Assembly (NCBI GenBank): GCA_030831165.1
Contig: JAURLP010000033.1
Span: 1-64,000 of the forward strand
DNA length: 64,000 bases
Direction of reading: 5' to 3'
From: Gammaproteobacteria bacterium
GTDB taxonomy: Bacteria > Pseudomonadota > Gammaproteobacteria > Pseudomonadales > Pseudohongiellaceae
The position numbers were made by a program, and so were the translations under genes. Positions 1-64,000 of the stretch are shown here, in pieces. How positions within the stretch are numbered: position 1 is the first letter of the stretch; every line of letters begins with the position of its first letter. Under the pieces are notes generated by a model. It worked only from the letters and a program-made list of their open reading frames with translations, searched no databases and was not told the origin of the DNA.

Positions 1-1470
1 ATGGCAGAATATCAGGACTGGGATGGTGTAGCAGCCTCAATCTCTGCAGAAGACATCAATGCCGCTCAAGCAGATGGCATGAGTGCATTATTCTGGGCCG
101 TATACCATGAAGAAGCAGATATGGTAAGCCTGTTATTAAACGCTGGTGCTGAGGCCAACGTTCAGAACAGATATGGTTTAACACCACTTATTCAGGCTGC
201 TATTACCGGAAACGGCGAAATCATATCAATGCTCCTGGATGCTGGCGCCGATGCGAATGCAAGAACCCTGCAGGGCGACACAGCCTTAATGAATGCAGCC
301 AAAGCCGGTACCGTTGATGGTGTTCGTGCTCTGATTGAAGCGGGTGCAGATGTTGAGGCCAGAGATGGTTATGGTTTCCAAACCCCGTTAATGTGGGCAG
401 CCTCGGCCAATCAAGCTGAGATAGTTCGAATTTTGGCGGAAAATGGCGCTGACGTTAATGCCCGTTCTGCTGAGCTTATCTTCTCAGGTATCCAGCAAGG
501 CGGTGTACAGGGTGATTTCCCAAATGGTGGTTTGACTTCATTACATCACGCGGCTCGTGATAATGGTGTTGAAACAGTTGAAGTGCTTCTGGCACTTGGT
601 GCTGACCCCAACATTCTGGACCCACAAGGTATCTCACCGCTGCGTGTTGCTGCGACTAATGAGAACCTGGATATTGCCAAAATATTAATCGAAGGCGGTG
701 CTGATTTAAGTGACGGCTCCTTAGTAGATATTATGGAAATACCCTACAAAAGATTTGCGATGCAGCATGCTGCCAGTAACTACGAAAATCAGACGACTGT
801 TGAAGAACTCACCATGATGATGATTGAAATGGGTGCTGATCTGGACGCCATGTCTAAAACAGGCATTCCTGTTTTCAGCACAGGCTTTGTGGGTGAAAAA
901 GGGCCTGAAGGTGAGTCAGCTTTATTCAGGGCGGGTGTCGGTGATCGCTATGAAGATGTTGCGTTGCTGCTGGAGCATGGTGCAAATGTTAATGCATTAA
1001 GCGCGAAAGGAAATACCGTTCTGGGTGCTGTCTTAAATGTTTATACTGGTTATCGCCCACCCGATCCAACCCGCGATAAAAGAATTGAACCAACCTTTGA
1101 AGAAAAAATGCCTTTAGTTGATTTATTGTTTGAACATGGCGCCGATATTAACGCTGTTGTTGGTACTGGAGGCACAATATTGCACCAAGCAGCCGAGCTT
1201 GGCGAAGATGAGGTGGTTGAGTTTTTGATTGCCAAAGGTGTTGATTTATCTATTAAGGATAAAAGTAATCGTACCGCGCTTGATGTTGCAAGCGGGATAG
1301 AAGCGATAGATAAACCGGAAGATAGGAACCCTGATATGCCGGTTGAAACACCTGTTTATGAAAGCACAATGGCAATTATCACTGAGGCTATGAATGCTCA
1401 GGGTATTGCAATTGAGGAGTACGTTGCACCTCCTTCTGCAGAAAGTGAAGAAGGCTCAAGAGACGCTTAA
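1..1470 (+). CDS. Ankyrin-repeat protein, 5' end probably outside the window
   Basis: The frame is open from the first base of the window to a TAA at 1468-1470 (489 residues). At least seven ankyrin-like units are visible, each with the pattern TPLxxAAxxG, then a V/I-rich helix, then LLxxGADxNA: four units at about residues 25-155, a 25-residue glycine-rich insert, two more at about 178-240, and degenerate ones at about 305-345 and 375-425. The last 60 residues are acidic and of low complexity. Ankyrin repeats bind proteins and give no enzymatic function. The ATG at base 1 has no visible ribosome site, and the protein starts directly in a repeat, so an N-terminal part (possibly a signal peptide) likely lies upstream. 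It is followed by a strong hairpin at 1531. An exported KatG lies 1.8 kb away; P. aeruginosa pairs an ankyrin protein (AnkB) with catalase KatB, but adjacency here is loose. Confidence 0.85.
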   Translation: MAEYQDWDGVAASISAEDINAAQADGMSALFWAVYHEEADMVSLLLNAGAEANVQNRYGLTPLIQAAITGNGEIISMLLDAGADANARTLQGDTALMNAAKAGTVDGVRALIEAGADVEARDGYGFQTPLMWAASANQAEIVRILAENGADVNARSAELIFSGIQQGGVQGDFPNGGLTSLHHAARDNGVETVEVLLALGADPNILDPQGISPLRVAATNENLDIAKILIEGGADLSDGSLVDIMEIPYKRFAMQHAASNYENQTTVEELTMMMIEMGADLDAMSKTGIPVFSTGFVGEKGPEGESALFRAGVGDRYEDVALLLEHGANVNALSAKGNTVLGAVLNVYTGYRPPDPTRDKRIEPTFEEKMPLVDLLFEHGADINAVVGTGGTILHQAAELGEDEVVEFLIAKGVDLSIKDKSNRTALDVASGIEAIDKPEDRNPDMPVETPVYESTMAIITEAMNAQGIAIEEYVAPPSAESEEGSRDA

Positions 1471-1530
1471 GTGCTCAGGCTAAGTTACCATTCAGGTAAC
1501 AAGGTAATTTAAAATCAGTTGTCAATTCTA

Positions 1531-1554
1531 AGAGCCCCTGTTAACAGGGGCTCT
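1531..1554 (+). terminator. Perfect 10-bp hairpin after the ankyrin gene
   Basis: AGAGCCCCTG, a TTAA loop, and its exact complement form a 10-bp GC-rich stem, 60 bases after the ankyrin stop codon. The bases after it (TATTAT) are only a weak T-tract. The hairpin lies between two convergent genes and may act in both directions. Confidence 0.6.
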
Positions 1555-1608
1555 TATTATCAATATCGATGAATTAGTGTATTCAGTCGATAAAACATTC
1601 AACTCAAA

Positions 1609-2190
1609 CTAATTCAAAACTGCAAAGTCTTCGGCATTGGAAAAATTAGCCAGTGACAGTTTATTGTCTTCTCTTATCAGGATATCGGTATCCAGAGATG
1701 TTTTGAAAACGCCACCTTCGTCATTTATAAGCAATTCAACTAAGGTGAAGCCAACATAATCCGGATTGTCTACACGGTAAATGATCGGGTTGGGGTTAGG
1801 GTCACGCCAAATATTGGGGTTTATGCTTTTAAGACCGGGTGTGATCATAAAAACGAGTCTTTCTCCGGTTTCAACTTCCTCAGACCATGCATATCGAATG
1901 ATATAGCCTGTAGGTTCACTGGTTAAAAGATAGCCCTTGATGGCTTGTTCTTCCAGAGCATCCTGGAAAACTTCACTGTCCTTGTCTTGAAGGTAGTCTT
2001 TGTAATAGCCCAAAACAGTTTCTTGTTCCTCGGCATCTGACCAGGCTGTCAGTCTAATCTCCAGCTTGGAATGAATAGCCTGCTTACTGTCATAATTGGT
2101 GCCATCTAGCTGTCTTATGACTTCAGTAGCAGCGAATAACTGACTGCAGATCAGCAAGCTAGTCACAAAAGTTGTCGTTTTTTTAAACAT
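1609..2190 (-). CDS. Secreted protein of unknown function
   Basis: 193 residues. The start is well supported: AGGAGG lies 7 bases before the ATG. Residues 1-20 form a Sec signal peptide (KK, a hydrophobic core, then LFAA), so the mature protein should be periplasmic or secreted. It has no cysteine or transmembrane segment after the signal and no motif I can tie to a function. The C-terminal part has a WRDPNPNP stretch followed by FTLVELLIND, a layout I have the impression of from other uncharacterised secreted proteins of marine bacteria, but I cannot name a family. It is convergent with the ankyrin gene and divergent from the Hsp20-like gene. Confidence 0.7.
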   Translation of the reverse strand: MFKKTTTFVTSLLICSQLFAATEVIRQLDGTNYDSKQAIHSKLEIRLTAWSDAEEQETVLGYYKDYLQDKDSEVFQDALEEQAIKGYLLTSEPTGYIIRYAWSEEVETGERLVFMITPGLKSINPNIWRDPNPNPIIYRVDNPDYVGFTLVELLINDEGGVFKTSLDTDILIREDNKLSLANFSNAEDFAVLN

Positions 2191-2353
2191 AATTGCCTCC
2201 TGTGTTCAGTTAGAAATATGTAATTTATCTAATAGGGTTTCCCCAAATAAATTCAAGTTGGACTTGAAAATTATTCAAAATATTCCCATAACTATTCTGA
2301 CAAAGGTTTCCTTTGATTTACTTTCTTAAATTTATTTTGAAAAGGTGATGATT

Positions 2354-3067
2354 ATGGATACAACGAGGAAATATTTTATTTCTAATATTCTAATTGGTAT
2401 TTTAATTTGTCTAGTCATGGTGCTGGCCTTCTTCACCTGGAATTTATCTACTGAGGTACAAAAATTAAATTCACTTGCTGAACGGGAAGTATCGGTTGAA
2501 GATAATAGGCAATTCCAGAATTCTGCTCCACAAGCTACTCCGGCTCCACCCATTCAAAATCAGCCAAACACCAATAATAATGGTCAAGCTATGCCGACAG
2601 ATCCTTTTTTTGGATTAAACGATCCATTCAGTAAGCGCTGGCCTGGCTTTATAAATCCAGGAGACAGCTTTGCAGAAATGAAACAGCGTATGGATGAGTT
2701 AATGAATTCCATGACACAAGGCTTCCCATTTTTTAATCAGGAAGATTTTGGCTTTGGGTTTATCAGTAATGGTCCTGCAATTAGCATGGCTGAAGATGCT
2801 GAGGAATATAGAGTCGTTATTAGCATCCCGGATGGGCAGGAAGTAGAAGTAAATACTGAACTTACCGGTAACGCTTTAATTGTTTCCGGCTCGGTAAAAA
2901 GCGAGCGGGATGAGAATGTGAGTGGTTTTACCAGTCGCAGTATGCAGGAAAGCCGATTCTCGCAATCCCTATATTTAGCCGAGCCTGTTGATGAAGCAGG
3001 ATTAAATGTGGAACGCGCCGACAATGAAATTGTAATTTCCATACCTAAAGCAAATGGCAATATTTAG
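2354..3067 (+). CDS. Membrane-anchored Hsp20/alpha-crystallin-like protein
   Basis: The frame opens at a GTG at 2345, but AAGG at 2342-2345 is best spaced for the ATG at 2354 (237 residues). Residues about 8-30 form one transmembrane helix with a short basic N-terminus, so the rest should lie in the periplasm. A Q/N/P-rich linker (about 55-90) and a Phe/Gly/Met-rich stretch follow. The last 100 residues look like an alpha-crystallin domain: an EYRVVISIPD strand, a VSGSVK strand, RFSQSLYLAEPVD, and a closing ERADNEIVISIPK that matches the family pattern AxxxNGxLxIxIPK. Small heat-shock proteins hold unfolding proteins; most are soluble and cytosolic, so the anchor is unusual. It is monocistronic and ends at a bidirectional terminator shared with katG. 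Confidence 0.75.
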   Translation: MDTTRKYFISNILIGILICLVMVLAFFTWNLSTEVQKLNSLAEREVSVEDNRQFQNSAPQATPAPPIQNQPNTNNNGQAMPTDPFFGLNDPFSKRWPGFINPGDSFAEMKQRMDELMNSMTQGFPFFNQEDFGFGFISNGPAISMAEDAEEYRVVISIPDGQEVEVNTELTGNALIVSGSVKSERDENVSGFTSRSMQESRFSQSLYLAEPVDEAGLNVERADNEIVISIPKANGNI

Positions 3068-3244
3068 CCGGTTTTAGAATTAAATAGATATATAAAAAAT
3101 GCCGAATATATTTATCTATTGAGACCGTCTGTTTTCTGATAAGGGCCATAGATTTGAGTTCCCCCAAAAGGGCTGAATATTATTATTGGTCAACATCATT
3201 ACATTGAAATAGGATGTCGCGCAGTTTGCTCACCGGTTCTCCAT

Positions 3245-3274
3245 AAAAAAAGCCTGCGATTGCAGGCTTTTTTT
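3245..3274. terminator. Bidirectional terminator between the Hsp20-like gene and katG
   Basis: The stem AGCCTGC / GCAGGCT has a GATT loop (3251-3268), with an A-run before it and seven Ts from 3268 to 3274. It reads as an intrinsic terminator on both strands and sits between two convergent genes. Confidence 0.85.
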
Positions 3275-3313
3275 GTTCTCCTGGTTAGAGGATTGTTTTT
3301 AAATCAATCATGA

Positions 3314-5527
3314 TTAATCCAGATCAAATCGATCTAATGTCATTACCTTGGTCCAGGCCTTAACAAAGTCCTGCACAAACTGATCTTTTGAATCGTCCTG
3401 TGCATAGAACTCAGCTACAGCGCGAAGTTCAGAGTTGGAACCAAAAATCAGATCAACCGGAGTTCCGGTCCACTTGACTTCACCAGTGGCAAGATCCCGG
3501 CCTTCGTAGATTCCTTCCATGTCTGACTGGCTCCATACAACTGACAGATCAATCAGGTTGACAAAGAAATCATTGCTCAGAGTGCCAGGCTGTTCAGTGA
3601 AAACACCATGCTCTGAACCGTTGGCATTGACATTCAAAGCGCGCATTCCGCCAATCAGGACCGTCATTTCAGGGACAGTCAGCTCCAGCATGTCGGCCTT
3701 ATCCACGAGTGCTACAGCGGGGGATAACATGCTTTCACTGCTGAAGTAATTCCTGAAAGCGTCAGCTTTTGGCTCAAGCGGCGCAAATGAAGCCACATCA
3801 GTCAATTCCTGTGTGGTATCAGCACGACCGGGAATAAAAGGTACTTCAATATCATAACCACCATCAGCAGCAGCTTTTTCAATAGCGGTCGCGCCACCAA
3901 GTACTATCAGGTCAGCCATAGAGATCTTGCGACTGGAACGTCCGCTGTTAAAATCTTGCTGAATACCTTCAAGCACTGCAAGCACGTCAGACAGTTCTGC
4001 CGGATTATTAGCTTGCCAGCTATTCATCGGAGCCAGGCGAATGCGAGCACCGTTGGCACCGCCACGCATGTCTGTGCCGCGGTATGAGGCGGCAGAAGCC
4101 CAGGCAGTTCTGACCAGCTGTGGAACGCTCAGGCCGGAATCAAGAATGTCAGATTTCAGGCGATTAATGTCTCTGTTGTTAACCAGATCATAATCAATTT
4201 CAGGAATAGGGTCCTGCCAGATCAGATCTTCCTCAGGTATCAGGTCGCCCAGATAGCGGGATTTAGGTCCCAGATCACGATGAGTCAGTTTGAACCAGGC
4301 ATGAGCAAAAGCATCTTCGAACTCAGCGGGGTCATTCAACCAGCGCATGGTGATTTGGCGGAAGCCTGGATCTTCTTTCAAGGCCAGGTCGGTAGTGAAC
4401 ATGATCGGGGCATGACGCAGGTTTGGATCATGCGCGTCAGGTACCAGGTTTGCTCCCTGTCCACCAGCTGGGATCCACTGGGTTGCACCAGCTGGACTCT
4501 TGGTCTGAACCCAATCCCAGTTATACAGGTTCTGCAGGTAGTTGTGAGTCCACTGTGCCGGGCTCACCGTCCAGGCCCCTTCAAGACCACTGGTGATAGT
4601 GTCAGATCCATTGCCAGTGCCACAGCTGTTATTCCAGCCTGTGCCCTGTGCTTCAAGTGGCGCCGCTTCTGGCTCAACGCCAACACAGCCTTCTGTCGGT
4701 CTGGCACCGTGTGCTTTACCAAAGGTATGGCCGCCAGCAATGAGAGCCAGGGTTTCTTCATCGCTCATGGCCATGTTGCCAAAAGTTTCACGAATGCGCT
4801 GAGCTGATGCGAGTGGATCAGGATTGCCACCAGGACCTTCCGGGTTCACGTAGATGAGACCCATCTGAGTCGCACCATACTGGCGATCCAGACTGCCATT
4901 GCTAGTCTGTCTATTGGAAGCCAGCCATTCTGCTTCAGGTCCCCAGTTAACAATTTCAGGTTCCCAGGCGTCAACGCGACCTCCAGCAAAACCAAGGGTT
5001 TCGAAGCCCATGTCTTCCATCGCTACAGTCCCGGCCAGGATCATCAGGTCAGCCCAGGAAATGCTGTTGCCGTATTTTTGCTTGATTGGCCATAACAGTC
5101 GGCGGGCCTTGTCCAGGTTGGCATTATCGGGCCAGCTGTTGAGGGGAGCAAAACGCTGCATGCCACCATCAGAACCGCCTCGTCCATCGCTGATACGATA
5201 GGTACCGGCGCTATGCCAGGCCATACGAATAAAGAAAGGGCCATAGTGACCGTAGTCAGCAGGCCACCAGTCCTGGGACGTGGTCATCAGATCTGCCAGG
5301 TCGGCCTTTAGCGCATCCATGTCCAGTGCCGCATAAGCTTCAGCATAGTCAAAATCACCACCCATGGGGTCTGATTCAGGCGAATGCTGGCGCAGTGGTT
5401 CCAGGTTGAGACTGTTAGGCCACCAATATTCATTGGTAGGCATATTTTGCGCAGTAGCGTAGTTTAAAGCGAAGGGAGCCATTCCGATCGCAAGTGTTGT
5501 CAGTATCGGTAGCGTTCGTTTGAACAT
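3314..5527 (-). CDS. katG: Catalase-peroxidase KatG with signal peptide (exported)
   Basis: Bifunctional haem enzyme that removes hydrogen peroxide. Numbered from the upstream ATG at 5536, the distal triad is R104, W107 and H108 ([11 protein letters not shown]), and the proximal haem ligand is H270 in [12 protein letters not shown]. The Trp107-Tyr229-Met255 residues that form the catalytic adduct are all present, as is the mobile R420. The N-terminal (catalytic) and C-terminal (haem-free, [18 protein letters not shown]) halves are both complete, at the usual family length. Before them is a Sec signal peptide ending ATAQ at residue 30, so the enzyme should act in the periplasm, as in KatP or Legionella KatA. 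The start at 5527 is chosen because GGAG lies 9 bases before it, whereas the ATG at 5536 touches GGAG. Monocistronic with a strong terminator. Confidence 0.95.
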
Positions 5528-5787
5528 TATATTCATCTCCAGTTGATAAATTTTTTTACTAAATTAAGCACTATCACAATTAATGCTGTTTGAACCTGCT
5601 TGAGAATTATTTTCTCTATACGATCAGGTTCTTACTATTTGTGTATAGACTTATTTATCTACATCACAGAAGGTACTAATTAACATATTATTAATCAAAT
5701 GAATTAAATTAATATATTTGATCGATTATATCGATAAATTAAGTTTATGTGCTCAAGGCAGATACCAAGCCGTTTTAACACGAGCAT

Positions 5788-5991
5788 TTAATGTGCTGGC
5801 ACCAGAAATCCTCTAACCGACTGTCTGCGTGAGTAATCATTCGTAATAAGAAAAAGCAGGCCAATGAATGTGGAAGAAATAAAAAAGGGAGACAAAATAT
5901 AATGAGAAATGGGTTGGCTAAGAATGACCTCGCCTAAGAGCCTGTCGCCTTGTTTTTTGATGACTTCCTTTCGAAATAGGGAATTACTCAC
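5788..5991 (-). pseudogene. Relic: N-terminus of an HlyD/CvaA-type secretion adaptor
   Basis: The intergenic region 5528-6178 has no intact gene that I can support. On the minus strand, 67 codons read like the start of a membrane fusion protein of peptidase-containing ABC exporters: a SLFRKEVIKKQGDRLLGEV cytosolic head, one transmembrane helix (about residues 33-49), then YSRRQSVRGFLVPAH, matching the family pattern YxRRxxVxGxLxP. Instead of continuing into the lipoyl and coiled-coil domains, the frame stops with TAA at 5788. The sequence beyond becomes very AT-rich. No ribosome site precedes the GTG. No exporter ATPase is present in the window. The family call is from remembered pattern only. 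The rest of the region (5528-5787 and 5992-6178) shows nothing further; any katG promoter would lie here. Confidence 0.5.
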
Positions 5992-6178
5992 TTAATTGTT
6001 TTAATTATTCAATTGGGTTTGACTAAATATCTAGCCCAGCTTTGGGCTTCTGTCAAAATTGTTTTAATTTGAAAAACTTGGGTATTTAAAAATACAGGCC
6101 TAATGGATAGTAAGTATTATGAAATGAGGCGCTTACAAAACGAAGATCACTCGTAAAGGAATATGGCAGTATGGAATT

Positions 6179-6253
6179 TGGCTGGGGTGGTAGGATTCGA
6201 ACCTACGCATGACGGAGTCAGAGTCCGTTGCCTTACCGCTTGGCGACACCCCA
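6179..6253 (-). tRNA. tRNA-Gln, anticodon CUG
   Basis: A 75-base cloverleaf on the minus strand. The acceptor arm is TGGGGTG / CACCCCA with discriminator G and an encoded CCA. The anticodon stem ACGGA / TCCGT encloses the loop CTCTGAC, giving anticodon CTG (reads CAG). The T-arm carries GGTTCGAATCC. U1-A72 and G73 are glutaminyl-tRNA identity features. It is closely similar to the tRNA-Gln(UUG) at 16157 and lies alone between the secretion-adaptor relic and a VOC gene. Confidence 0.97.
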
Positions 6254-6411
6254 TTAACAGGGCGGTTATTAGATCAATCCTGATCCTTTAGGTCAATCCG
6301 TCAGGATAAAGATCTTACTTTAAGACATCATAAATGTTGCCAGGTTTTGGCTTTATTAAATTGAATCCATGATACGATTCTCTAAAAATAAAATTGTAAA
6401 AGGTATTCGTG

Positions 6412-7452
6412 ATGATAAGCCGCAAACATCTATCCATTCATATCAGCATTGTTAAATCAGTTCTTAAAGGTATTCTAATCGCTGTGTTTCTGCCGGCATC
6501 AGTTTTTGCTCAGAATCAGGGCTCATCAACCACTGCGCCTGCTGGTGATGTGCTCGGTTCCGGGAATTATATTCATATTGTCGAAAACCTGGATCGCACG
6601 CTTGCCTTTTATCAGGATCTTTTAGGAGCTGAGCCAAATGGGGGTACTGAACCCCGTGCATTTGGGGCACTTGAACCCGTTTTGCAAATGTACAATGCTG
6701 TAGGCGCCGAATTTAGAGGGGCAACCATTCCAGTGCCCAATACTGATTTAGGCATGGAATTTCTTGAGTGGCGTGGCGCGCAGGGTTCGGTACTTTCCCC
6801 CGATTTTTATGATCATGGTTCGCCCATTTTTTTACTCTTCGTGCGGGACATAGAGGCTTCGATTGATTCAGCTATTGCCAATGGCGGTTCCATAGTCACG
6901 CCAGCCGGTGAAGCAGTCGGCACGGGTAATCGCTTTATCCTGTTACAGGATCCAGACGGATATTTCATTGAAATTCTACAACTTGATCAAACATCCTCTA
7001 CAGGTATTTCGGGTAACGTTGTCTCCGGAGGATTCCGGGTGAACGTCGCTGACGCCAACCAGACCGCTCAATTTTATAATGATGCCTTTGGTTATGTATT
7101 ACCGCAAGCCGATGAGTTTGTTGATGATAATTTGCTTGGTGCAATCACCGGGCTGGGCGTTGCAAGGTCACGACTGATTTTTGGTACGGTGCCAAACAGT
7201 AACCTGAATGTTGAATTACTTGAGTTGGTTGTTGATGGCGAAACAAGGATCCATCAGCAATTACCTGGCATAGGCTCTTCAATGTTGCGAATTTTTGTTC
7301 GTGATCTGGATGTTTCGGTTAGCAAGGCATTAACAGCGGGAGCAGTTCTTGCGGCAAACAACGAGCAAGCGGTCACTTTTGGCAACGGTATGCGAATGCA
7401 GATTATTGAAGACCGGGATGGCTTATTGCTGCAACTGGTGCAACGACCTTAA
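6412..7452 (+). CDS. Secreted two-domain VOC (glyoxalase/dioxygenase fold) protein
   Basis: 346 residues from the ATG at 6412, which AAAGG at 6399-6403 serves at 8 bases; a GTG at 6409 is also possible. The N-terminus is a signal peptide ending in VFAQ (about residue 34). Two vicinal-oxygen-chelate modules follow, at about residues 50-190 and 205-345. Each opens with a strand, then a helix of the type TLAFYQDLLG or TAQFYNDAFG, and closes with a PDGYFIEILQL- or RDGLLLQLVQ-type strand. VOC proteins bind a metal and act on diverse small molecules, so the substrate cannot be inferred. The export signal is unusual, since most VOC enzymes are cytosolic. Single gene, no operon partner. Confidence 0.85.
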   Translation: MISRKHLSIHISIVKSVLKGILIAVFLPASVFAQNQGSSTTAPAGDVLGSGNYIHIVENLDRTLAFYQDLLGAEPNGGTEPRAFGALEPVLQMYNAVGAEFRGATIPVPNTDLGMEFLEWRGAQGSVLSPDFYDHGSPIFLLFVRDIEASIDSAIANGGSIVTPAGEAVGTGNRFILLQDPDGYFIEILQLDQTSSTGISGNVVSGGFRVNVADANQTAQFYNDAFGYVLPQADEFVDDNLLGAITGLGVARSRLIFGTVPNSNLNVELLELVVDGETRIHQQLPGIGSSMLRIFVRDLDVSVSKALTAGAVLAANNEQAVTFGNGMRMQIIEDRDGLLLQLVQRP

Positions 7453-7540
7453 GAACCAATGCATAGGAAAAGATGGGTAATGATAGTTAATGTATAGCCA
7501 ATAGATTTATTTCACGCTTGGAAGAGGTATAAAAACTAAT

Positions 7541-8323
7541 ATGTGGATACAAACAAGTTGTGAATTAACTTTTAAGATTGATATTCCCACACCATTTGTC
7601 TTGATGTTGCGCCTAAGAAGTGGGGCGCAACAATGGATTGCCAGTGAAGAATATGTGCTTGAGCCCAATATTCCGGCGACCGAATTCACCGATGCTTTTG
7701 GCAATCTCTGCCAACGCCTTGTCGCACCACCCGGCGATTTTAGAATCTATACAGCAGCACGTATCAACATCCCCGATGTTATTGATGAAGCGCCAGGTGG
7801 TGAGTTTGTAGACATCATTAATTTGCCTGACGATGTGATGAAGTATTTGTTACCCAGTCGTTACTGTGAATCGGATCGCTTTGGACAAATGGGGGCTGAA
7901 ATTACCGCTAACCAGAAGTTAGGTTATGATCAGGTAGAGGCAATCGAGAGCTGGATGAAAAAGAATATCAGTTATCAACCAGGCAGTAGTTTTTATCCTC
8001 AATCGGCCATAGAAGTTAACCAGCAACAATCCGGTGTCTGCAGAGACCTGGCTCACCTGGGTATAGCACTATGTCGAAGTCTGAGTATTCCTGCGAGGAT
8101 GGTGGTCGGCTATTTGCATGGCCTGGAGCCGATGGAATTACATGCCTGGTTTGAAGCATTTGTCGCTGGTCGCTGGTATACCTTTGATGCAACTCAAGAC
8201 ACCAAACAGGGTGGTTATGCCGTAATTGGCTATGGTCGGGATGCAACTGATGTTGCCATGTATAACCAGTTTGGCCCCGGGTTAATTCCAATTAAACAAA
8301 TTGTTACTGTGGAAATGGAATAG
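7541..8323 (+). CDS. Transglutaminase-like cysteine protease-fold protein
   Basis: 260 residues, cytosolic (no signal peptide). An N-terminal beta-rich part (about 1-90) is typical of bacterial transglutaminase-like proteins. The core domain shows a catalytic triad in correct order: C167 in SGVCRDLAHLGIALCRSLSIPAR, with H201 in LHAWFEAFV and D216 in FDATQ. Related bacterial proteins are protease-like or amidase-like rather than true cross-linkers; the substrate is unknown. The ATG at 7541 has only a distant GAAGAGG as ribosome site, yet the family alignment begins near here. It stands between two genes of unrelated type. Confidence 0.88.
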   Translation: MWIQTSCELTFKIDIPTPFVLMLRLRSGAQQWIASEEYVLEPNIPATEFTDAFGNLCQRLVAPPGDFRIYTAARINIPDVIDEAPGGEFVDIINLPDDVMKYLLPSRYCESDRFGQMGAEITANQKLGYDQVEAIESWMKKNISYQPGSSFYPQSAIEVNQQQSGVCRDLAHLGIALCRSLSIPARMVVGYLHGLEPMELHAWFEAFVAGRWYTFDATQDTKQGGYAVIGYGRDATDVAMYNQFGPGLIPIKQIVTVEME

Positions 8324-8448
8324 TTTACTAAATTCGCCTTTGGTATCTTTCAGTCTTTTCTTTCTGCCTTTCCTTTCATCCCAGGATTCAGGCTTTTATA
8401 ATTCTTCCAGACCCTATTCAAAATATACCTGGAATATGGAGGCAAAAG

Positions 8449-8955
8449 ATGGTCGAGAAAGCTTCTGAAACCGATACTAATCTGATCCTGATTGATGAGC
8501 TAAATGATTTTTCCAGTCATTCTCTGCAGTTAGTAGAATCTTCAAGGCGCGAAGTGCTTTTGCTTAGTAAAACGCTTGATCCAGCGCTTTACAATAATGA
8601 ATCTTTTTATCAGGCCATCCTCGATTTTGCGCGCAAGGATCGCAATGTCCGGGTAAAAATTCTGGTGAAAGACATTCAGCCAGTGGTTGAGCAAGGCCAT
8701 GGTCTTTTAACTTTAGCGCGTCGGCTGTCCAGTAAAATTGAGATTCGAAAATTACTGTCTAAATCTCAAAAAGATTCGATCACTTATTTAATAGGGGATC
8801 GTAAACACCTGCTTTATATGCATGAAGATCAGATCTATAACGGTTTTATTAATTATGAAGCCGCACAAGAAAGTAAAAGTCTTACCGATGAGTTTACTTA
8901 CTTGTGGGATACACATAGTGAACTGGATCCTACTTTACGCACCATGTTGTTATAG
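8449..8955 (+). CDS. Unknown cytosolic protein, possibly a phospholipase D-like fold without active site
   Basis: 168 residues with a strong GGAGG ribosome site 7 bases before the ATG. It has no signal peptide or membrane helix. The pattern of a helix, REVLLLSKTLDPALYNN, a VRVKILVKD strand and a later SITYLIGDRKHLLYM strand followed by TYLWDTHSE looks like half of a phospholipase D-type fold as used by small regulatory proteins. The HxKxxxxD catalytic motif is absent. I do not recognise a characterised family. The gene is real by start signal, length and composition, but no function can be stated. Confidence 0.7.
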   Translation: MVEKASETDTNLILIDELNDFSSHSLQLVESSRREVLLLSKTLDPALYNNESFYQAILDFARKDRNVRVKILVKDIQPVVEQGHGLLTLARRLSSKIEIRKLLSKSQKDSITYLIGDRKHLLYMHEDQIYNGFINYEAAQESKSLTDEFTYLWDTHSELDPTLRTMLL

Positions 8956-9113
8956 TGTACTTAGAAAGACAGAAGTGGGTAGTAGGGTAGTAGCCAGTTA
9001 ATAAAATGTTTTATATTAATAGCAGCAGGTTTGTGAATTATCCTGATTCACTGCCAGAGCGCTCAGTCTCATAATAACTTAGAAATTGATACTGGGTGCT
9101 GGAGTAGCTATAT

Positions 9114-9485
9114 ATGTATGTAAAAGCAATGATAGCTGTAATATTAATTACTACTTCTTCGGTAAGCTGCTCTCAAAGCACTTCAGAACTAGTTTATGAT
9201 ACTCGTGAGATACTTCAATGTGAGGACGCTACAAATATTACTCCCACACAAAGTGCAAAAATACTGAGCGATGTGGGTATTAATGTAATAGCGACTTCTT
9301 GTGGTGCAAAAACAGGGATGGTTGTTATCGCCATGTGTGGTGCCCCATCACTTTCGATTATTGTGCATGAAATCCAGGCTGAAAATCTACAGGATGCAGA
9401 GATGCTTGGTTTTGCAAAAATCGATACATTAATTGATAGCACTCAGGGCATAGGATATGAATTGTCTGAATGCGAAGGTGCTTAA
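9114..9485 (+). CDS. Small exported protein of unknown function, possible lipoprotein
   Basis: 123 residues. The first 20 are a hydrophobic export signal ending SSVSC; a cysteine at that place suggests a lipoprotein, but the residue at -3 is Ser rather than Leu/Val, so a plain signal peptide is as likely. The mature part has four more cysteines (one in LQCED, SCGAK, MCGAP, SECEG), enough for two disulfides. GGAG lies about 12 bases before the ATG, a rather wide spacing. No family recognised. Confidence 0.55.
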   Translation: MYVKAMIAVILITTSSVSCSQSTSELVYDTREILQCEDATNITPTQSAKILSDVGINVIATSCGAKTGMVVIAMCGAPSLSIIVHEIQAENLQDAEMLGFAKIDTLIDSTQGIGYELSECEGA

Positions 9486-9645
9486 AAGATAAGACTTCAT
9501 GTGTGTCAGCTTTCTACTCAAAGCAGACCTTAGCTTCACCTTCATTCAAAAATAGTTTAAAAAAGCAGTGTAAATTGCGATTTTTATATTATCATGTAAA
9601 AAATCAGCTAGAACACAGTTAAAAAATAATAAAAAGGCGGTCAAA

Positions 9646-10053
9646 ATGAAAAATAAATTAATCCTCACGTTTGTTTTTTTCTCCTTGGTTTTTGCGATTC
9701 CAGTTACTGCCCATCATTCGTTTTTTTCTCAGTTCGACTCAAGTGCTCCAATAACGCTTACAGGCACGATTACCGCAGTTGAATGGCGTAATCCGCATAT
9801 TTGGATTTTACTTGAAGTGACCAATGAAAATGGTTCTGTAAGCCCTTGGCGTTGTGAGGGGGGAGCGCCCAATGCATTGGTGCGAAATGGATGGACAGCT
9901 AATATGCTGGAAGTTGGCGAAGAATTGACAATTTATGGTTATAAAGCCTTTAACGGCCAAAATATCTGTAATGGACGGAGCTGGGAATATAAGGGAGAAA
10001 CCATTTTTGGTCGCCCTACTGATGATGGTCCTGACGCGCCACCAAGAAACTAA
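9646..10053 (+). CDS. DUF6152 family periplasmic protein
   Basis: 135 residues with a signal peptide ending VTAHHS. The mature protein shows the DUF6152 signature: AHHSF at the new N-terminus, a TLTGTITAVEWRNPHIWILLEV strand pair, a WRCEGGAPNALVRNGW segment and a GEELTIYGYKA strand, consistent with a small beta-barrel. The paired His residues right after cleavage could bind metal; this is an inference. The function of the family is unknown. It is 28 bases upstream of another secreted gene on the same strand, most likely one transcript. Confidence 0.85.
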   Translation: MKNKLILTFVFFSLVFAIPVTAHHSFFSQFDSSAPITLTGTITAVEWRNPHIWILLEVTNENGSVSPWRCEGGAPNALVRNGWTANMLEVGEELTIYGYKAFNGQNICNGRSWEYKGETIFGRPTDDGPDAPPRN

Positions 10054-10081
10054 TCAGAATAATTAATTCGGGAGAATTTCT

Positions 10082-10888
10082 ATGAAAATAATAACAAATA
10101 AAATTCTGTTTAGTGTCGCGATGACAATGATTTTGGTGCCAATCAACACTTATGCACAGCGCTCGCCTGTACTTGCCGAACAACCTGAATCTGATGGTTC
10201 AACAGCGGCCAGGGATGCTTGGGGAAGAGCTGATCTTAATGGCGTATGGGATAAGGCTATTCATTTGAATATCGCAGCACCAGTTGAGCCTTTACCATTT
10301 ACCGCTGAGGGCCTAGCAGCCTTTAATGATGTTGCTAATCTGATTGATAACACTTCTCGCTGCATCTTTCCTGGAGTGCCACGAGTAAACAATTCCCCTT
10401 ATCCCTTTCAAATAATGACAATGCAAGATAAGGTAATTTTTTATTACGAATATATGCATAACACTCGTGTGATCTATACAGATGGTCGCGGGCATCGTGA
10501 TACTTGGTCCCCCTCCTTGATGGGAGATTCAATTGGCCGCTGGGAAGGGGATACTTTAATAATTGACACCGTCAATCTTACAGATAGGACGTGGCTGGAT
10601 GATCATGGCAATCGCCACAGTGATGAATTACATGTTATTGAACGCTGGACCCGAGTAAGTGCTAATGAATTATGGTATCAAGCCACAATAGATGATCCGA
10701 AATACTATACAGAAGAATGGACAACAGGATACATGATTGAAAAAGCACCGGATAATTGGGAAATCATGGAATATGCCTGCACTGACAACAATAGAGATCA
10801 ATATGATGGATTGCTTCAACCAGGGGCTTTAGATGGCTCAGGTCGGGATGGTTCAGCATTGGCAAAACCACCACCGATAAGACAATAA
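10082..10888 (+). CDS. Secreted protein of unknown function, partner of the DUF6152 gene
   Basis: 268 residues with a signal peptide ending TYAQ and GGGAG about 8 bases before the ATG. The mature protein has motifs I know from a broadly spread uncharacterised family: DLNGVWD near the start, RVIYTDGRGHRD, then SIGRWEGDTLIIDTVNL, HSDELHVIERWTR and TIDDPKYYTEEWT. These conserved acidic, His and Trp residues suggest a binding or catalytic site in a beta-rich fold, but the reaction is unknown. It follows the DUF6152 gene closely; the same kind of pair occurs elsewhere in my recollection, which suggests a joint periplasmic role. Confidence 0.8.
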   Translation: MKIITNKILFSVAMTMILVPINTYAQRSPVLAEQPESDGSTAARDAWGRADLNGVWDKAIHLNIAAPVEPLPFTAEGLAAFNDVANLIDNTSRCIFPGVPRVNNSPYPFQIMTMQDKVIFYYEYMHNTRVIYTDGRGHRDTWSPSLMGDSIGRWEGDTLIIDTVNLTDRTWLDDHGNRHSDELHVIERWTRVSANELWYQATIDDPKYYTEEWTTGYMIEKAPDNWEIMEYACTDNNRDQYDGLLQPGALDGSGRDGSALAKPPPIRQ

Positions 10889-11028
10889 ATATATGTTGTG
10901 CTGTTTTCCCTAAGTTGTGGATAAACACAATTACCCTTACCCATAAAGGCTAGTAATGAAATATTAATGTCCGCTTATAGGACCCATTGGATTAAAGAAG
11001 CTAACTGATTTTATGAGTAATCTATAAT

Positions 11029-12224
11029 TCAATCCAGTTTTATAGTATCCAAGTAATCAGCCCACCCTTGCATCATCTCTCGACGACCTTCGAGGTGGGC
11101 GGTTCGGTTATAAGCTCTGCCATTAGAGTCTTTTACTGCATGCGCCAGCTGATGCTCAATCCAGTCCACACGGCAGCCTAAAACCTCATCTAGAAGAGTC
11201 CTAGCCATCGCTCTAAATCCATGCGGGGTTATCTGTTCATTGGTGTATCCCATCGTCCTCAGAGCCGTTCTGACGCCATTCTCGCTTAGGGGTCTGCTTG
11301 CCCCTCTGGCGCTAGGAAATACATATCTACCCCGTCCTGTATGCATGTGTAGCTCTTCAAGCACTAACACAGCTTGTTTGGACAGCGGTACAATGTGGTC
11401 CAACCCCATCTTCATTTTAGCTCCTGGCAACTCCCAACGAGACTCCTTCCAATTAATTTCTGACCACTCCATATTCCTGATTTCTCCTGGACGCTGGAAT
11501 AGCAAAATCGATATTTTTAACGCAGCGTTAACGACGATTGTTCCCTGATAAGAATCAATTGCTCTAAGTAATTCATCAATCTGTTTAGGGTCATTTATTG
11601 AAGCATGATGCTTTGTGCGTCGTTTGGGTATTAGTGCGCCAGTCAGTTCTCTTGATGGATCAGACTCAGCCCTACCAGTGGCAATTGCATAGCGAAATAT
11701 CAGTCCTGAACATTGCTTAGCTCTGTGAGCAATATCTACACTTCCTCTCCCCTCAATCTTCCGCAGAACTGCGAGTAGTTCAGGGGCCTTAATCTGTGAA
11801 ACTGGTCTATTACCCAAAGGGGGAAACAAGTCTTTTTCGAGGATACGTAGAGTCCTTACACGATAGCTATCGGATTTTTCCTTCATCTTTTGGCTAAACC
11901 ACTCTCTAGCTACCGCTTCAAAGCTATCTGCGGCTGCAAGATGCTGTGTCAGCTTTGAACACGCTTTATCTCTGAAGGGTCAATACCTGAAGATAGCTTT
12001 TCTCTAGCGCTCTGATGAGATGCTCTTGCATCAGCCAAACTGACATCAGGATAAACACCCAGCGCAAGGGTCTTACGTTTATCACCAAAGCGATAATCAA
12101 ACCTCCAGTATTTACCTCCCTGAGGATGAACATAGAGATAAAGCCCTGCCCCATCGGTGAGCTTCTGAGCCTTGCCCGAAGGCTTTACTTGCTTAACAGC
12201 AGTAGCCGTTAACTTGTGTCTCAT
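11029..12224 (-). pseudogene. P4-type tyrosine recombinase (integrase), one frameshift
   Basis: Two adjacent frames together make one integrase. The upstream part (12224 to the TGA at 11949) is the N-terminal arm-binding domain (LTATAVKQVKPSGKAQKL, LYLYVHPQGGKYWRFDYR, LGVYPDVSLADAR). The other part gives SFEAVAREWF, the core-binding domain and the catalytic domain. Catalytic residues are all present: R in QRPGEIR, HGFR, the later H in QLAH and the tyrosine in AYNR. The frames join near 11950 at CAAAGC; a lost A would restore about 398 residues, the normal length. No slippery heptamer is visible, so this is a mutation or a sequencing error, not programmed shifting. The start at 12224 has GGAG six bases before it. 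The gene runs away from the 3' end of tRNA-Met, the usual target of such integrases. Confidence 0.85.
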
Positions 12225-12240
12225 AGCAGACTCCATCAAA

Positions 12241-12303
12241 GACGGTATATGGATAAATAAGATGCTTTATACCGTCAGATATACCGTCAAAATGACGGTA
12301 TAT
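12241..12303. repeat. Four copies of a 10-bp element in front of the integrase
   Basis: GACGGTATAT occurs at 12241-12250 and 12294-12303, and its reverse complement at 12267-12276 (one mismatch) and 12279-12288 (perfect). The inner pair forms a 9-bp dyad with a 5-base spacer (12280-12302). The cluster lies between tRNA-Met and the integrase start. It could be the arm sites of the integrase or an excisionase, or an operator for the integrase promoter. Confidence 0.75.
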
Positions 12304-12400
12304 AGGTGGACTTCTGAGGACTACTATAGACTAGTTTTGAATTAAAATACTATAAAAAAAGGGTATTTTGGACTAATAGGGATGTTTGGGGAAAAGAGTT

Positions 12401-12477
12401 TGGTAGCTACGGGTGGACTTGAACCACCGACCCCAGCATTATGAATGCTGTGCTCTAACCAGCTGAGCTACGTAGCC
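12401..12477 (-). tRNA. tRNA-Met (elongator), anticodon CAU
   Basis: A 77-base cloverleaf with acceptor GGCTACG / CGTAGCT (a G-U pair at the end), discriminator A and encoded CCA. The anticodon stem CAGCA / TGCTG encloses TTCATAA. The first pair is present, so this is not an initiator tRNA. A broken integrase gene begins 177 bases beyond its 3' end. Confidence 0.96.
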
Positions 12478-12532
12478 ATAATCAAACATATGAAGGGTGC
12501 GCATTCTGGCGAAAGGGCCGGTTTTTGTCAAG

Positions 12533-13624
12533 TTAGACATTAAATCTGAAATGCACCACATCACCATCCTGCACAATATATTCTTTACCTTCCAGGCGCC
12601 ATTTACCTGCATCTTTTGCACCAAGTTCGCCCTGGTATTTTATGAAATCTTCATAGGCAATAACTTCAGCGCGGATGAAGCCTTTTTCAAAATCGGTATG
12701 TATTACCGCGGCGGCTTTCGGTGCTGTTGCGCCCACTTTAACCGTCCAGGCGCGAACTTCTTTTACACCAGCAGTGAAATAAGTCTGAAGGCCTAACAAT
12801 TTATAACCCGCTCGGATGACTCGATCTAATCCTGGCTCTTCCATACCAAGATCAGTTAGGAACTCCATTTTCTCATCATCTTCCAATTCAGCAATTTCTG
12901 CTTCCAGTTTGTTGCAGACAGCAACCAGTTCCGCGCCTTCTTCAGCGGCAATTTTTGAAACCATATCGAGATGTGGATTATTGCTGAAGCCAGCTTCATC
13001 AACATTGGCGATATATAAAGTAGGCTTAATGGTCAGCAGATGGAGATTATAGATAGACGCCAGTTCATCTTTATCAAGGTTTAGACTTCGCACCGGTTTA
13101 ATCTGGTCCAGATGCTGTTGGATTTTTTCCAGCAGGCTTTTAAGTTTAATAAGGTCCTTATCACCACTTTTAGCATTCTTACTGGTTTTTTCCAGCGCCT
13201 TTTCAACCGACTCCAGATCCGCTAAAGCCAGTTCAGTGTTGATGACTTCTATATCATCTTTTGGGCTTATTGAATCTGATACATGCACAACATTGGAGTC
13301 TTCAAAGCAGCGCACAACATGTGCAATGGCATCACATTCTCGAATGTTGGCTAAAAACTTATTACCTAAACCCTCGCCTTTTGAGGCGCCCGCCACCAGG
13401 CCGGCAATATCAACAAATTCCATTGTTGTTGGAATTGTTTTTACTGGTTTTACAATCTTGGTCAGGGCATCCAGACGACTATCCGGTATTGATACGATGC
13501 CGGCATTCGGTTCTATTGTGCAGAAGGGAAAGTTTTCTGCCGCGATACCTGCCTTGGTTAGTGCATTAAAAAGTGTTGATTTGCCAACATTAGGTAAACC
13601 AACAATGCCGCATTTAATTCCCAT
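12533..13624 (-). CDS. ychF: Redox-regulated ATPase YchF (Obg-like)
   Basis: 363 residues, full family length. A P-loop GLPNVGKST is at residues 9-17 and DIAGLV follows at about 73; a helical insert and a C-terminal TGS domain ([26 protein letters not shown]) complete the YchF plan. The NKLEAE motif in place of the GTPase NKxD explains why the family prefers ATP. YchF binds ribosomes and influences stress responses. Its start overlaps the pth stop by 11 bases, so both are translated from one message, in the usual pth-ychF order. Confidence 0.97.
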
Positions 13625-14225
13625 TATCTAAGCTCTCATTTGATTGGGGTGGTTGTGTATGTAGCTTTAGCATGGCTCCCTGATAATCACCTGCGACTAA
13701 AAGTGGAAGTAGGCTTATAGCCTTATCGATATCTGTCTGGATTAGTGCAGCATCGGATTTTGATGGTTCACTCAAGACGTAGTCACTGACTTTACTGGCT
13801 TCACCGGGGTGACCAATACCGATTCTTAGACGATTAAAGTCCTGACTGACAATTGCTTTGATGATATCGCGAATGCCATTATGCCCGCCGTGGCCGCCGC
13901 CTTTTTTCAAGCGTGTAGTGCCAACAGGCAAGTCTAATTCATCGTAAGCCACCAGCATTTCGAGGGGGTCAATTTTGAAATAATTTACAATGGCAGCAAC
14001 AGCCTGACCACTTTTATTCATATAAGTGGAAGGGAAGAGCAGCCGTATTTCCTGGCCATTAATATTGATTTTACCCGCCATACCAAAAAATTTAGTTTCA
14101 GCTTTTAGCTCGCCTTTGTAGTCATCACAAAGCGTTTCTAAAAACATGGCACCGGCATTATGGCGAGTAAAACGATATTGTTGGCCTGGATTGCCCAGGC
14201 CAACAATTAATTTGATTCCACTCAT
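13614..14225 (-). CDS. pth: Peptidyl-tRNA hydrolase
   Basis: 203 residues. It frees tRNA from peptidyl-tRNA that falls off the ribosome. [18 protein letters not shown] holds the conserved Asn and the catalytic His; YMNKSGQAV and [24 protein letters not shown] hold the remaining substrate-binding and acid residues. Sits between rplY (26-base gap) and ychF (11-base overlap) in an operon of translation factors. Confidence 0.97.
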
Positions 14226-14251
14226 TAGATATCAGAAAAGAAAAGAGCTGC

Positions 14252-14935
14252 TTAATCTTCGTCTTTATCGTCGTCAGAACTATCTGAGCTTGCTACGTCG
14301 TCATCGTCTGCGGCTCCTTCTTCAGCGTCTGTAGTCTCTACTTCTTCAACTCTTGGCATTGTGCAGGCAGCAACTGGCTTATCATGCTCTTCGCCATGAC
14401 TGAGCTCAACACTTACAACACCTTCCGGTAGTGCCAGATCAGAAATATGGATAGATTCACCGACTTTAAGTTCCGCCATAAATACTTCGATATACTCTGG
14501 CAGATTGCCAGGTAAACAGCTTATCTCGAGATCATTCATCAAGTGATTAATAATACCGCCTTCCAATTTCACTCCGACACATTGCTCTTCACCGATAAAG
14601 CGTAAAGGAACATTTACGGTAATTTCCTGATCCGCACTGACTCGCATAAAATCAGCATGCATGATTTTTGGTTTAGCCGGATGGCGCTGAAGATTTTTGA
14701 TAACCACGCTTTCCTCTTTGCCACCTACTTTGACGGTGACAATGTGAGAAAAGAAGGCCTCATTTTCAATGGCCTTCATAATATCTTTATGGGGGATAGT
14801 GATAGCCGTTGGCTCTTTACCAGCCCCATAAATAATGGCAGGTATTTCATTCGCTAGTCGACGCAGGCGGCGGCTCGCACCTTTCCCCACGTCTTTTCGA
14901 GGGCTGGCCTCGATGATAAAGTCATTCTTAGACAT
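14252..14935 (-). CDS. rplY: 50S ribosomal protein L25, long CTC form
   Basis: 227 residues: the N-terminal L25 domain that binds 5S rRNA (RKDVGKGASRRLRR, then IPAIIYGAG) plus the C-terminal TL5/CTC beta domain of the long form. The last 35 residues are extremely acidic (Asp/Glu/Ser), longer than usual. Its gene stands between prs and pth as in Pseudomonas. Confidence 0.96.
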   Translation of the reverse strand: MSKNDFIIEASPRKDVGKGASRRLRRLANEIPAIIYGAGKEPTAITIPHKDIMKAIENEAFFSHIVTVKVGGKEESVVIKNLQRHPAKPKIMHADFMRVSADQEITVNVPLRFIGEEQCVGVKLEGGIINHLMNDLEISCLPGNLPEYIEVFMAELKVGESIHISDLALPEGVVSVELSHGEEHDKPVAACTMPRVEEVETTDAEEGAADDDDVASSDSSDDDKDED

Positions 14936-15015
14936 AATAGTCTCCTAAGTTTTTACTTTCCGGCACTTGCGACCATATGCCAGAAAGAGTTAATTAACCG
15001 TTTAGTGTAAGTTGA

Positions 15016-15966
15016 TCAAGCATGATCAAACATGGCACTTACGGATTCTTCATTGCTGACTCGTCGGATTGACTCACCAAGAAATCTGGCAAGAGAAAGC
15101 TGACGAATTTTGCTGCAACTCTTTGCTTCTTCCTTCAATGGAATGGTATCGGTGACAACCAGAGTATCCAGTGAAGAGTTATTAATATTGTCGATTGCAT
15201 TACCCGATAGTACCGGATGGGTACAATATGAAACGACTTTAATAGCACCTTGTTCTTTTAATGCATCGGCGGCTTTACATAAGGTGCCTGCTGTATCAAC
15301 CATGTCATCGACGATTAAACAGGTACGTCCAGTGACATCACCAATCAAATGCATAACCTGTGATTCATTAGCCTTGGGGCGACGTTTATCAATAATGGCC
15401 AGATCAACATTAAGTTGCTTGGCGAAAGCTCTTGCTCTTACTACACCGCCTATATCTGGAGAAACTACGACGAGGTTCTCGTAGTTTTGATAGCTGACGT
15501 CTTCAACCAGGATGGGTGATCCGTAGACGTTATCAACCGGAATGCTAAAAAATCCCTGAATTTGTTCAGCGTGCAGATCCACTGTCAGCAGTCTGTCAAC
15601 GCCAGCAGCGCCTATCATGTCAGCAACTACTTTGGCACTAATTGGTACACGAGCAGAGCGCACTCGCCGATCCTGACGGGCATATCCGAAATACGGAACT
15701 ACTGCAGTAATGCGATCAGCTGAAGAACGATGCAAGGCATCGGCCATTAATAATAATTCCATTAGGTTGTCATTGGTGGGGTGACAGGTTGGTTGAATGA
15801 TGAAAACATCCTGCCCACGAACATTCTCGTTCAATTCAACACTGGTTTCACCATCACTAAACTGTTGCACATCAGCACGACCTAGAGGAACACCTAGCCA
15901 TTTTGCGACATTTTGGGCAAGTTGCTGATTAGCGTTTCCACTAAATACCATTAAACTTTTGGGCAT
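15016..15966 (-). CDS. prs: Ribose-phosphate pyrophosphokinase
   Basis: 316 residues. Makes PRPP from ribose 5-phosphate and ATP for nucleotide, histidine and NAD synthesis. [16 protein letters not shown], the [16 protein letters not shown] flexible loop, the [11 protein letters not shown] metal site, and the PRPP-binding loop [11 protein letters not shown] are all intact. 80 bases separate it from rplY; tRNA-Gln(UUG) and ispE lie upstream. Confidence 0.97.
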
Positions 15967-16156
15967 TTTTTGGTACCTATAATGCTACTGTGATAAATGT
16001 GATATTTTTTAAGTGTAACTTAGTGTTGTGATTTAGTGACTCTTATTTATTCTATTTTCTTCGTCTGGAGCTGATATCAACGATCTCATACCAATAAAAT
16101 CATAGCGACAAACTAACTGTATAAATTAACCGGTATCAATAAATTTATTGTTGATA

Positions 16157-16231
16157 TGGCTGGGGTGGCAGGATTCGAACCTGCGCATGCATGGATCAAA
16201 ACCATGTGCCTTACCGCTTGGCTACACCCCA
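16157..16231 (-). tRNA. tRNA-Gln, anticodon UUG
   Basis: 75-base cloverleaf with acceptor TGGGGTG / CACCCCA, discriminator G and encoded CCA. The anticodon stem CATGG / CCATG encloses TTTTGAT, giving TTG. It lies between ispE and prs, the conserved place for tRNA-Gln in Pseudomonas, 12 bases after the ispE stop. Confidence 0.97.
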
Positions 16232-16243
16232 ATAAATCATTAC

Positions 16244-17080
16244 TCATTCATTCCCTAAAGCTTGCAATACAGGAGACTTGTTAATCCCTTGAGCTACGAA
16301 GCCTTTAAGTTCACTCGGTAAAGCAGCGAGCACCTGTTCTGCTGCGGCTCTGGTATCAAAGCTAGCAAATATGCTTGATCCAGTCCCTGTCATTCGGGCT
16401 GGAGCATATTCATTAAGCCAATCTAGAGCGGCGCCAATTTCAGGATAAAGCTTTACAGCGACTGCTTCGCAGTCATTTTTTGTGCCCGAAAATGGAAAGG
16501 CGGGTATTGTGATGGTCGAGCTGTTCCTTGTCAATTGCTCGTGGCAAAAAATTTGCTTAGTTGAGACCTCGCAATCAGGCGAAATGACAAGATACCAGCG
16601 CTCAGGCAATACCATTGTCCTTATTTTTTCTCCTACACCTTCAGCCCAGCCTGAGTAACCTCTGACAAAAACTGGCACATCAGCACCGAGTTTTAGGCCC
16701 AGTATGGCTAATTCATCAGTATTTAAGCCGCAATTCCAAAGCTGGTTGAGGGCCAATAGGGTCGTAGCTGCATCTGAGCTCCCTCCGCCTAAACCGGCAC
16801 CAGAGGGCAGGACTTTGTCCAGTTTAATAACGGCACCACTTTTTATTTGGGCATGTTCTTTTAATAGAGTAGCCGCCTTGAAGATGAGGTTATCAGCTGC
16901 TGCTATGCTGTCGAGATTGGATTCAAGGCTGATTTCAGATTCGCCGGTGAGTTCAAATTCCAGTTGGTCGCCATAATCAAGTAATTGAAAACAGGTTTGC
17001 AGTTCATGGTAGCCATCATTCCGGCGTCCAGTGATATGAAGGAAGAGATTAAGTTTGGCTGGTGCTGGCAAACTGAGCAT
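16244..17080 (-). CDS. ispE: 4-diphosphocytidyl-2-C-methyl-D-erythritol kinase
   Basis: 278 residues, GHMP kinase family. Phosphorylates CDP-methylerythritol in the MEP pathway to isoprenoids. Starts with PAPAKLNLFLHITGRRNDGYHEL; the ATP loop PSGAGLGGGSSDAA is intact; ARMTGTGSSIFASF is the third GHMP motif. Three bases after lolB, so translation is probably coupled. ispH and ispB of the same pathway lie elsewhere in the window. Confidence 0.96.
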   Translation of the reverse strand: MLSLPAPAKLNLFLHITGRRNDGYHELQTCFQLLDYGDQLEFELTGESEISLESNLDSIAAADNLIFKAATLLKEHAQIKSGAVIKLDKVLPSGAGLGGGSSDAATTLLALNQLWNCGLNTDELAILGLKLGADVPVFVRGYSGWAEGVGEKIRTMVLPERWYLVISPDCEVSTKQIFCHEQLTRNSSTITIPAFPFSGTKNDCEAVAVKLYPEIGAALDWLNEYAPARMTGTGSSIFASFDTRAAAEQVLAALPSELKGFVAQGINKSPVLQALGNE

Positions 17081-17083
17081 GGT

Positions 17084-17707
17084 CTAGCTGCTTCCGGCTT
17101 GGATTTGCCAGGACTGAATAATTAAAGTGAGGAGATAATCGGGGTGCCTCATGCGTATGCGGCCAGGAAGGTTGAGACCACCACTCTCCTGATAGCGATC
17201 ATATTCAAGTAACCAGTTGTTACCCTGGGCATCACGTTGACTGAGGCTTTCCAGTAATTGATTTTCATTAAATTCCATAGTGGCAGGGCTGTCTGGTGAG
17301 GGGATGCCCCTGATCCAATATTGCAAAGCTTCTGCCGGGAATTCATAGCCAAGGTAGTCACGGCTTAAGTCCCCCAAATCAGTCGCTTCGATAAAATTCT
17401 CGTTACCCTGCTGCAGAATTATCGCGTCCTGATTACCGCTGATCATCGTGGCACCCAGGCCGAGCGCGCCACTTAAATTAATTTCAAAACTTTGATCTAG
17501 CTGCTGCCAGTTGATGTAGACAGTATCGGAGTTATTGGTTTGTCTTATATTGAGGCGGCCTTGCAAAGTCCAGGAATTGGTATTGCTTACCAGTAATTGA
17601 TGAGTCTGCCAATTTCGATCAATTAAGTTTTGGCTTGTGGTACAGGACCCTAACAATAAACAGGTAATGAGGATATAGGTCGATCGGAATGACCTAAAAT
17701 GAAACAT
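17084..17707 (-). CDS. lolB: Outer-membrane lipoprotein receptor LolB
   Basis: 207 residues. The signal has a lipobox LLGSC (Cys at about 22), so the protein is a lipoprotein. The mature protein has the LolB pattern W-x-LQGRLNIRQ, VYINWQQL, the LSGALGLG turn and a final SWQI strand. LolB takes lipoproteins from LolA and inserts them into the outer membrane. It lies between a TPR lipoprotein gene and ispE, the common gammaproteobacterial order. Confidence 0.93.
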   Translation of the reverse strand: MFHFRSFRSTYILITCLLLGSCTTSQNLIDRNWQTHQLLVSNTNSWTLQGRLNIRQTNNSDTVYINWQQLDQSFEINLSGALGLGATMISGNQDAIILQQGNENFIEATDLGDLSRDYLGYEFPAEALQYWIRGIPSPDSPATMEFNENQLLESLSQRDAQGNNWLLEYDRYQESGGLNLPGRIRMRHPDYLLTLIIQSWQIQAGSS

Positions 17708-17715
17708 AATAAGGA

Positions 17716-19518
17716 TTAACTGTCAGACTCAGCGTCGAGCCGCTGCATAGTAGTGAGAATAAATTCGCTATCCGGTCTTTCTTGCAGAGCAAGCTTCCAG
17801 ATTTCCCTTGCCGCTTCTCGATTGCCCATTACCCAGAGTACTTCACCTAAGTGAGCAGCCACTTCATGATCAGGGAAAAGTTCAAAGGCACGTTCAAGAT
17901 TTATTTTTGATTCTTCATACATGCCTAATTTGTATTGAACCCAGCCAAGGCTGTCTATAATGGCGGGGTCATTAGGCGATAATTCTATAGCTCTATCTAT
18001 AAGCTCCTTAGCTTCATTGTAACGAGTTGTTCTGTCGGCAAGGAAGTAACCTAATGTATTAAAAGGAGAAGGATTGTTTGGCTCAAGACGCATTAAGCTG
18101 CGTAAATCCAATTCAAGTATGGCAAAGTCATCAAGCTCCTGTGAAACAACGGTACGTAATTGGATAAGTTGAATGTCATTCGGATAATTGCTGATGGCGC
18201 GACTTAAAAAGGTAAAAGCAGAAAAGTATTCCTGCGCATCTATCAAGAGCCCGGCTTCCAGGGCCAACAAGGTGCTATTAATTTCCGGCCTTCTGAGACG
18301 AATCTGCCTGATGTGATCACTGGCCTCAGCATAGCGATCATGCTCAATCATGAGTTCCATATAGTTTCGTAGTGCCACCAGATAGTTATTGCCGCCATTG
18401 ACATGGAGATAATGGTCTATGGCTTCATCGGGCTTGTTTTCTTCATCACTAATCAAGGCCAGATAGTAATGGGTATCGTCCAGGCGCTGACCGTTGACTA
18501 ATAAACGTTGGAAATAATTTCGAGCGGCACTTAACTGGTTTGCTTCGATAGAAATTAAAGCAAGGGAATATAGCATTTCAAAATCCTGAGGATCCTGATC
18601 AACAATAATGGCAAATTGCTGCATTGCTTCACGGTAATTGCCGGCTTCCACAAGTTTGCGCCCATAAGCGAATCGCAACTGTTTATTGTCAGGCTTATCC
18701 TTCAGGCTATCTTCAAGACGTCGGCTGGCCTGGCGAGTTTCGCCCATCTCTTCAAGAACGGCCACTTCGGCAATGAGAATTTCGACAGGGTCGTCATTTT
18801 CAAGCGCTAGCTGATTAAGCATTTCATAGGCTTCTAGTAACTGGCTGTTTTGGCGATACAGTTGCGCCATCGCCAAGCGCAAGGTGAAATGTTGTGGATG
18901 AGCAGGCAGCAGCACTTCAAAATCAGCTATCAAAGTTTCAAGGGTGGGCTGAATTTCGATATTGTTCTCCGCTCGATTGCTGATTAAGCGATAATCCACG
19001 TCGTAACCCAAAGCATGCATCCGCGCGAAAAGTGCCAGTGCTTCATTCAGGCGATTAACACTGATCAGCTGATAGGCTGAGGTCTTTAATGCCTCTTCAG
19101 AATCAGGTTGTTTGGCTAACCATAACTGGTTTAATTCCAGTGAAGCCTCATTGTTGCGTAAAAAAGCGGCAATTAAAGCTGCCCTTCGAATAATCCCCAG
19201 GTCATTAGTTTCCCGCGCCAGTGACAAATATTCTGTGAGGGCCGTCTGGTTATAACCGCGTTGGCCGGCCATTTCGGCAATAATGACACGAGTAAGGATA
19301 TCTTCAGGAAAAGCGTCATAAACAATCCCTTCCTCGGGCGGCGGCAGGCTATTTGATGCCCTTTCTCCCGGTCGACTGGATTCCATATTTTCACTGAGCG
19401 TTTCAGGAAGTTCATTTGCAGAGGCTAATTCGGGCTCTGGCCGGGTATTTGCGCAGGCCGTAAAAAGGGTGACAAAACCTGATGTCAGCAGGAGTTTTAC
19501 CAGTAATGCTCTATTCAT
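17716..19518 (-). CDS. TPR-repeat lipoprotein
   Basis: 600 residues. The signal ends LFTAC (Cys 22), a moderate lipobox, so a membrane lipoprotein is likely. After a Pro/Glu-rich linker (about 25-65) the remainder is a superhelix of about 12-14 tetratricopeptide repeats, clearest at the C-terminus (PNNPSPFNTLGYFLAD, PNDPAIIDSLGWVQYKLG, PDHEVAAHLGEVLW). TPRs bind proteins. The homologous gene next to lolB and hemA in Pseudomonas (PA4667) is also a large TPR protein of undefined role. Divergent from hemA, with a 93-base shared promoter region. Confidence 0.92.
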   Translation of the reverse strand: MNRALLVKLLLTSGFVTLFTACANTRPEPELASANELPETLSENMESSRPGERASNSLPPPEEGIVYDAFPEDILTRVIIAEMAGQRGYNQTALTEYLSLARETNDLGIIRRAALIAAFLRNNEASLELNQLWLAKQPDSEEALKTSAYQLISVNRLNEALALFARMHALGYDVDYRLISNRAENNIEIQPTLETLIADFEVLLPAHPQHFTLRLAMAQLYRQNSQLLEAYEMLNQLALENDDPVEILIAEVAVLEEMGETRQASRRLEDSLKDKPDNKQLRFAYGRKLVEAGNYREAMQQFAIIVDQDPQDFEMLYSLALISIEANQLSAARNYFQRLLVNGQRLDDTHYYLALISDEENKPDEAIDHYLHVNGGNNYLVALRNYMELMIEHDRYAEASDHIRQIRLRRPEINSTLLALEAGLLIDAQEYFSAFTFLSRAISNYPNDIQLIQLRTVVSQELDDFAILELDLRSLMRLEPNNPSPFNTLGYFLADRTTRYNEAKELIDRAIELSPNDPAIIDSLGWVQYKLGMYEESKINLERAFELFPDHEVAAHLGEVLWVMGNREAAREIWKLALQERPDSEFILTTMQRLDAESDS

Positions 19519-19611
19519 GAGACAAGTATATCCAGAGTTATTAGGCAGTGACTACAGTATTGAGTAAAATAGCTGCTTTTATTGTTTTGGACTACCCGAT
19601 TCTATTAATTC

Positions 19612-20922
19612 ATGGCTACTCTACTACTGGGCATTAATCACAATACTGCGAGTATAGCCATTCGAGAGAAGGTTGCCTTTGCCCCCGAGCTGATGCAAGA
19701 GGCTTTGATGCAGGCCTGTAGTAGTGCCGAATTGGGTGAGCTGGCCATTTTGTCTACCTGTAACCGTACTGAACTATACTGTGTGCCCAGTCATTTATCA
19801 GAGAGTGAAACTCAAAGACAAGCCATTGAACAGGCAGTGCTATCCTGGTTGGCCAGGTATCATCAGCTCGATGAACAGGAACTAAGATCCTGTGTTTATG
19901 CTTACTGGGATGAAGATGCCGTTCGTCACGTTATGAAAGTAGCCAGCGGTCTTGATTCAATGGTTTTGGGTGAGCCTCAAATTTTAGGCCAGATTAAATC
20001 TGCTTATGCAGTAGCGAAAGAGGCTGGTAGTGTTGACAGTCATTTACATCGGGTTTTTAAAGACACTTTCTCGGTTGCAAAAAAAGTTAGAACCGACACT
20101 GCAATCGGGGAAAATCCAGTATCAGTTGCCTTTGCAGCAGTGAGCCTGGCGCAACGTATTTTTGAAGATCTTTCAAAAGCGTCGGTTTTAATGATAGGGG
20201 CAGGGCGTACCATTGAGCTTGTAGTACAGCATCTGAAACAGGCAAATGTGGCAAAGATAGTCGTTGCCAACCGCACACTCACGAACGCGCTGGAGTTGAA
20301 AGAAAAATATGGCGTCAATGAAGTTTTATTATCGGATATACCTGAGCAATTACTGAATGCTGATATTGTGGTTTCATCAACAGCAAGCCAGTTACCAATT
20401 TTAGGCAAGGGCGCTGTTGAAAAAGCTTTGAAGATTCGAAAGCATCGACCTATTTTTATGGTGGATTTAGCAGTCCCCAGAGATATAGAGCCGGAAGTTG
20501 GGGAGCTGGAGGACGTCTATTTATACAGTGTAGATGACCTCAAAGAGGTTATTGACAGTAATGTGCAAACTCGTCAATCAGCTGCTGCTGAAGCCGAGCA
20601 TATTATTGAAAAGGGAGTGCAGGAATTTCAGCAAAAGCAACGATCATTAGATATTGTTTCCAGCTTGAAATCTTTTCGTGAAAAAGCAGAATCTATTCGT
20701 GATAGTGAATTAGAAAAGGCGCTAAAATTACTGGAAAAAGGTGAGGATGCTGAAAAAGTATTGCAGAGCATGGCGCGTTTACTGACCAACAAATTAATAC
20801 ATTCACCAAGCGTGCAGATGAAAAAAGCCAGCGCAGAAGGACGCAATGAGTTGGTGGCATTAGCTCAGGAATTGTTCGAGTTGGATGACGGTAATACGAA
20901 TAGTGGTTTATCTGATCGCTAA
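19612..20922 (+). CDS. hemA: Glutamyl-tRNA reductase
   Basis: 436 residues. Reduces Glu-tRNA(Glu) to glutamate-1-semialdehyde, the first step to haem by the C5 route. The catalytic Cys50 lies in [11 protein letters not shown]; the NADPH site [10 protein letters not shown] has the usual glycine pattern; [17 protein letters not shown] and a C-terminal dimerisation helix are intact. The ribosome site is weak. Divergent from the TPR-lolB-ispE operon and followed by prfA at 56 bases. Confidence 0.97.
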
Positions 20923-20978
20923 GAATGATCTGTCCTGGAATATTATTGACTTAAAGTGTGAATGGAAATAGAAGTTGA

Positions 20979-22061
20979 ATGAAAGAATCAATCTTACATA
21001 AGTTAGAAAATTTAAAAGATCGCTATGAAGAACTGGAAGGTTTGCTCAGTGATGCAGAAGTCATTTCAAATCAGGATAAATTTCGAACCTACTCCATGGA
21101 ATATTCTGAATTAGAGCCCGTGGTCAACAATTTTCGCACATTCATGCAAGCGCAGTCTGATCTTGATGAAGCCAGGAGCATGCAAAAAGATAGTGATCCG
21201 GATTTGCGTCAGATGGGTGATGAGGAAGCTGCACTGGCCAGTGAAAAAATAGAAAAACTGGAGCAGGAATTACAAAAACTTTTATTACCAAAAGATCCAA
21301 AAGATAGTTGCAATGTTTTTCTTGAAATCCGAGCGGGAACGGGCGGTGATGAGGCTGCCATTTTTTCCGGGGACTTGTTCAGAATGTATTCGCGTTATGC
21401 GGAATCACAGGGCTGGAAAATGGAAATAATCAGTGAAAGAGCCGGTGAACATGGCGGTTATAAAGAAATAATCAGCAGGGTTGAAGGTAAGAATGTTTTT
21501 GCTAATCTTAAGTTTGAATCCGGGGCTCATCGGGTTCAAAGAGTGCCGGAAACTGAAACGCAGGGCAGAGTGCATACCTCGGCTTGCACGGTGGCTGTCA
21601 TGCCTGAAGTGGATGACATAGAAGAAATTGAAATTAATAAAAATGACTTGCGTGTTGATACCTTTCGCGCCAGTGGAGCGGGTGGCCAGCACGTTAATAA
21701 AACTGATTCTGCCATCCGACTAACACATTTGCCTACCGGCATAGTAGTAGAGTGTCAGGATGAACGTTCCCAGCATAAAAACAAAGCCAAAGCGATGGCT
21801 CTGTTACAGGCTAAACTGCAGGCCACGGCTGAAGCTGAACAACATCAGGAACAGTCAGATACCAGACGCAACCTGGTTGGCAGTGGGGATCGGTCAGAAA
21901 AAATCCGTACCTATAATTATCCAGATGGGCGCATCACTGATCACCGAATTAAGCTGACACTTTATAAATTAAATGATGTCATGGCAGGTGATTTGAGTGA
22001 CGTTATTCAACCTCTCATTAATGAACATCAAGCTGATCAGCTTGCTGAATTAGCCTCTTGA
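20979..22061 (+). CDS. prfA: Peptide chain release factor 1
   Basis: 360 residues. Ends translation at UAA and UAG. The GGQ motif is at 235-237 in [17 protein letters not shown], and the codon-recognition PxT sequence [15 protein letters not shown] is intact (PET here, the usual RF1 variant region). The Gln of GGQ is the methylation target of PrmC, whose gene follows 31 bases later. Confidence 0.98.
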
Positions 22062-22092
22062 TCATTTTATCCATGGGAGAATCTGGTAGCGA

Positions 22093-22920
22093 GTGCAAAT
22101 CAAGCAAGCCTTAAGCCATGCTAGATCTCAACTAGGAGCAAGTGAAAGCCCTCACCTGGATGCAGAGCTTTTATTGGCTTATGTGCTAGGTAAACCCCGC
22201 GAATATTTAATCACTTGGCCGGAAACTGTTCTGGAAGAATCCGAGCAGCAAGCATTTTTACAATTACTCCAGCAAAGAATATCTGGATATCCCATTGCTT
22301 ATCTTATTGGGACCAAGGGCTTCTGGAATTTTGATTTGAAAGTCACAGCTGATGTGCTTGTTCCCAGACCAGAAACAGAATTGTTGGTAGAGATTATTCT
22401 TAAGCATCTGGACACAAAAAAGCACCTGGTAGCCGATCTCGGTACAGGCTCTGGTGCCATCGCTCTGGCCCTGGCAAGTGAGAGACCTGAGTGGCAGATT
22501 GTTGCAACGGATAGCAGTCAAGCAGCATTGAATTTGGCAGGAGAGAATGCGAAAAACCTGCAATTAAAAAATATTGAATTCAGACGAGGTTCCTGGACTG
22601 CAGCCTTAAATGGGAAAAACCTTGATGCGATTGTTTCAAACCCGCCTTATATAGATAAAGCAGACATGCACTTGAAACAGGGCGATCTTAGATATGAACC
22701 TGTGCAGGCATTAGTCGCTGAGGAACAGGGTTTAGCCGATTTAAGACAAATTGCAGCTGAAGCCTTGGATAATTTAAAGCCTGGCGGTATCTTACTCATG
22801 GAGCATGGTTATCAGCAGGGTGAAGCGGTCAGGCATTTATTAGCACAATCAGGTTACAATGAAATTCAGACATATAGAGATCTTGCTGGCCTGGAAAGAG
22901 CAACCCTGGCTAGAAGATAG
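22093..22920 (+). CDS. prmC: Release factor glutamine methyltransferase
   Basis: 275 residues, GTG start. Methylates the GGQ glutamine of RF1 and RF2 using S-adenosylmethionine. An N-terminal helical domain (about 1-80) precedes a Rossmann domain with ADLGTGSGAIALAL as the SAM loop and the substrate-binding NPPY at 183-186, the same number as in E. coli. GGGAGA about 13 bases upstream is a weak ribosome site. The stop codon lies inside an 11-bp tandem repeat. Confidence 0.96.
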   Translation: MQIKQALSHARSQLGASESPHLDAELLLAYVLGKPREYLITWPETVLEESEQQAFLQLLQQRISGYPIAYLIGTKGFWNFDLKVTADVLVPRPETELLVEIILKHLDTKKHLVADLGTGSGAIALALASERPEWQIVATDSSQAALNLAGENAKNLQLKNIEFRRGSWTAALNGKNLDAIVSNPPYIDKADMHLKQGDLRYEPVQALVAEEQGLADLRQIAAEALDNLKPGGILLMEHGYQQGEAVRHLLAQSGYNEIQTYRDLAGLERATLARR

Positions 22921-22948
22921 TTGGTAGATAGTTGTTAGATAGTTAGGG
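22916..22948 (+). repeat. Three tandem 11-bp units at the end of prmC
   Basis: GATAGTTGGTA, GATAGTTGTTA and GATAGTTAGGG follow directly. The first contains the prmC stop codon. The second differs from the first by one base, the third by more. It looks like a short slippage-derived repeat. Confidence 0.7.
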
Positions 22949-23058
22949 ATTGGTTGGGAGATTGTTAAAAAATTAGTTGTAAAGACTTTGCTACAAAAAT
23001 ATTTTTTTCTAAATCAATCAATGAAAATTATCAGAAAAAATTAAGCAGAAAACATTAA

Positions 23059-23820
23059 ATGAAATTACTAATCAGTCTCAGCTTTATGTTTTTTACTCTG
23101 ACGCTAAGTGCGCAGGATGTCGATTTCGCCAACACTCTGCAACAAGCCGAGCAAGGTGATGCCGATGCGCAATACATGATGGGTTTGCTTTACGATAATG
23201 CTATTGGTTTGGATAGGAATCTTGCAGAAGCGGCTCGTTGGTATGAGATGGCGTCGCAACAAAAGCATATAGCGGCTCAATTTAATCTGGCACAAATGTA
23301 TCGCTATGGCGAGGGTTTGCCTCAAGATATGGCGCAGTCACTTTATTGGTTTAAGCAAGCGGCAGAAGAGGGTAACGATCCTCAGGCTCAATATGTATTG
23401 GGTGATTTCTACCGCTATGGAGAAGGTGTGGAACTCAATCATAATGAGGCGTTTCGATGGTACATACTGGCAGCCGAACAAACTCATATGGAAGCTGAGT
23501 ATATGACAGGTATATTAATAGCGGATGGCGTCGGCGCACCTGAAAATGATTTTATGGCTTTACGCTGGTTACGTAAGGCTGCAAAGCAAGGGCATGCTGG
23601 CGCTTTTTATGCGCTTGGGGAAATGTATGAAAAGGGCGAGGGGGTCAATGAAAATTTAGCACAAGCTTTTGTCTGGTATACCGCTGCAAGCGAGTTGGGC
23701 AATACGCAAGCAGTCGCTCGCCTCGACCTGCTAGCCTCTAACCTGGAGCCTGAGTTATTAAACCAGGCAGAAAATTCAGCTCAAAATTGTATCACTTCAG
23801 CTTTTCAAACGTGTGAATAA
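23059..23820 (+). CDS. Secreted Sel1-repeat protein
   Basis: 253 residues, signal peptide ending LSAQ (residue 19). Five to six Sel1-like repeats fill residues 25-230, each with the pattern AQYMMGLLYDxGxGxxxNxxEAxRWYxxAAxQ. Sel1 repeats form solenoids that bind other proteins, often at the cell envelope; the partner is unknown. It stands between prmC and moeB on the same strand, 6 bases before moeB, and so disrupts the usual direct prmC-moeB order. Confidence 0.9.
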   Translation: MKLLISLSFMFFTLTLSAQDVDFANTLQQAEQGDADAQYMMGLLYDNAIGLDRNLAEAARWYEMASQQKHIAAQFNLAQMYRYGEGLPQDMAQSLYWFKQAAEEGNDPQAQYVLGDFYRYGEGVELNHNEAFRWYILAAEQTHMEAEYMTGILIADGVGAPENDFMALRWLRKAAKQGHAGAFYALGEMYEKGEGVNENLAQAFVWYTAASELGNTQAVARLDLLASNLEPELLNQAENSAQNCITSAFQTCE

Positions 23821-23826
23821 AAGGCG

Positions 23827-24567
23827 ATGAATGACGAGCAACTATTAAGATATAGCCGACAAATAATGCTGCCAGGGCTTGATCTTGCTGGTCAGGAAAA
23901 GTTACTGGCAGCGAACGTTTTGATTATTGGTGCTGGCGGGCTGGGATGTCCAGCTGCAATGTATCTTGCCAGTTCTGGTATCGGGCAGATGACGATTGCC
24001 GATGATGATGTGGTCGATTTAAGCAATCTGCAACGCCAGATAGCACATCACACCAGTTCATTAGGTCTTAGTAAGGCGGCTTCCCTGAAAGAGACTTTAT
24101 TGCAGCTAAATCCAGAGGTTGGTGTCACAGCACTTGCCGAACGGCTAGAGGGTACCATCCTGTCAATGGAGATTACTAAAGCCGATGTGGTCGTGGATTG
24201 CAGTGATAACCTTAAAACCCGTCTGGAAATTAATAAATATTGCCAGCAGCATAAAGTCCCACTGGTTTCTGGTGCGGCGATACGCATGGAGGCCCAACTC
24301 AGCGTGTTTAATTTTCGAGAGTCTGCTAGCCCTTGTTACCAGTGTCTTTATGATGAAGACAGTGAATTATCACTAAGCTGCTCTGAAAGTGGCGTGATTG
24401 CTCCCCTGGTTGGAATTATTGGCTCAATGCAGTCCCTGGAGGTCATTAAACTGATTTGCAGTATCGGTGATTCAGTCTCTGGCCGCTTATTACTTCTGGA
24501 TGCGGCTATCATGCAGTGGAGAGAAATGGCATTAGCACAAAATCCGCAATGCCCTATTTGCAACTAG
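23827..24567 (+). CDS. moeB: HesA/MoeB/ThiF family adenylyltransferase
   Basis: 246 residues. Adenylates the C-terminal Gly-Gly of a small sulfur carrier (MoaD or ThiS type). Nucleotide-binding GAGGLGCPAAMYLASSGIG, the DDDVVDLSNLQRQ segment and DCSDNLKTR follow the E1 fold. The zinc-binding pairs are CYQC and the C-terminal CPIC. No rhodanese domain is attached. Its place after prfA-prmC is that of moeB in many gammaproteobacteria; ThiF cannot be excluded by sequence alone. Confidence 0.92.
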   Translation: MNDEQLLRYSRQIMLPGLDLAGQEKLLAANVLIIGAGGLGCPAAMYLASSGIGQMTIADDDVVDLSNLQRQIAHHTSSLGLSKAASLKETLLQLNPEVGVTALAERLEGTILSMEITKADVVVDCSDNLKTRLEINKYCQQHKVPLVSGAAIRMEAQLSVFNFRESASPCYQCLYDEDSELSLSCSESGVIAPLVGIIGSMQSLEVIKLICSIGDSVSGRLLLLDAAIMQWREMALAQNPQCPICN

Positions 24568-24713
24568 CGTCCGGCAGATAAAAGCTGCATTAAAAAAAGT
24601 TCATCTGGAATGCTTGCGCTCAGTGTTTTGAACTTGTAACAGTCTTGGCGAATTAACAAAAAAATTTATGCTAGTATTTTTCAATTAAATTATTTAGAGG
24701 TGTCTTTCTTATC

Positions 24714-26480
24714 ATGGACCACAGAAACTTTTTATCTTGGATAAAACTGAGCTCATTATTGTTGAGCTGTCTGTACTTAATGAGCTGCAATCAGGAAACT
24801 GAAAGCCAGCAGTCTGCTCAGGCGTCTGCCGGAGCCAACAGCTCAGCGGGTACTTATGCTGATGAAATTTATAACAATGCCAGAATATATACCTTAGAAG
24901 CAGATTTACCCTGGGCTGAAGCCATTGCAGTAAAAGAGGGTGTGATTTTGGCGGTGGGTAGCAATGAAGAAATATCGGCTATGGCAGGCCCAGATACAAA
25001 TATGATTGATCTTGATGGAAAGATGATAATGCCTGGGATACATGATACCCACGCTCATCCAGTAGATGCTGGCATTACCGAACTTTATGAATGCAGTTTC
25101 CGAACCACAGACTTAACAGAAGCTCTGGAAACAATAAGAGGCTGTGCAGCAGATGCCCAGCCTGGACAGTGGATAACTGGCGGTCAATGGTTCGAAAGCT
25201 ATTTTGAAGAAGGTGTCATGCCAAAATCGGTTCTGGATGAGCTGCCTATAGATAATCCCATCTTTTTCATGGATTGGTCTGTTCATAATGCCTGGCTTAA
25301 TAGCAGGGCATTGGATTTGCTTCTTATAATCAATGACACGCCCAACCCAAAAGGTGGCGCAATAGTTCGCGACTTGAATTCCGGAGAAGCGACGGGAATA
25401 TTGCTCGACAATGCAGCATATAATTTCAAGAGAGAAGTTGATCAATATTCGATTGCGCAATACAAAGAGGCAATTCGCTGGTCAATTGATCAAATGGTTC
25501 AAGTTGGTATTACTACCTACAAAGATGCGCTTACCATAGCGGATTCCCTTGCAGCTTATATTGAACTCGATCAGGAAGAGGCTCTCAAAACGCGTGTAAA
25601 AACCAGTCTGTCATGGAAAAGTGCATGGGCAGATTCTCACGAATCCGAGTTAGCGGTTATTGCAAATCGTGGCGCCTATACCAGTGAGCATCTGGATACG
25701 GATTTTGCAAAAATAATGCTGGACGGTATTCCGCCAACTTATACCGCGGCATTAATAGAGCCTTATATGCCCAGTGAAGAATTTGGTGATGATTATCATG
25801 GCTACACCATGCTTGAAGCTGATGAATTAATTCAGGATGTGGTTAATCTGGATGCCCAGGGCATTACAGTTAAAATTCATGCCACCGGTGATGCGTCAGT
25901 ACGAATGGCACTTAATGCCTTTGAAGCAGCGCGTGAAATCAATGGCAATACAGGCCTAATTCATGAAGTGTCTCATGCTGAAATGATTCATCCTGATGAT
26001 CTAATGCGCTTTTATGAGCTTAATGTTGCCCCGGAAATGGGCCCGAATCTATGGTATCCAGCAGCATTAGGTGACCTCAGGCCCCTGCTGGGTGAAGGAC
26101 GCCATTTATTCTGGCAGATCAATACTCTTTACGAATCCGGGGCCCTTGTCATTTATGGTTCAGACTGGCCTGTCGTGCCTTCACCAAATCCCTGGACCGG
26201 CATTGAAGCCATGGTGACCCGTATGGATCCATCCGGGCAAGATCCAACAGTGGGTTGGACGGATGAGGCGGTTGATATGGAAACAGCTATCAAGATATTT
26301 ACAATTAACGGTGCTATTGCCAATAAAGATGGTGAGAGTAGTGGTAGTCTGGTGGCAGGCAAACATGCAGACTTCATCGTTTTGGACAGAAACATATTCG
26401 AAGTGCCTATTGAGGATGTTGGTGAGACTCAAATCTTATTGACAGTGGTTGCTGGAAAGCGGGTATATGGTGAACTCTAG
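24714..26480 (+). CDS. Lipoprotein amidohydrolase (amidohydrolase_3 family)
   Basis: 588 residues. A signal with lipobox LMSC (Cys 25) and a Gln/Ser/Ala-rich linker place it as a lipoprotein. The catalytic domain is of the YtcJ-like type: metal-binding HDTHAHP, the IHATGDASVRMAL and EVSHAEMIHPDD histidine segments, and YGSDWPVVPSPNP with the metal-binding Asp. A small beta domain bounds both ends. Family members cleave various C-N bonds; the substrate is unknown. It stands alone between moeB and a VOC gene. Confidence 0.9.
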   Translation: MDHRNFLSWIKLSSLLLSCLYLMSCNQETESQQSAQASAGANSSAGTYADEIYNNARIYTLEADLPWAEAIAVKEGVILAVGSNEEISAMAGPDTNMIDLDGKMIMPGIHDTHAHPVDAGITELYECSFRTTDLTEALETIRGCAADAQPGQWITGGQWFESYFEEGVMPKSVLDELPIDNPIFFMDWSVHNAWLNSRALDLLLIINDTPNPKGGAIVRDLNSGEATGILLDNAAYNFKREVDQYSIAQYKEAIRWSIDQMVQVGITTYKDALTIADSLAAYIELDQEEALKTRVKTSLSWKSAWADSHESELAVIANRGAYTSEHLDTDFAKIMLDGIPPTYTAALIEPYMPSEEFGDDYHGYTMLEADELIQDVVNLDAQGITVKIHATGDASVRMALNAFEAAREINGNTGLIHEVSHAEMIHPDDLMRFYELNVAPEMGPNLWYPAALGDLRPLLGEGRHLFWQINTLYESGALVIYGSDWPVVPSPNPWTGIEAMVTRMDPSGQDPTVGWTDEAVDMETAIKIFTINGAIANKDGESSGSLVAGKHADFIVLDRNIFEVPIEDVGETQILLTVVAGKRVYGEL

Positions 26481-26583
26481 ATGGATTTTCGGTGGAGTTG
26501 AATCGCTGAAAATATTCTCCAAAATGCTGTATACTCACGTTGTTTTTTTAAATTGTATTAAACTTAGATAAGGAAGATAAAAT

Positions 26584-26970
26584 ATGTATACCCATATTTG
26601 TGTTGGAGCCAAAGACCTTGATGAATCACAAAAATTTTATGATGCAGCATTAGCGCCTTTAGGCATTAATACAGCTGTTAAGTTTTCAGAAAATGGTTGT
26701 CTTTATAGTACCGATGCTGGAAGCTTTCTGGTGTTGAAACCAGCTAACGGCAAAGAAGCAACTTACGCTAACGGCGGGACAATTGGATTTGCGGCACCAA
26801 ATGCGGCGGCTGTTGATGCAGCTTATGCCGGAGGTATGGCTAATGGTGGTACTGACGAAGGTGCTCCAGGTAAACGACCAAATGCACCAGGCAATGCTTA
26901 TGGCGCATATTTAAGAGATCCTGTTGGCAATAAGATAAGTTTTTACTGTCAACTGCCTGAAGGAGAGTAA
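26584..26970 (+). CDS. VOC family protein (single domain)
   Basis: 128 residues, cytosolic. One glyoxalase/bleomycin-resistance module: MYTHICVGAKDLDESQKFYD at the start, then ALGINT, the GGTIGFAAPNAAAVDAAYA helix and a closing DPVGNKISFYCQ strand. His4 and a late acidic position could bind a metal. AAGGAAG about 5 bases upstream is the ribosome site. A strong terminator follows at 27042. Confidence 0.9.
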   Translation: MYTHICVGAKDLDESQKFYDAALAPLGINTAVKFSENGCLYSTDAGSFLVLKPANGKEATYANGGTIGFAAPNAAAVDAAYAGGMANGGTDEGAPGKRPNAPGNAYGAYLRDPVGNKISFYCQLPEGE

Positions 26971-27041
26971 TTTCTAGCTCCGGTTTTTGGAATCGCAGTT
27001 ATATTAATTTAACTGCCATAAGAAAACGTGGCTTTAATAAG

Positions 27042-27071
27042 AGGAAGCATTTATCTATGCTTCCTTTTTTT
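27042..27071 (+). terminator. Intrinsic terminator after the VOC gene
   Basis: The 9-bp stem AGGAAGCAT / ATGCTTCCT with a TTATCT loop is followed by six Ts. Confidence 0.9.
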
Positions 27072-27220
27072 ATGTCCAGAGCTTATAGCCAATAAAGAAA
27101 AAAGAAGGATAAGTAGATATTTTTGGAGACTAGCGAAATTATGCCGTTAAAATATTAGCTATGCTATGATGCCGCCCCAGTTAAGTAATTGAATATAGTT
27201 AATAATCCGGAACAATCTTC

Positions 27221-28552
27221 GTGAATGATGAACAACAAAATGGCCTGATCGATAAAGATAAAGAACCCAGTACTGAAAATATTCAGGCCGCCGAAATTAC
27301 AAATACCGAAATCAAAGTTCGTTTTACAGAATTTGATCTACCTTCTCCCTTATTAAAGGCATATGAAGATCTTGGTTTTGAGTATTGCACGCCTATTCAG
27401 GAGCAGAGTTTAAAAGTCACCATGCAGGGACATGATGCCACCGGTAAGGCCCAGACAGGTACCGGTAAAACCGCTGCTTTTTTAACAACCATTATTTATG
27501 ACCAATTAAAAAATCCGATCAACGAAGAGCGTTACGTGGCTGAGCCACGTGCATTAATTATTGCACCTACTCGAGAGCTGGTCATGCAAATCGCTAAAGA
27601 TGCATTACTCCTGACAAAATATACTGATTTACATGTGCAGACCCTGGTGGGTGGTATTGATTACCAGAAACAACAAGACCAATTAGAGCAAAAAATTGTT
27701 GATATTGTCGTTGCAACACCTGGTCGCCTGATTGACTTTGTTGGCAGTAAAAAAATTGATTTAAGTTATGTTGAAACCCTGGTGATTGATGAAGCTGACC
27801 GCATGCTGGATATGGGTTTTATCCCTCAGGTACGCCAGATTATTGCGGCTTGTCCCAAAAAGGAATTCCGTCAAACCATGTTGTTCAGCGCTACCTTTAC
27901 TGATGATATCCGGACACTGGCTGAGCGTTGGGCACTCAATCCAATTCGAATAGAAGTGCAGTCGGAGCACCAGACCACCGAAAATGTTGATCAGAAAGTG
28001 TATCTGGTGACCACGGAAGAAAAATATAAATTACTCTATAACTTGATTCAGAGGGATAGCAGTAAACGAGTCATTGTCTTTACCAATCGACGGGATCAGG
28101 CTCGCAGGCTTGCCGACAGCCTGCACCGAAATGGCATTGAAACAGGTTTGTTAACGGGTGAAATCGCTCAGCAAAAAAGAGTACGAACACTTGAAGAGTT
28201 CCGTCATGCGGATATACAGGTTTTGGTTGCAACGGATGTTGCTGGAAGGGGGCTGCATATAGATGATATCAGCCATGTGGTGAATTTCACCTTGCCACTT
28301 GAGGCGGAAGATTATGTCCACCGTATTGGCCGGACCGGTAGAGCAGGAGCAGAAGGAACGTCTATTTCTTTTGCCTGTGAGGATGATTCATTTTTATTGC
28401 CGGACATAGAAGAAAAAATAGGAATGAAACTTGTTTGTGAACACCCGGAAGATTCCTTGCTGCTTGATCCGCCAGCATTTTCAAGGCCGTCCAAGTTTAA
28501 AGCAGACAAATCAGAGGATAAGAAAAAAGGAAAGCCGCAAAAACGTCGTTAG
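27221..28552 (+). CDS. rhlB: DEAD-box RNA helicase, RhlB type
   Basis: 443 residues from a GTG start; no in-frame ATG precedes the conserved region. Q-motif [19 protein letters not shown] with TPIQ, Walker [13 protein letters not shown] ([13 protein letters not shown]), SAT, and motif [12 protein letters not shown] are complete. A short acidic N-terminus and a basic C-terminal tail (about 425-443, Lys/Arg-rich) follow. RhlB works with the RNA degradosome in unwinding mRNA. Its end overlaps the convergent PA4642-family gene by four bases. Confidence 0.93.
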
Positions 28553-28866
28553 GGTTTAGCGCCTGCCTGCTTAAGAATTTCTGCATACTCTGCGGAGTTT
28601 CGGTGTTCTGAAACAATTTTTAGAATAGTTTCGCCACGATAATTTTTTTCATTGATATTGCGGCCATCTTCGACAAAAAAAGTGATAAACCGAGCGAAAG
28701 TTTCTGCAACCATTCCCCGGTAGGCTTTACTTAAAATGTGAAAGTCAGGGGCTTCATCGGCTGTGGTATCAAGAGCAAGAAAACCTTTAATACGTTCGTC
28801 ACTCCACAATTCATCCCTTACTGCCGGTTGGGTTCTGTCGGCTCCGGTTTTTTTGTCAGTTTTCAT
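28549..28866 (-). CDS. PA4642-family protein
   Basis: 105 residues, soluble. It shows the core of this conserved gammaproteobacterial family: [16 protein letters not shown], then [33 protein letters not shown], then [28 protein letters not shown]. The last half resembles a single ankyrin-like repeat. No function is known. It is tail-to-tail with rhlB and 19 bases upstream of the gatB stop, reading the same direction as gatCAB. Confidence 0.9.
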
Positions 28867-28885
28867 TTAAACCCCTAATATCCTT

Positions 28886-30319
28886 TTAATTTGATAATTT
28901 ATCTTTCAGTATTTGATTAACCTGAGCAGGATTGGCTTTACCTTTGGATGCCTGCATGATTTTTCCAACAAAGAAGCCAAAGACTTTTTCTTTACCTGCC
29001 CGGTATTGCTCAACTTGCTCCGGGTTGTTGGCGATCACAGCATCCACCATGGCCTCAATGGCACCACTATCTGTCACTTGCTTCAAGCCCCTGGTCTCGA
29101 TGATCTGTTCAGCATTACCTTCCCCAGCCAGCATCGCTTCGAATACCGTTTTAGCGATTTTGGTTGAGATAGTGTTGTCTGTTATTTTATTGATTAGACC
29201 ACCAAGCATTTCAGGTGTTACCGGACTTTCGCTGATGGGGATATCTGCCTCATTCAGGTGGGCCTGTAAATCAACACTGACCCAGTTAGCCGATAATTTA
29301 GCATTGTTACAGCTGGCAACAACGGCTTCAAAATAACTTGCTATTGCAAGATCATTGGCTAATACAAGGGCATCATATTCACTGAGTTTGTATTCATCCA
29401 TAAAGCGTTGACGTTTTGCATCGGGTAATTCCGGCAAGGTTTCACGGATTTCTTCAATAAAAGCCTCGTCAATAATCACTGGTAACAGATCGGGTTCAGG
29501 GAAGTAGCGGTAATCATTGGCTACTTCCTTGCTGCGCATGGACCGAGTTTCATTTTTTTCTGAATCATAAAGACGGGTTTCCTGCACAATACGACCGCCA
29601 TCTTCCAAAATATCAATCTGTCGTTCTACTTCAATGTTGATAGCTTTTTCGACGTACTTAAACGAGTTAATGTTTTTTATTTCTGCTCGAGTACCAAATT
29701 CAGTTTCACCTTTTAAGCGAACAGATACATTTGCATCACAACGCATATTGCCTTTTGACATGTCGCCATCAGAAATACCAAGGTATAAAATAAGGCTGTG
29801 AAGTTTCTTTAAATAAGCAACTGCTTCAACAGCACTGCGAATTTCCGGTTCTGAAACAATTTCTAATAAGGGAGTCCCGGCGCGGTTTAAATCAATACCG
29901 GTTTCTCCATGAAAATCTTCATGCAGGGATTTTCCGGCATCTTCTTCCATATGGGCGCGGGTGATACCAATAACTTTTGTACTGCCGTCTTCTAAGGTGA
30001 CTTTAAGTGAACCTTTGCCAACAGTTGGGAAATCAAGCTGGCTGGTCTGATAACCTTTTGGCAAATCAGGGTAAAAATAATTCTTGCGGTCAAATACAGA
30101 TTTCTTGCCAATTTCAGCATCGATTGCCAGACCAAATTTTACAGCCATTTTTAAGGCTTCTTTATTTAATACGGGCAAGGTCCCAGGTAAAGCCAAATCA
30201 TATATGTTGGCCTGGGTATTAGGCTCTGCGCCGAATTCAATGCTTGAACCAGAAAAAAGTTTAGAGTTTGTAGCTAATTGCACATGGACTTCAAGGCCAA
30301 TAACTGTTTCCCATTCCAT
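28886..30319 (-). CDS. gatB: Aspartyl/glutamyl-tRNA amidotransferase subunit B
   Basis: 477 residues from the ATG at 30319 ([15 protein letters not shown]), chosen because GGGAG lies 8 bases before it; an in-frame start ten codons earlier lacks this. GatB binds misacylated tRNA and activates it with ATP for amidation by GatA-supplied ammonia. The cradle domain includes RCDANVSV, and the C-terminal YqeY-like tail ([17 protein letters not shown]) is intact. Two bases after gatA. Since tRNA-Gln genes are here and GlnRS is typical of gammaproteobacteria, the complex may chiefly make Asn-tRNA, but that is inference. Confidence 0.97.
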
Positions 30320-30321
30320 GT

Positions 30322-31770
30322 TTATATCTCCCGAGTCCGAGTATGCCAATCAGTGGCCTGCTGAAACTGATGAGCAATATTTAATAAGTGAGATTCGGAA
30401 AAATTCTTGCCGATAATTTGCAAGCCGATGGGTAAGTTATTAACCAAACCTGCCGGTACTGAAATTCCTGGTAGACCAGCCAGGTTAACGGCAATTGTAT
30501 AAATATCTTCCAGATACATCGATACTGGATCGTTGGTCTGTGCGCCTATTTTAAAAGCGGTGTGAGGAGAGGTCGGACCCATGATGACGTCAACATCAGT
30601 GAAAGCGGCATCAAAATCATTTTTTATCAGGCGACGGATCTTCTGGGCCTTGATGTAATAAGCATCGTAATAACCTGCAGATAAGGCATAAGTACCAATC
30701 ATGATGCGACGTTTCACTTCAGCGCCAAAACCTTCACTGCGCGTACGTTTATATAAGTCTTCCAGGTCTTTTGGGTTTTCACAGCGATAACCATAACGGA
30801 CACCATCGTAACGGGAGAGGTTGGCGGATGCTTCAGCTGGGGCAATGACATAATAGGCTGATACAGACTGGTGGCTGTTTGGCAAACTGATTTCCTTGAG
30901 GGTGGCGCCAAGTTTTTCAAATTCACTTAAGGCATAGCGAATGTTTGTTTCAACTTCAGCATTCAGACCTTTAGCAAAATGTTGAACAGGTATGCCAATT
31001 TTCAAACCCTGCAGCGGTTTGTTCAGATTGGTAGTATAGTCTTCTGTTGCAATATTAATTGAGGTGGAGTCTTTGGGGTCATGACCTGCCATTACATTAA
31101 GCATGAGAGCTGCATCTTCAGCTGATCTTGTTAATGTGCCGGCTTGGTCAAGGCTTGATGCAAAAGCAATCATGCCCCAGCGTGAAACCCTTCCATAAGT
31201 TGGTTTTAAACCAGTGAGTCCACAAAATGCTGCTGGTTGGCGAATGGATCCGCCAGTGTCAGTAGCCGTTGCCCCTGGACATAAATGTGCAGCTACTGCT
31301 GCTGCCGACCCTCCGGAAGAACCTCCAGGCACCAGTTCTTTATTCCAGGGATTATGAACTGCGCCGTAATAACTGGTTTCATTGGATGAGCCCATGGCAA
31401 ATTCGTCCATATTGGTTTTGCCCAAAGTAATGACTCCAGCTTGATTGAAATTTTCGACGACGGTGGCATTGTAAGGGGCAATGAAATTATCGAGCATTCT
31501 TGAACCGCAGGAAGTTCTAATGCCGGTAGTGCAAAAAATATCTTTGTGTGCAATGGGGACGCCTGTCAGCAAATGTACTTCACCTTTTGCACGATTTGCA
31601 TCGGCAGTTTTGGCTTGAGCCAGGGCCTGTTCTTCACACAGGGTAATAAAAGAATTAAGTTCTTTATCTTTTTCTTTAATGCGCGCCAAATAAGCCTTAG
31701 TGATTTCTTCGCTGGAAAATTCGCCAGCAGCTAATGAGCGCGATATATCAGCAATACCTGATTTAAACAT
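30322..31770 (-). CDS. gatA: Aspartyl/glutamyl-tRNA amidotransferase subunit A
   Basis: 482 residues. Glutaminase subunit with the amidase-signature triad: K76 in [10 protein letters not shown]151 in GGSSGGSA, and nucleophile S175 in [14 protein letters not shown]. Ammonia passes to GatB. 37 bases after gatC and 2 bases before gatB; ends at full length. Confidence 0.97.
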
Positions 31771-31807
31771 CTTTTTATTTCTTCCTGGTGCTTTTAATCA
31801 ATAGTGG

Positions 31808-32095
31808 TTATTCAAGTACCTTTGGCACCAGATACAAACCCTTTTCGCATTTTGGCGCAATCTTTTGTAATTCGTCACGCTGATTTTGTTCAGTGACAAT
31901 GTCTTCACGTAGTGGTTGAGAAGTTTCAATAGCATGCGATAAAGGTTCAAGCTGATCAGTATCAGCACTCTGCATTTGGTCAATTAAGGCGAGAATATTC
32001 TCAAAGTTATGAGCTGCTTTCTGCTTTTCCGCTTCACTCAACTGCAAGCGCGCAAGATTAGCAATATATGCAATATCGTCAGCTGAAATAGACAT
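31808..32095 (-). CDS. gatC: Aspartyl/glutamyl-tRNA amidotransferase subunit C
   Basis: 95 residues. GatC clamps GatA to GatB. VDDIAYIANLARLQLSEAE-type start (here SADDIAYIANLARLQL), FENILALIDQMQ, and EPLSHAIETSQPLREDIV give the family pattern. First gene of gatC-gatA-gatB; strong GGAG ribosome site. Divergent from mreB across 323 bases. Confidence 0.95.
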   Translation of the reverse strand: MSISADDIAYIANLARLQLSEAEKQKAAHNFENILALIDQMQSADTDQLEPLSHAIETSQPLREDIVTEQNQRDELQKIAPKCEKGLYLVPKVLE

Positions 32096-33456
<1,361 letters not shown>

Positions 33457-33568
33457 TAATAATCACCTTATAATAATCAGATCGGAAATATTGTTCATTT
33501 ATATGGGCAGGTAGGCGACTATCAGCAAGTCTCTTTTTATTCAAAGTTCAGCTCAGGGATACCGCCTC

Positions 33569-34339
33569 TTGGTCTTGGTTGTTATCTCCCTGATGCTGAT
33601 GTTTGCCGATAGCCGCTTTGGCTATATGTCGCAAGTCCGTTTTTACGCTTCATACTCTGTTACCCCTATTCATTACCTGTCTGAGTTACCTCAAGCTGTA
33701 AGTCAGCAAGTTTCTGATGCATTTAAAAGTCGTGATGAATTAATTGAAGAGAACCGTGTGCTTCAGGAAGAGCTTTTAATGCAGAAATATCAAATTCAGA
33801 AAATTGATCATTTGACTGCAGAAAACAATCGTTTAAATGAATTGCTGAATGCCTCGGCGATTGTCGATGACATTGTTGTCAGGGCGCAATTGGTTAGTGA
33901 GTCATCTGACCCTTTCAGTAAACAGGTGCTAATTAATAAAGGAAGTATTCATGGTGTGTATGATGGCCAGCCAGTGCTTGATGCAAATGGATTGTTTGGG
34001 CAGGTGGTATCAATAGAACCTTATTACAGCTGGGTACAACTTATTACCGATCCTCAACATTCTACGCCTGTTCAAATTAACAGAAATGGAATCAGGGCAG
34101 TGGTTACAGGGACACAGGGCAGCCTGCATGAAATGACGATGAATAACATGACAGGAAATTCTGATATAGAAGTAGGCGATATGTTGGTTACCTCCGGACT
34201 TGGGCAACGCTTCCCGGCAGGATATAGAGTAGGTGTAATAACTAAAATTTTAAGAGACCCTGGGCAGCCTTTTGCTCAGGTGACTGTTACCCCAACGGCA
34301 GAGCTTGATCGTAGTAGAAATTTACTCTTGGTATTTTAG
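33569..34339 (+). CDS. mreC: Rod-shape determining protein MreC (true start probably upstream)
   Basis: MreC links MreB to the periplasmic wall machinery. This frame shows a transmembrane helix, a coiled coil at about residues 50-95 (SRDELIEENRVLQEELLMQ), and the two MreC beta domains (VRAQLVSESSDPFSKQ, INRNGIRAVVTGTQG). With the TTG at 33569 the helix is clipped (MVLVVISLMLMF) and the short cytosolic head of MreC is lost. In the same frame, codons 33515-33568 read ATISKSLFIQSSAQGYRLL, which resembles the normal head, but no ATG, GTG or TTG precedes it before the TAG at 33512. AGGTAGG at 33509-33515 would suit an ATC start at 33521. See findings. Confidence 0.9.
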   Translation: MVLVVISLMLMFADSRFGYMSQVRFYASYSVTPIHYLSELPQAVSQQVSDAFKSRDELIEENRVLQEELLMQKYQIQKIDHLTAENNRLNELLNASAIVDDIVVRAQLVSESSDPFSKQVLINKGSIHGVYDGQPVLDANGLFGQVVSIEPYYSWVQLITDPQHSTPVQINRNGIRAVVTGTQGSLHEMTMNNMTGNSDIEVGDMLVTSGLGQRFPAGYRVGVITKILRDPGQPFAQVTVTPTAELDRSRNLLLVF

Positions 34340-34341
34340 TC

Positions 34342-34845
34342 ATGATGGAATCAGCAATATTGAGAGCATCGAATGGCATTTGGGTAATTATCGCCAGTTT
34401 TATAGTAGCTTCATTATTGCTCGTTATGCCCCTGCCAGACTGGTTAGAATATTATCGGCCTGAATGGATGGCCCTCGTAGTCATTTATTGGGCAATGGCT
34501 TTGCCTCATAAAATTGGACTGGTTAGTGCCTGGATACTGGGTTTTTTTGTTGATGTTCTGGAAGGGTCCTTGCTCGGCCTGAATGGGTTAGTGCTGGCCC
34601 TGGTCACCTATCTGGTCCTGAGCCTGTACCAACGTTTGCGCATGTTTACCATGTTGCAACGAGCCAGCACCATTTTTATGCTAGTGGGAATACATCAATT
34701 AGTATCATTCTGGATTTTAACGGTAAGCAATCAGAATACTTCACCAAATTTAATGTTTCTGGTTTCGGCTCTGACTAGCGCATTGGTCTGGCCATTAGTA
34801 TTTTATGTGTTACGGTATATGCGGCGAAAATTTCGCGTAGTTTAG
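34342..34845 (+). CDS. mreD: Rod-shape determining protein MreD
   Basis: 167 residues, inner membrane protein with about five helices. RPEWMALVVIYWAMALPHKIGLVSAWILGFFVDVLEGSLLGLNGL is the family's conserved region (helix, loop and D-x-L-x-G-S-LLG). Two bases after mreC, final gene of mreBCD. Closest known role: membrane partner of MreC in the elongasome. Confidence 0.93.
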   Translation: MMESAILRASNGIWVIIASFIVASLLLVMPLPDWLEYYRPEWMALVVIYWAMALPHKIGLVSAWILGFFVDVLEGSLLGLNGLVLALVTYLVLSLYQRLRMFTMLQRASTIFMLVGIHQLVSFWILTVSNQNTSPNLMFLVSALTSALVWPLVFYVLRYMRRKFRVV

Positions 34846-34911
34846 TTATACTTTATCCAGCTTTGGAAACTCTCACACACCCTAGGTAGATGCTTTTTTT
34901 AGTTTAACTCT

Positions 34912-35442
34912 ATGCAGTTTAGACATTATCTGACAATTTTTATCACAACATTGTTGCTTCCTGCTTGCTCGATTCTGCAACCACCAGATTACTGGCCAGA
35001 TCAATTGCCACCCCAGGAATACTTTATTGATCGCTATCAGGTTGCGACTGATAATCAGGCATATCAGGAGTTGGATAGTTATCTTAACTGGATTAAAACA
35101 TTCTATTTGGGTAGTGCTTTATCACCAGGATGGCTCGGATTAACTGAGGATTTATTATATGAGGCTCCTGCTGTTAAAAAGCGTGAGTATGAAGTAAAAA
35201 TGGAATTTTTGGGGCGGCTAATTGGCGCCGAGTGGGCAAAGAATAATGCGGTCAGGCTAATTGATACACGCTGCGCCAGTGTATGGCGTGATGCCTTAAT
35301 TGAAGCAATTGAACGTGATGACCTGGAGAATTACATGCGACGCTTTGAAGCCGATGTAAATGCAATTTTTGCAGGATCCTTAAGCAAAGAAAACATCGTT
35401 TATACACGCTATTATGAAGAAAATTCTTTTGAATTCTTCTGA
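34912..35442 (+). CDS. Lipoprotein of unknown function
   Basis: 176 residues with an excellent lipobox LLPAC (Cys 19). The mature part begins SILQPPDYWPDQLPPQEYF and is alpha-helical and charge-rich with one later cysteine. ASVWRDALIEAIERDDLENYMRRFEADV looks like a conserved helix pair, but I cannot assign a family. 66 bases after mreD on the same strand, perhaps a fourth gene of the mre operon; an envelope role is plausible. Confidence 0.75.
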   Translation: MQFRHYLTIFITTLLLPACSILQPPDYWPDQLPPQEYFIDRYQVATDNQAYQELDSYLNWIKTFYLGSALSPGWLGLTEDLLYEAPAVKKREYEVKMEFLGRLIGAEWAKNNAVRLIDTRCASVWRDALIEAIERDDLENYMRRFEADVNAIFAGSLSKENIVYTRYYEENSFEFF

Positions 35443-35476
35443 TTAACTTCAAATCAAAAAATGCAGGAAATAGTCG

Positions 35477-36421
35477 TTATTCAGTGCTGAATTCAATATT
35501 GAGCAAGTCAACAATCTGCCCATATTCGCCTGCAAAAAAAGCGCTCATTATGGGTACCTGGAGTTGCTGAATGCTGCCAGAAAAATCTGGATGTATAGCA
35601 AAGTTAAAAGTTTTATTGCCTTCCATAAAACTACCAAGATCATTGCCCAAATCAATCACGATAGCCTGCAGGTCAGCGGGTGCAAATAGAAATAGTGACT
35701 GGGTTATGGATATCAACTCCTGGCGAACTTGATCAACACTTTTCCCTTGTTGGACAGCCTGATTGCTCAATAAGGTTTCCACTAAGCCAAAATCTGAAAA
35801 GCTAAAACCCAGTTCTGGGATTTCAGCATTCATCAGAGCATTCATTACAGCAGTTTCCGCCGCGATGGGATCAGTTATCTGACTAAGTGTTTCATAAGAA
35901 ATATTACGTGTTGTGGTATTCATTGCCAAATTAAAGGCATCTGCTAAACCGATGCTCATTGAACTGTTAAAAAGATTACTGTTATCCGAGTCATATTGGT
36001 GATTGTAATTAATCGTTGCAGGCACCGACTGAGACCCATCGAATGTTGCGAGGAAATTTTGCATTTCTGGTGTAAGCATGGAGTTGTCTAATGCTGGCAG
36101 ACCCATTGGCAGCGCAAAGCCTCTTGCCGAGAGGTTTATTGTATGTGGGAACTCATTAAAAAAATCCATTTCGCTAATTTCAAGCTCATCAACTGTGTAT
36201 TGAAAATCCATGGCATCGGTCACTCTCAAGCCGCTAATCAGGATTGAGGCATCCACATCAAAATCAGCGGATTCATATTGAATATCTTTATAGGCGCCAC
36301 TGGCTATAGCGCGCTCTATATAAATATCGATTTGATTTTCGGTTTGTTGGTTAGCATAAAAATAGAGGCCCAGTAGTGCGACAACAACAATTATGGGCAG
36401 GGTAATAAGAACTTTTTTCAC
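35477..36421 (-). CDS. Single-pass membrane protein of unknown function
   Basis: 314 residues from the GTG at 36421, chosen since GGAG lies 7 bases before it and the next residues (KKVLITLPIIVVVALLGLYF) form a standard signal-anchor; an in-frame ATG at 36478 adds 19 codons without a ribosome site. After the anchor the whole protein is periplasmic. It contains duplicated-looking beta segments (ADFDVDASILISGLRVTDAM) that recall AsmA- or DUF945-like envelope proteins, but the match is not firm. Convergent with the lipoprotein gene and divergent from the MOSC gene. Confidence 0.75.
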   Translation of the reverse strand: MKKVLITLPIIVVVALLGLYFYANQQTENQIDIYIERAIASGAYKDIQYESADFDVDASILISGLRVTDAMDFQYTVDELEISEMDFFNEFPHTINLSARGFALPMGLPALDNSMLTPEMQNFLATFDGSQSVPATINYNHQYDSDNSNLFNSSMSIGLADAFNLAMNTTTRNISYETLSQITDPIAAETAVMNALMNAEIPELGFSFSDFGLVETLLSNQAVQQGKSVDQVRQELISITQSLFLFAPADLQAIVIDLGNDLGSFMEGNKTFNFAIHPDFSGSIQQLQVPIMSAFFAGEYGQIVDLLNIEFSTE

Positions 36422-36528
36422 TGATTTTCTCCAAACTTTGTATGTGCGCAGAATGGCTTGTTTAGGCTTATAATGCAAGTTGAGCTGAGCAGATATAGAG
36501 CACTTATTTTAAGATCAGGAGTTCAAAA

Positions 36529-36981
36529 TTGGTAATAAAACTTGTCAGCATTGCTCGCAGGCCCAATGCGAATTCTCCAATGCAGGAGATTTTTAGTGGA
36601 GAGTTATCCTTGCACGAAGGCTTGCTGGGCGACTCCAAAGGCAGGCCTGGGCCAAGACAAATCACTATCCTGAGTAAAGAGTCCTGGCTCAAAGCTTGTG
36701 ATGAGCTAGGGGTTGATTTGCCCTGGACAGCAAGAAGGGCAAATTTACTGATAAAAGGGTTTGAATTTTTACCCACAGATGTTGGCAGAACTATTCATGT
36801 AGGTGATGTCATCCTGGAAATCACTCGTGAAACGGATCCATGTTATAAAATGGATAAAGCCCATCATGGTTTGAAGGAGGCCTTAATGTCAGGATGGCGA
36901 GGAGGCGTCTGCTGTAAGGTTATTCAGGCGGGAATTATTACTTGCGGTAACAATGTTGAATTAGGCAAGGAATTATTTTGA
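36529..36981 (+). CDS. MOSC-domain protein
   Basis: 150 residues from a TTG start; GGAG lies 7 bases before it, and no better start exists. The MOSC core is present: GLLGDSKGRPGPRQITILS near the start, RRANLLIKG, and the conserved Cys in TDPCYKMD, which in the family coordinates or carries sulfur for molybdenum-cofactor chemistry. The substrate is not deducible. Its last nine bases overlap the convergent ispB. Confidence 0.88.
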   Translation: MVIKLVSIARRPNANSPMQEIFSGELSLHEGLLGDSKGRPGPRQITILSKESWLKACDELGVDLPWTARRANLLIKGFEFLPTDVGRTIHVGDVILEITRETDPCYKMDKAHHGLKEALMSGWRGGVCCKVIQAGIITCGNNVELGKELF

Positions 36982-37938
36982 TCTTTCGATAGCTGTCCTG
37001 GCGATTAATTCAAGCCCTTTTTTGTAGGGGGATTCGGGAACTACCGTTAAACACTCTACGGCAATAGCAATACGCTCCTCAGCTTTCTGGCGCGTATATT
37101 CCAAAGCACCAGATTGCCTTACCACTGAAATTATTTCATCGAGGTGATCCAGTCCACCTTCTTTTATGGCGGAACTAATGAGCCGTTTCTGCTCTGGATT
37201 GCCATTTTGCAGGACATATATGAGAGGCAGGGTAGGCTTGCCCTCTGCCAGATCATCGCCAATGTTTTTACCCAGCTTTTTACTGTCGCCGGCATAGTCC
37301 AGTACATCGTCAATCAACTGGAATGCCAGACCAACCTCCAGGCCAAAGGTATGAAGCTTTTGCTGCACACTTGGACCTGTATTGGCGAGAATAGCTGCAG
37401 AACTGCAGGCAGCAGCAAATAAAATTGCCGTTTTATTATGGATGACATTCATATAGTCAAGCTCTGTTGCAGCAACATTATGCTGGTTAACCAATTGCAA
37501 GACTTCTCCTTCGGAAATTTTGTTAGTTGTTGTCGCCATCACTTCCATAATTTGCATATCAGCAATGGTAACGAGCAATTGAAAAGCTCGTGAATAAATA
37601 AAATCACCGACCAGTACACTTGAGGGATTACCCCATTGCAGATTAGCCGTAGGTTTTCCTCGGCGCATTTCAGACATATCGACAACATCATCGTGCAGTA
37701 AGGTTGCGGTGTGAAGAAACTCGATAACAGTTGCCAGATTAATATGCTGTTCACCCTGATAATTAAAAGCACGAGAACAAAGCAGCACGAGTAAGGGGCG
37801 AATGCGTTTGCCGCCTGCATCAATTAAATACTGGCCAATATTTTCAATAAGCGGCACTTCGGAATGCAACTTGCTAACGACATTCTTGTTGAGAGCTTCA
37901 AAGTCGTCTGAGACTATTTGCTGAATGTTGTTGGTCAT
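36973..37938 (-). CDS. ispB: Octaprenyl (polyprenyl) diphosphate synthase
   Basis: 321 residues, trans-prenyltransferase. First Asp-rich motif DDVVD at 83-87 (in LLHDDVVDMSEMRRGKP) and second DDVLD at 210-214 (QLIDDVLDYAGD). It builds the side chain of ubiquinone from farnesyl and isopentenyl diphosphate. The chain length (eight or nine units) is not set by visible residues. Divergent from rplU, as is typical. Confidence 0.95.
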   Translation of the reverse strand: MTNNIQQIVSDDFEALNKNVVSKLHSEVPLIENIGQYLIDAGGKRIRPLLVLLCSRAFNYQGEQHINLATVIEFLHTATLLHDDVVDMSEMRRGKPTANLQWGNPSSVLVGDFIYSRAFQLLVTIADMQIMEVMATTTNKISEGEVLQLVNQHNVAATELDYMNVIHNKTAILFAAACSSAAILANTGPSVQQKLHTFGLEVGLAFQLIDDVLDYAGDSKKLGKNIGDDLAEGKPTLPLIYVLQNGNPEQKRLISSAIKEGGLDHLDEIISVVRQSGALEYTRQKAEERIAIAVECLTVVPESPYKKGLELIARTAIERSK

Positions 37939-38086
37939 AACTGTTCGTGGCTATAGATACTATGGATTTGCAGATTCAGGAGCCTAGGGATGGAAACGCT
38001 GAAAGTCAAGCCGCTGCCCAGTAAAACCTGTTCAATTTCAGGCATTTCAGTGAGAGCTAAAAGTAGATAAAAACTATGAATCCACC

Positions 38087-38115
38087 TTGCGCAACTGCGG
38101 CTCTTCCCGTAAAAT
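38087..38115 (+). promoter_or_regulatory. Putative sigma-70 promoter of rplU-rpmA
   Basis: TTGCGC at 38087-38092, a 17-base spacer, and TAAAAT at 38110-38115, 57 bases before the rplU start. The leader would be about 50 bases long and contains the small dyad GCTGG(TTGTAG)CCAG. Only the pattern supports this. Confidence 0.5.
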
Positions 38116-38172
38116 TCACGCCCCTGTGAAAGCTGGTTGTAGCCAGATTTAAAGAATTGGAGAAAAAACCAA

Positions 38173-38622
38173 ATGTATGCGGTTATAGAAAGTGGTGGCA
38201 AACAGCATCGCGTAGAAGAAGGCCAAGTGCTGAAATTAGAAAAACTGGATGCCAGCACAGGTGACAGTATCAATTTCGATAAGGTTTTGATGATTGGTGA
38301 AGGTGCCGGCGTTAAGATTGGCAAGCCTTATGTTGAAGGAAGTGTGACAGCTGAAGTTATCAGTCACGGTCGTGGAGATAAAGTTTCCATCATCAAATTC
38401 CGTCGCCGTAAGCATCATATGAAACGTCAGGGACACCGACAATGGTTTACTGAAGTTAAAATTACGGGAATTAGTGAAGGTAAAGCCGCTCCTGTTGCTA
38501 AAGCAGCAAAAGCCAAAGCGACTGATGAAGACGCTTCGGCAAAAGCAGCAGCCAGAAAAGCACCAGCTAAAAAGAAGGCTCCTGCTAAGGCTAAAACCAA
38601 GACTACTGAGAAAGGAGATTAG
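38173..38622 (+). CDS. rplU: 50S ribosomal protein L21 with basic C-terminal extension
   Basis: 149 residues. The first 103 are the normal L21 ([25 protein letters not shown] to [25 protein letters not shown]). The extra 45 residues are almost only Lys, Ala, Pro and Thr, like a histone-H1-type tail, so the protein is about half again as long as usual. L21 binds 23S rRNA. rpmA starts two bases after its stop. Confidence 0.97.
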
Positions 38623-38624
38623 TC

Positions 38625-38888
38625 ATGGCACATAAGAAAGCAGGTGGTAGTACTAATAATGGCAGAGATTCAATCTCCAAACGCCTTGGTGTAAAACACT
38701 TTGGCGGAGAGAATGTAATCCCTGGCAATATTCTTGTGCGTCAGCGTGGAACAAAATTTCATGCCGGAGAAAATGTGGGTTGTGGTAAAGATCACACTCT
38801 TTATGCCAAAGCTGAAGGAACGGTAAAGTTCCAGGCTAAAGGGCCGCAAAAGCGTACTTTCGTCAGTATTGAGACGGCAAGCGTATAA
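38625..38888 (+). CDS. rpmA: 50S ribosomal protein L27
   Basis: 87 residues. [28 protein letters not shown] is the L27 start whose N-terminus reaches the peptidyl-transferase centre. No extra N-terminal leader is present (as in Firmicutes). Followed by a terminator-like hairpin before obgE. Confidence 0.98.
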
Positions 38889-41259
<2,371 letters not shown>

Positions 41260-41291
41260 AAATATTAGAACCAGAACAATATGTCTGGCGT

Positions 41292-41318
41292 AAAAAAACC
41301 GGGTTAGCCGGTTTTTTT
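41292..41318. terminator. Bidirectional terminator between proB and rpsT
   Basis: AAAAAAACCGG / CCGGTTTTTTT with a GTTAG loop. Runs of A before and T after make it active on both strands, between two convergent genes. Confidence 0.9.
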
Positions 41319-41340
41319 ATGTCCATAGTTAAAGAGCTAA

Positions 41341-41607
41341 CTAGGCTTTTAAGGCCTTGATACTGGCATTAAGTCTGCTCTTATGGCGAGCTGCCTTGTT
41401 TTTATGGATGATGCCTTTATCCGCCATTCTATCGATGACAGGTACAGCCGAATTATAGGCTGTAGTCGCAGCATCATAGTCTTTGCTATCAATCGCGCTG
41501 TCTACCTTTTTGATATAGGTGCGGACCATGGAACGGAAGCTGGCATTATGGTTTCTACGGGTTTCTGCCTGTTTTGCTCTTTTACGAGCTTGTGGTGAGT
41601 TAGCCAA
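41341..41607 (-). CDS. rpsT: 30S ribosomal protein S20, UUG start
   Basis: 88 residues. Lys/Arg/Ala-rich three-helix protein ([36 protein letters not shown]) that binds 16S rRNA. The start codon is TTG at 41607, nine bases after AAAGGAG. E. coli rpsT also starts with UUG, which is part of its autogenous translational control. The leader carries tandem repeats (see 41625). Divergent from murJ. Confidence 0.97.
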
Positions 41608-41624
41608 AGTGGGCTCCTTTAATT

Positions 41625-41680
41625 AATTCGTTAACATCAATTCGTTAACATGAATTCGTTAACATTAATTTGTTAACTCA
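41625..41680 (-). repeat. Four tandem 14-bp units in the rpsT leader
   Basis: AATTCGTTAACATC, AATTCGTTAACATG, AATTCGTTAACATT and the diverged AATTTGTTAACTCA follow without gaps, each with a GTTAAC palindrome. They sit 17 bases before the rpsT start codon, inside the predicted transcript. Confidence 0.9.
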
Positions 41681-41701
41681 AAACTTGTGTTTATTTTTGA
41701 G

Positions 41702-41725
41702 TTTCGGAAGGTTTTGCTTCCCGAA
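41702..41725 (-). promoter_or_regulatory. Hairpin near the 5' end of the rpsT leader
   Basis: On the minus strand TTTCGGGAAG pairs with CTTCCGAAA (one bulged G) around CAAAAC. It begins a few bases after the predicted start of transcription and has no T-tract, so it is more likely a stability or control element than a terminator. Confidence 0.5.
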
Positions 41726-41736
41726 AAAAGACGCGA

Positions 41737-41765
41737 ACTATGCAGTTTTGCTGCTGAAAAGTCAA
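41737..41765 (-). promoter_or_regulatory. Putative sigma-70 promoter of rpsT
   Basis: On the minus strand TTGACT, a 17-base spacer and CATAGT. Transcription would begin near 41730 and give a leader of about 120 bases. Confidence 0.6.
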
Positions 41766-41830
41766 TAGTGGCGCTGGTTTTATGCCAGTCTAATAGCTAT
41801 GATGCGAACTTTTAGTCTGTAAAGACCCTT

Positions 41831-43414
41831 ATGCAAGAAGACATTACCTCAAATAAAAGTGGGCCAAAGGGCAAGGAAAGCAGCGACAGCCTGGCCAGAT
41901 CGAGCATGGTTGTTTCATCGCTTACTTTTTTTTCGCGTATTCTGGGTTTGGTTCGAGAAATTGTCTTTGCGGCCTTCTTCGGTGATAGTGCGCAGGCTGA
42001 TGCCTTTTTCGTTGCTTTTCGTATTCCTAATTTTTTGCGTCGCTTGTTTGCAGAAGGAGCTTTTTCTCAGGCCTTTGTGCCAGTCTTATCAGAATATAAA
42101 CAAAAGCACTCTTTCGCTGAGATAAAAGAATTCGTTGATCATGTTGCCGGCAGGCTTACCTTAATTCTGCTGTCTGTCAGCATTGTTGGTGTGATTGGCG
42201 CACCTGCTCTGGCAGCTTTGTTCGCCAGCGGTTACCTCGATGATGGGGATAAATTCTCCCTGTTAGTGGAGATGTTGCGAATTACCTTTCCTTATATTCT
42301 ACTTATTTCACTGACTGGTTTTGCTGGAGGGATACTAAATAGCTATGGTCGTTTCGCTGTGCCTGCAGTGACCCCGGTTTTCCTTAATATTTCATTGATA
42401 TCTTGTGCCATTTGGTTGAGTCCTTTATTTGAAGAACCCGTCATCGCAATTGCCTGGGGTGTGATCATAGCTGGGCTTATACAGTTGATGTTTCAGCTGC
42501 CTTTTCTGGGGCATTTGCATTTAATTCCACGTCCACGTTTAAAGCCCAAACATGAAGGCGTAACACAAGTGATTACCTTAATGATTCCGGTGATATTTTC
42601 GGTTTCTGTGGGTCAGATCAATCTCTTGCTAGATACGGTGCTTGCCACCTTTATTGAAGGTGATGGCAGTGTCAGTTGGTTATATTATGCCGATCGGATT
42701 ATGTATCTGCCCTTGGGAGTATTTGCAGTTGCTATAGCAACGGTCATTATGCCCAGCCTGTCTCGTAAACATGTCGATGAATCTGTAGAGCAGTTTAAGG
42801 AAACCCTGGACTGGGGTTTGCGCTGTATATTATTGATAGCCTTGCCAGCCACTATTGCCCTCATAAGTTTGGCAGAACCAATGGTAATAACACTTTATCA
42901 GCGAGGAGAATTTGGCGTTGATTCCGTGCTGCCAACATCTCGAGCCTTGCAAGCCTATGCCTTGGGTTTGCTGGCCTTTATGGCTATCAAGGTGTTGGCC
43001 AGTGCGTATTTTTCCAGACAAGATACCAAGACGCCTGTGCGTTATGGAATCATTGCAATGATCAGTAATATGGTAATGAATCTATTGTTAATTTTGCCGC
43101 TAGCACATATTGGTTTGGCATTTGCTACAGCCTTTTCATCCTGGGTAAATGCCGGACTATTATTATTTGGTTTAATGAAATTGAAATTATTCAGTTTTCA
43201 TCGTCCTTTCTTTTTTATGTCCTTACAAATCATTCTGGCTAATGTATTGATGTTGGTATTTCTGTTGGGATTTAATTCGCCTGCAGATCAATGGTTTGAA
43301 TGGAGCACTTTGGCAAGAGTCAGTAACTTAGCTTTTCTTTGCCTCGGTGGCGGTGTTTGTTATGGTTTAGCCCTGCTACTGGTTGGTATTCGCCCGAAGC
43401 ATTTTAGTCATTAG
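41831..43414 (+). CDS. murJ: Lipid II flippase MurJ
   Basis: 527 residues, about 14 membrane helices. FFSRILGLVREIVFAAFFGDSAQADAFFVAFRIPNFLRRLFAEGAFSQAFVPV is the near-invariant N-terminal region of MurJ; DTVLATFIEGDGSVSWLYYADRIMYLPLGVFAVAIATVIMPSLS is the central one. It moves lipid II across the inner membrane. First gene of murJ-ribF-lspA-fkpB-ispH. A 12-base dyad GTCTGTAAAGAC sits 4 bases before the start. Confidence 0.97.
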   Translation: MQEDITSNKSGPKGKESSDSLARSSMVVSSLTFFSRILGLVREIVFAAFFGDSAQADAFFVAFRIPNFLRRLFAEGAFSQAFVPVLSEYKQKHSFAEIKEFVDHVAGRLTLILLSVSIVGVIGAPALAALFASGYLDDGDKFSLLVEMLRITFPYILLISLTGFAGGILNSYGRFAVPAVTPVFLNISLISCAIWLSPLFEEPVIAIAWGVIIAGLIQLMFQLPFLGHLHLIPRPRLKPKHEGVTQVITLMIPVIFSVSVGQINLLLDTVLATFIEGDGSVSWLYYADRIMYLPLGVFAVAIATVIMPSLSRKHVDESVEQFKETLDWGLRCILLIALPATIALISLAEPMVITLYQRGEFGVDSVLPTSRALQAYALGLLAFMAIKVLASAYFSRQDTKTPVRYGIIAMISNMVMNLLLILPLAHIGLAFATAFSSWVNAGLLLFGLMKLKLFSFHRPFFFMSLQIILANVLMLVFLLGFNSPADQWFEWSTLARVSNLAFLCLGGGVCYGLALLLVGIRPKHFSH

Positions 43415-43486
43415 GTCTTTAAAGACATCAGTCTTAAAGACAGTTACGCCAGTTCTTTATATAATAATCGGCCAATAATTGTTTAT

Positions 43487-44479
43487 ATGCCCATGCAAGT
43501 TTTTGATAACCTTCAAGCAATAAGTTCTGCTTACTCTCAGTGTGTACTGACTGTCGGGAAATATGATGGTATGCATTTGGGGCATCAACAGATATTAGAT
43601 CGCTTGAATAGGGTCGCCGCTGAGTTGGCTTTACCATCTCTGGTAATTCTTAGTGAACCGCAACCGGAAGAATATTTCGCTGGTCAAAACGCTCCTGCAA
43701 GATTACTTTCTTTTGAAGACAAATTAACTTTTCTAGAGGGTGTTGGGATAGATTTTGTTTACAAAATGAAGTTTGATCACCAGCTAAGCCAGCTAAGTGC
43801 TGAAGCTTTTATCAATGATATTTTACATCAGGGCTTGGGCGTAAAAGCCATGATTGTGGGTGATGATTTTCATTTTGGCAAAGACCGTTTGGGTAATTTT
43901 AAATTACTCCAGTCTGAAGGAAAGCGCTTGGGATTTAGTGTGGAAGCCGCGGAAGAATGCTTGTGTAATGGCCAAAGAGTAAGCAGCACCTTATTGAGGC
44001 AAAAGCTAGAGTCAGGTGATTGTGAGGGCGCCCATCTCTTATTAAACCGACCTTATCACTTAAGTGGAGAAGTCATAAAAGGCATGCAGTTGGGTCGGGA
44101 GTTGGGTTATCCCACGGCAAATCTCAAGACAGGGATCAGTAAACTGGCCTTAGAAGGGGTCTTTGCCGTAACAGTAGAACTTGATGACCGCACTATACAG
44201 GGAGTTGCAAGCTTGGGTTACAAACCGACTATTGAAGGCGAGAATGATTTAGCGGTAGAAATATATTTAATAGATTTTGATGAAGATATTTATGGGCAAA
44301 AACTAAGGGTTAATTTTCTTAAAAAAATCAGGGATCAGGAAAAATTTTTAAATTTGGAAGAGTTGAAAAATAATATTGCCGGAGATGTGGCTAAAGTAAA
44401 AAAATATTTTTCAGGTCAACAGCCTTTTGAAATACAAAGTTTTAAGATCAGAAGACAAGAGGTTAGCGATGTCAACTGA
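43487..44479 (+). CDS. ribF: Riboflavin kinase / FAD synthetase
   Basis: 330 residues, bifunctional. Adenylyltransferase half with GKYDGMHLGHQQIL (the HxGH loop) and a later VSSTLLRQKLESGD; kinase half with GRELGYPTANL and the GVASLGYKPTI segment. Makes FMN and FAD from riboflavin. Its end overlaps lspA by 11 bases. Confidence 0.96.
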   Translation: MPMQVFDNLQAISSAYSQCVLTVGKYDGMHLGHQQILDRLNRVAAELALPSLVILSEPQPEEYFAGQNAPARLLSFEDKLTFLEGVGIDFVYKMKFDHQLSQLSAEAFINDILHQGLGVKAMIVGDDFHFGKDRLGNFKLLQSEGKRLGFSVEAAEECLCNGQRVSSTLLRQKLESGDCEGAHLLLNRPYHLSGEVIKGMQLGRELGYPTANLKTGISKLALEGVFAVTVELDDRTIQGVASLGYKPTIEGENDLAVEIYLIDFDEDIYGQKLRVNFLKKIRDQEKFLNLEELKNNIAGDVAKVKKYFSGQQPFEIQSFKIRRQEVSDVN

Positions 44480-45032
44480 ACGTAAAACTCAATTTGGAAC
44501 GCCTGTCTTATTTTCAATATCTTTTCTGATTTTCATAGTAGATCAGCTGACCAAGTTTCTTTGTAACACTTACCTTGATCTGGGTCAGCCCCTCACCGTG
44601 TTCCCAGGCTTTGATTTGTTGCTTGCTTATAACTCTGGAGCTGCCTTTAGTTTTTTAAGTGACGCTGGCGGATGGCAACGATGGCTTTTAACGGCATTTT
44701 CCTCGATGATAAGCGTGCTATTAATTTTCTGGATATTTCGGCTTCCAAAAACTGAAAAGTTAGCAGCGCTTGCACTTTGTTTGATCTTGGGTGGTGCCTG
44801 GGGGAATCTATACGACAGAATATTTGACGGCTATGTTGTTGATTTTATTAGTATATATTATAAAAGTTACCGGTTTGCGACTTTCAATATAGCGGATTCT
44901 TCGGTATTTGTTGGCGCTTGTCTGATGATCTTAGATATTTTTAAAAACAAACCTGCTTTGTCCAGTTCTGTTGAAAAACAAGATACTACTGATGCCGATA
45001 GCAGAAGAGAAAACAATAAGCCAGATGAATAA
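44469..45032 (+). CDS. lspA: Lipoprotein signal peptidase
   Basis: 187 residues from the ATG at 44469, which has GAGG before it; an in-frame start 42 bases earlier lacks support. Four membrane helices; catalytic aspartates D125 (GYVVDF) and D143 (FNIADSS); NSGAAFSF conserved. A hydrophilic 30-residue tail is present. Needed for the several lipoproteins in this window, for example LolB. Overlaps fkpB by eight bases. Confidence 0.95.
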   Translation: MSTERKTQFGTPVLFSISFLIFIVDQLTKFLCNTYLDLGQPLTVFPGFDLLLAYNSGAAFSFLSDAGGWQRWLLTAFSSMISVLLIFWIFRLPKTEKLAALALCLILGGAWGNLYDRIFDGYVVDFISIYYKSYRFATFNIADSSVFVGACLMILDIFKNKPALSSSVEKQDTTDADSRRENNKPDE

Positions 45033-45594
45033 GCCAGTTAAGAATTCTAAAAATAAAATTAAGAGCGAAGGCAAAAGCGAATTGCTGCATGTGGTTAATC
45101 TTAATGATCGGTCACTATCGGCAACTGAAGAGTTAGATCTAAACAATTATGCCTCAGATGTAATCAGCCCAGGTAAGCTAATTACTTTGAACTTTTCTTT
45201 AGCACCTGCAGACAATCCTGATGCAATAATTGATTCGAATTTTGACAAAGACCCTGTCAGTTTCAGCTTTGGTGATGGCAATCTTTTATCAGGATTTGAA
45301 AATATCATGATAGGCCTTAAAGCCGGAGACCAAAAACTATTTACTCTTAAGGCTGAGCAAGCTTTTGGTTTAAGAAATGAAGATAACATTCATTTATATC
45401 CTCGGTATCAGTTTCCAGCTGATCTGGTCATGGAAAAAGGCTTGATGTTCAATTTTTCTGATGTTGGTGGTAACGAACAGGCAGGGGTTATTGCTGAATT
45501 TAACGCTGATGAAGTAACGGTGGATTTTAATCATCCACTGGCAGGTCTGGATATTCTTTTTACTGTAGACATCAAGGCAGTTGAACCCATTTAG
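45025..45594 (+). CDS. fkpB: FKBP-type peptidyl-prolyl isomerase, SlpA/FkpB type
   Basis: 189 residues from the ATG overlapping the lspA stop; a start 18 codons earlier is possible but would overlap lspA more. FKBP core (VSFSFGDGNLLSGFENIMIGLKAGDQKLFTL) with an IF domain (NIHLYPRYQFPADLV) inserted, as in SlyD/FkpB. The FKBP part is preceded by a Lys/Ser-rich 35-residue stretch, longer than the family norm. Cytosolic folding helper. Standard place between lspA and ispH. Confidence 0.93.
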   Translation: MNKPVKNSKNKIKSEGKSELLHVVNLNDRSLSATEELDLNNYASDVISPGKLITLNFSLAPADNPDAIIDSNFDKDPVSFSFGDGNLLSGFENIMIGLKAGDQKLFTLKAEQAFGLRNEDNIHLYPRYQFPADLVMEKGLMFNFSDVGGNEQAGVIAEFNADEVTVDFNHPLAGLDILFTVDIKAVEPI

Positions 45595-45618
45595 GCGTTC
45601 TTGAGGTAGAATCATCTT

Positions 45619-46593
45619 ATGTCACTAGCTCTTACACAACGTGAAATTAAGTTAGCTAATCCTCGTGGATTTTGCGCGGGAGTTGATCGTGCCATCGATA
45701 TCGTTAATCGGGCACTGGATATTTACGGTGCGCCTATTTATGTCAGGCATGAAGTTGTGCATAACAAGTTTGTGGTTGAAAAGCTTAAATTACGAGGAGC
45801 CATATTTGTTGATGAGTTATCCGATGTACCTGTATCACAGGGAAAAGAACCGCCCATCGTTATCTTTTCGGCCCATGGTGTTTCTCAAGCTGTTAAAAAT
45901 GAAGCCTCGCAGCTAGGCATGCGGGTATTTGATGCCACCTGTCCATTGGTGACTAAAGTACATATGGAAGTGATGCGCTATAGCCGTAATGGTCAGGAGT
46001 GCATTTTAATTGGGCATGCTTTTCACCCTGAAGTGGAAGGCACCATGGGGCAATATGATAAGAGTGCCGGAGGTAAAATCTATCTAGTGGAATCTCAGGA
46101 AGATGTTGCCATGTTGCAGGTTAGTAATCCTGATCGACTGGCCTATGTTACCCAAACAACTTTATCGATGGATGATACTTCACTGATTATCGATGCCTTA
46201 CAAAAACGCTTTCCTAATATTGCCGGCCCCCGCAAAAAAGATATTTGCTATGCCACTCAGAATCGCCAGGATGCTGTCAAACAACTGGCTCTCGAATGTG
46301 ATCTGGTATTAGTTGTAGGATCTCCCAACAGCTCAAACTCAAATCGGCTAAGGGAATTAGCCGAAAGGACCGGTAGTGAAGCCTATTTGATCGATAGCGC
46401 CGATGAAATTTATGACCACTGGTTATTAGACAAGAACCGAGTTGGCGTCACAGCGGGAGCTTCTGCCCCAGAGGTTCTGGTGCAGGAAGTTATTCAACGC
46501 ATTCAGGAGCTAGGTGGTGGTGCATTATTCGAAATGGCTGGCGCCGAGGAAAATATCATCTTTTCCATGCCTAAAGACCTGCGAATCATCTAA
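45619..46593 (+). CDS. ispH: 4-hydroxy-3-methylbut-2-enyl diphosphate reductase
   Basis: 324 residues. Last step of the MEP pathway, giving IPP and DMAPP. The three iron-sulfur cysteines are C19 ([12 protein letters not shown]), C108 ([11 protein letters not shown]) and C210 ([11 protein letters not shown]); the EGTMGQ and SSNSNRL segments bind substrate. Last gene of the murJ operon. Confidence 0.97.
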
Positions 46594-46626
46594 GACTCCA
46601 GTAAATCCGCTTAATTCAGCGTGATC

Positions 46627-46642
46627 TGGGTCGCATTTTGCA
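46627..46642 (+). promoter_or_regulatory. Putative sigma-54 promoter of the minor pilin operon
   Basis: TGGGTCGCATTTTGCA matches the -24/-12 consensus TGGCACGNNNNTTGCA at 10 of 12 defined positions, with the essential GG and GC ten bases apart. It lies in the ispH-fimU gap, 224 bases before the first pilin start. The genome encodes the sigma-54 activator PilR 10 kb away. Pattern-only evidence. Confidence 0.55.
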
Positions 46643-46865
46643 TATCCTAAAAGCAATCTCTTGAAACTTTTCTATTTAAATCACAGTTTTTCATCTCATA
46701 TAGGCTAATCTGACACTACTATCAGGCAAAGAATTCTTTAAAATATAAGGGTTTATGGTGCCAGCTTGATTTAATAGCGCATCGATGACGAAGGTTGTCG
46801 TGATATAGTAGTACGAGTATAAATAGAGAGTCGCTGCTTCGATTGGTGCTTAGGTAAAATGCTGA

Positions 46866-47486
46866 ATGAAATGCAAAATGCATAGAAAATTATTTGCTGA
46901 AGAGCAGGGCTATACAATGCTGGAGATATTGATGGTAATCGCTATCGCTGCAATATTGTTGGCAGTAGCCTTACCCAGCATGCGGGATACTATCAGTCGT
47001 AATGCCAGAGACAGCATTCAGCTGGATCTGCTAACGTCTCTTTCACTAGCGCGTAGTCAGGCCGTGACTTTGTCTGTGACAACTTCTGTGTGCCATAGCT
47101 CGAATCAGACCTCCTGCTCAAATTCTGCAGGTTCAGACTGGACAGAAGGCTGGCTGGTGTTCTCAGATTTTGATAGTGACGGTGTAGTCGATAGCGCAGA
47201 TGGGGATGAATTGTTGCAAGTGCACCCTCCTGCCAATGACATAGTCGCGATTGAATTGTTAAATAGCTCCAATAACACCTTAACTAACGAATTTGTCCAA
47301 TTCAACGATGATGGATTTCTAAATAATTCTACAGGTGGTGCTTATTTCAAATTCTGTGATTCTGATAATGTTGCCGCTAACACCAGAGCGATTTGGGTGA
47401 CCAATACAGGGCGTGCTTCACAATCAATTGATGATGGCGATGGTGTTCATGATGATTTGGCTGGGAATAATATGGTTTGTCCATGA
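46866..47486 (+). CDS. fimU: FimU/FimT-type minor pilin (GspH family)
   Basis: 206 residues. Prepilin: a short basic leader, cleavage at G|YTMLEILMVIAIAAILLAVALPS with Glu5, and then the hydrophobic N-terminal helix. The rest is a GspH-type beta domain with a disulfide pair and a DFDSDGVVDSADGDE loop that may bind calcium. First of five pilin-tip genes; four bases overlap with pilV. fimU is chosen by position; fimT would be as fair by sequence. Confidence 0.85.
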   Translation: MKCKMHRKLFAEEQGYTMLEILMVIAIAAILLAVALPSMRDTISRNARDSIQLDLLTSLSLARSQAVTLSVTTSVCHSSNQTSCSNSAGSDWTEGWLVFSDFDSDGVVDSADGDELLQVHPPANDIVAIELLNSSNNTLTNEFVQFNDDGFLNNSTGGAYFKFCDSDNVAANTRAIWVTNTGRASQSIDDGDGVHDDLAGNNMVCP

Positions 47487-48016
47487 AGAACCTCAAGTTT
47501 AGTCATTCAAAAGCCATTAACAAGAAGGCAGCTTTTTGCAGAGGCTTCTCGCTTATAGAGGTCTTGATTTCGCTCAGCATTCTTGCTGCTGGTTTGCTTG
47601 GCATGACGGCCCTTCAGAACGAGGCTTTGCAGTTTAATCAAGCAGCATTTACCGATTCGCAAGCACAGTTTTTAATCAATGATATGGTTGAAAGAATCCG
47701 GGCTAATCGTGGCAATAACACTTACGCCATTGGTTTTACAGAAGCAACTCCAACCCCAGCTGTCGATTGTGCCGCCACTACCTGCACCAGTAATCAAATG
47801 GCAATTTGGGATATAGCGCAATGGCGAGGAATGGTTGAAGCAACAGTTGCTGATGATGGGGTAACGTATTTACCCTCAGGTGAAAGCCAGATATTGTTCA
47901 ACATTAATACTCAGGCCTATATTATTTCTGTTCGATATGACTGGAGTCAGTTGGGAGAATCAGAATTAAACAATAATGGTAAACGCACCATATCAGTAAC
48001 CACGAGGATTCAATAA
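47483..48016 (+). CDS. pilV: Type IV pilus minor pilin PilV
   Basis: 177 residues from the ATG at 47483 (overlap ATGA with fimU). CRGFSLIEVLISLSILAAGLLGMTALQ is the class III signal and helix typical of PilV. A cysteine pair (DCAATTC) is in the globular part. It is part of the tip complex that primes pilus assembly; its stop shares one base with the pilW start. Confidence 0.92.
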   Translation: MKNLKFSHSKAINKKAAFCRGFSLIEVLISLSILAAGLLGMTALQNEALQFNQAAFTDSQAQFLINDMVERIRANRGNNTYAIGFTEATPTPAVDCAATTCTSNQMAIWDIAQWRGMVEATVADDGVTYLPSGESQILFNINTQAYIISVRYDWSQLGESELNNNGKRTISVTTRIQ

Positions 48017-49143
48017 TGCACTGGCATAAATCCTTTAATAACCCCTCAAAAGCAATCGGCTTTACCCTTCTTGAGTTATTAATTGCCATGGCAATGGGGA
48101 TAGCAGTGATGAGTGGGGTAGTTTCGGTGCTGGTTGTCAGTAAAAGCAATTATGTCACTGAACGTGAATTGGCGGCCCTGCAGGAAAATGCCCGCTTTGC
48201 CTTGAAATTTCTAACTGAAGAAATTCAGATGGCCGGCTATAACGGCTGTAATGATGATGCGCTCAATATAGCCAATAGTGTGAATTTTACCGCTGATGAC
48301 GCCTGGTATTTAGGAGGGGTGGGTTTAGAAGGCTTTGAGGAATTTGCCAATGAAACCGACAGGGCAGGATTCCCGGATGACTATGAAGATGCAGCTTCAT
48401 ACTATAGCGACTCAGTTGTAATCAGAAGAGGCGAACAGTCCGGACTTAGAATTGCCCCTGGCCCTCCATATCACAACCCGAATTCAGCCGTCATTCCAAT
48501 GAATAATGCTCACGATGTTCAGCCCGGGACAATAATGGTTATTTCATCAGTAGATTGCCAACAAACAGGCGTGTTTCAACTGACTGGCCCAACTAATACA
48601 AATGATAATGCGACCACTATGGTGCATAACACTGGACGTGGTGGTAATCCGACGCCAGGCAATTGCACTCGTAATCTCGGTGGAAACTTTACCTGTGGTT
48701 CAGGGACCTCTGCAGGTACTACTTATCCACCGGGTTCTTCTCTAATGCGAATGAGTACGCAGGGTTTTTACGTTGGAACTTCCTCAGTTGGCAACCAAAT
48801 TCCGGCGTTGTTTCGTAGTTCTCTGGGTTTAAATGAAGCAACTGAAACAGCAATCTTGAACACTGAAGAGTTAGTTCAGGGTGTGGAGTTGATGCAATTA
48901 AGTTATGGCGTTGATTTGGTCGGTGATGATGGCTTGGCTGATCAATATATGGATGCTGATAATGCTAGTATGAATTGGGATGCTGTTGTCAGTGTCAGGA
49001 TAAATTTACGTATGCGCTCAATTTTTACGGTATATAACGAAGATGTCGCATTTGGCGAATTTATGGGTATAGCGGATACTGATGGCAGTGATCGCTTTTT
49101 ACGTCAAATAGTCGGGACAACCGTTAAAATACGTAATAGGTGA
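48016..49143 (+). CDS. pilW: Type IV pilus minor pilin PilW
   Basis: 375 residues. GFTLLELLIAMAMGIAVMSGVVSVLV is the prepilin signal and helix; LQENARFALKFLTEEIQMAGYNGC is the typical PilW continuation. The long globular domain has further cysteines (DCQQTG, NCTRN, TCGSG). Follows pilV directly. Confidence 0.93.
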   Translation: MHWHKSFNNPSKAIGFTLLELLIAMAMGIAVMSGVVSVLVVSKSNYVTERELAALQENARFALKFLTEEIQMAGYNGCNDDALNIANSVNFTADDAWYLGGVGLEGFEEFANETDRAGFPDDYEDAASYYSDSVVIRRGEQSGLRIAPGPPYHNPNSAVIPMNNAHDVQPGTIMVISSVDCQQTGVFQLTGPTNTNDNATTMVHNTGRGGNPTPGNCTRNLGGNFTCGSGTSAGTTYPPGSSLMRMSTQGFYVGTSSVGNQIPALFRSSLGLNEATETAILNTEELVQGVELMQLSYGVDLVGDDGLADQYMDADNASMNWDAVVSVRINLRMRSIFTVYNEDVAFGEFMGIADTDGSDRFLRQIVGTTVKIRNR

Positions 49144-49187
49144 AAAGCATAGAGATTCAAGCATACTTAATCTCTTTGGAAATGAAC

Positions 49188-49769
49188 ATGAAAGAAATAG
49201 GCTCATTTAACAATCAAAAAGGCGCCTTATTGGTCGTCGTGCTGATCATGCTGGTGATTATCAGCATGCTAGGTATGTCTACAATTGGAACAAGTAGCTT
49301 GGAAATGCAGATGTCCAATAATAGTCGTGCCCAGCAAGCATCCTTTGAAGCGGCAGAATATACCCTGTCATGGGTAGAAAACAACCTACAGAATAGCACT
49401 ATTAGCAATGCAAATTTAACCAACAATAATTGCGGTAGCATGTGTTTTGACAGTACTTGTTCAGGGGGTTACTGCTTTCGTGGAGATGATGCTGATTCCT
49501 GGAACCAATGTGAAATAGATGATTCCGACCCTGACCCCTATACCGAAGAGAGTATCTGGACCACCAGTGGTAATCACATGACCTTGGCTATTCCCAACAG
49601 CAATATAACTGCTAAATACATCATAGAATTTCGGTGTTACACCGCCTTAGATCCGACACTTGAGATGGATGTGACCAACTTCACACGAGTTTTTCGTATT
49701 AATGCCTATACTGTTGGTACGGGTGGCAGAGCACGTACGATGCTGCGCTCGACCTTGAAAGAGCTGTAA
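49188..49769 (+). CDS. pilX: Type IV pilus minor pilin PilX
   Basis: 193 residues if translation starts at the ATG at 49188, which leaves the family-like MKEIGSFNNQKGALLVVVLIMLVIISMLG; GGA lies eight bases before it. The open frame reaches a GTG at 49140 that overlaps the pilW stop, and an ATG at 49182 is possible. PilX is atypical: no Glu5, with KGALLVV in place of GFTLIE. Several cysteines in the globular part (NNCGSMC, CSGGYC). Confidence 0.88.
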   Translation: MKEIGSFNNQKGALLVVVLIMLVIISMLGMSTIGTSSLEMQMSNNSRAQQASFEAAEYTLSWVENNLQNSTISNANLTNNNCGSMCFDSTCSGGYCFRGDDADSWNQCEIDDSDPDPYTEESIWTTSGNHMTLAIPNSNITAKYIIEFRCYTALDPTLEMDVTNFTRVFRINAYTVGTGGRARTMLRSTLKEL

Positions 49770-49826
49770 CTAATTGTTATTAAAGATAATTAGTAAAAAC
49801 TAAAAGCCCTTCAGAGGGATGGAGTT

Positions 49827-52800
49827 ATGTTAATCAAGATAATAGTTAAAGTAACTGGAATGCTGATTTTAGTCATTGGGTCGGGACTAGCGTTTGCACA
49901 AGTTTCAACGGATTTTTCTGCACAACCCCCGTTAGTAGGAGATCCCGTTGAACCCAATGTGATGTTGGTTATGCAAAATGATCATCAGTTATACAAGAAG
50001 GCATATAACGACTACAGCGATATAGATAATGATGGGAATCTTGAGACTTCTTATGATGACTCCATTACTTATGCAGGTTATTTCGATAGTAATTTCTGTT
50101 ATGCCTATGATTTGAGCGATACTCGCTTCGAACCATCCGCTGATATCACGTCATCAATCGCCTCTAGTGGGCATCGCTGTGATAGCTCAGGTGCAAATTT
50201 GTGGAGTGGTAATTTTCTCAATTGGGCCACCATGACGCACATGGATAATGTGCGTAATTTCCTTTATGGCGGTAATCGAGTAGTCGATACAGCGACAAGT
50301 GGTGCCACTGCCGGCGTCACTGTGCTTGAAAGATCTTTCTTGCCAGAAGATGCTCACTCATTTGTTAAAGTTTTTACGGGCGCTACACAGAGGTATACGC
50401 CTTATACACAAAGCAGTATTAGTTTGTGTAACACCACTTATGGTAGCAGCAGCTCAGCTCCGTTAGTGCGCATAGCATATGATGCATGGCCTCAATGGAG
50501 TAATTCTGAAACAGTACAATGCCATTATCGAGCAGAGCTGGATAGCGGTTTGGGTGATCAACCAACCGCCTTAGATAGACCAACAGACTACCAGCCAACG
50601 GTTAGGGTCCAGGTTTGTGTTGCAGGAGTCGATTCGTCCAGTGAGCGCTGTAAGGCATATACCGATGGCAGTACGGGCAATATTACCTATAAACCAACGG
50701 GTTTATTACAAGAATATGGTGATTCAGGGAATATTCATTTTGGCTTAATGACAGGTAGTTATGAAAACCATATTAGTGGAGGGGTATTGCGTAAAGATAT
50801 CTTGCCTCTAGCAGGGAACGTTTCTTCCAGTGATGATGAGATTGATCTTGATACTGGTGTTTTTGTGAATCAAGGAGCCAGTGATGGTGGGATCATAAAT
50901 ACGCTTGATCGATTTCGTATAGTTAATTGGGATTATGCAAATAATATTTACGATGATTGCCAGGCTTCTCTGATACCTATAAGCACATTTAAGGTGGGGG
51001 CAAGTTCCTCTGTGGAATGTTTGAACTGGGGGAATCCTTTATCAGAAATTTATCTTGAAGCCTTGCTTTATTTTAGTGGTGATGAGGTAAGTAACGCCAT
51101 CGATGGAGGCGGAAATCCAACAAATATTTTCGATACTGATGATTCTTCGCATATTCCGTCATTACCACAACTGAACTGGACGGATCCTCTGGATACCGAT
51201 AATGCCTGTGCTACGTGTTCAATTGTCGTTATTTCTACTGGAGTAAGTTCTTTTGATAAAGATGAATTTCCCACCCTTGGAGATATTTGGGAAGTTGCAG
51301 GAACATCCAAGTTGTCAGCCGGTGACTTGGATCAATTAGTTGATGATGTTGGCGATCTGGAAGGAATTTCTGGTAATAATTATTTAGTAGGGAATAATGG
51401 AGCAACAAACAACGATATTTGTACATCAAAACTCATTACGGATCTTTCCGATGTAGAAGGCTTGTGTCCTGAAGCATCTAATATGGAAGGTGGATTTGAT
51501 CTGGCTGGCCTTGCTTATCATGCTCAAGGCAATGATTTAAGAGATACCTTAGACGGTACGCAGAAAGTTAACACCTACAGTGTTGGTCTGGCAGATTCTG
51601 CTAACACTCTGGCACTTAGTGTTAATTCCAAGATTGTGAACATCGTTCCAACATGCTTTGCACATGCAACAGCGACAACTAAAATAAATGATAGTGGCTG
51701 GCAGAAGTGCAGCTTACTGGATATTTATATTGAGTCTTTCAGTGCCACAGGTGGGCGTATTTTGGTTAGTTGGGAAGATTCACACTGGGGAAATAATTAT
51801 GATATGGACGCCGTTTCCAGAATTGAATGGTGTATTGGGACTGATACTACTGGCTGCCCCGGAACGCCACCAAATCTTGATCTAGGAAGCGGTTATAACT
51901 GGGCTGATTTCGATTGGAAGAGCTCTAGTTTAACAGATGATACTCTACAAGTGCGTATTTCTACACCTCAAGCAACCAGTGCGAATGCCATGCGCTTTGG
52001 TTACATAATTAATGGCATTGATGATGAAGTAAGCTCAAGACCTTTAGTGACCAATACACCAAGCGCCGCATTAAGTGGAGCTACAACCACTAGTGGTAGT
52101 GGGCAGTATATAACACGTGCTTTATTAGCCAATGGAGAATTAAGTTATTTATTGCGACAAGGAGAGTACGACATCGCTCGAGTTAATGCTAATTCAGGTA
52201 ATCGTATTATATATGCAGAGCCAGCTGTGTTTACTGCAGATCCTAGTTCCACTGTGCCTTTTTTGAATAATCCTCTATGGTATACAGCAAAATATGGCAG
52301 TTTTAATGACATTGATAATGACGGTACTCCTTATTACAACGGTGACAGCTCTGATAAGCGTGAATGGGATACAAGGGATACCTCAGGGAATGAAGGCTCG
52401 GACGGGATTCCTGATAATTATTTCCCAATAACTGATCCCTCTCAACTTGGGGATAGCCTAAGCCTGGTATTAGATAATTTGTCAGAGAGTATTTCTTCAG
52501 GTACGGCTGCAGCAGTTGTAACGAACAGCAGCTCAGGTTTGGGAGCGGTTTATCAAGCATATTATCATCCCCAATATACCGATGGTGATGGCAATACCAT
52601 TAGCTGGGGTGGGGTACTACATTCTATATTTATTGATGAATCTGGTCGCTTCCGTGAAGACAACGGTATCAAGGGGCGTTTGGAAGGAACTAATACAGAC
52701 TATGTAGTAGACATTTTTTTTGATGAGACTGTTATACCAAACCGCACGCGGTTCCAACGCTATACACAGCAAAACAACATAGTGACAGGAGAGCCTTTTT

Positions 52801-54968
52801 TACAAGCCTTTGGCAGTGTGACTGACCTTGAGGATTTTGGTTCTATCTGGAACGCCCGTAATGAAATTTCGGATATAAGTCAGGCCAATCTTGCCCTTCA
52901 AAGATCGGTTGTAAGTGGTGCATTTACAGAAAATGCTGGTAGTAAGCGCTATATTTTTACCTGGTTGGACTCTATTGCGTCGGGCAGAGTTGGTAGTGTA
53001 GATAGTGCAGAGGTTGTTGATTTCACATCGACTATTTTTAACCCGGGATCTAATGATAATTATCGTTATTTAGGAATTAGTGATTCAAGCATAGCCACTG
53101 ATTTGGTTGAGTATGTTCGTGGAGTAGACAAGCCAGCTCGAAATTGGCGTTCAAGACAAACTGACATTCCTGGTGACGGAAGCAATAGCTTAGATTACTG
53201 GGTACTGGGTGATATTGTTAACTCATCACCTGTTGTTGTGAATCCTCCAGGTAGTCGATATAACATTCAATTTGGTGACGATACATATGATGCTTTTCAA
53301 CAACAATATGATAGAAGGCGCCAGATGATTTACGTGGGCGGGAATGATGGAATGATTCACGCTTTCAATGGTGGTATTTGGGACTCGGGTCTCAGTGCTT
53401 TTTTCACCCAACAATATAATGAGGTAACTGGAACCTATACAGGGGGTCAAAGTCATGAGTTAGGCTCAGAAATGTGGGCTTATGTGCCAATGAATCTGCT
53501 TCCTCACCTGCAATGGTTAAAAGAAGTTGATTATCCTCATGTGTTCTATGCAGACGGAGCAGTTCAGTCTTATGATGTGAATATCTTTACGCCTGATGCT
53601 ACTCACCCTGGCGGGTGGGGAACTATACTGGTCGTGACTATGCGGCTTGGTGGAGGTGATTTTAGCGTCGATCTCGACGGAGATGCTACAAATGATATGA
53701 CGATGAGTTCAGCGATAGTGATTCTTGATGTCACGGACCCTGAAGGACCACCAGAATTGATCGCTGAAATTACTCATCCAGATTTAGCTTACACAACATC
53801 TGCACCGGCTTTGGTAAAAGCCAGAGCGCCTGATGCTTCGGGTAGTTTTGCCTCGCCATCCATTAATGAATGGATTTTAGTCTTTGGTTCAGGCCCTACC
53901 GAATTAGATACAGTGACGAGTATCCAGGATCCAAAGCTTTTTGCTTATGATCTGGTTAATAGATCTCAAATAACGATTGCAAGTGGCGCTCAGGTGCCAG
54001 CCAGTGATCCGGCCGGATTTTTTGGTGACTTTCTGGTAGTAGACAGTAATGATGATTTTATTGATGACACCATTTATGTTGGCACTATCGAGGGTACTGA
54101 AGCAGCGCCTGCAGGCAGGATGAAACGAATTCTTTTAGACCCAACTACACCAAGTATGGGCTTGTCTAGTAGCGGCGGTTTGGCAAGTATGTCAACTTTA
54201 ATCAATGTCGCTAAACCAATCTCAGGTAGGCCAAATAATAGAAGTGATGTTGGTAAAAGTGAAGAGTGGATTATGTTTGGGACTGGCCGATTATTTACAT
54301 CAGCCGACTATAGGTCAACTGCTCAACAATATTTCATAGGGCTCAAGGACACAGGTTCAACTGTACTAATAGATGATTTGGTAGAGACAACAGATTTGAT
54401 TGTTAAAACTGACGGAAGCGTCTATGACGATGATACAGGTTCAGGAACTTCAGCAGCCTTAGTTTATTCAGATGGTAGCTCTGTCGGAACGAGTGTAGAT
54501 AATTTCAATGAACTTTATGCTGCAATGGATATCGAAGATGGCTGGCTAACATCTTTATCATCCGGTGGAGGTTCTCCCTCAGAAAGAGTATTTAATACCT
54601 CATTGGTATTGGGCAGTAGCATTATTTTCACTTCATATTTACCGGCATTTGATTTATGCACAATTGATGGTGATGGCACCTTGTACGCCTATAATTTTAG
54701 AACCGGGACAGCACAGTATTTTGGTCCTTTTGGTGAAAGCGCGGATGGCATAGCCTTTGCAGGTGCAGACCTGGGGCAAGGCGCTCCTTCAGCCCCGACC
54801 GCAATTGTCAGAACGGGTAATGAAGTGACGATTGATGGTACGACAAATACCGCAGATTTATCGGTGGTGACAGGTTCTACAACTGGGGTGACAACTAGTA
54901 CCGGATTTTCATCGGCTCCTGGAGGAGGGGGCAGAATGTCTTGGGAGATACTGGATATTCCGTTTTAA
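49827..54968 (+). CDS. pilY1: PilY1/PilC-type pilus tip adhesin
   Basis: 1713 residues with a signal peptide ending LAFAQ. The C-terminal part (about 1110-1700) is the PilC/PilY beta-propeller, beginning WVLGDIVNSSPVVV and RRQMIYVGGNDGMIHAFNGG. Calcium-type loops of the form DxDxDxxxD are visible at 1282-1290 (DLDGDATND) and 1406-1414 (DSNDDFIDD), plus DIDNDG near the start. The N-terminal half has no von Willebrand MIDAS (DxSxS) where P. aeruginosa PilY1 has one; it begins NVMLVMQNDHQLYKKAYND instead, as in another common PilY1 group. PilY1 sits at the pilus tip with the minor pilins and affects retraction and surface sensing. pilX is 57 bases upstream. Confidence 0.95.
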   Translation: MLIKIIVKVTGMLILVIGSGLAFAQVSTDFSAQPPLVGDPVEPNVMLVMQNDHQLYKKAYNDYSDIDNDGNLETSYDDSITYAGYFDSNFCYAYDLSDTRFEPSADITSSIASSGHRCDSSGANLWSGNFLNWATMTHMDNVRNFLYGGNRVVDTATSGATAGVTVLERSFLPEDAHSFVKVFTGATQRYTPYTQSSISLCNTTYGSSSSAPLVRIAYDAWPQWSNSETVQCHYRAELDSGLGDQPTALDRPTDYQPTVRVQVCVAGVDSSSERCKAYTDGSTGNITYKPTGLLQEYGDSGNIHFGLMTGSYENHISGGVLRKDILPLAGNVSSSDDEIDLDTGVFVNQGASDGGIINTLDRFRIVNWDYANNIYDDCQASLIPISTFKVGASSSVECLNWGNPLSEIYLEALLYFSGDEVSNAIDGGGNPTNIFDTDDSSHIPSLPQLNWTDPLDTDNACATCSIVVISTGVSSFDKDEFPTLGDIWEVAGTSKLSAGDLDQLVDDVGDLEGISGNNYLVGNNGATNNDICTSKLITDLSDVEGLCPEASNMEGGFDLAGLAYHAQGNDLRDTLDGTQKVNTYSVGLADSANTLALSVNSKIVNIVPTCFAHATATTKINDSGWQKCSLLDIYIESFSATGGRILVSWEDSHWGNNYDMDAVSRIEWCIGTDTTGCPGTPPNLDLGSGYNWADFDWKSSSLTDDTLQVRISTPQATSANAMRFGYIINGIDDEVSSRPLVTNTPSAALSGATTTSGSGQYITRALLANGELSYLLRQGEYDIARVNANSGNRIIYAEPAVFTADPSSTVPFLNNPLWYTAKYGSFNDIDNDGTPYYNGDSSDKREWDTRDTSGNEGSDGIPDNYFPITDPSQLGDSLSLVLDNLSESISSGTAAAVVTNSSSGLGAVYQAYYHPQYTDGDGNTISWGGVLHSIFIDESGRFREDNGIKGRLEGTNTDYVVDIFFDETVIPNRTRFQRYTQQNNIVTGEPFLQAFGSVTDLEDFGSIWNARNEISDISQANLALQRSVVSGAFTENAGSKRYIFTWLDSIASGRVGSVDSAEVVDFTSTIFNPGSNDNYRYLGISDSSIATDLVEYVRGVDKPARNWRSRQTDIPGDGSNSLDYWVLGDIVNSSPVVVNPPGSRYNIQFGDDTYDAFQQQYDRRRQMIYVGGNDGMIHAFNGGIWDSGLSAFFTQQYNEVTGTYTGGQSHELGSEMWAYVPMNLLPHLQWLKEVDYPHVFYADGAVQSYDVNIFTPDATHPGGWGTILVVTMRLGGGDFSVDLDGDATNDMTMSSAIVILDVTDPEGPPELIAEITHPDLAYTTSAPALVKARAPDASGSFASPSINEWILVFGSGPTELDTVTSIQDPKLFAYDLVNRSQITIASGAQVPASDPAGFFGDFLVVDSNDDFIDDTIYVGTIEGTEAAPAGRMKRILLDPTTPSMGLSSSGGLASMSTLINVAKPISGRPNNRSDVGKSEEWIMFGTGRLFTSADYRSTAQQYFIGLKDTGSTVLIDDLVETTDLIVKTDGSVYDDDTGSGTSAALVYSDGSSVGTSVDNFNELYAAMDIEDGWLTSLSSGGGSPSERVFNTSLVLGSSIIFTSYLPAFDLCTIDGDGTLYAYNFRTGTAQYFGPFGESADGIAFAGADLGQGAPSAPTAIVRTGNEVTIDGTTNTADLSVVTGSTTGVTTSTGFSSAPGGGGRMSWEILDIPF

Positions 54969-55118
54969 TGTAGTATATTCAGTGATCAGGAAAGTGTGTG
55001 TTGCCTGAACTTTTGGCCTAGTGCGAGATGGACCAGATAAGTCTCTTAAGTTTCATTATTTAAACAATTGAATCATTTGAATAGATAGAACAACTAGAAT
55101 AAAAAAACGGATATAGAA

Positions 55119-55544
55119 ATGAAGAAAAATACACTAGGGTTTACCCTGATAGAATTGATGGTCGTTGTTGCAATCATTGGCTTATTAGCTGCCATTGCAA
55201 TTCCTTCCTATCAGGGTTCCACCCGCAAAGCCAACCGGGCCGATGCCCAGATTACATTAAGTCGACTTTCCACCCTGCAAGAACGTTATTTCTTCAGAAC
55301 AAACCAATACACCGGTGATTTTAATGATCTGATCAGTGGTGTGCCTAATAACACAACCTCTATCACCAGTGATGAAGGCTTTTACACTGTAGCGTTAACA
55401 GCCACTGCTTCAACTTGGACCTTAACAGCCACAGCAACTGGGACTCAGGCTAATGATACTGAGTGTGCTACCCTTACTTTGACGCATTTGGGTGCTAAGA
55501 CCTCAGCAAATAGCAGTGCCGTCGTAACCACCGAATGCTGGTGA
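55119..55544 (+). CDS. pilE: Type IV pilin PilE-like
   Basis: 141 residues. [28 protein letters not shown] is a perfect type IVa prepilin signal and helix. The globular part has a cysteine pair at TECATL and the C-terminal TTECW, giving a typical D-region loop. Its place after pilY1 matches pilE of P. aeruginosa (minor pilin), although the size would also allow a major pilin. No PilY2 gene lies between it and pilY1. Confidence 0.92.
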
Positions 55545-55580
55545 TTCTTTAAGTTTTTGTTTCCAGATATTTTACACTTC

Positions 55581-56168
55581 TCAGTTGCAGGTTAGTGCTT
55601 TGCCATTTGTGCCTTCCTTTATTCCATCACCATTATTATCGCTTACGAAATAGGTTCGGCCACTTCGGTTGATAATAAGCTGTTGTGCTAATTTAGGGTC
55701 ATTACTACTGGTGCAAAAAGTAAAATTACCATTTTGATAATTGGTGAATCCTTGTGGCGTCATTTGCAAATATTGTTTATTTTGAAAGGAGCGGAATGTT
55801 AACGTACCTGTACTTGCCGGTTCCGGAAAAACCCGAATAAGCTGATCATGGCCATTGATTACCCGATCTGCATTACGATCGGTAAAAACTATGAACCCAT
55901 CTTGCCACTGCCCACCACAGCTTGTCCCGTTTTCACTTCTACACAGCGTCGTTATAAGGCTAGTATTAATTGCGGTAAAACGCGTTAAGCTGATAGCTCG
56001 ATTAATTTCATTAATGACGACTTTGGCCTGGTTGCGTTCAACAATATTGGATAAGGCAGGTAAACCCAGATTGATAAGGATTGCCAATAATGTAAGAACA
56101 AACAGGATTTCAACAAGATTGAAGCCACTGCTGGACTTATTTTTGGATTGTATTGAGAAATTAGACAT
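55581..56168 (-). CDS. fimT: FimT-like pilin (GspH/FimT family)
   Basis: 195 residues. SGFNLVEILFVLTLLAILINLGLPAL is the prepilin signal and helix; NEINRAISLTRFTAINTSLITTLC, CGGQWQDGFIVFTDRNADRVI is the GspH/FimT core with a likely disulfide. GGAGGT lies just upstream. It is convergent with pilE and lies beyond the pilR stop by 72 bases, in the same direction as pilSR reading away. FimT can bind DNA in some species and act in uptake; here it is by family only. Confidence 0.88.
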   Translation of the reverse strand: MSNFSIQSKNKSSSGFNLVEILFVLTLLAILINLGLPALSNIVERNQAKVVINEINRAISLTRFTAINTSLITTLCRSENGTSCGGQWQDGFIVFTDRNADRVINGHDQLIRVFPEPASTGTLTFRSFQNKQYLQMTPQGFTNYQNGNFTFCTSSNDPKLAQQLIINRSGRTYFVSDNNGDGIKEGTNGKALTCN

Positions 56169-56239
56169 TGCACCTCCATGTGCATGTCTAGGTAATAATT
56201 AAGTTTAAGTTAAGTAGAAAAGAACTGGCTTGTCAAAAA

Positions 56240-57577
56240 TTAGTCTTTGCCATCATCCAGACCGAGTTTTTTAATGCGATAGCGAAAAGATCGAAAAGAC
56301 ATTCCAATTTTTTTGGCAGCAGCAGTTTTATTCCAACGCGATTGCTCCAGGGCATTTTGAATGGCCTTTCGCTCAATTTCTTCAAGATGTTGTTCCAGAG
56401 AAAATTCGCCACTGGGCAATTCTCTCGGCTTGGGATTAATAGGTAAATCGATTTCATCTATTTCATTACCTTCAGCCAGAGCATAGGCACGCTGTAATAA
56501 GTTTTCCAGTTCGCGGATATTCCCCGGAAAATCATAGTGCTTAAGTTTGCTCATCGCAGTGTTGGAAATATTAACGCTTTCTTGTTGGTGGTCTGCCGCC
56601 AGGCGATCCAGTATATTTTGGGTCAATATTGGGATATCAGATTTTCGTTCTCGTAAGCTGGGGACTTTTAATTCAATCACATTAATTCGATAAAATAGAT
56701 CCTGGCGTAGGGTGCCGGCCTCAACGGCCTCTGACAGGTTTTTATTTGTCGCACTGATGATTCGTACATCGACTGGAATTTCTGTTTGAGCACCAACAGG
56801 CCTGATGGTTTTTTCCTGTATGGCTCTTAATAATTTGACCTGCATGTGTAAAGGCAAATCAGCAATCTCATCAAGAAACAGACTGCCTCCATCAGCGGCT
56901 TTGAATAATCCTTCCTTGTCTTTTTCAGCGCCAGTAAAACTGCCTCTTAAATGCCCAAAAAATTCACTTTCCATCAGCTCAGAGGGAATTGCGCCACAGT
57001 TGATGGCGACAAATTCTTTATCTTTACGTGGACCAAGGGCATGAATGGCATGTGCGGCCAATTCCTTACCGCTACCGGATTCACCGCTGATGAAAACAGG
57101 AGCCTGGGATCTGGCAAGTTTATTTATTTGCGCCTTTAGAGTTTGGATTACTTTAGATTCTCCAACAATATTTACCGGAAGGAGGCTGTTTATGATTTTT
57201 ACTTTCTCCGGATGATGGCTGAGTTTTAAAGCGGTACTGACCAAGCTTCGCAGTTTAAGCAAATCGACAGGTTTAGAGACAAAATCAAAAGCGCCTGCTT
57301 TAAGTGCGGATATTGCCGTTTCGGTACTGCCATGGGCAGTAATTACGGCGACCGGTATATGTGAATAATTGGATTGGATCTCTTTAACTAATTCCAGACC
57401 ATCCCCATCAGGTAATCGCATATCCGTTAAGCATAGATGGAAGTCTTCTTTTAACAGTAATTCTCTGGCAGAACCTAGGTCAGCGGCACTCTTGGTCTTA
57501 AGATGCATTCGCCCCAGGGTGATTTCAAGAAGTTCACGAATATCAGGTTCATCATCTACGATTAATACGTTCTGCAC
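56240..57577 (-). CDS. pilR: Sigma-54-dependent response regulator PilR
   Basis: 445 residues. Receiver with phospho-acceptor D52 (CLTDMRLPDGDG); AAA+ domain with Walker A GESGSGKE at 165-172, the sigma-54 contact loop GSFTGA at 212-217 and DEIADL; a Fis-type helix-turn-helix at about 400-440 (WNKTAAAKKIGMSFRSFRYR). It activates sigma-54 promoters, classically of pilin genes. Starts 21 bases after pilS, in one operon with it. Confidence 0.95.
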   Translation of the reverse strand: MQNVLIVDDEPDIRELLEITLGRMHLKTKSAADLGSARELLLKEDFHLCLTDMRLPDGDGLELVKEIQSNYSHIPVAVITAHGSTETAISALKAGAFDFVSKPVDLLKLRSLVSTALKLSHHPEKVKIINSLLPVNIVGESKVIQTLKAQINKLARSQAPVFISGESGSGKELAAHAIHALGPRKDKEFVAINCGAIPSELMESEFFGHLRGSFTGAEKDKEGLFKAADGGSLFLDEIADLPLHMQVKLLRAIQEKTIRPVGAQTEIPVDVRIISATNKNLSEAVEAGTLRQDLFYRINVIELKVPSLRERKSDIPILTQNILDRLAADHQQESVNISNTAMSKLKHYDFPGNIRELENLLQRAYALAEGNEIDEIDLPINPKPRELPSGEFSLEQHLEEIERKAIQNALEQSRWNKTAAAKKIGMSFRSFRYRIKKLGLDDGKD

Positions 57578-57598
57578 AGTAAAATATTCCTAACTTAA

Positions 57599-59215
57599 TT
57601 ACAGTATGTTTTGCTCAGGATTGGCGAAGCGAATTCTGAAACAGGTTTTATTATCATCGGTGCGATGATAGGAAATTTGAGCCTGGTAGGCTTCACAAAT
57701 CTCTTTGCATATAAATAGTCCAAGTCCAGTGCCGGCGCTTTCAGTTGTAAAAAAAGGCTCAAATATCTTTTCGATATCGTCTTCTTTAATCCCGGCTCCG
57801 TTATCAATTATTTCGAGAATTGGGATTTGAGAGTTTGTATATAATTTAGTATGTATATAAATTCTGGCTTCATTGTTTGCCTCAAGACTGTAACGAATAC
57901 CGTTTTCACAGAGATTTGTTAGTACCTGTTCCAACTGACTACTATTAAAACGAATTTGAATATCCTCTTTATACAACACAAGTTCTATATAGATTTTATT
58001 TTTGTAAGAAGCGGTAAATTTATCGACAAAATTTTGTAGCCAGTCATTCAGAGAAATTAAATCAGGGGTCATATCCTGAGTTCTGGACAAGCCAAGAATA
58101 TTGTTGATTATGGAATTCACCCTTTTGCTGTGAGTTTCAATAATTTCCAGCAAGCGTTTGTCTGAAGGAGAAATAGAACTTGATTCCTCCAATAATTGAC
58201 CTGCATGACTGATTGCACCAAGCGGATTTCTGACTTCATGTGCAATACTTGCGGTGAGTCTTCCCAATGATATGAGTTTTAATTGCTGGGCGCGACTACT
58301 GAGTTTTGAATAGTCTTCAAGGAAGATGAGTACTTTGGATTTTTTTTCTGGTTGCAAATATGAAAAACTTGCTTGCACTTCAGGAGATGAATCATTGAAT
58401 TTAATCGGGCTGCTTTGATAGTTATTATCAGACTGCCATAAACGTAATTCATTAATTAATTGCTCAGGCAGTTGCAAAAAATTCCCTTCACTGACATTTT
58501 CAGATAAAAATTTTACAGCAGAATTATTCGAGTTAAGTATGCCTCCATCAGAGTTCACAACAATTATCCCCGTGCGCATACGTTGAATAACCTGAAAATT
58601 CATTTCTTCCAATGATTTCAGATCTTCAGCCTGACGTTTTGCTAATATTTCGTTCTGCTGAATTCTCCCGCCTAGATATTGCAAAATAAGTGAAATTGCA
58701 AATAGGGTCAGTCCCAGTAAGCCAGCTTGAACATAAAAATCGTCTGTTCGAATTAAAGTAACATTAAGATAAAACTCCGAATAGAATGCAGCCAAAGTTC
58801 CCACCGCAGCAAAAAAAGTTCCCATGCGGTTTTGGAAAAGAATACTGCCCGCCGAAATAGGCACTATGATTAAGTGAGCCATACCAGTAGAAACACCCCC
58901 TGAGGAGTAACTGATAATAATCAAGAGAATGATGTCGATGATCGTGACGGCTAAATATTGTAAGTTCTCATATTGTTTTAGTGCAGGCAGAAAGCCTCTT
59001 AATATAATCAGCGCATTGAAAAAAATATAAAAAATGCAGGTTCTAAGGTAAAGATCAGGATTGATACTGCCTAAGAAACTTAGATCCGGGGTAAAGATGT
59101 AGGAAATAAAGAGAATTAACGATAACAGCAGCCGATAAAGGCCATAGATGTTAAAAATCTGATTATTTTGAAGACGGCGGTCGTCATTTATACTGACTGC
59201 ACCTGTTGTTAGCAT
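57599..59215 (-). CDS. pilS: Sensor histidine kinase PilS
   Basis: 538 residues. Six membrane helices (about 25-180) as in PilS, a PAS-like domain (about 200-300), then HisKA with H326 in ASIAHEVRNPLGAISHAG and HATPase boxes NLCENGIRYS, DNGAGIKEDD and GTGLGLFICKEI. PilS senses membrane pilin level and phosphorylates PilR. It starts six bases after the PP0621-family stop without a ribosome site of its own, so coupling is likely. Confidence 0.94.
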   Translation of the reverse strand: MLTTGAVSINDDRRLQNNQIFNIYGLYRLLLSLILFISYIFTPDLSFLGSINPDLYLRTCIFYIFFNALIILRGFLPALKQYENLQYLAVTIIDIILLIIISYSSGGVSTGMAHLIIVPISAGSILFQNRMGTFFAAVGTLAAFYSEFYLNVTLIRTDDFYVQAGLLGLTLFAISLILQYLGGRIQQNEILAKRQAEDLKSLEEMNFQVIQRMRTGIIVVNSDGGILNSNNSAVKFLSENVSEGNFLQLPEQLINELRLWQSDNNYQSSPIKFNDSSPEVQASFSYLQPEKKSKVLIFLEDYSKLSSRAQQLKLISLGRLTASIAHEVRNPLGAISHAGQLLEESSSISPSDKRLLEIIETHSKRVNSIINNILGLSRTQDMTPDLISLNDWLQNFVDKFTASYKNKIYIELVLYKEDIQIRFNSSQLEQVLTNLCENGIRYSLEANNEARIYIHTKLYTNSQIPILEIIDNGAGIKEDDIEKIFEPFFTTESAGTGLGLFICKEICEAYQAQISYHRTDDNKTCFRIRFANPEQNIL

Positions 59216-59221
59216 GACAAT

Positions 59222-59494
59222 TTAAGAACCCTGTCGTTTGAAAGATTCTTTATGTTCAGGCGAGCAAAACCAATTTCCATCATCACTATTGCTATCACTA
59301 GCATCACCGGCAATAGCGTCTTCCTTGGGAAGATGAATATTACACACTTCACACTTAACCATTTTTTCACGAACAGAAATTTTTGGGTTTTCTGTATTGT
59401 TATCTCGTTTTGCTACTGCCGCCCGATAATTTTTTATCATGCGCCAGGCAACAATCACAACAAGAATAAAGGTCAGGAGTCTGAATAATCCCAT
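59222..59494 (-). CDS. PP0621-family zinc-ribbon-like membrane protein
   Basis: 90 residues. An N-terminal helix (LFRLLTFILVVIVAWRMI) then a cytosolic tail with MVKCEVCNIHLPKEDAI and NWFCSPEHKESFKRQGS: two Cys pairs plus His suited to bind zinc. This matches the PP0621 family, which is found next to pilS in pseudomonads. No function is proven. Six bases before pilS. Confidence 0.9.
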   Translation of the reverse strand: MGLFRLLTFILVVIVAWRMIKNYRAAVAKRDNNTENPKISVREKMVKCEVCNIHLPKEDAIAGDASDSNSDDGNWFCSPEHKESFKRQGS

Positions 59495-59623
59495 ATATCT
59501 CTCTGCATGAAATTTGGCTGTAATAGCGCTTTATGCTGCTTTACTTAACGTTTAAGAATAACAGACAATACCTCACCTGCTAAACAATATCTATAGAAGT
59601 AAAAAGGCTGTAAAGACACAATA

Positions 59624-61246
59624 ATGCGAATTTTAATGGTGCAAACCAACCCTCTTGTTGGAGATATACCCGGCAATACAAACAAGCTTATAACAGCGGC
59701 GAAGCGAGGCATTGATGACTATGCTGCAGATATTATTGTATTCCCTGAATTAATACTAACAGCCTACCCACCTGAAGATTTACTGCTTCGCCCCAGTTTG
59801 GATAAGCGAATTACGGCAGCAATTGATGAAATTAAAAAAGCAAAGCTTCCAGCCTGGTTAGTTGTCGGTTATCCGGGTAGAGACAAAGGCAAGTTATACA
59901 ATATGCTGAGCATATTTTATGACGGTGAATGTTTGGCCAGCTATCGAAAGCAGCACCTTCCTAATTATCAGGTCTTTGATGAAAAACGTTATTTTACCCC
60001 TGGTAATGAAGCCTGTGTCTTGGAAATAAAAAATGTCCCAGTGGCATTTTCTATTTGTGAAGACTTATGGGAAGAGCAACCAATGCAACAAGCAAAACTC
60101 GCTGGTGCAAAATTAATGATTAATATTAATGGCTCGCCTTTTCATTTAAATAAAATTCAGGATCGCCAGAACATAATTAAAAAACGCATCAGCGAAAGCC
60201 CTATGCCGGTTATATATGTTAACCAGGTGGGAGCTCAAGATGAGTTGGTTTTTGACGGGGCATCGATGGCCTTCGATCAATCAGGCAAATTATGTGCAAT
60301 GGCGCCTTTATTCGAAGAGGCTATGGTGCCGATAGATTGTAGTGTCAATGAAAATGGGGACCTTACACTAAACCAAAGCGACATTATTCCAGCACCAAGC
60401 ACACAAGCCTCCATTTATCAGGCACTGGTTACAGGCTTGCGGGATTATGTGAATAAAAATGGCTTTCCAGGCATAGTCCTGGGTCTTTCAGGTGGAATTG
60501 ATTCGGCATTAACGCTGGCAATAGCAGTTGATGCATTAGGTGCTGAAAGAGCTCATGCTGTAATGATGCCTTACGCTTACACTTCAGAGATGAGTTTGGA
60601 AGATGCGCGAAAGGAAGCGATGCTTTTGGGGGTTAATTATCAGGTCATTCCTATAGAGGATATATACAATAGTTTTACTCAAGCACTCAGTGATGAATTT
60701 AAAGGCTGCCGTCCTGATATTACTGAACAAAATATACAGGCCCGAAGCAGGGGTGTTTTGTTAATGGCAATTTCCAATAAGAAAAACCTGCTGGTGTTAA
60801 CCACCGGAAATAAAAGTGAGCTTGCCGTGGGTTACTCTACGCTTTACGGCGATATGGCAGGTGGTTTTGATGTATTAAAGGATGTGCCAAAAATGCTGGT
60901 TTATGAGTTGTCGCGTTATCGAAATTCATTAGGCGAAGTTATACCGCAACGAGTCATAGATCGGGCGCCTTCTGCTGAATTAGCGCCAGGTCAGGTAGAT
61001 GAAGATAACCTGCCCCCTTACCCTGAACTGGATCAAATTCTAGAACTATATATCGAAGAAGATCAAAGCGCTGAGGATATTATTAATAAAGGCTTTGCCA
61101 AAGAAACCGTTGAAAAAGTGGTAAGACTGGTTGATATCAATGAGCATAAGCGCCGACAGGCCCCGATTGGGGTGAGAATTAGTAAGCGTGGCTTTGGAAA
61201 GGATAGGCGATATCCTATTACTTCTGGCTGGAAACTAGGCCATTAA
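59624..61246 (+). CDS. nadE: Glutamine-dependent NAD+ synthetase
   Basis: 540 residues. N-terminal nitrilase-type glutaminase with catalytic E42 (FPELILTAYPP), K109 (YRKQHLPNYQVFDEKRYF) and C145 (FSICEDLWEE); C-terminal synthetase with the pyrophosphatase loop SGGIDS at 289-294. Amidates nicotinate adenine dinucleotide to NAD. Divergent from PP0621-pilS-pilR. Confidence 0.97.
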   Translation: MRILMVQTNPLVGDIPGNTNKLITAAKRGIDDYAADIIVFPELILTAYPPEDLLLRPSLDKRITAAIDEIKKAKLPAWLVVGYPGRDKGKLYNMLSIFYDGECLASYRKQHLPNYQVFDEKRYFTPGNEACVLEIKNVPVAFSICEDLWEEQPMQQAKLAGAKLMININGSPFHLNKIQDRQNIIKKRISESPMPVIYVNQVGAQDELVFDGASMAFDQSGKLCAMAPLFEEAMVPIDCSVNENGDLTLNQSDIIPAPSTQASIYQALVTGLRDYVNKNGFPGIVLGLSGGIDSALTLAIAVDALGAERAHAVMMPYAYTSEMSLEDARKEAMLLGVNYQVIPIEDIYNSFTQALSDEFKGCRPDITEQNIQARSRGVLLMAISNKKNLLVLTTGNKSELAVGYSTLYGDMAGGFDVLKDVPKMLVYELSRYRNSLGEVIPQRVIDRAPSAELAPGQVDEDNLPPYPELDQILELYIEEDQSAEDIINKGFAKETVEKVVRLVDINEHKRRQAPIGVRISKRGFGKDRRYPITSGWKLGH

Positions 61247-61256
61247 AAGGCCTTTT
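61237..61256 (+). terminator. Weak hairpin at the end of nadE
   Basis: AGGCC and GGCCT around ATTAAAA, then four Ts. It overlaps the stop codon. Could end nadE transcription but is short. Confidence 0.35.
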
Positions 61257-61260
61257 GCGC

Positions 61261-61563
61261 TCACTTTCTCTTCGTTAAAACCAATTTCCATTCGGCTTGC
61301 TTACTATCAATTATGGTATTGCTACACTGGATGACTCCACGCCAGCGAAAATGCTCTTTGAAAGTACTTCAATAATGCAAATGTTCCCTGAAATGGCTGG
61401 GCGTACTGCCATCTTCAGGGACAAAGGCCATTTGGTATTCAATACCTTGTTGTTCCGGGTTTACTGCAGAGCTATAGACACTGGTTGTCGACCGACCCTA
61501 AGCGAAGAAGATATAAAAAATGGAAAGCAGCAGGGTAAGGTTGACTGGGTAAGAAAATTTCAT
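61261..61563 (-). pseudogene. Probable dead gene for a small secreted protein
   Basis: The gap 61247-61620 has no clear gene. On the minus strand a 101-codon frame begins with a good signal peptide (MKFSYPVNLTLLLSIFYIFFA) and ends with TGA at 61261, but it has two internal stops: TAG at codon 22 (61498-61500), right at the expected cleavage point, where CAG would restore the common A|Q site, and TGA at codon 65 (61369-61371). The remaining codons are free of stops and end KQAEWKLVLTKRK. No family recognised. A forward frame (61297-61575, 92 residues from a TTG without ribosome site) overlaps it and is the rival reading. Confidence 0.35.
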
Positions 61564-61620
61564 GTTGATCACTGATGGCCTTTAGCACTAAGAAAAAATA
61601 AGCGGAATATCAGAGACAAA

Positions 61621-62331
61621 TCATTTGTTTATCGCTGATTCGAATCTAGCTTCCATCGGCATTAAAGCGGCCTTGATAATTGAGCCCCATATGGCATTAC
61701 CGAGCGCATTAAAGTGAAGATCATCGTCAACAAAGATATCGGTCATAACTTCGCCATTAACATCCAGAAAGGGTTTGGCAGCATCAATATAGAACAATAG
61801 AGAATCCTGTTCAGTAAGCTCTTGATAAGCCTTACTCAATTGTTGAGCTTTACTCCAATAATCCCAGCGTAAAACACTAGGTTTTACACCCATGATATAG
61901 ATCCTTGTTTCAGGCAGTTCTTCATGGATTCTTGAAATAATTTGCTGGAGTTGCTCTATAACCATTGTGTTAGGAATAAAGTCGCGACCGCTGTCGTTGT
62001 CACCTTCATAAATTAATATGGCTCGGGGTTTATAGGTCAAGGTAATTCGATCCAGGTAGTACAAGACATCATTCATAACACTGCCGCCAAATCCTCTGGA
62101 GATAACTGTCAGCGGGGCCAGGGCAGCCTGTGCCTGATCATTCCAGCGTGCAATGCTGGAGCTCCCTGTTAAAACAATTGCACCTTCAGGCGGTGGATGT
62201 AGGCGGTCCTGGTGTTCGAAATTGAGGATAGTCTCCTCATAGCGCTTGGGGTCCGGTAGTTGCTGCGCGTGGGCAAGTTGTGCGAGACAAGTGGCTAACA
62301 ATAAGAAAATATAAGAACGGGTAGTATTCAT
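61621..62331 (-). CDS. Secreted SGNH/GDSL-type hydrolase
   Basis: 236 residues with a signal peptide ending LAHAQ. The SGNH blocks occur in order: LTGSSSIARW (nucleophile Ser), RGFGGSVMND (Gly), IYEGDND (Gly-x-Asn-Asp) and VDDDLHFN (Asp-x-x-His). This is an esterase or acetyl-hydrolase fold for periplasmic or surface substrates, the exact one unknown. Stands alone on the minus strand. Confidence 0.9.
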   Translation of the reverse strand: MNTTRSYIFLLLATCLAQLAHAQQLPDPKRYEETILNFEHQDRLHPPPEGAIVLTGSSSIARWNDQAQAALAPLTVISRGFGGSVMNDVLYYLDRITLTYKPRAILIYEGDNDSGRDFIPNTMVIEQLQQIISRIHEELPETRIYIMGVKPSVLRWDYWSKAQQLSKAYQELTEQDSLLFYIDAAKPFLDVNGEVMTDIFVDDDLHFNALGNAIWGSIIKAALMPMEARFESAINK

Positions 62332-62521
62332 TAGAGGCTTACCTGTGTAGTGAGTGATAGTTGCTCAGGGCATCTTATGGACATTATGGAAGTGCTGGTC
62401 ACCCTATTCAAGCGACTTGCTCTTGTTTGATCCAAGATTGCTCTTTAATGTCATCTCTGCTTCATAAAACATCATGTGTTTTTTTATATGTTGTGACAAC
62501 TGTCTTTAAGATCAAAATTAA

Positions 62522-63421
62522 TTACAGGTTTAACCAGCGTTGCGAAAGGGCAGTGCTCAACCCCAACTGTTTTGACAAATTTGAAAAGGCATTATGGTCG
62601 ACACCCTGCCAGCTTAAATTTTCAAGCAAGGCCTCCAGATGATCCTGTAAATGCATGTCACAAACCACGGTTGTTAATAATTTATTCAAGGGCAGCATGG
62701 CTTTATGGGCATGCAGAAGTGCTTGAACTCTTGAAGCTCCTCGAAATTTCATGTCAGAAATAGATTCAATATTTTCCAGTATTGTGTCGATCGTGGGATA
62801 TTTTTTGAGAATCCTGGAGGCCGTTGTATATCCAACGCCTGGAATACCTGGAATATTGTCAACTTTGTCTCCTGATAGAGCCAGCAGATCAGGTATTTGT
62901 TCAGGTCCTACCCCAAACTGTTTTTCTATGCCGCGGCGGTTCAATACGGTGCCTCTGGCAAAGTCCCACCAGGCATCTTCTTCGCCGACTATAAGCTGGG
63001 TTAGATCTTTATCCGCACTAACGACGGTAATGGCAAAGCCCTGGTCTCTGAAATAACTGGATAGAGAGCCGATAATGTCATCGGCCTCATAGCGGTTGCT
63101 GCCAAATTCAGGAATGCCTACTGCCTGGCAAAATTGCCGGCACTGGGCAAATTGATGCTTCAATTCTGCTGGGGCCGGAGGCCTGTTGGCCTTGTATTCT
63201 GGATAAAGTTCTCGCCGATATGATTCTGTTTGGCTGGCATCAAAAGCACAGGCGATATACTTTGGCTGTTTTTGCTTCAATAATTGAAACAGAAAATCAC
63301 CAAAGCCAAATATTGCGTTGCTGGGATTACCCTGGCTATCGGTTATTGAATCGTCATAAACGTGCCAGGCACGGAAAATATAAATACTGGAGTCAATTAA
63401 ATAAGCGCGAGGCAATGGCAT
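62522..63421 (-). CDS. 5'-3' exonuclease / flap endonuclease-like protein
   Basis: 299 residues. PIN-like nuclease as in the 5' nuclease domain of DNA polymerase I: AYLIDSSIYIFRAWHV, ACAFDASQTESYRRELYPEYKANRPP, ADDIIGSL, VVSADKDLTQLI and then the helix-hairpin-helix GDKVDNIPGIPGVGYTTASRIL. Conserved metal-binding aspartates are present. Not attached to a polymerase, so it is a stand-alone enzyme as with Xni, though longer than E. coli Xni (251) and with more complete acidic sites. Divergent from the TlpA-like gene. Confidence 0.92.
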   Translation of the reverse strand: MPLPRAYLIDSSIYIFRAWHVYDDSITDSQGNPSNAIFGFGDFLFQLLKQKQPKYIACAFDASQTESYRRELYPEYKANRPPAPAELKHQFAQCRQFCQAVGIPEFGSNRYEADDIIGSLSSYFRDQGFAITVVSADKDLTQLIVGEEDAWWDFARGTVLNRRGIEKQFGVGPEQIPDLLALSGDKVDNIPGIPGVGYTTASRILKKYPTIDTILENIESISDMKFRGASRVQALLHAHKAMLPLNKLLTTVVCDMHLQDHLEALLENLSWQGVDHNAFSNLSKQLGLSTALSQRWLNL

Positions 63422-63501
63422 GATCGAATTCTAACTGTTTATGCAAACCGGGAACAAACTTTTTGCTATGATTAGACTTCATAAACCAACGAATCACTAA
63501 T

Positions 63502-64000
63502 ATGTATCAAGCACTAAGAAACATAATTATTGTTATAGCACCGCTTCTCTTGATCTGGTCTTGCTCAGATGTTGAAAACCGTCCTTTACAAAGCGGGAGT
63601 ATTACGATTTCCGACATACAATTCGAGGCAACAGGAGATGCTGCTACTTTTCAGGATTTAAGCGGAACGCCCATTGAGCTGTCGAACTTTAGCGGTCGCA
63701 AGGTGGTAGTGAATTACTGGGCAACCTGGTGCGCGCCCTGCATCAGGGAAATACCCGCATTAAGTAGAGCTGCAGAAATACTGGGGCCTGAAGGTTACGT
63801 ATTTTTGCTGGCCTCTGATGAACCTTTGGAAACCATTACTTCTTTTATTGCTGAAAATGAATTTAATGGCAATTTCATCAAATTGAATACTTTTTTTGCC
63901 ACACATGGTATTCAGGCTTTACCCAGCACTGTGTTTTATGATGAGTCGGGGCAGGAAATAAAAAGCTGGTTGGGGGCCTATGAATGGGACAGTCCCGAGC
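63502..64000 (+). CDS. TlpA-like thioredoxin lipoprotein, truncated by the window end
   Basis: 166 residues are visible; the gene runs out of the window. The N-terminus is a signal with LIWSC (Cys 21), a likely lipobox. Then GDAATFQDLSG, the thioredoxin strand VVVNYWATWCAPC with redox pair CxxC, and EIPALSRAA, plus the cis-Pro segment GIQALPSTVF. Such proteins reduce or shuffle disulfides in the periplasm, for example in cytochrome c maturation. The client is unknown. Confidence 0.92.
   Translation, partial: MYQALRNIIIVIAPLLLIWSCSDVENRPLQSGSITISDIQFEATGDAATFQDLSGTPIELSNFSGRKVVVNYWATWCAPCIREIPALSRAAEILGPEGYVFLLASDEPLETITSFIAENEFNGNFIKLNTFFATHGIQALPSTVFYDESGQEIKSWLGAYEWDSPE

Follow-up and report, generated by a model that had tools for sequence, protein, structure and literature searches.

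A lineage-specific array of 14-bp tandem repeats in the rpsT leader of a gammaproteobacterium, probably a near-neutral expansion

The question raised by this locus is whether four near-identical 14-bp units, standing just upstream of the Shine-Dalgarno sequence of a ribosomal protein gene, take part in the control of that gene or record a duplication that the leader has tolerated. The gene is rpsT, encoding ribosomal protein bS20, and it lies in a stretch of 64,000 nucleotides (GCA_030831165.1, contig JAURLP010000033.1, positions 1 to 64,000) from a gammaproteobacterium of the Pseudohongiellaceae, the whole of which is called the window here. Table 1 collects the features of the locus.

Table 1. 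Features of the rpsT locus in the window
Feature	Position	Strand	Basis
Promoter TTGACT-17-CATAGT, then TCGCGTC	41737..41765	-	Consensus scan and family comparison
5' leader hairpin	41702..41726	-	Predicted fold; hairpin there in the first-50-nt fold of 4/5 genus leaders
Second predicted leader hairpin (CTCAAAA...TTTTGAG)	41677..41701	-	Predicted fold
Repeat unit 1, GTTAACAAATTAAT	41664..41677	-	Unit alignment and TRF
Repeat unit 2, GTTAACGAATTCAT	41650..41663	-	Unit alignment and TRF
Repeat unit 3, GTTAACGAATTGAT	41636..41649	-	Unit alignment and TRF
Repeat unit 4, GTTAACGAATTAAT	41622..41635	-	Unit alignment and TRF
Shine-Dalgarno AAAGGAG, 6 nt before UUG	41614..41620	-	Sequence; AGGAGCCCA plus 2 nt before UUG in 5/5 genus genomes
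rpsT (ribosomal protein bS20), UUG start	41341..41607	-	ORF of 88 aa

The rpsT gene, its leader and the array

The minus-strand ORF begins with TTG, as the initial annotation had read it, and UUG, the weak start expected of an S20-controlled leader, was found in all 129 rpsT copies of the window's family, with or without repeats, so that the UUG start is unrelated to the array. These copies come from 137 family genomes, 129 of which gave an rpsT match and eight of which did not; G135 held a fragment lacking the start and G098 held two copies, which brings the number of leaders to 129. A search of relatives returned matches in 92 of 95 genomes, the window's own genome being counted in both sets. 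For G098, which belongs to genus g3, contamination (5%) is a possible source of two rpsT copies in one genome. Among 21 copies fetched from other families (36 genomes of the same order had a match), the starts were 6 UUG, 13 GUG (11 counted directly and two whose GTG precedes the match by one codon) and 2 AUG, and the best 80 named loci comprised 64 GTG, 13 TTG and 3 ATG. One genome of the same order, G065, has its leader in common with Endozoicomonas arenosclerae (L048), of the GTDB order Pseudomonadales, and four family members (G050, G033, G016 and G011) have leaders identical to those of metagenome bins assigned only to Gammaproteobacteria. Section 2.9 of PMC10931766 describes UUG as typical of several gammaproteobacterial families only, and the window's family adds to the UUG users listed there.

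The leader predicted from the promoter measures about 123 nt, with an estimated start near 41730, in agreement with the roughly 120 bases proposed initially. A consensus scan of the window alone performed no better than chance, finding two promoters against a mean of 3.1 in shuffles. The family comparison was more informative, since TTGAC paired with a -10 element occurred within 350 nt upstream of 126 of the 129 family copies and of 20 of the 21 other-family copies (shuffle mean 4.5 of 129), and a stricter form in 125/129 and 9/21 copies, respectively, and in no shuffle. This recurrence favours a transcript start upstream of the repeats; no promoter was matched in three of the family's 129 leaders. 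In the window's genus, five genomes were compared, one per species (the window's own, G000, and G001 to G004). The -10 element CATAGT with the downstream TCGCGTCTTT is identical in all five, the -35 element is TTGACA in the other four and TTGACT in the window, and the spacing from Shine-Dalgarno to UUG is the same in every one of them. Within the family, leaders vary considerably in length, from 39 to 202 nt in the 126 for which a promoter was matched. In genus g3, by contrast with the loose long leaders elsewhere, the 16 rpsT copies have leaders of just 43-44 nt and all carry GCCACACGTTGACAGTA, absent from the 113 other family leaders, which might be a conserved control element.

Between the 5' hairpin and the Shine-Dalgarno sequence stand four adjacent 14-bp units at 41622-41677 on the minus strand, pairwise identical at 12-13 of 14 positions, units 2 to 4 differing from one another at position 12 only. 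This confirms the four exact or near-exact tandem units described at first, and the stated gap of 17 nt to the start codon holds in the register used then (41625-41680). The units contain the palindrome GTTAAC, and one of them GAATTC. The array heads the 25 TRF rows of the window with a score of 86, and dinucleotide shuffling of the window, repeated 100 times, gave 74 at most; the array is beyond chance and has the near-identical adjacent units of a variable-number tandem repeat. Besides, its two-unit 25-mer pattern is unique at up to two mismatches in the 2.30-Mb draft genome (39 contigs). The same genome carries, as separate observations, a 24-bp repeat of 8.9 copies at a contig end (L174:1-214) and an exact 72-bp tandem duplication (L167:2903-3046).

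Some features of the gene neighbourhood are recorded here in their own right. ORFs read as ribF and lspA adjoin or overlap at 44427-44479 of the window. The gene ileS, whose usual place we take to be between these two, lies about 66 kb from them on the same contig (G000:C25:110869-113385); in G002, G003 and G004 its distance from rpsT is about 64-88 kb. In addition, the rplU product encoded at 38173-38622 is 149 aa long and has a C-terminal tail rich in alanine and lysine, and rplU matches outside genera g1 and g2 stop at residue 101-129.

Copy number within the genus and origin of the array

The initial annotation had proposed comparing repeat number in near relatives, absence in all of which would count against a role, and the outcome is that the repeats are missing from some of them only. 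The two-unit pattern, at up to three mismatches, was detected in two of the five genus genomes, with three overlapping matches in G000 and one in G004. Reading the leaders by eye gave four units in G000, two in G004, one diverged unit in each of G001 (GAATTAACGAATTACTG) and G003 (GAATTAACGATTTACTG), and none recognisable in G002. The first unit of G004 (ATTAACAAATTAAT) has the same letters as unit 1 of the window except for the first. The predicted leaders measure 123 nt in G000, 95 in G004, 93 in G001, 87 in G003 and 71 in G002, and the leader of G000 exceeds that of G004 by exactly 28 nt, or two units of 14. The copy-number series, this exact 28-nt difference and the fixed Shine-Dalgarno spacing are direct observations. 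They include a whole-unit copy difference between close relatives (four against two), as is found in variable-number repeats, here between species only. Judged by these five genomes, the leader has not conserved the array even within the genus.

Stepwise tandem duplication from one to two to four units would be the natural reading of the series. We therefore favour, with a probability of roughly three in four, a recent stepwise and near-neutral duplication within the spacer of an otherwise ordinary rpsT leader, meaning one with a strong promoter, a GC-rich discriminator, a 5'-proximal hairpin, an AU-rich spacer, a strong Shine-Dalgarno sequence and a UUG start. A 14-bp piece of the spacer may have been duplicated in an ancestor common to G004 and the window's lineage, and would then have expanded to four copies in the window's lineage, possibly by slippage or by unequal recombination. 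The prediction for the RNA is that the array pairs internally and leaves the Shine-Dalgarno sequence no less accessible, and the expansion would have been tolerated at little or no cost; most likely it was tolerated rather than selected.

The units contain the self-complementary pieces GTTAAC and AATT, and the array is therefore predicted to form an AU-rich hairpin in which units pair with one another, a structure that the initial annotation had not mentioned. Its hairpin at 41702-41725 emerged again from the folding (Table 1), together with a second one that it had not mentioned and that folding did not predict for the other four leaders of the genus. The fold of the window leader has a z of -2.49 against shuffles, 4 of 200 shuffles being as good. 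When units were removed in silico, the predicted unpaired probability of the Shine-Dalgarno sequence was 0.51, 0.52, 0.51, 0.51 and 0.50 with zero, one, two, three and four units, and that of the UUG codon 0.55, 0.57, 0.48, 0.44 and 0.45, which suggests no effect of unit number at the former and a small one at the latter. Signs of a conserved leader structure were mixed. Across 97 family leaders of at least 55 nt, the first 50 nt had a mean z of -0.97 against shuffles (-1.70 in genus g8, -1.58 in g5 and -1.40 in the window's genus) and the last 50 nt one of -0.10. A specific conserved arm of the 5' hairpin was considered and set aside, the shuffle test giving P values of 0.45 in the window's genus and 0.74 in g2, though 0.03 in g8.

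Regulatory and other readings of the array

A different reading is that copy number tunes the expression of rpsT, slippage-variable length altering translation or mRNA stability. Extra units could supply AU-rich standby or S1 sites, or GAAUU-type RNase E sites. Another possible route is through AUG decoys lacking a Shine-Dalgarno sequence at three unit junctions. The unit count does differ between species, arrays of other units (13 nt in G020, 14 nt in G054 and G058) occupy the corresponding part of the leader, ahead of the Shine-Dalgarno sequence, in two further genera of the family, and the predicted accessibility of UUG falls from 0.57 with one unit to 0.45 with four. However, the predicted accessibility of the Shine-Dalgarno sequence does not change, the leaders of G001 and G003 contain no AUG, the units of the three array lineages look unrelated on reading, and arrays are no rarer in the leaders of rplU, although that control is small. 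We consider tuning unlikely. The initial annotation had also proposed a stretch of slippage that adjusts how far the ribosome site lies from it. The series of one, two and four units is compatible with growth by slippage or duplication, but a simple adjustment of distance is not supported, the array being upstream of a Shine-Dalgarno sequence whose spacing is fixed in all five genomes.

The frequency of arrays bears on whether rpsT leaders are special in this respect. Of the 129 family leaders, 128 were long enough for a 130-nt array test, and four of these, from three lineages, held an array with a TRF score of at least 50, the window array having the highest score among the 128; none of the 21 other-family rpsT leaders reached a score of 30. 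The pattern of G054 and G058 is present in two of the 14 genomes of their genus. In the rplU control set, with 30 loci returned out of 55 genomes (four from other families, and L272 with a misplaced start), two of the 30 leaders held such an array, one of them scoring 85-86, both from genus g8 (G011 and G016). Fisher's test gave P = 0.31 (4/128 vs 2/29), and P = 0.66 for a rough count by lineage (3/61 vs 2/29). An excess of arrays at rpsT was seen against dinucleotide shuffles (score of at least 50 in 4 of 70 leaders, a set with 14 from other families, where 40 shuffles averaged 0.05) and not against rplU leaders, and it was rejected on these grounds; a moderate excess is possible, the rplU control being small. 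As a further yardstick, a 382-kb sample of the genome, window included, holds five arrays of score at least 50, that of the window among them, in 41.7 kb outside ORFs of at least 80 aa; this amounts to 0.016 arrays per 130 nt, or about two expected in 128 leaders. The window array is the strongest of these five and the only noncoding array in the sample with a score of at least 80. Overall, arrays arise in leaders of this group generally, and nothing singles out rpsT. It is very unlikely that 13-14-nt tandem expansions have arisen repeatedly and independently in the rpsT leaders of the family, immediately before the Shine-Dalgarno sequence (three different arrays in three genera), as a site where unit number tunes initiation at the weak UUG over evolution. 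In the control set we also observed a tandem array of about four AACGATCATTG units some 85-130 nt upstream of rplU (L277, from G011).

The multi-site RNA platform suggested by the initial annotation, at which S20 or another protein would bind the repeats as part of autogenous control, found no support. The UUG start, the long leader and the near-identical units would suit such a platform, but the repeat is absent or single in three of the four other genus genomes, UUG is present irrespective of repeats, array frequency shows no excess over rplU leaders, and no k-mer of the family leaders exceeds the shuffle maximum. The k-mer search covered 106 leaders longer than 45 nt, trimmed of their first 12 and last 13 nt and reduced to 61 cluster representatives, with 100 shuffles; the top 6-mer counted 12 against a largest shuffle count of 13 (mean maximum 9.4), and the top 7-mer, AGCAAAA, 8 against 8 (mean maximum 5.4), so that a weak shared A-rich signal is possible. 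For E. coli, section 2.9 of PMC10931766 reports no measured affinity of S20 for its own mRNA; it also states that no conserved structure has been found and that autoregulation has been neither established nor disproved. Searched against Rfam with E up to 5, the interval 41300-41850 gave no gathering-level match, and its two sub-threshold matches, to Tetrahymena and Plasmodium RNAs, were discarded as implausible families. We regard the platform as highly improbable.

A misjudged unit count is about as improbable, for even though the genome is a draft of 39 contigs, the units differ from one another at single positions and the 56-bp array is shorter than typical reads. Least credible of all is an operator, with tandem transcription-factor sites hindering transcription at the DNA level, since its only favourable signs are the palindromes GTTAAC and GAATTC, while the 14-bp spacing is out of helical phase, the array would span roughly +54 to +109 relative to the estimated start, and no second copy of the two-unit pattern exists in the genome at up to two mismatches, hence no regulon of such arrays.

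Related repeats and the meaning of the array

The rpsT leader of E. coli K-12 resembles that of the window in its UUG start and, within 250 nt upstream, in a promoter-like stretch TTGACA ... CATATT and a GGGAG Shine-Dalgarno sequence, and differs in having no TRF array at a score of at least 20 in those 250 nt, so that the repeats were rightly said not to be part of the E. coli leader. The nearest analogue found in the literature is the TAACTGA direct repeats of Beggiatoaceae (MacGregor 2015, PMC4679880), which stand upstream of start codons, some of them at ribosomal protein genes, and for which a translational role is suggested there rather than shown. Both cases concern short direct repeats close to a start codon, but that account describes one heptamer in 169 sets in a genome, mostly at the Shine-Dalgarno position, and the window has a single 14-bp array upstream of an intact Shine-Dalgarno sequence, its two-unit pattern occurring only here at up to two mismatches rather than at many genes. 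In its lineage-specific copy number and whole-unit length difference the array is like ordinary noncoding variable-number repeats of bacteria, from which it differs by its place inside a ribosomal protein gene leader.

The array is unreported in the literature found on rpsT leaders and autogenous control, r-protein leaders, rpsT mRNA and RNase E, and tandem or direct leader repeats. In the main text of PMC7247131, S20 is absent and rpsT appears once, in the row of an L20 leader of Deltaproteobacteria.

These results provide a clean negative, in that a striking repeat in an r-protein leader proved to be lineage-specific and arrays were not visibly rarer at a control gene. Repeats in r-protein leaders should thus not be taken as regulatory platforms by default. 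Moreover, the UUG start of all rpsT copies in one further gammaproteobacterial family offers further natural material for testing a possible coupling between UUG and S20 autoregulation.
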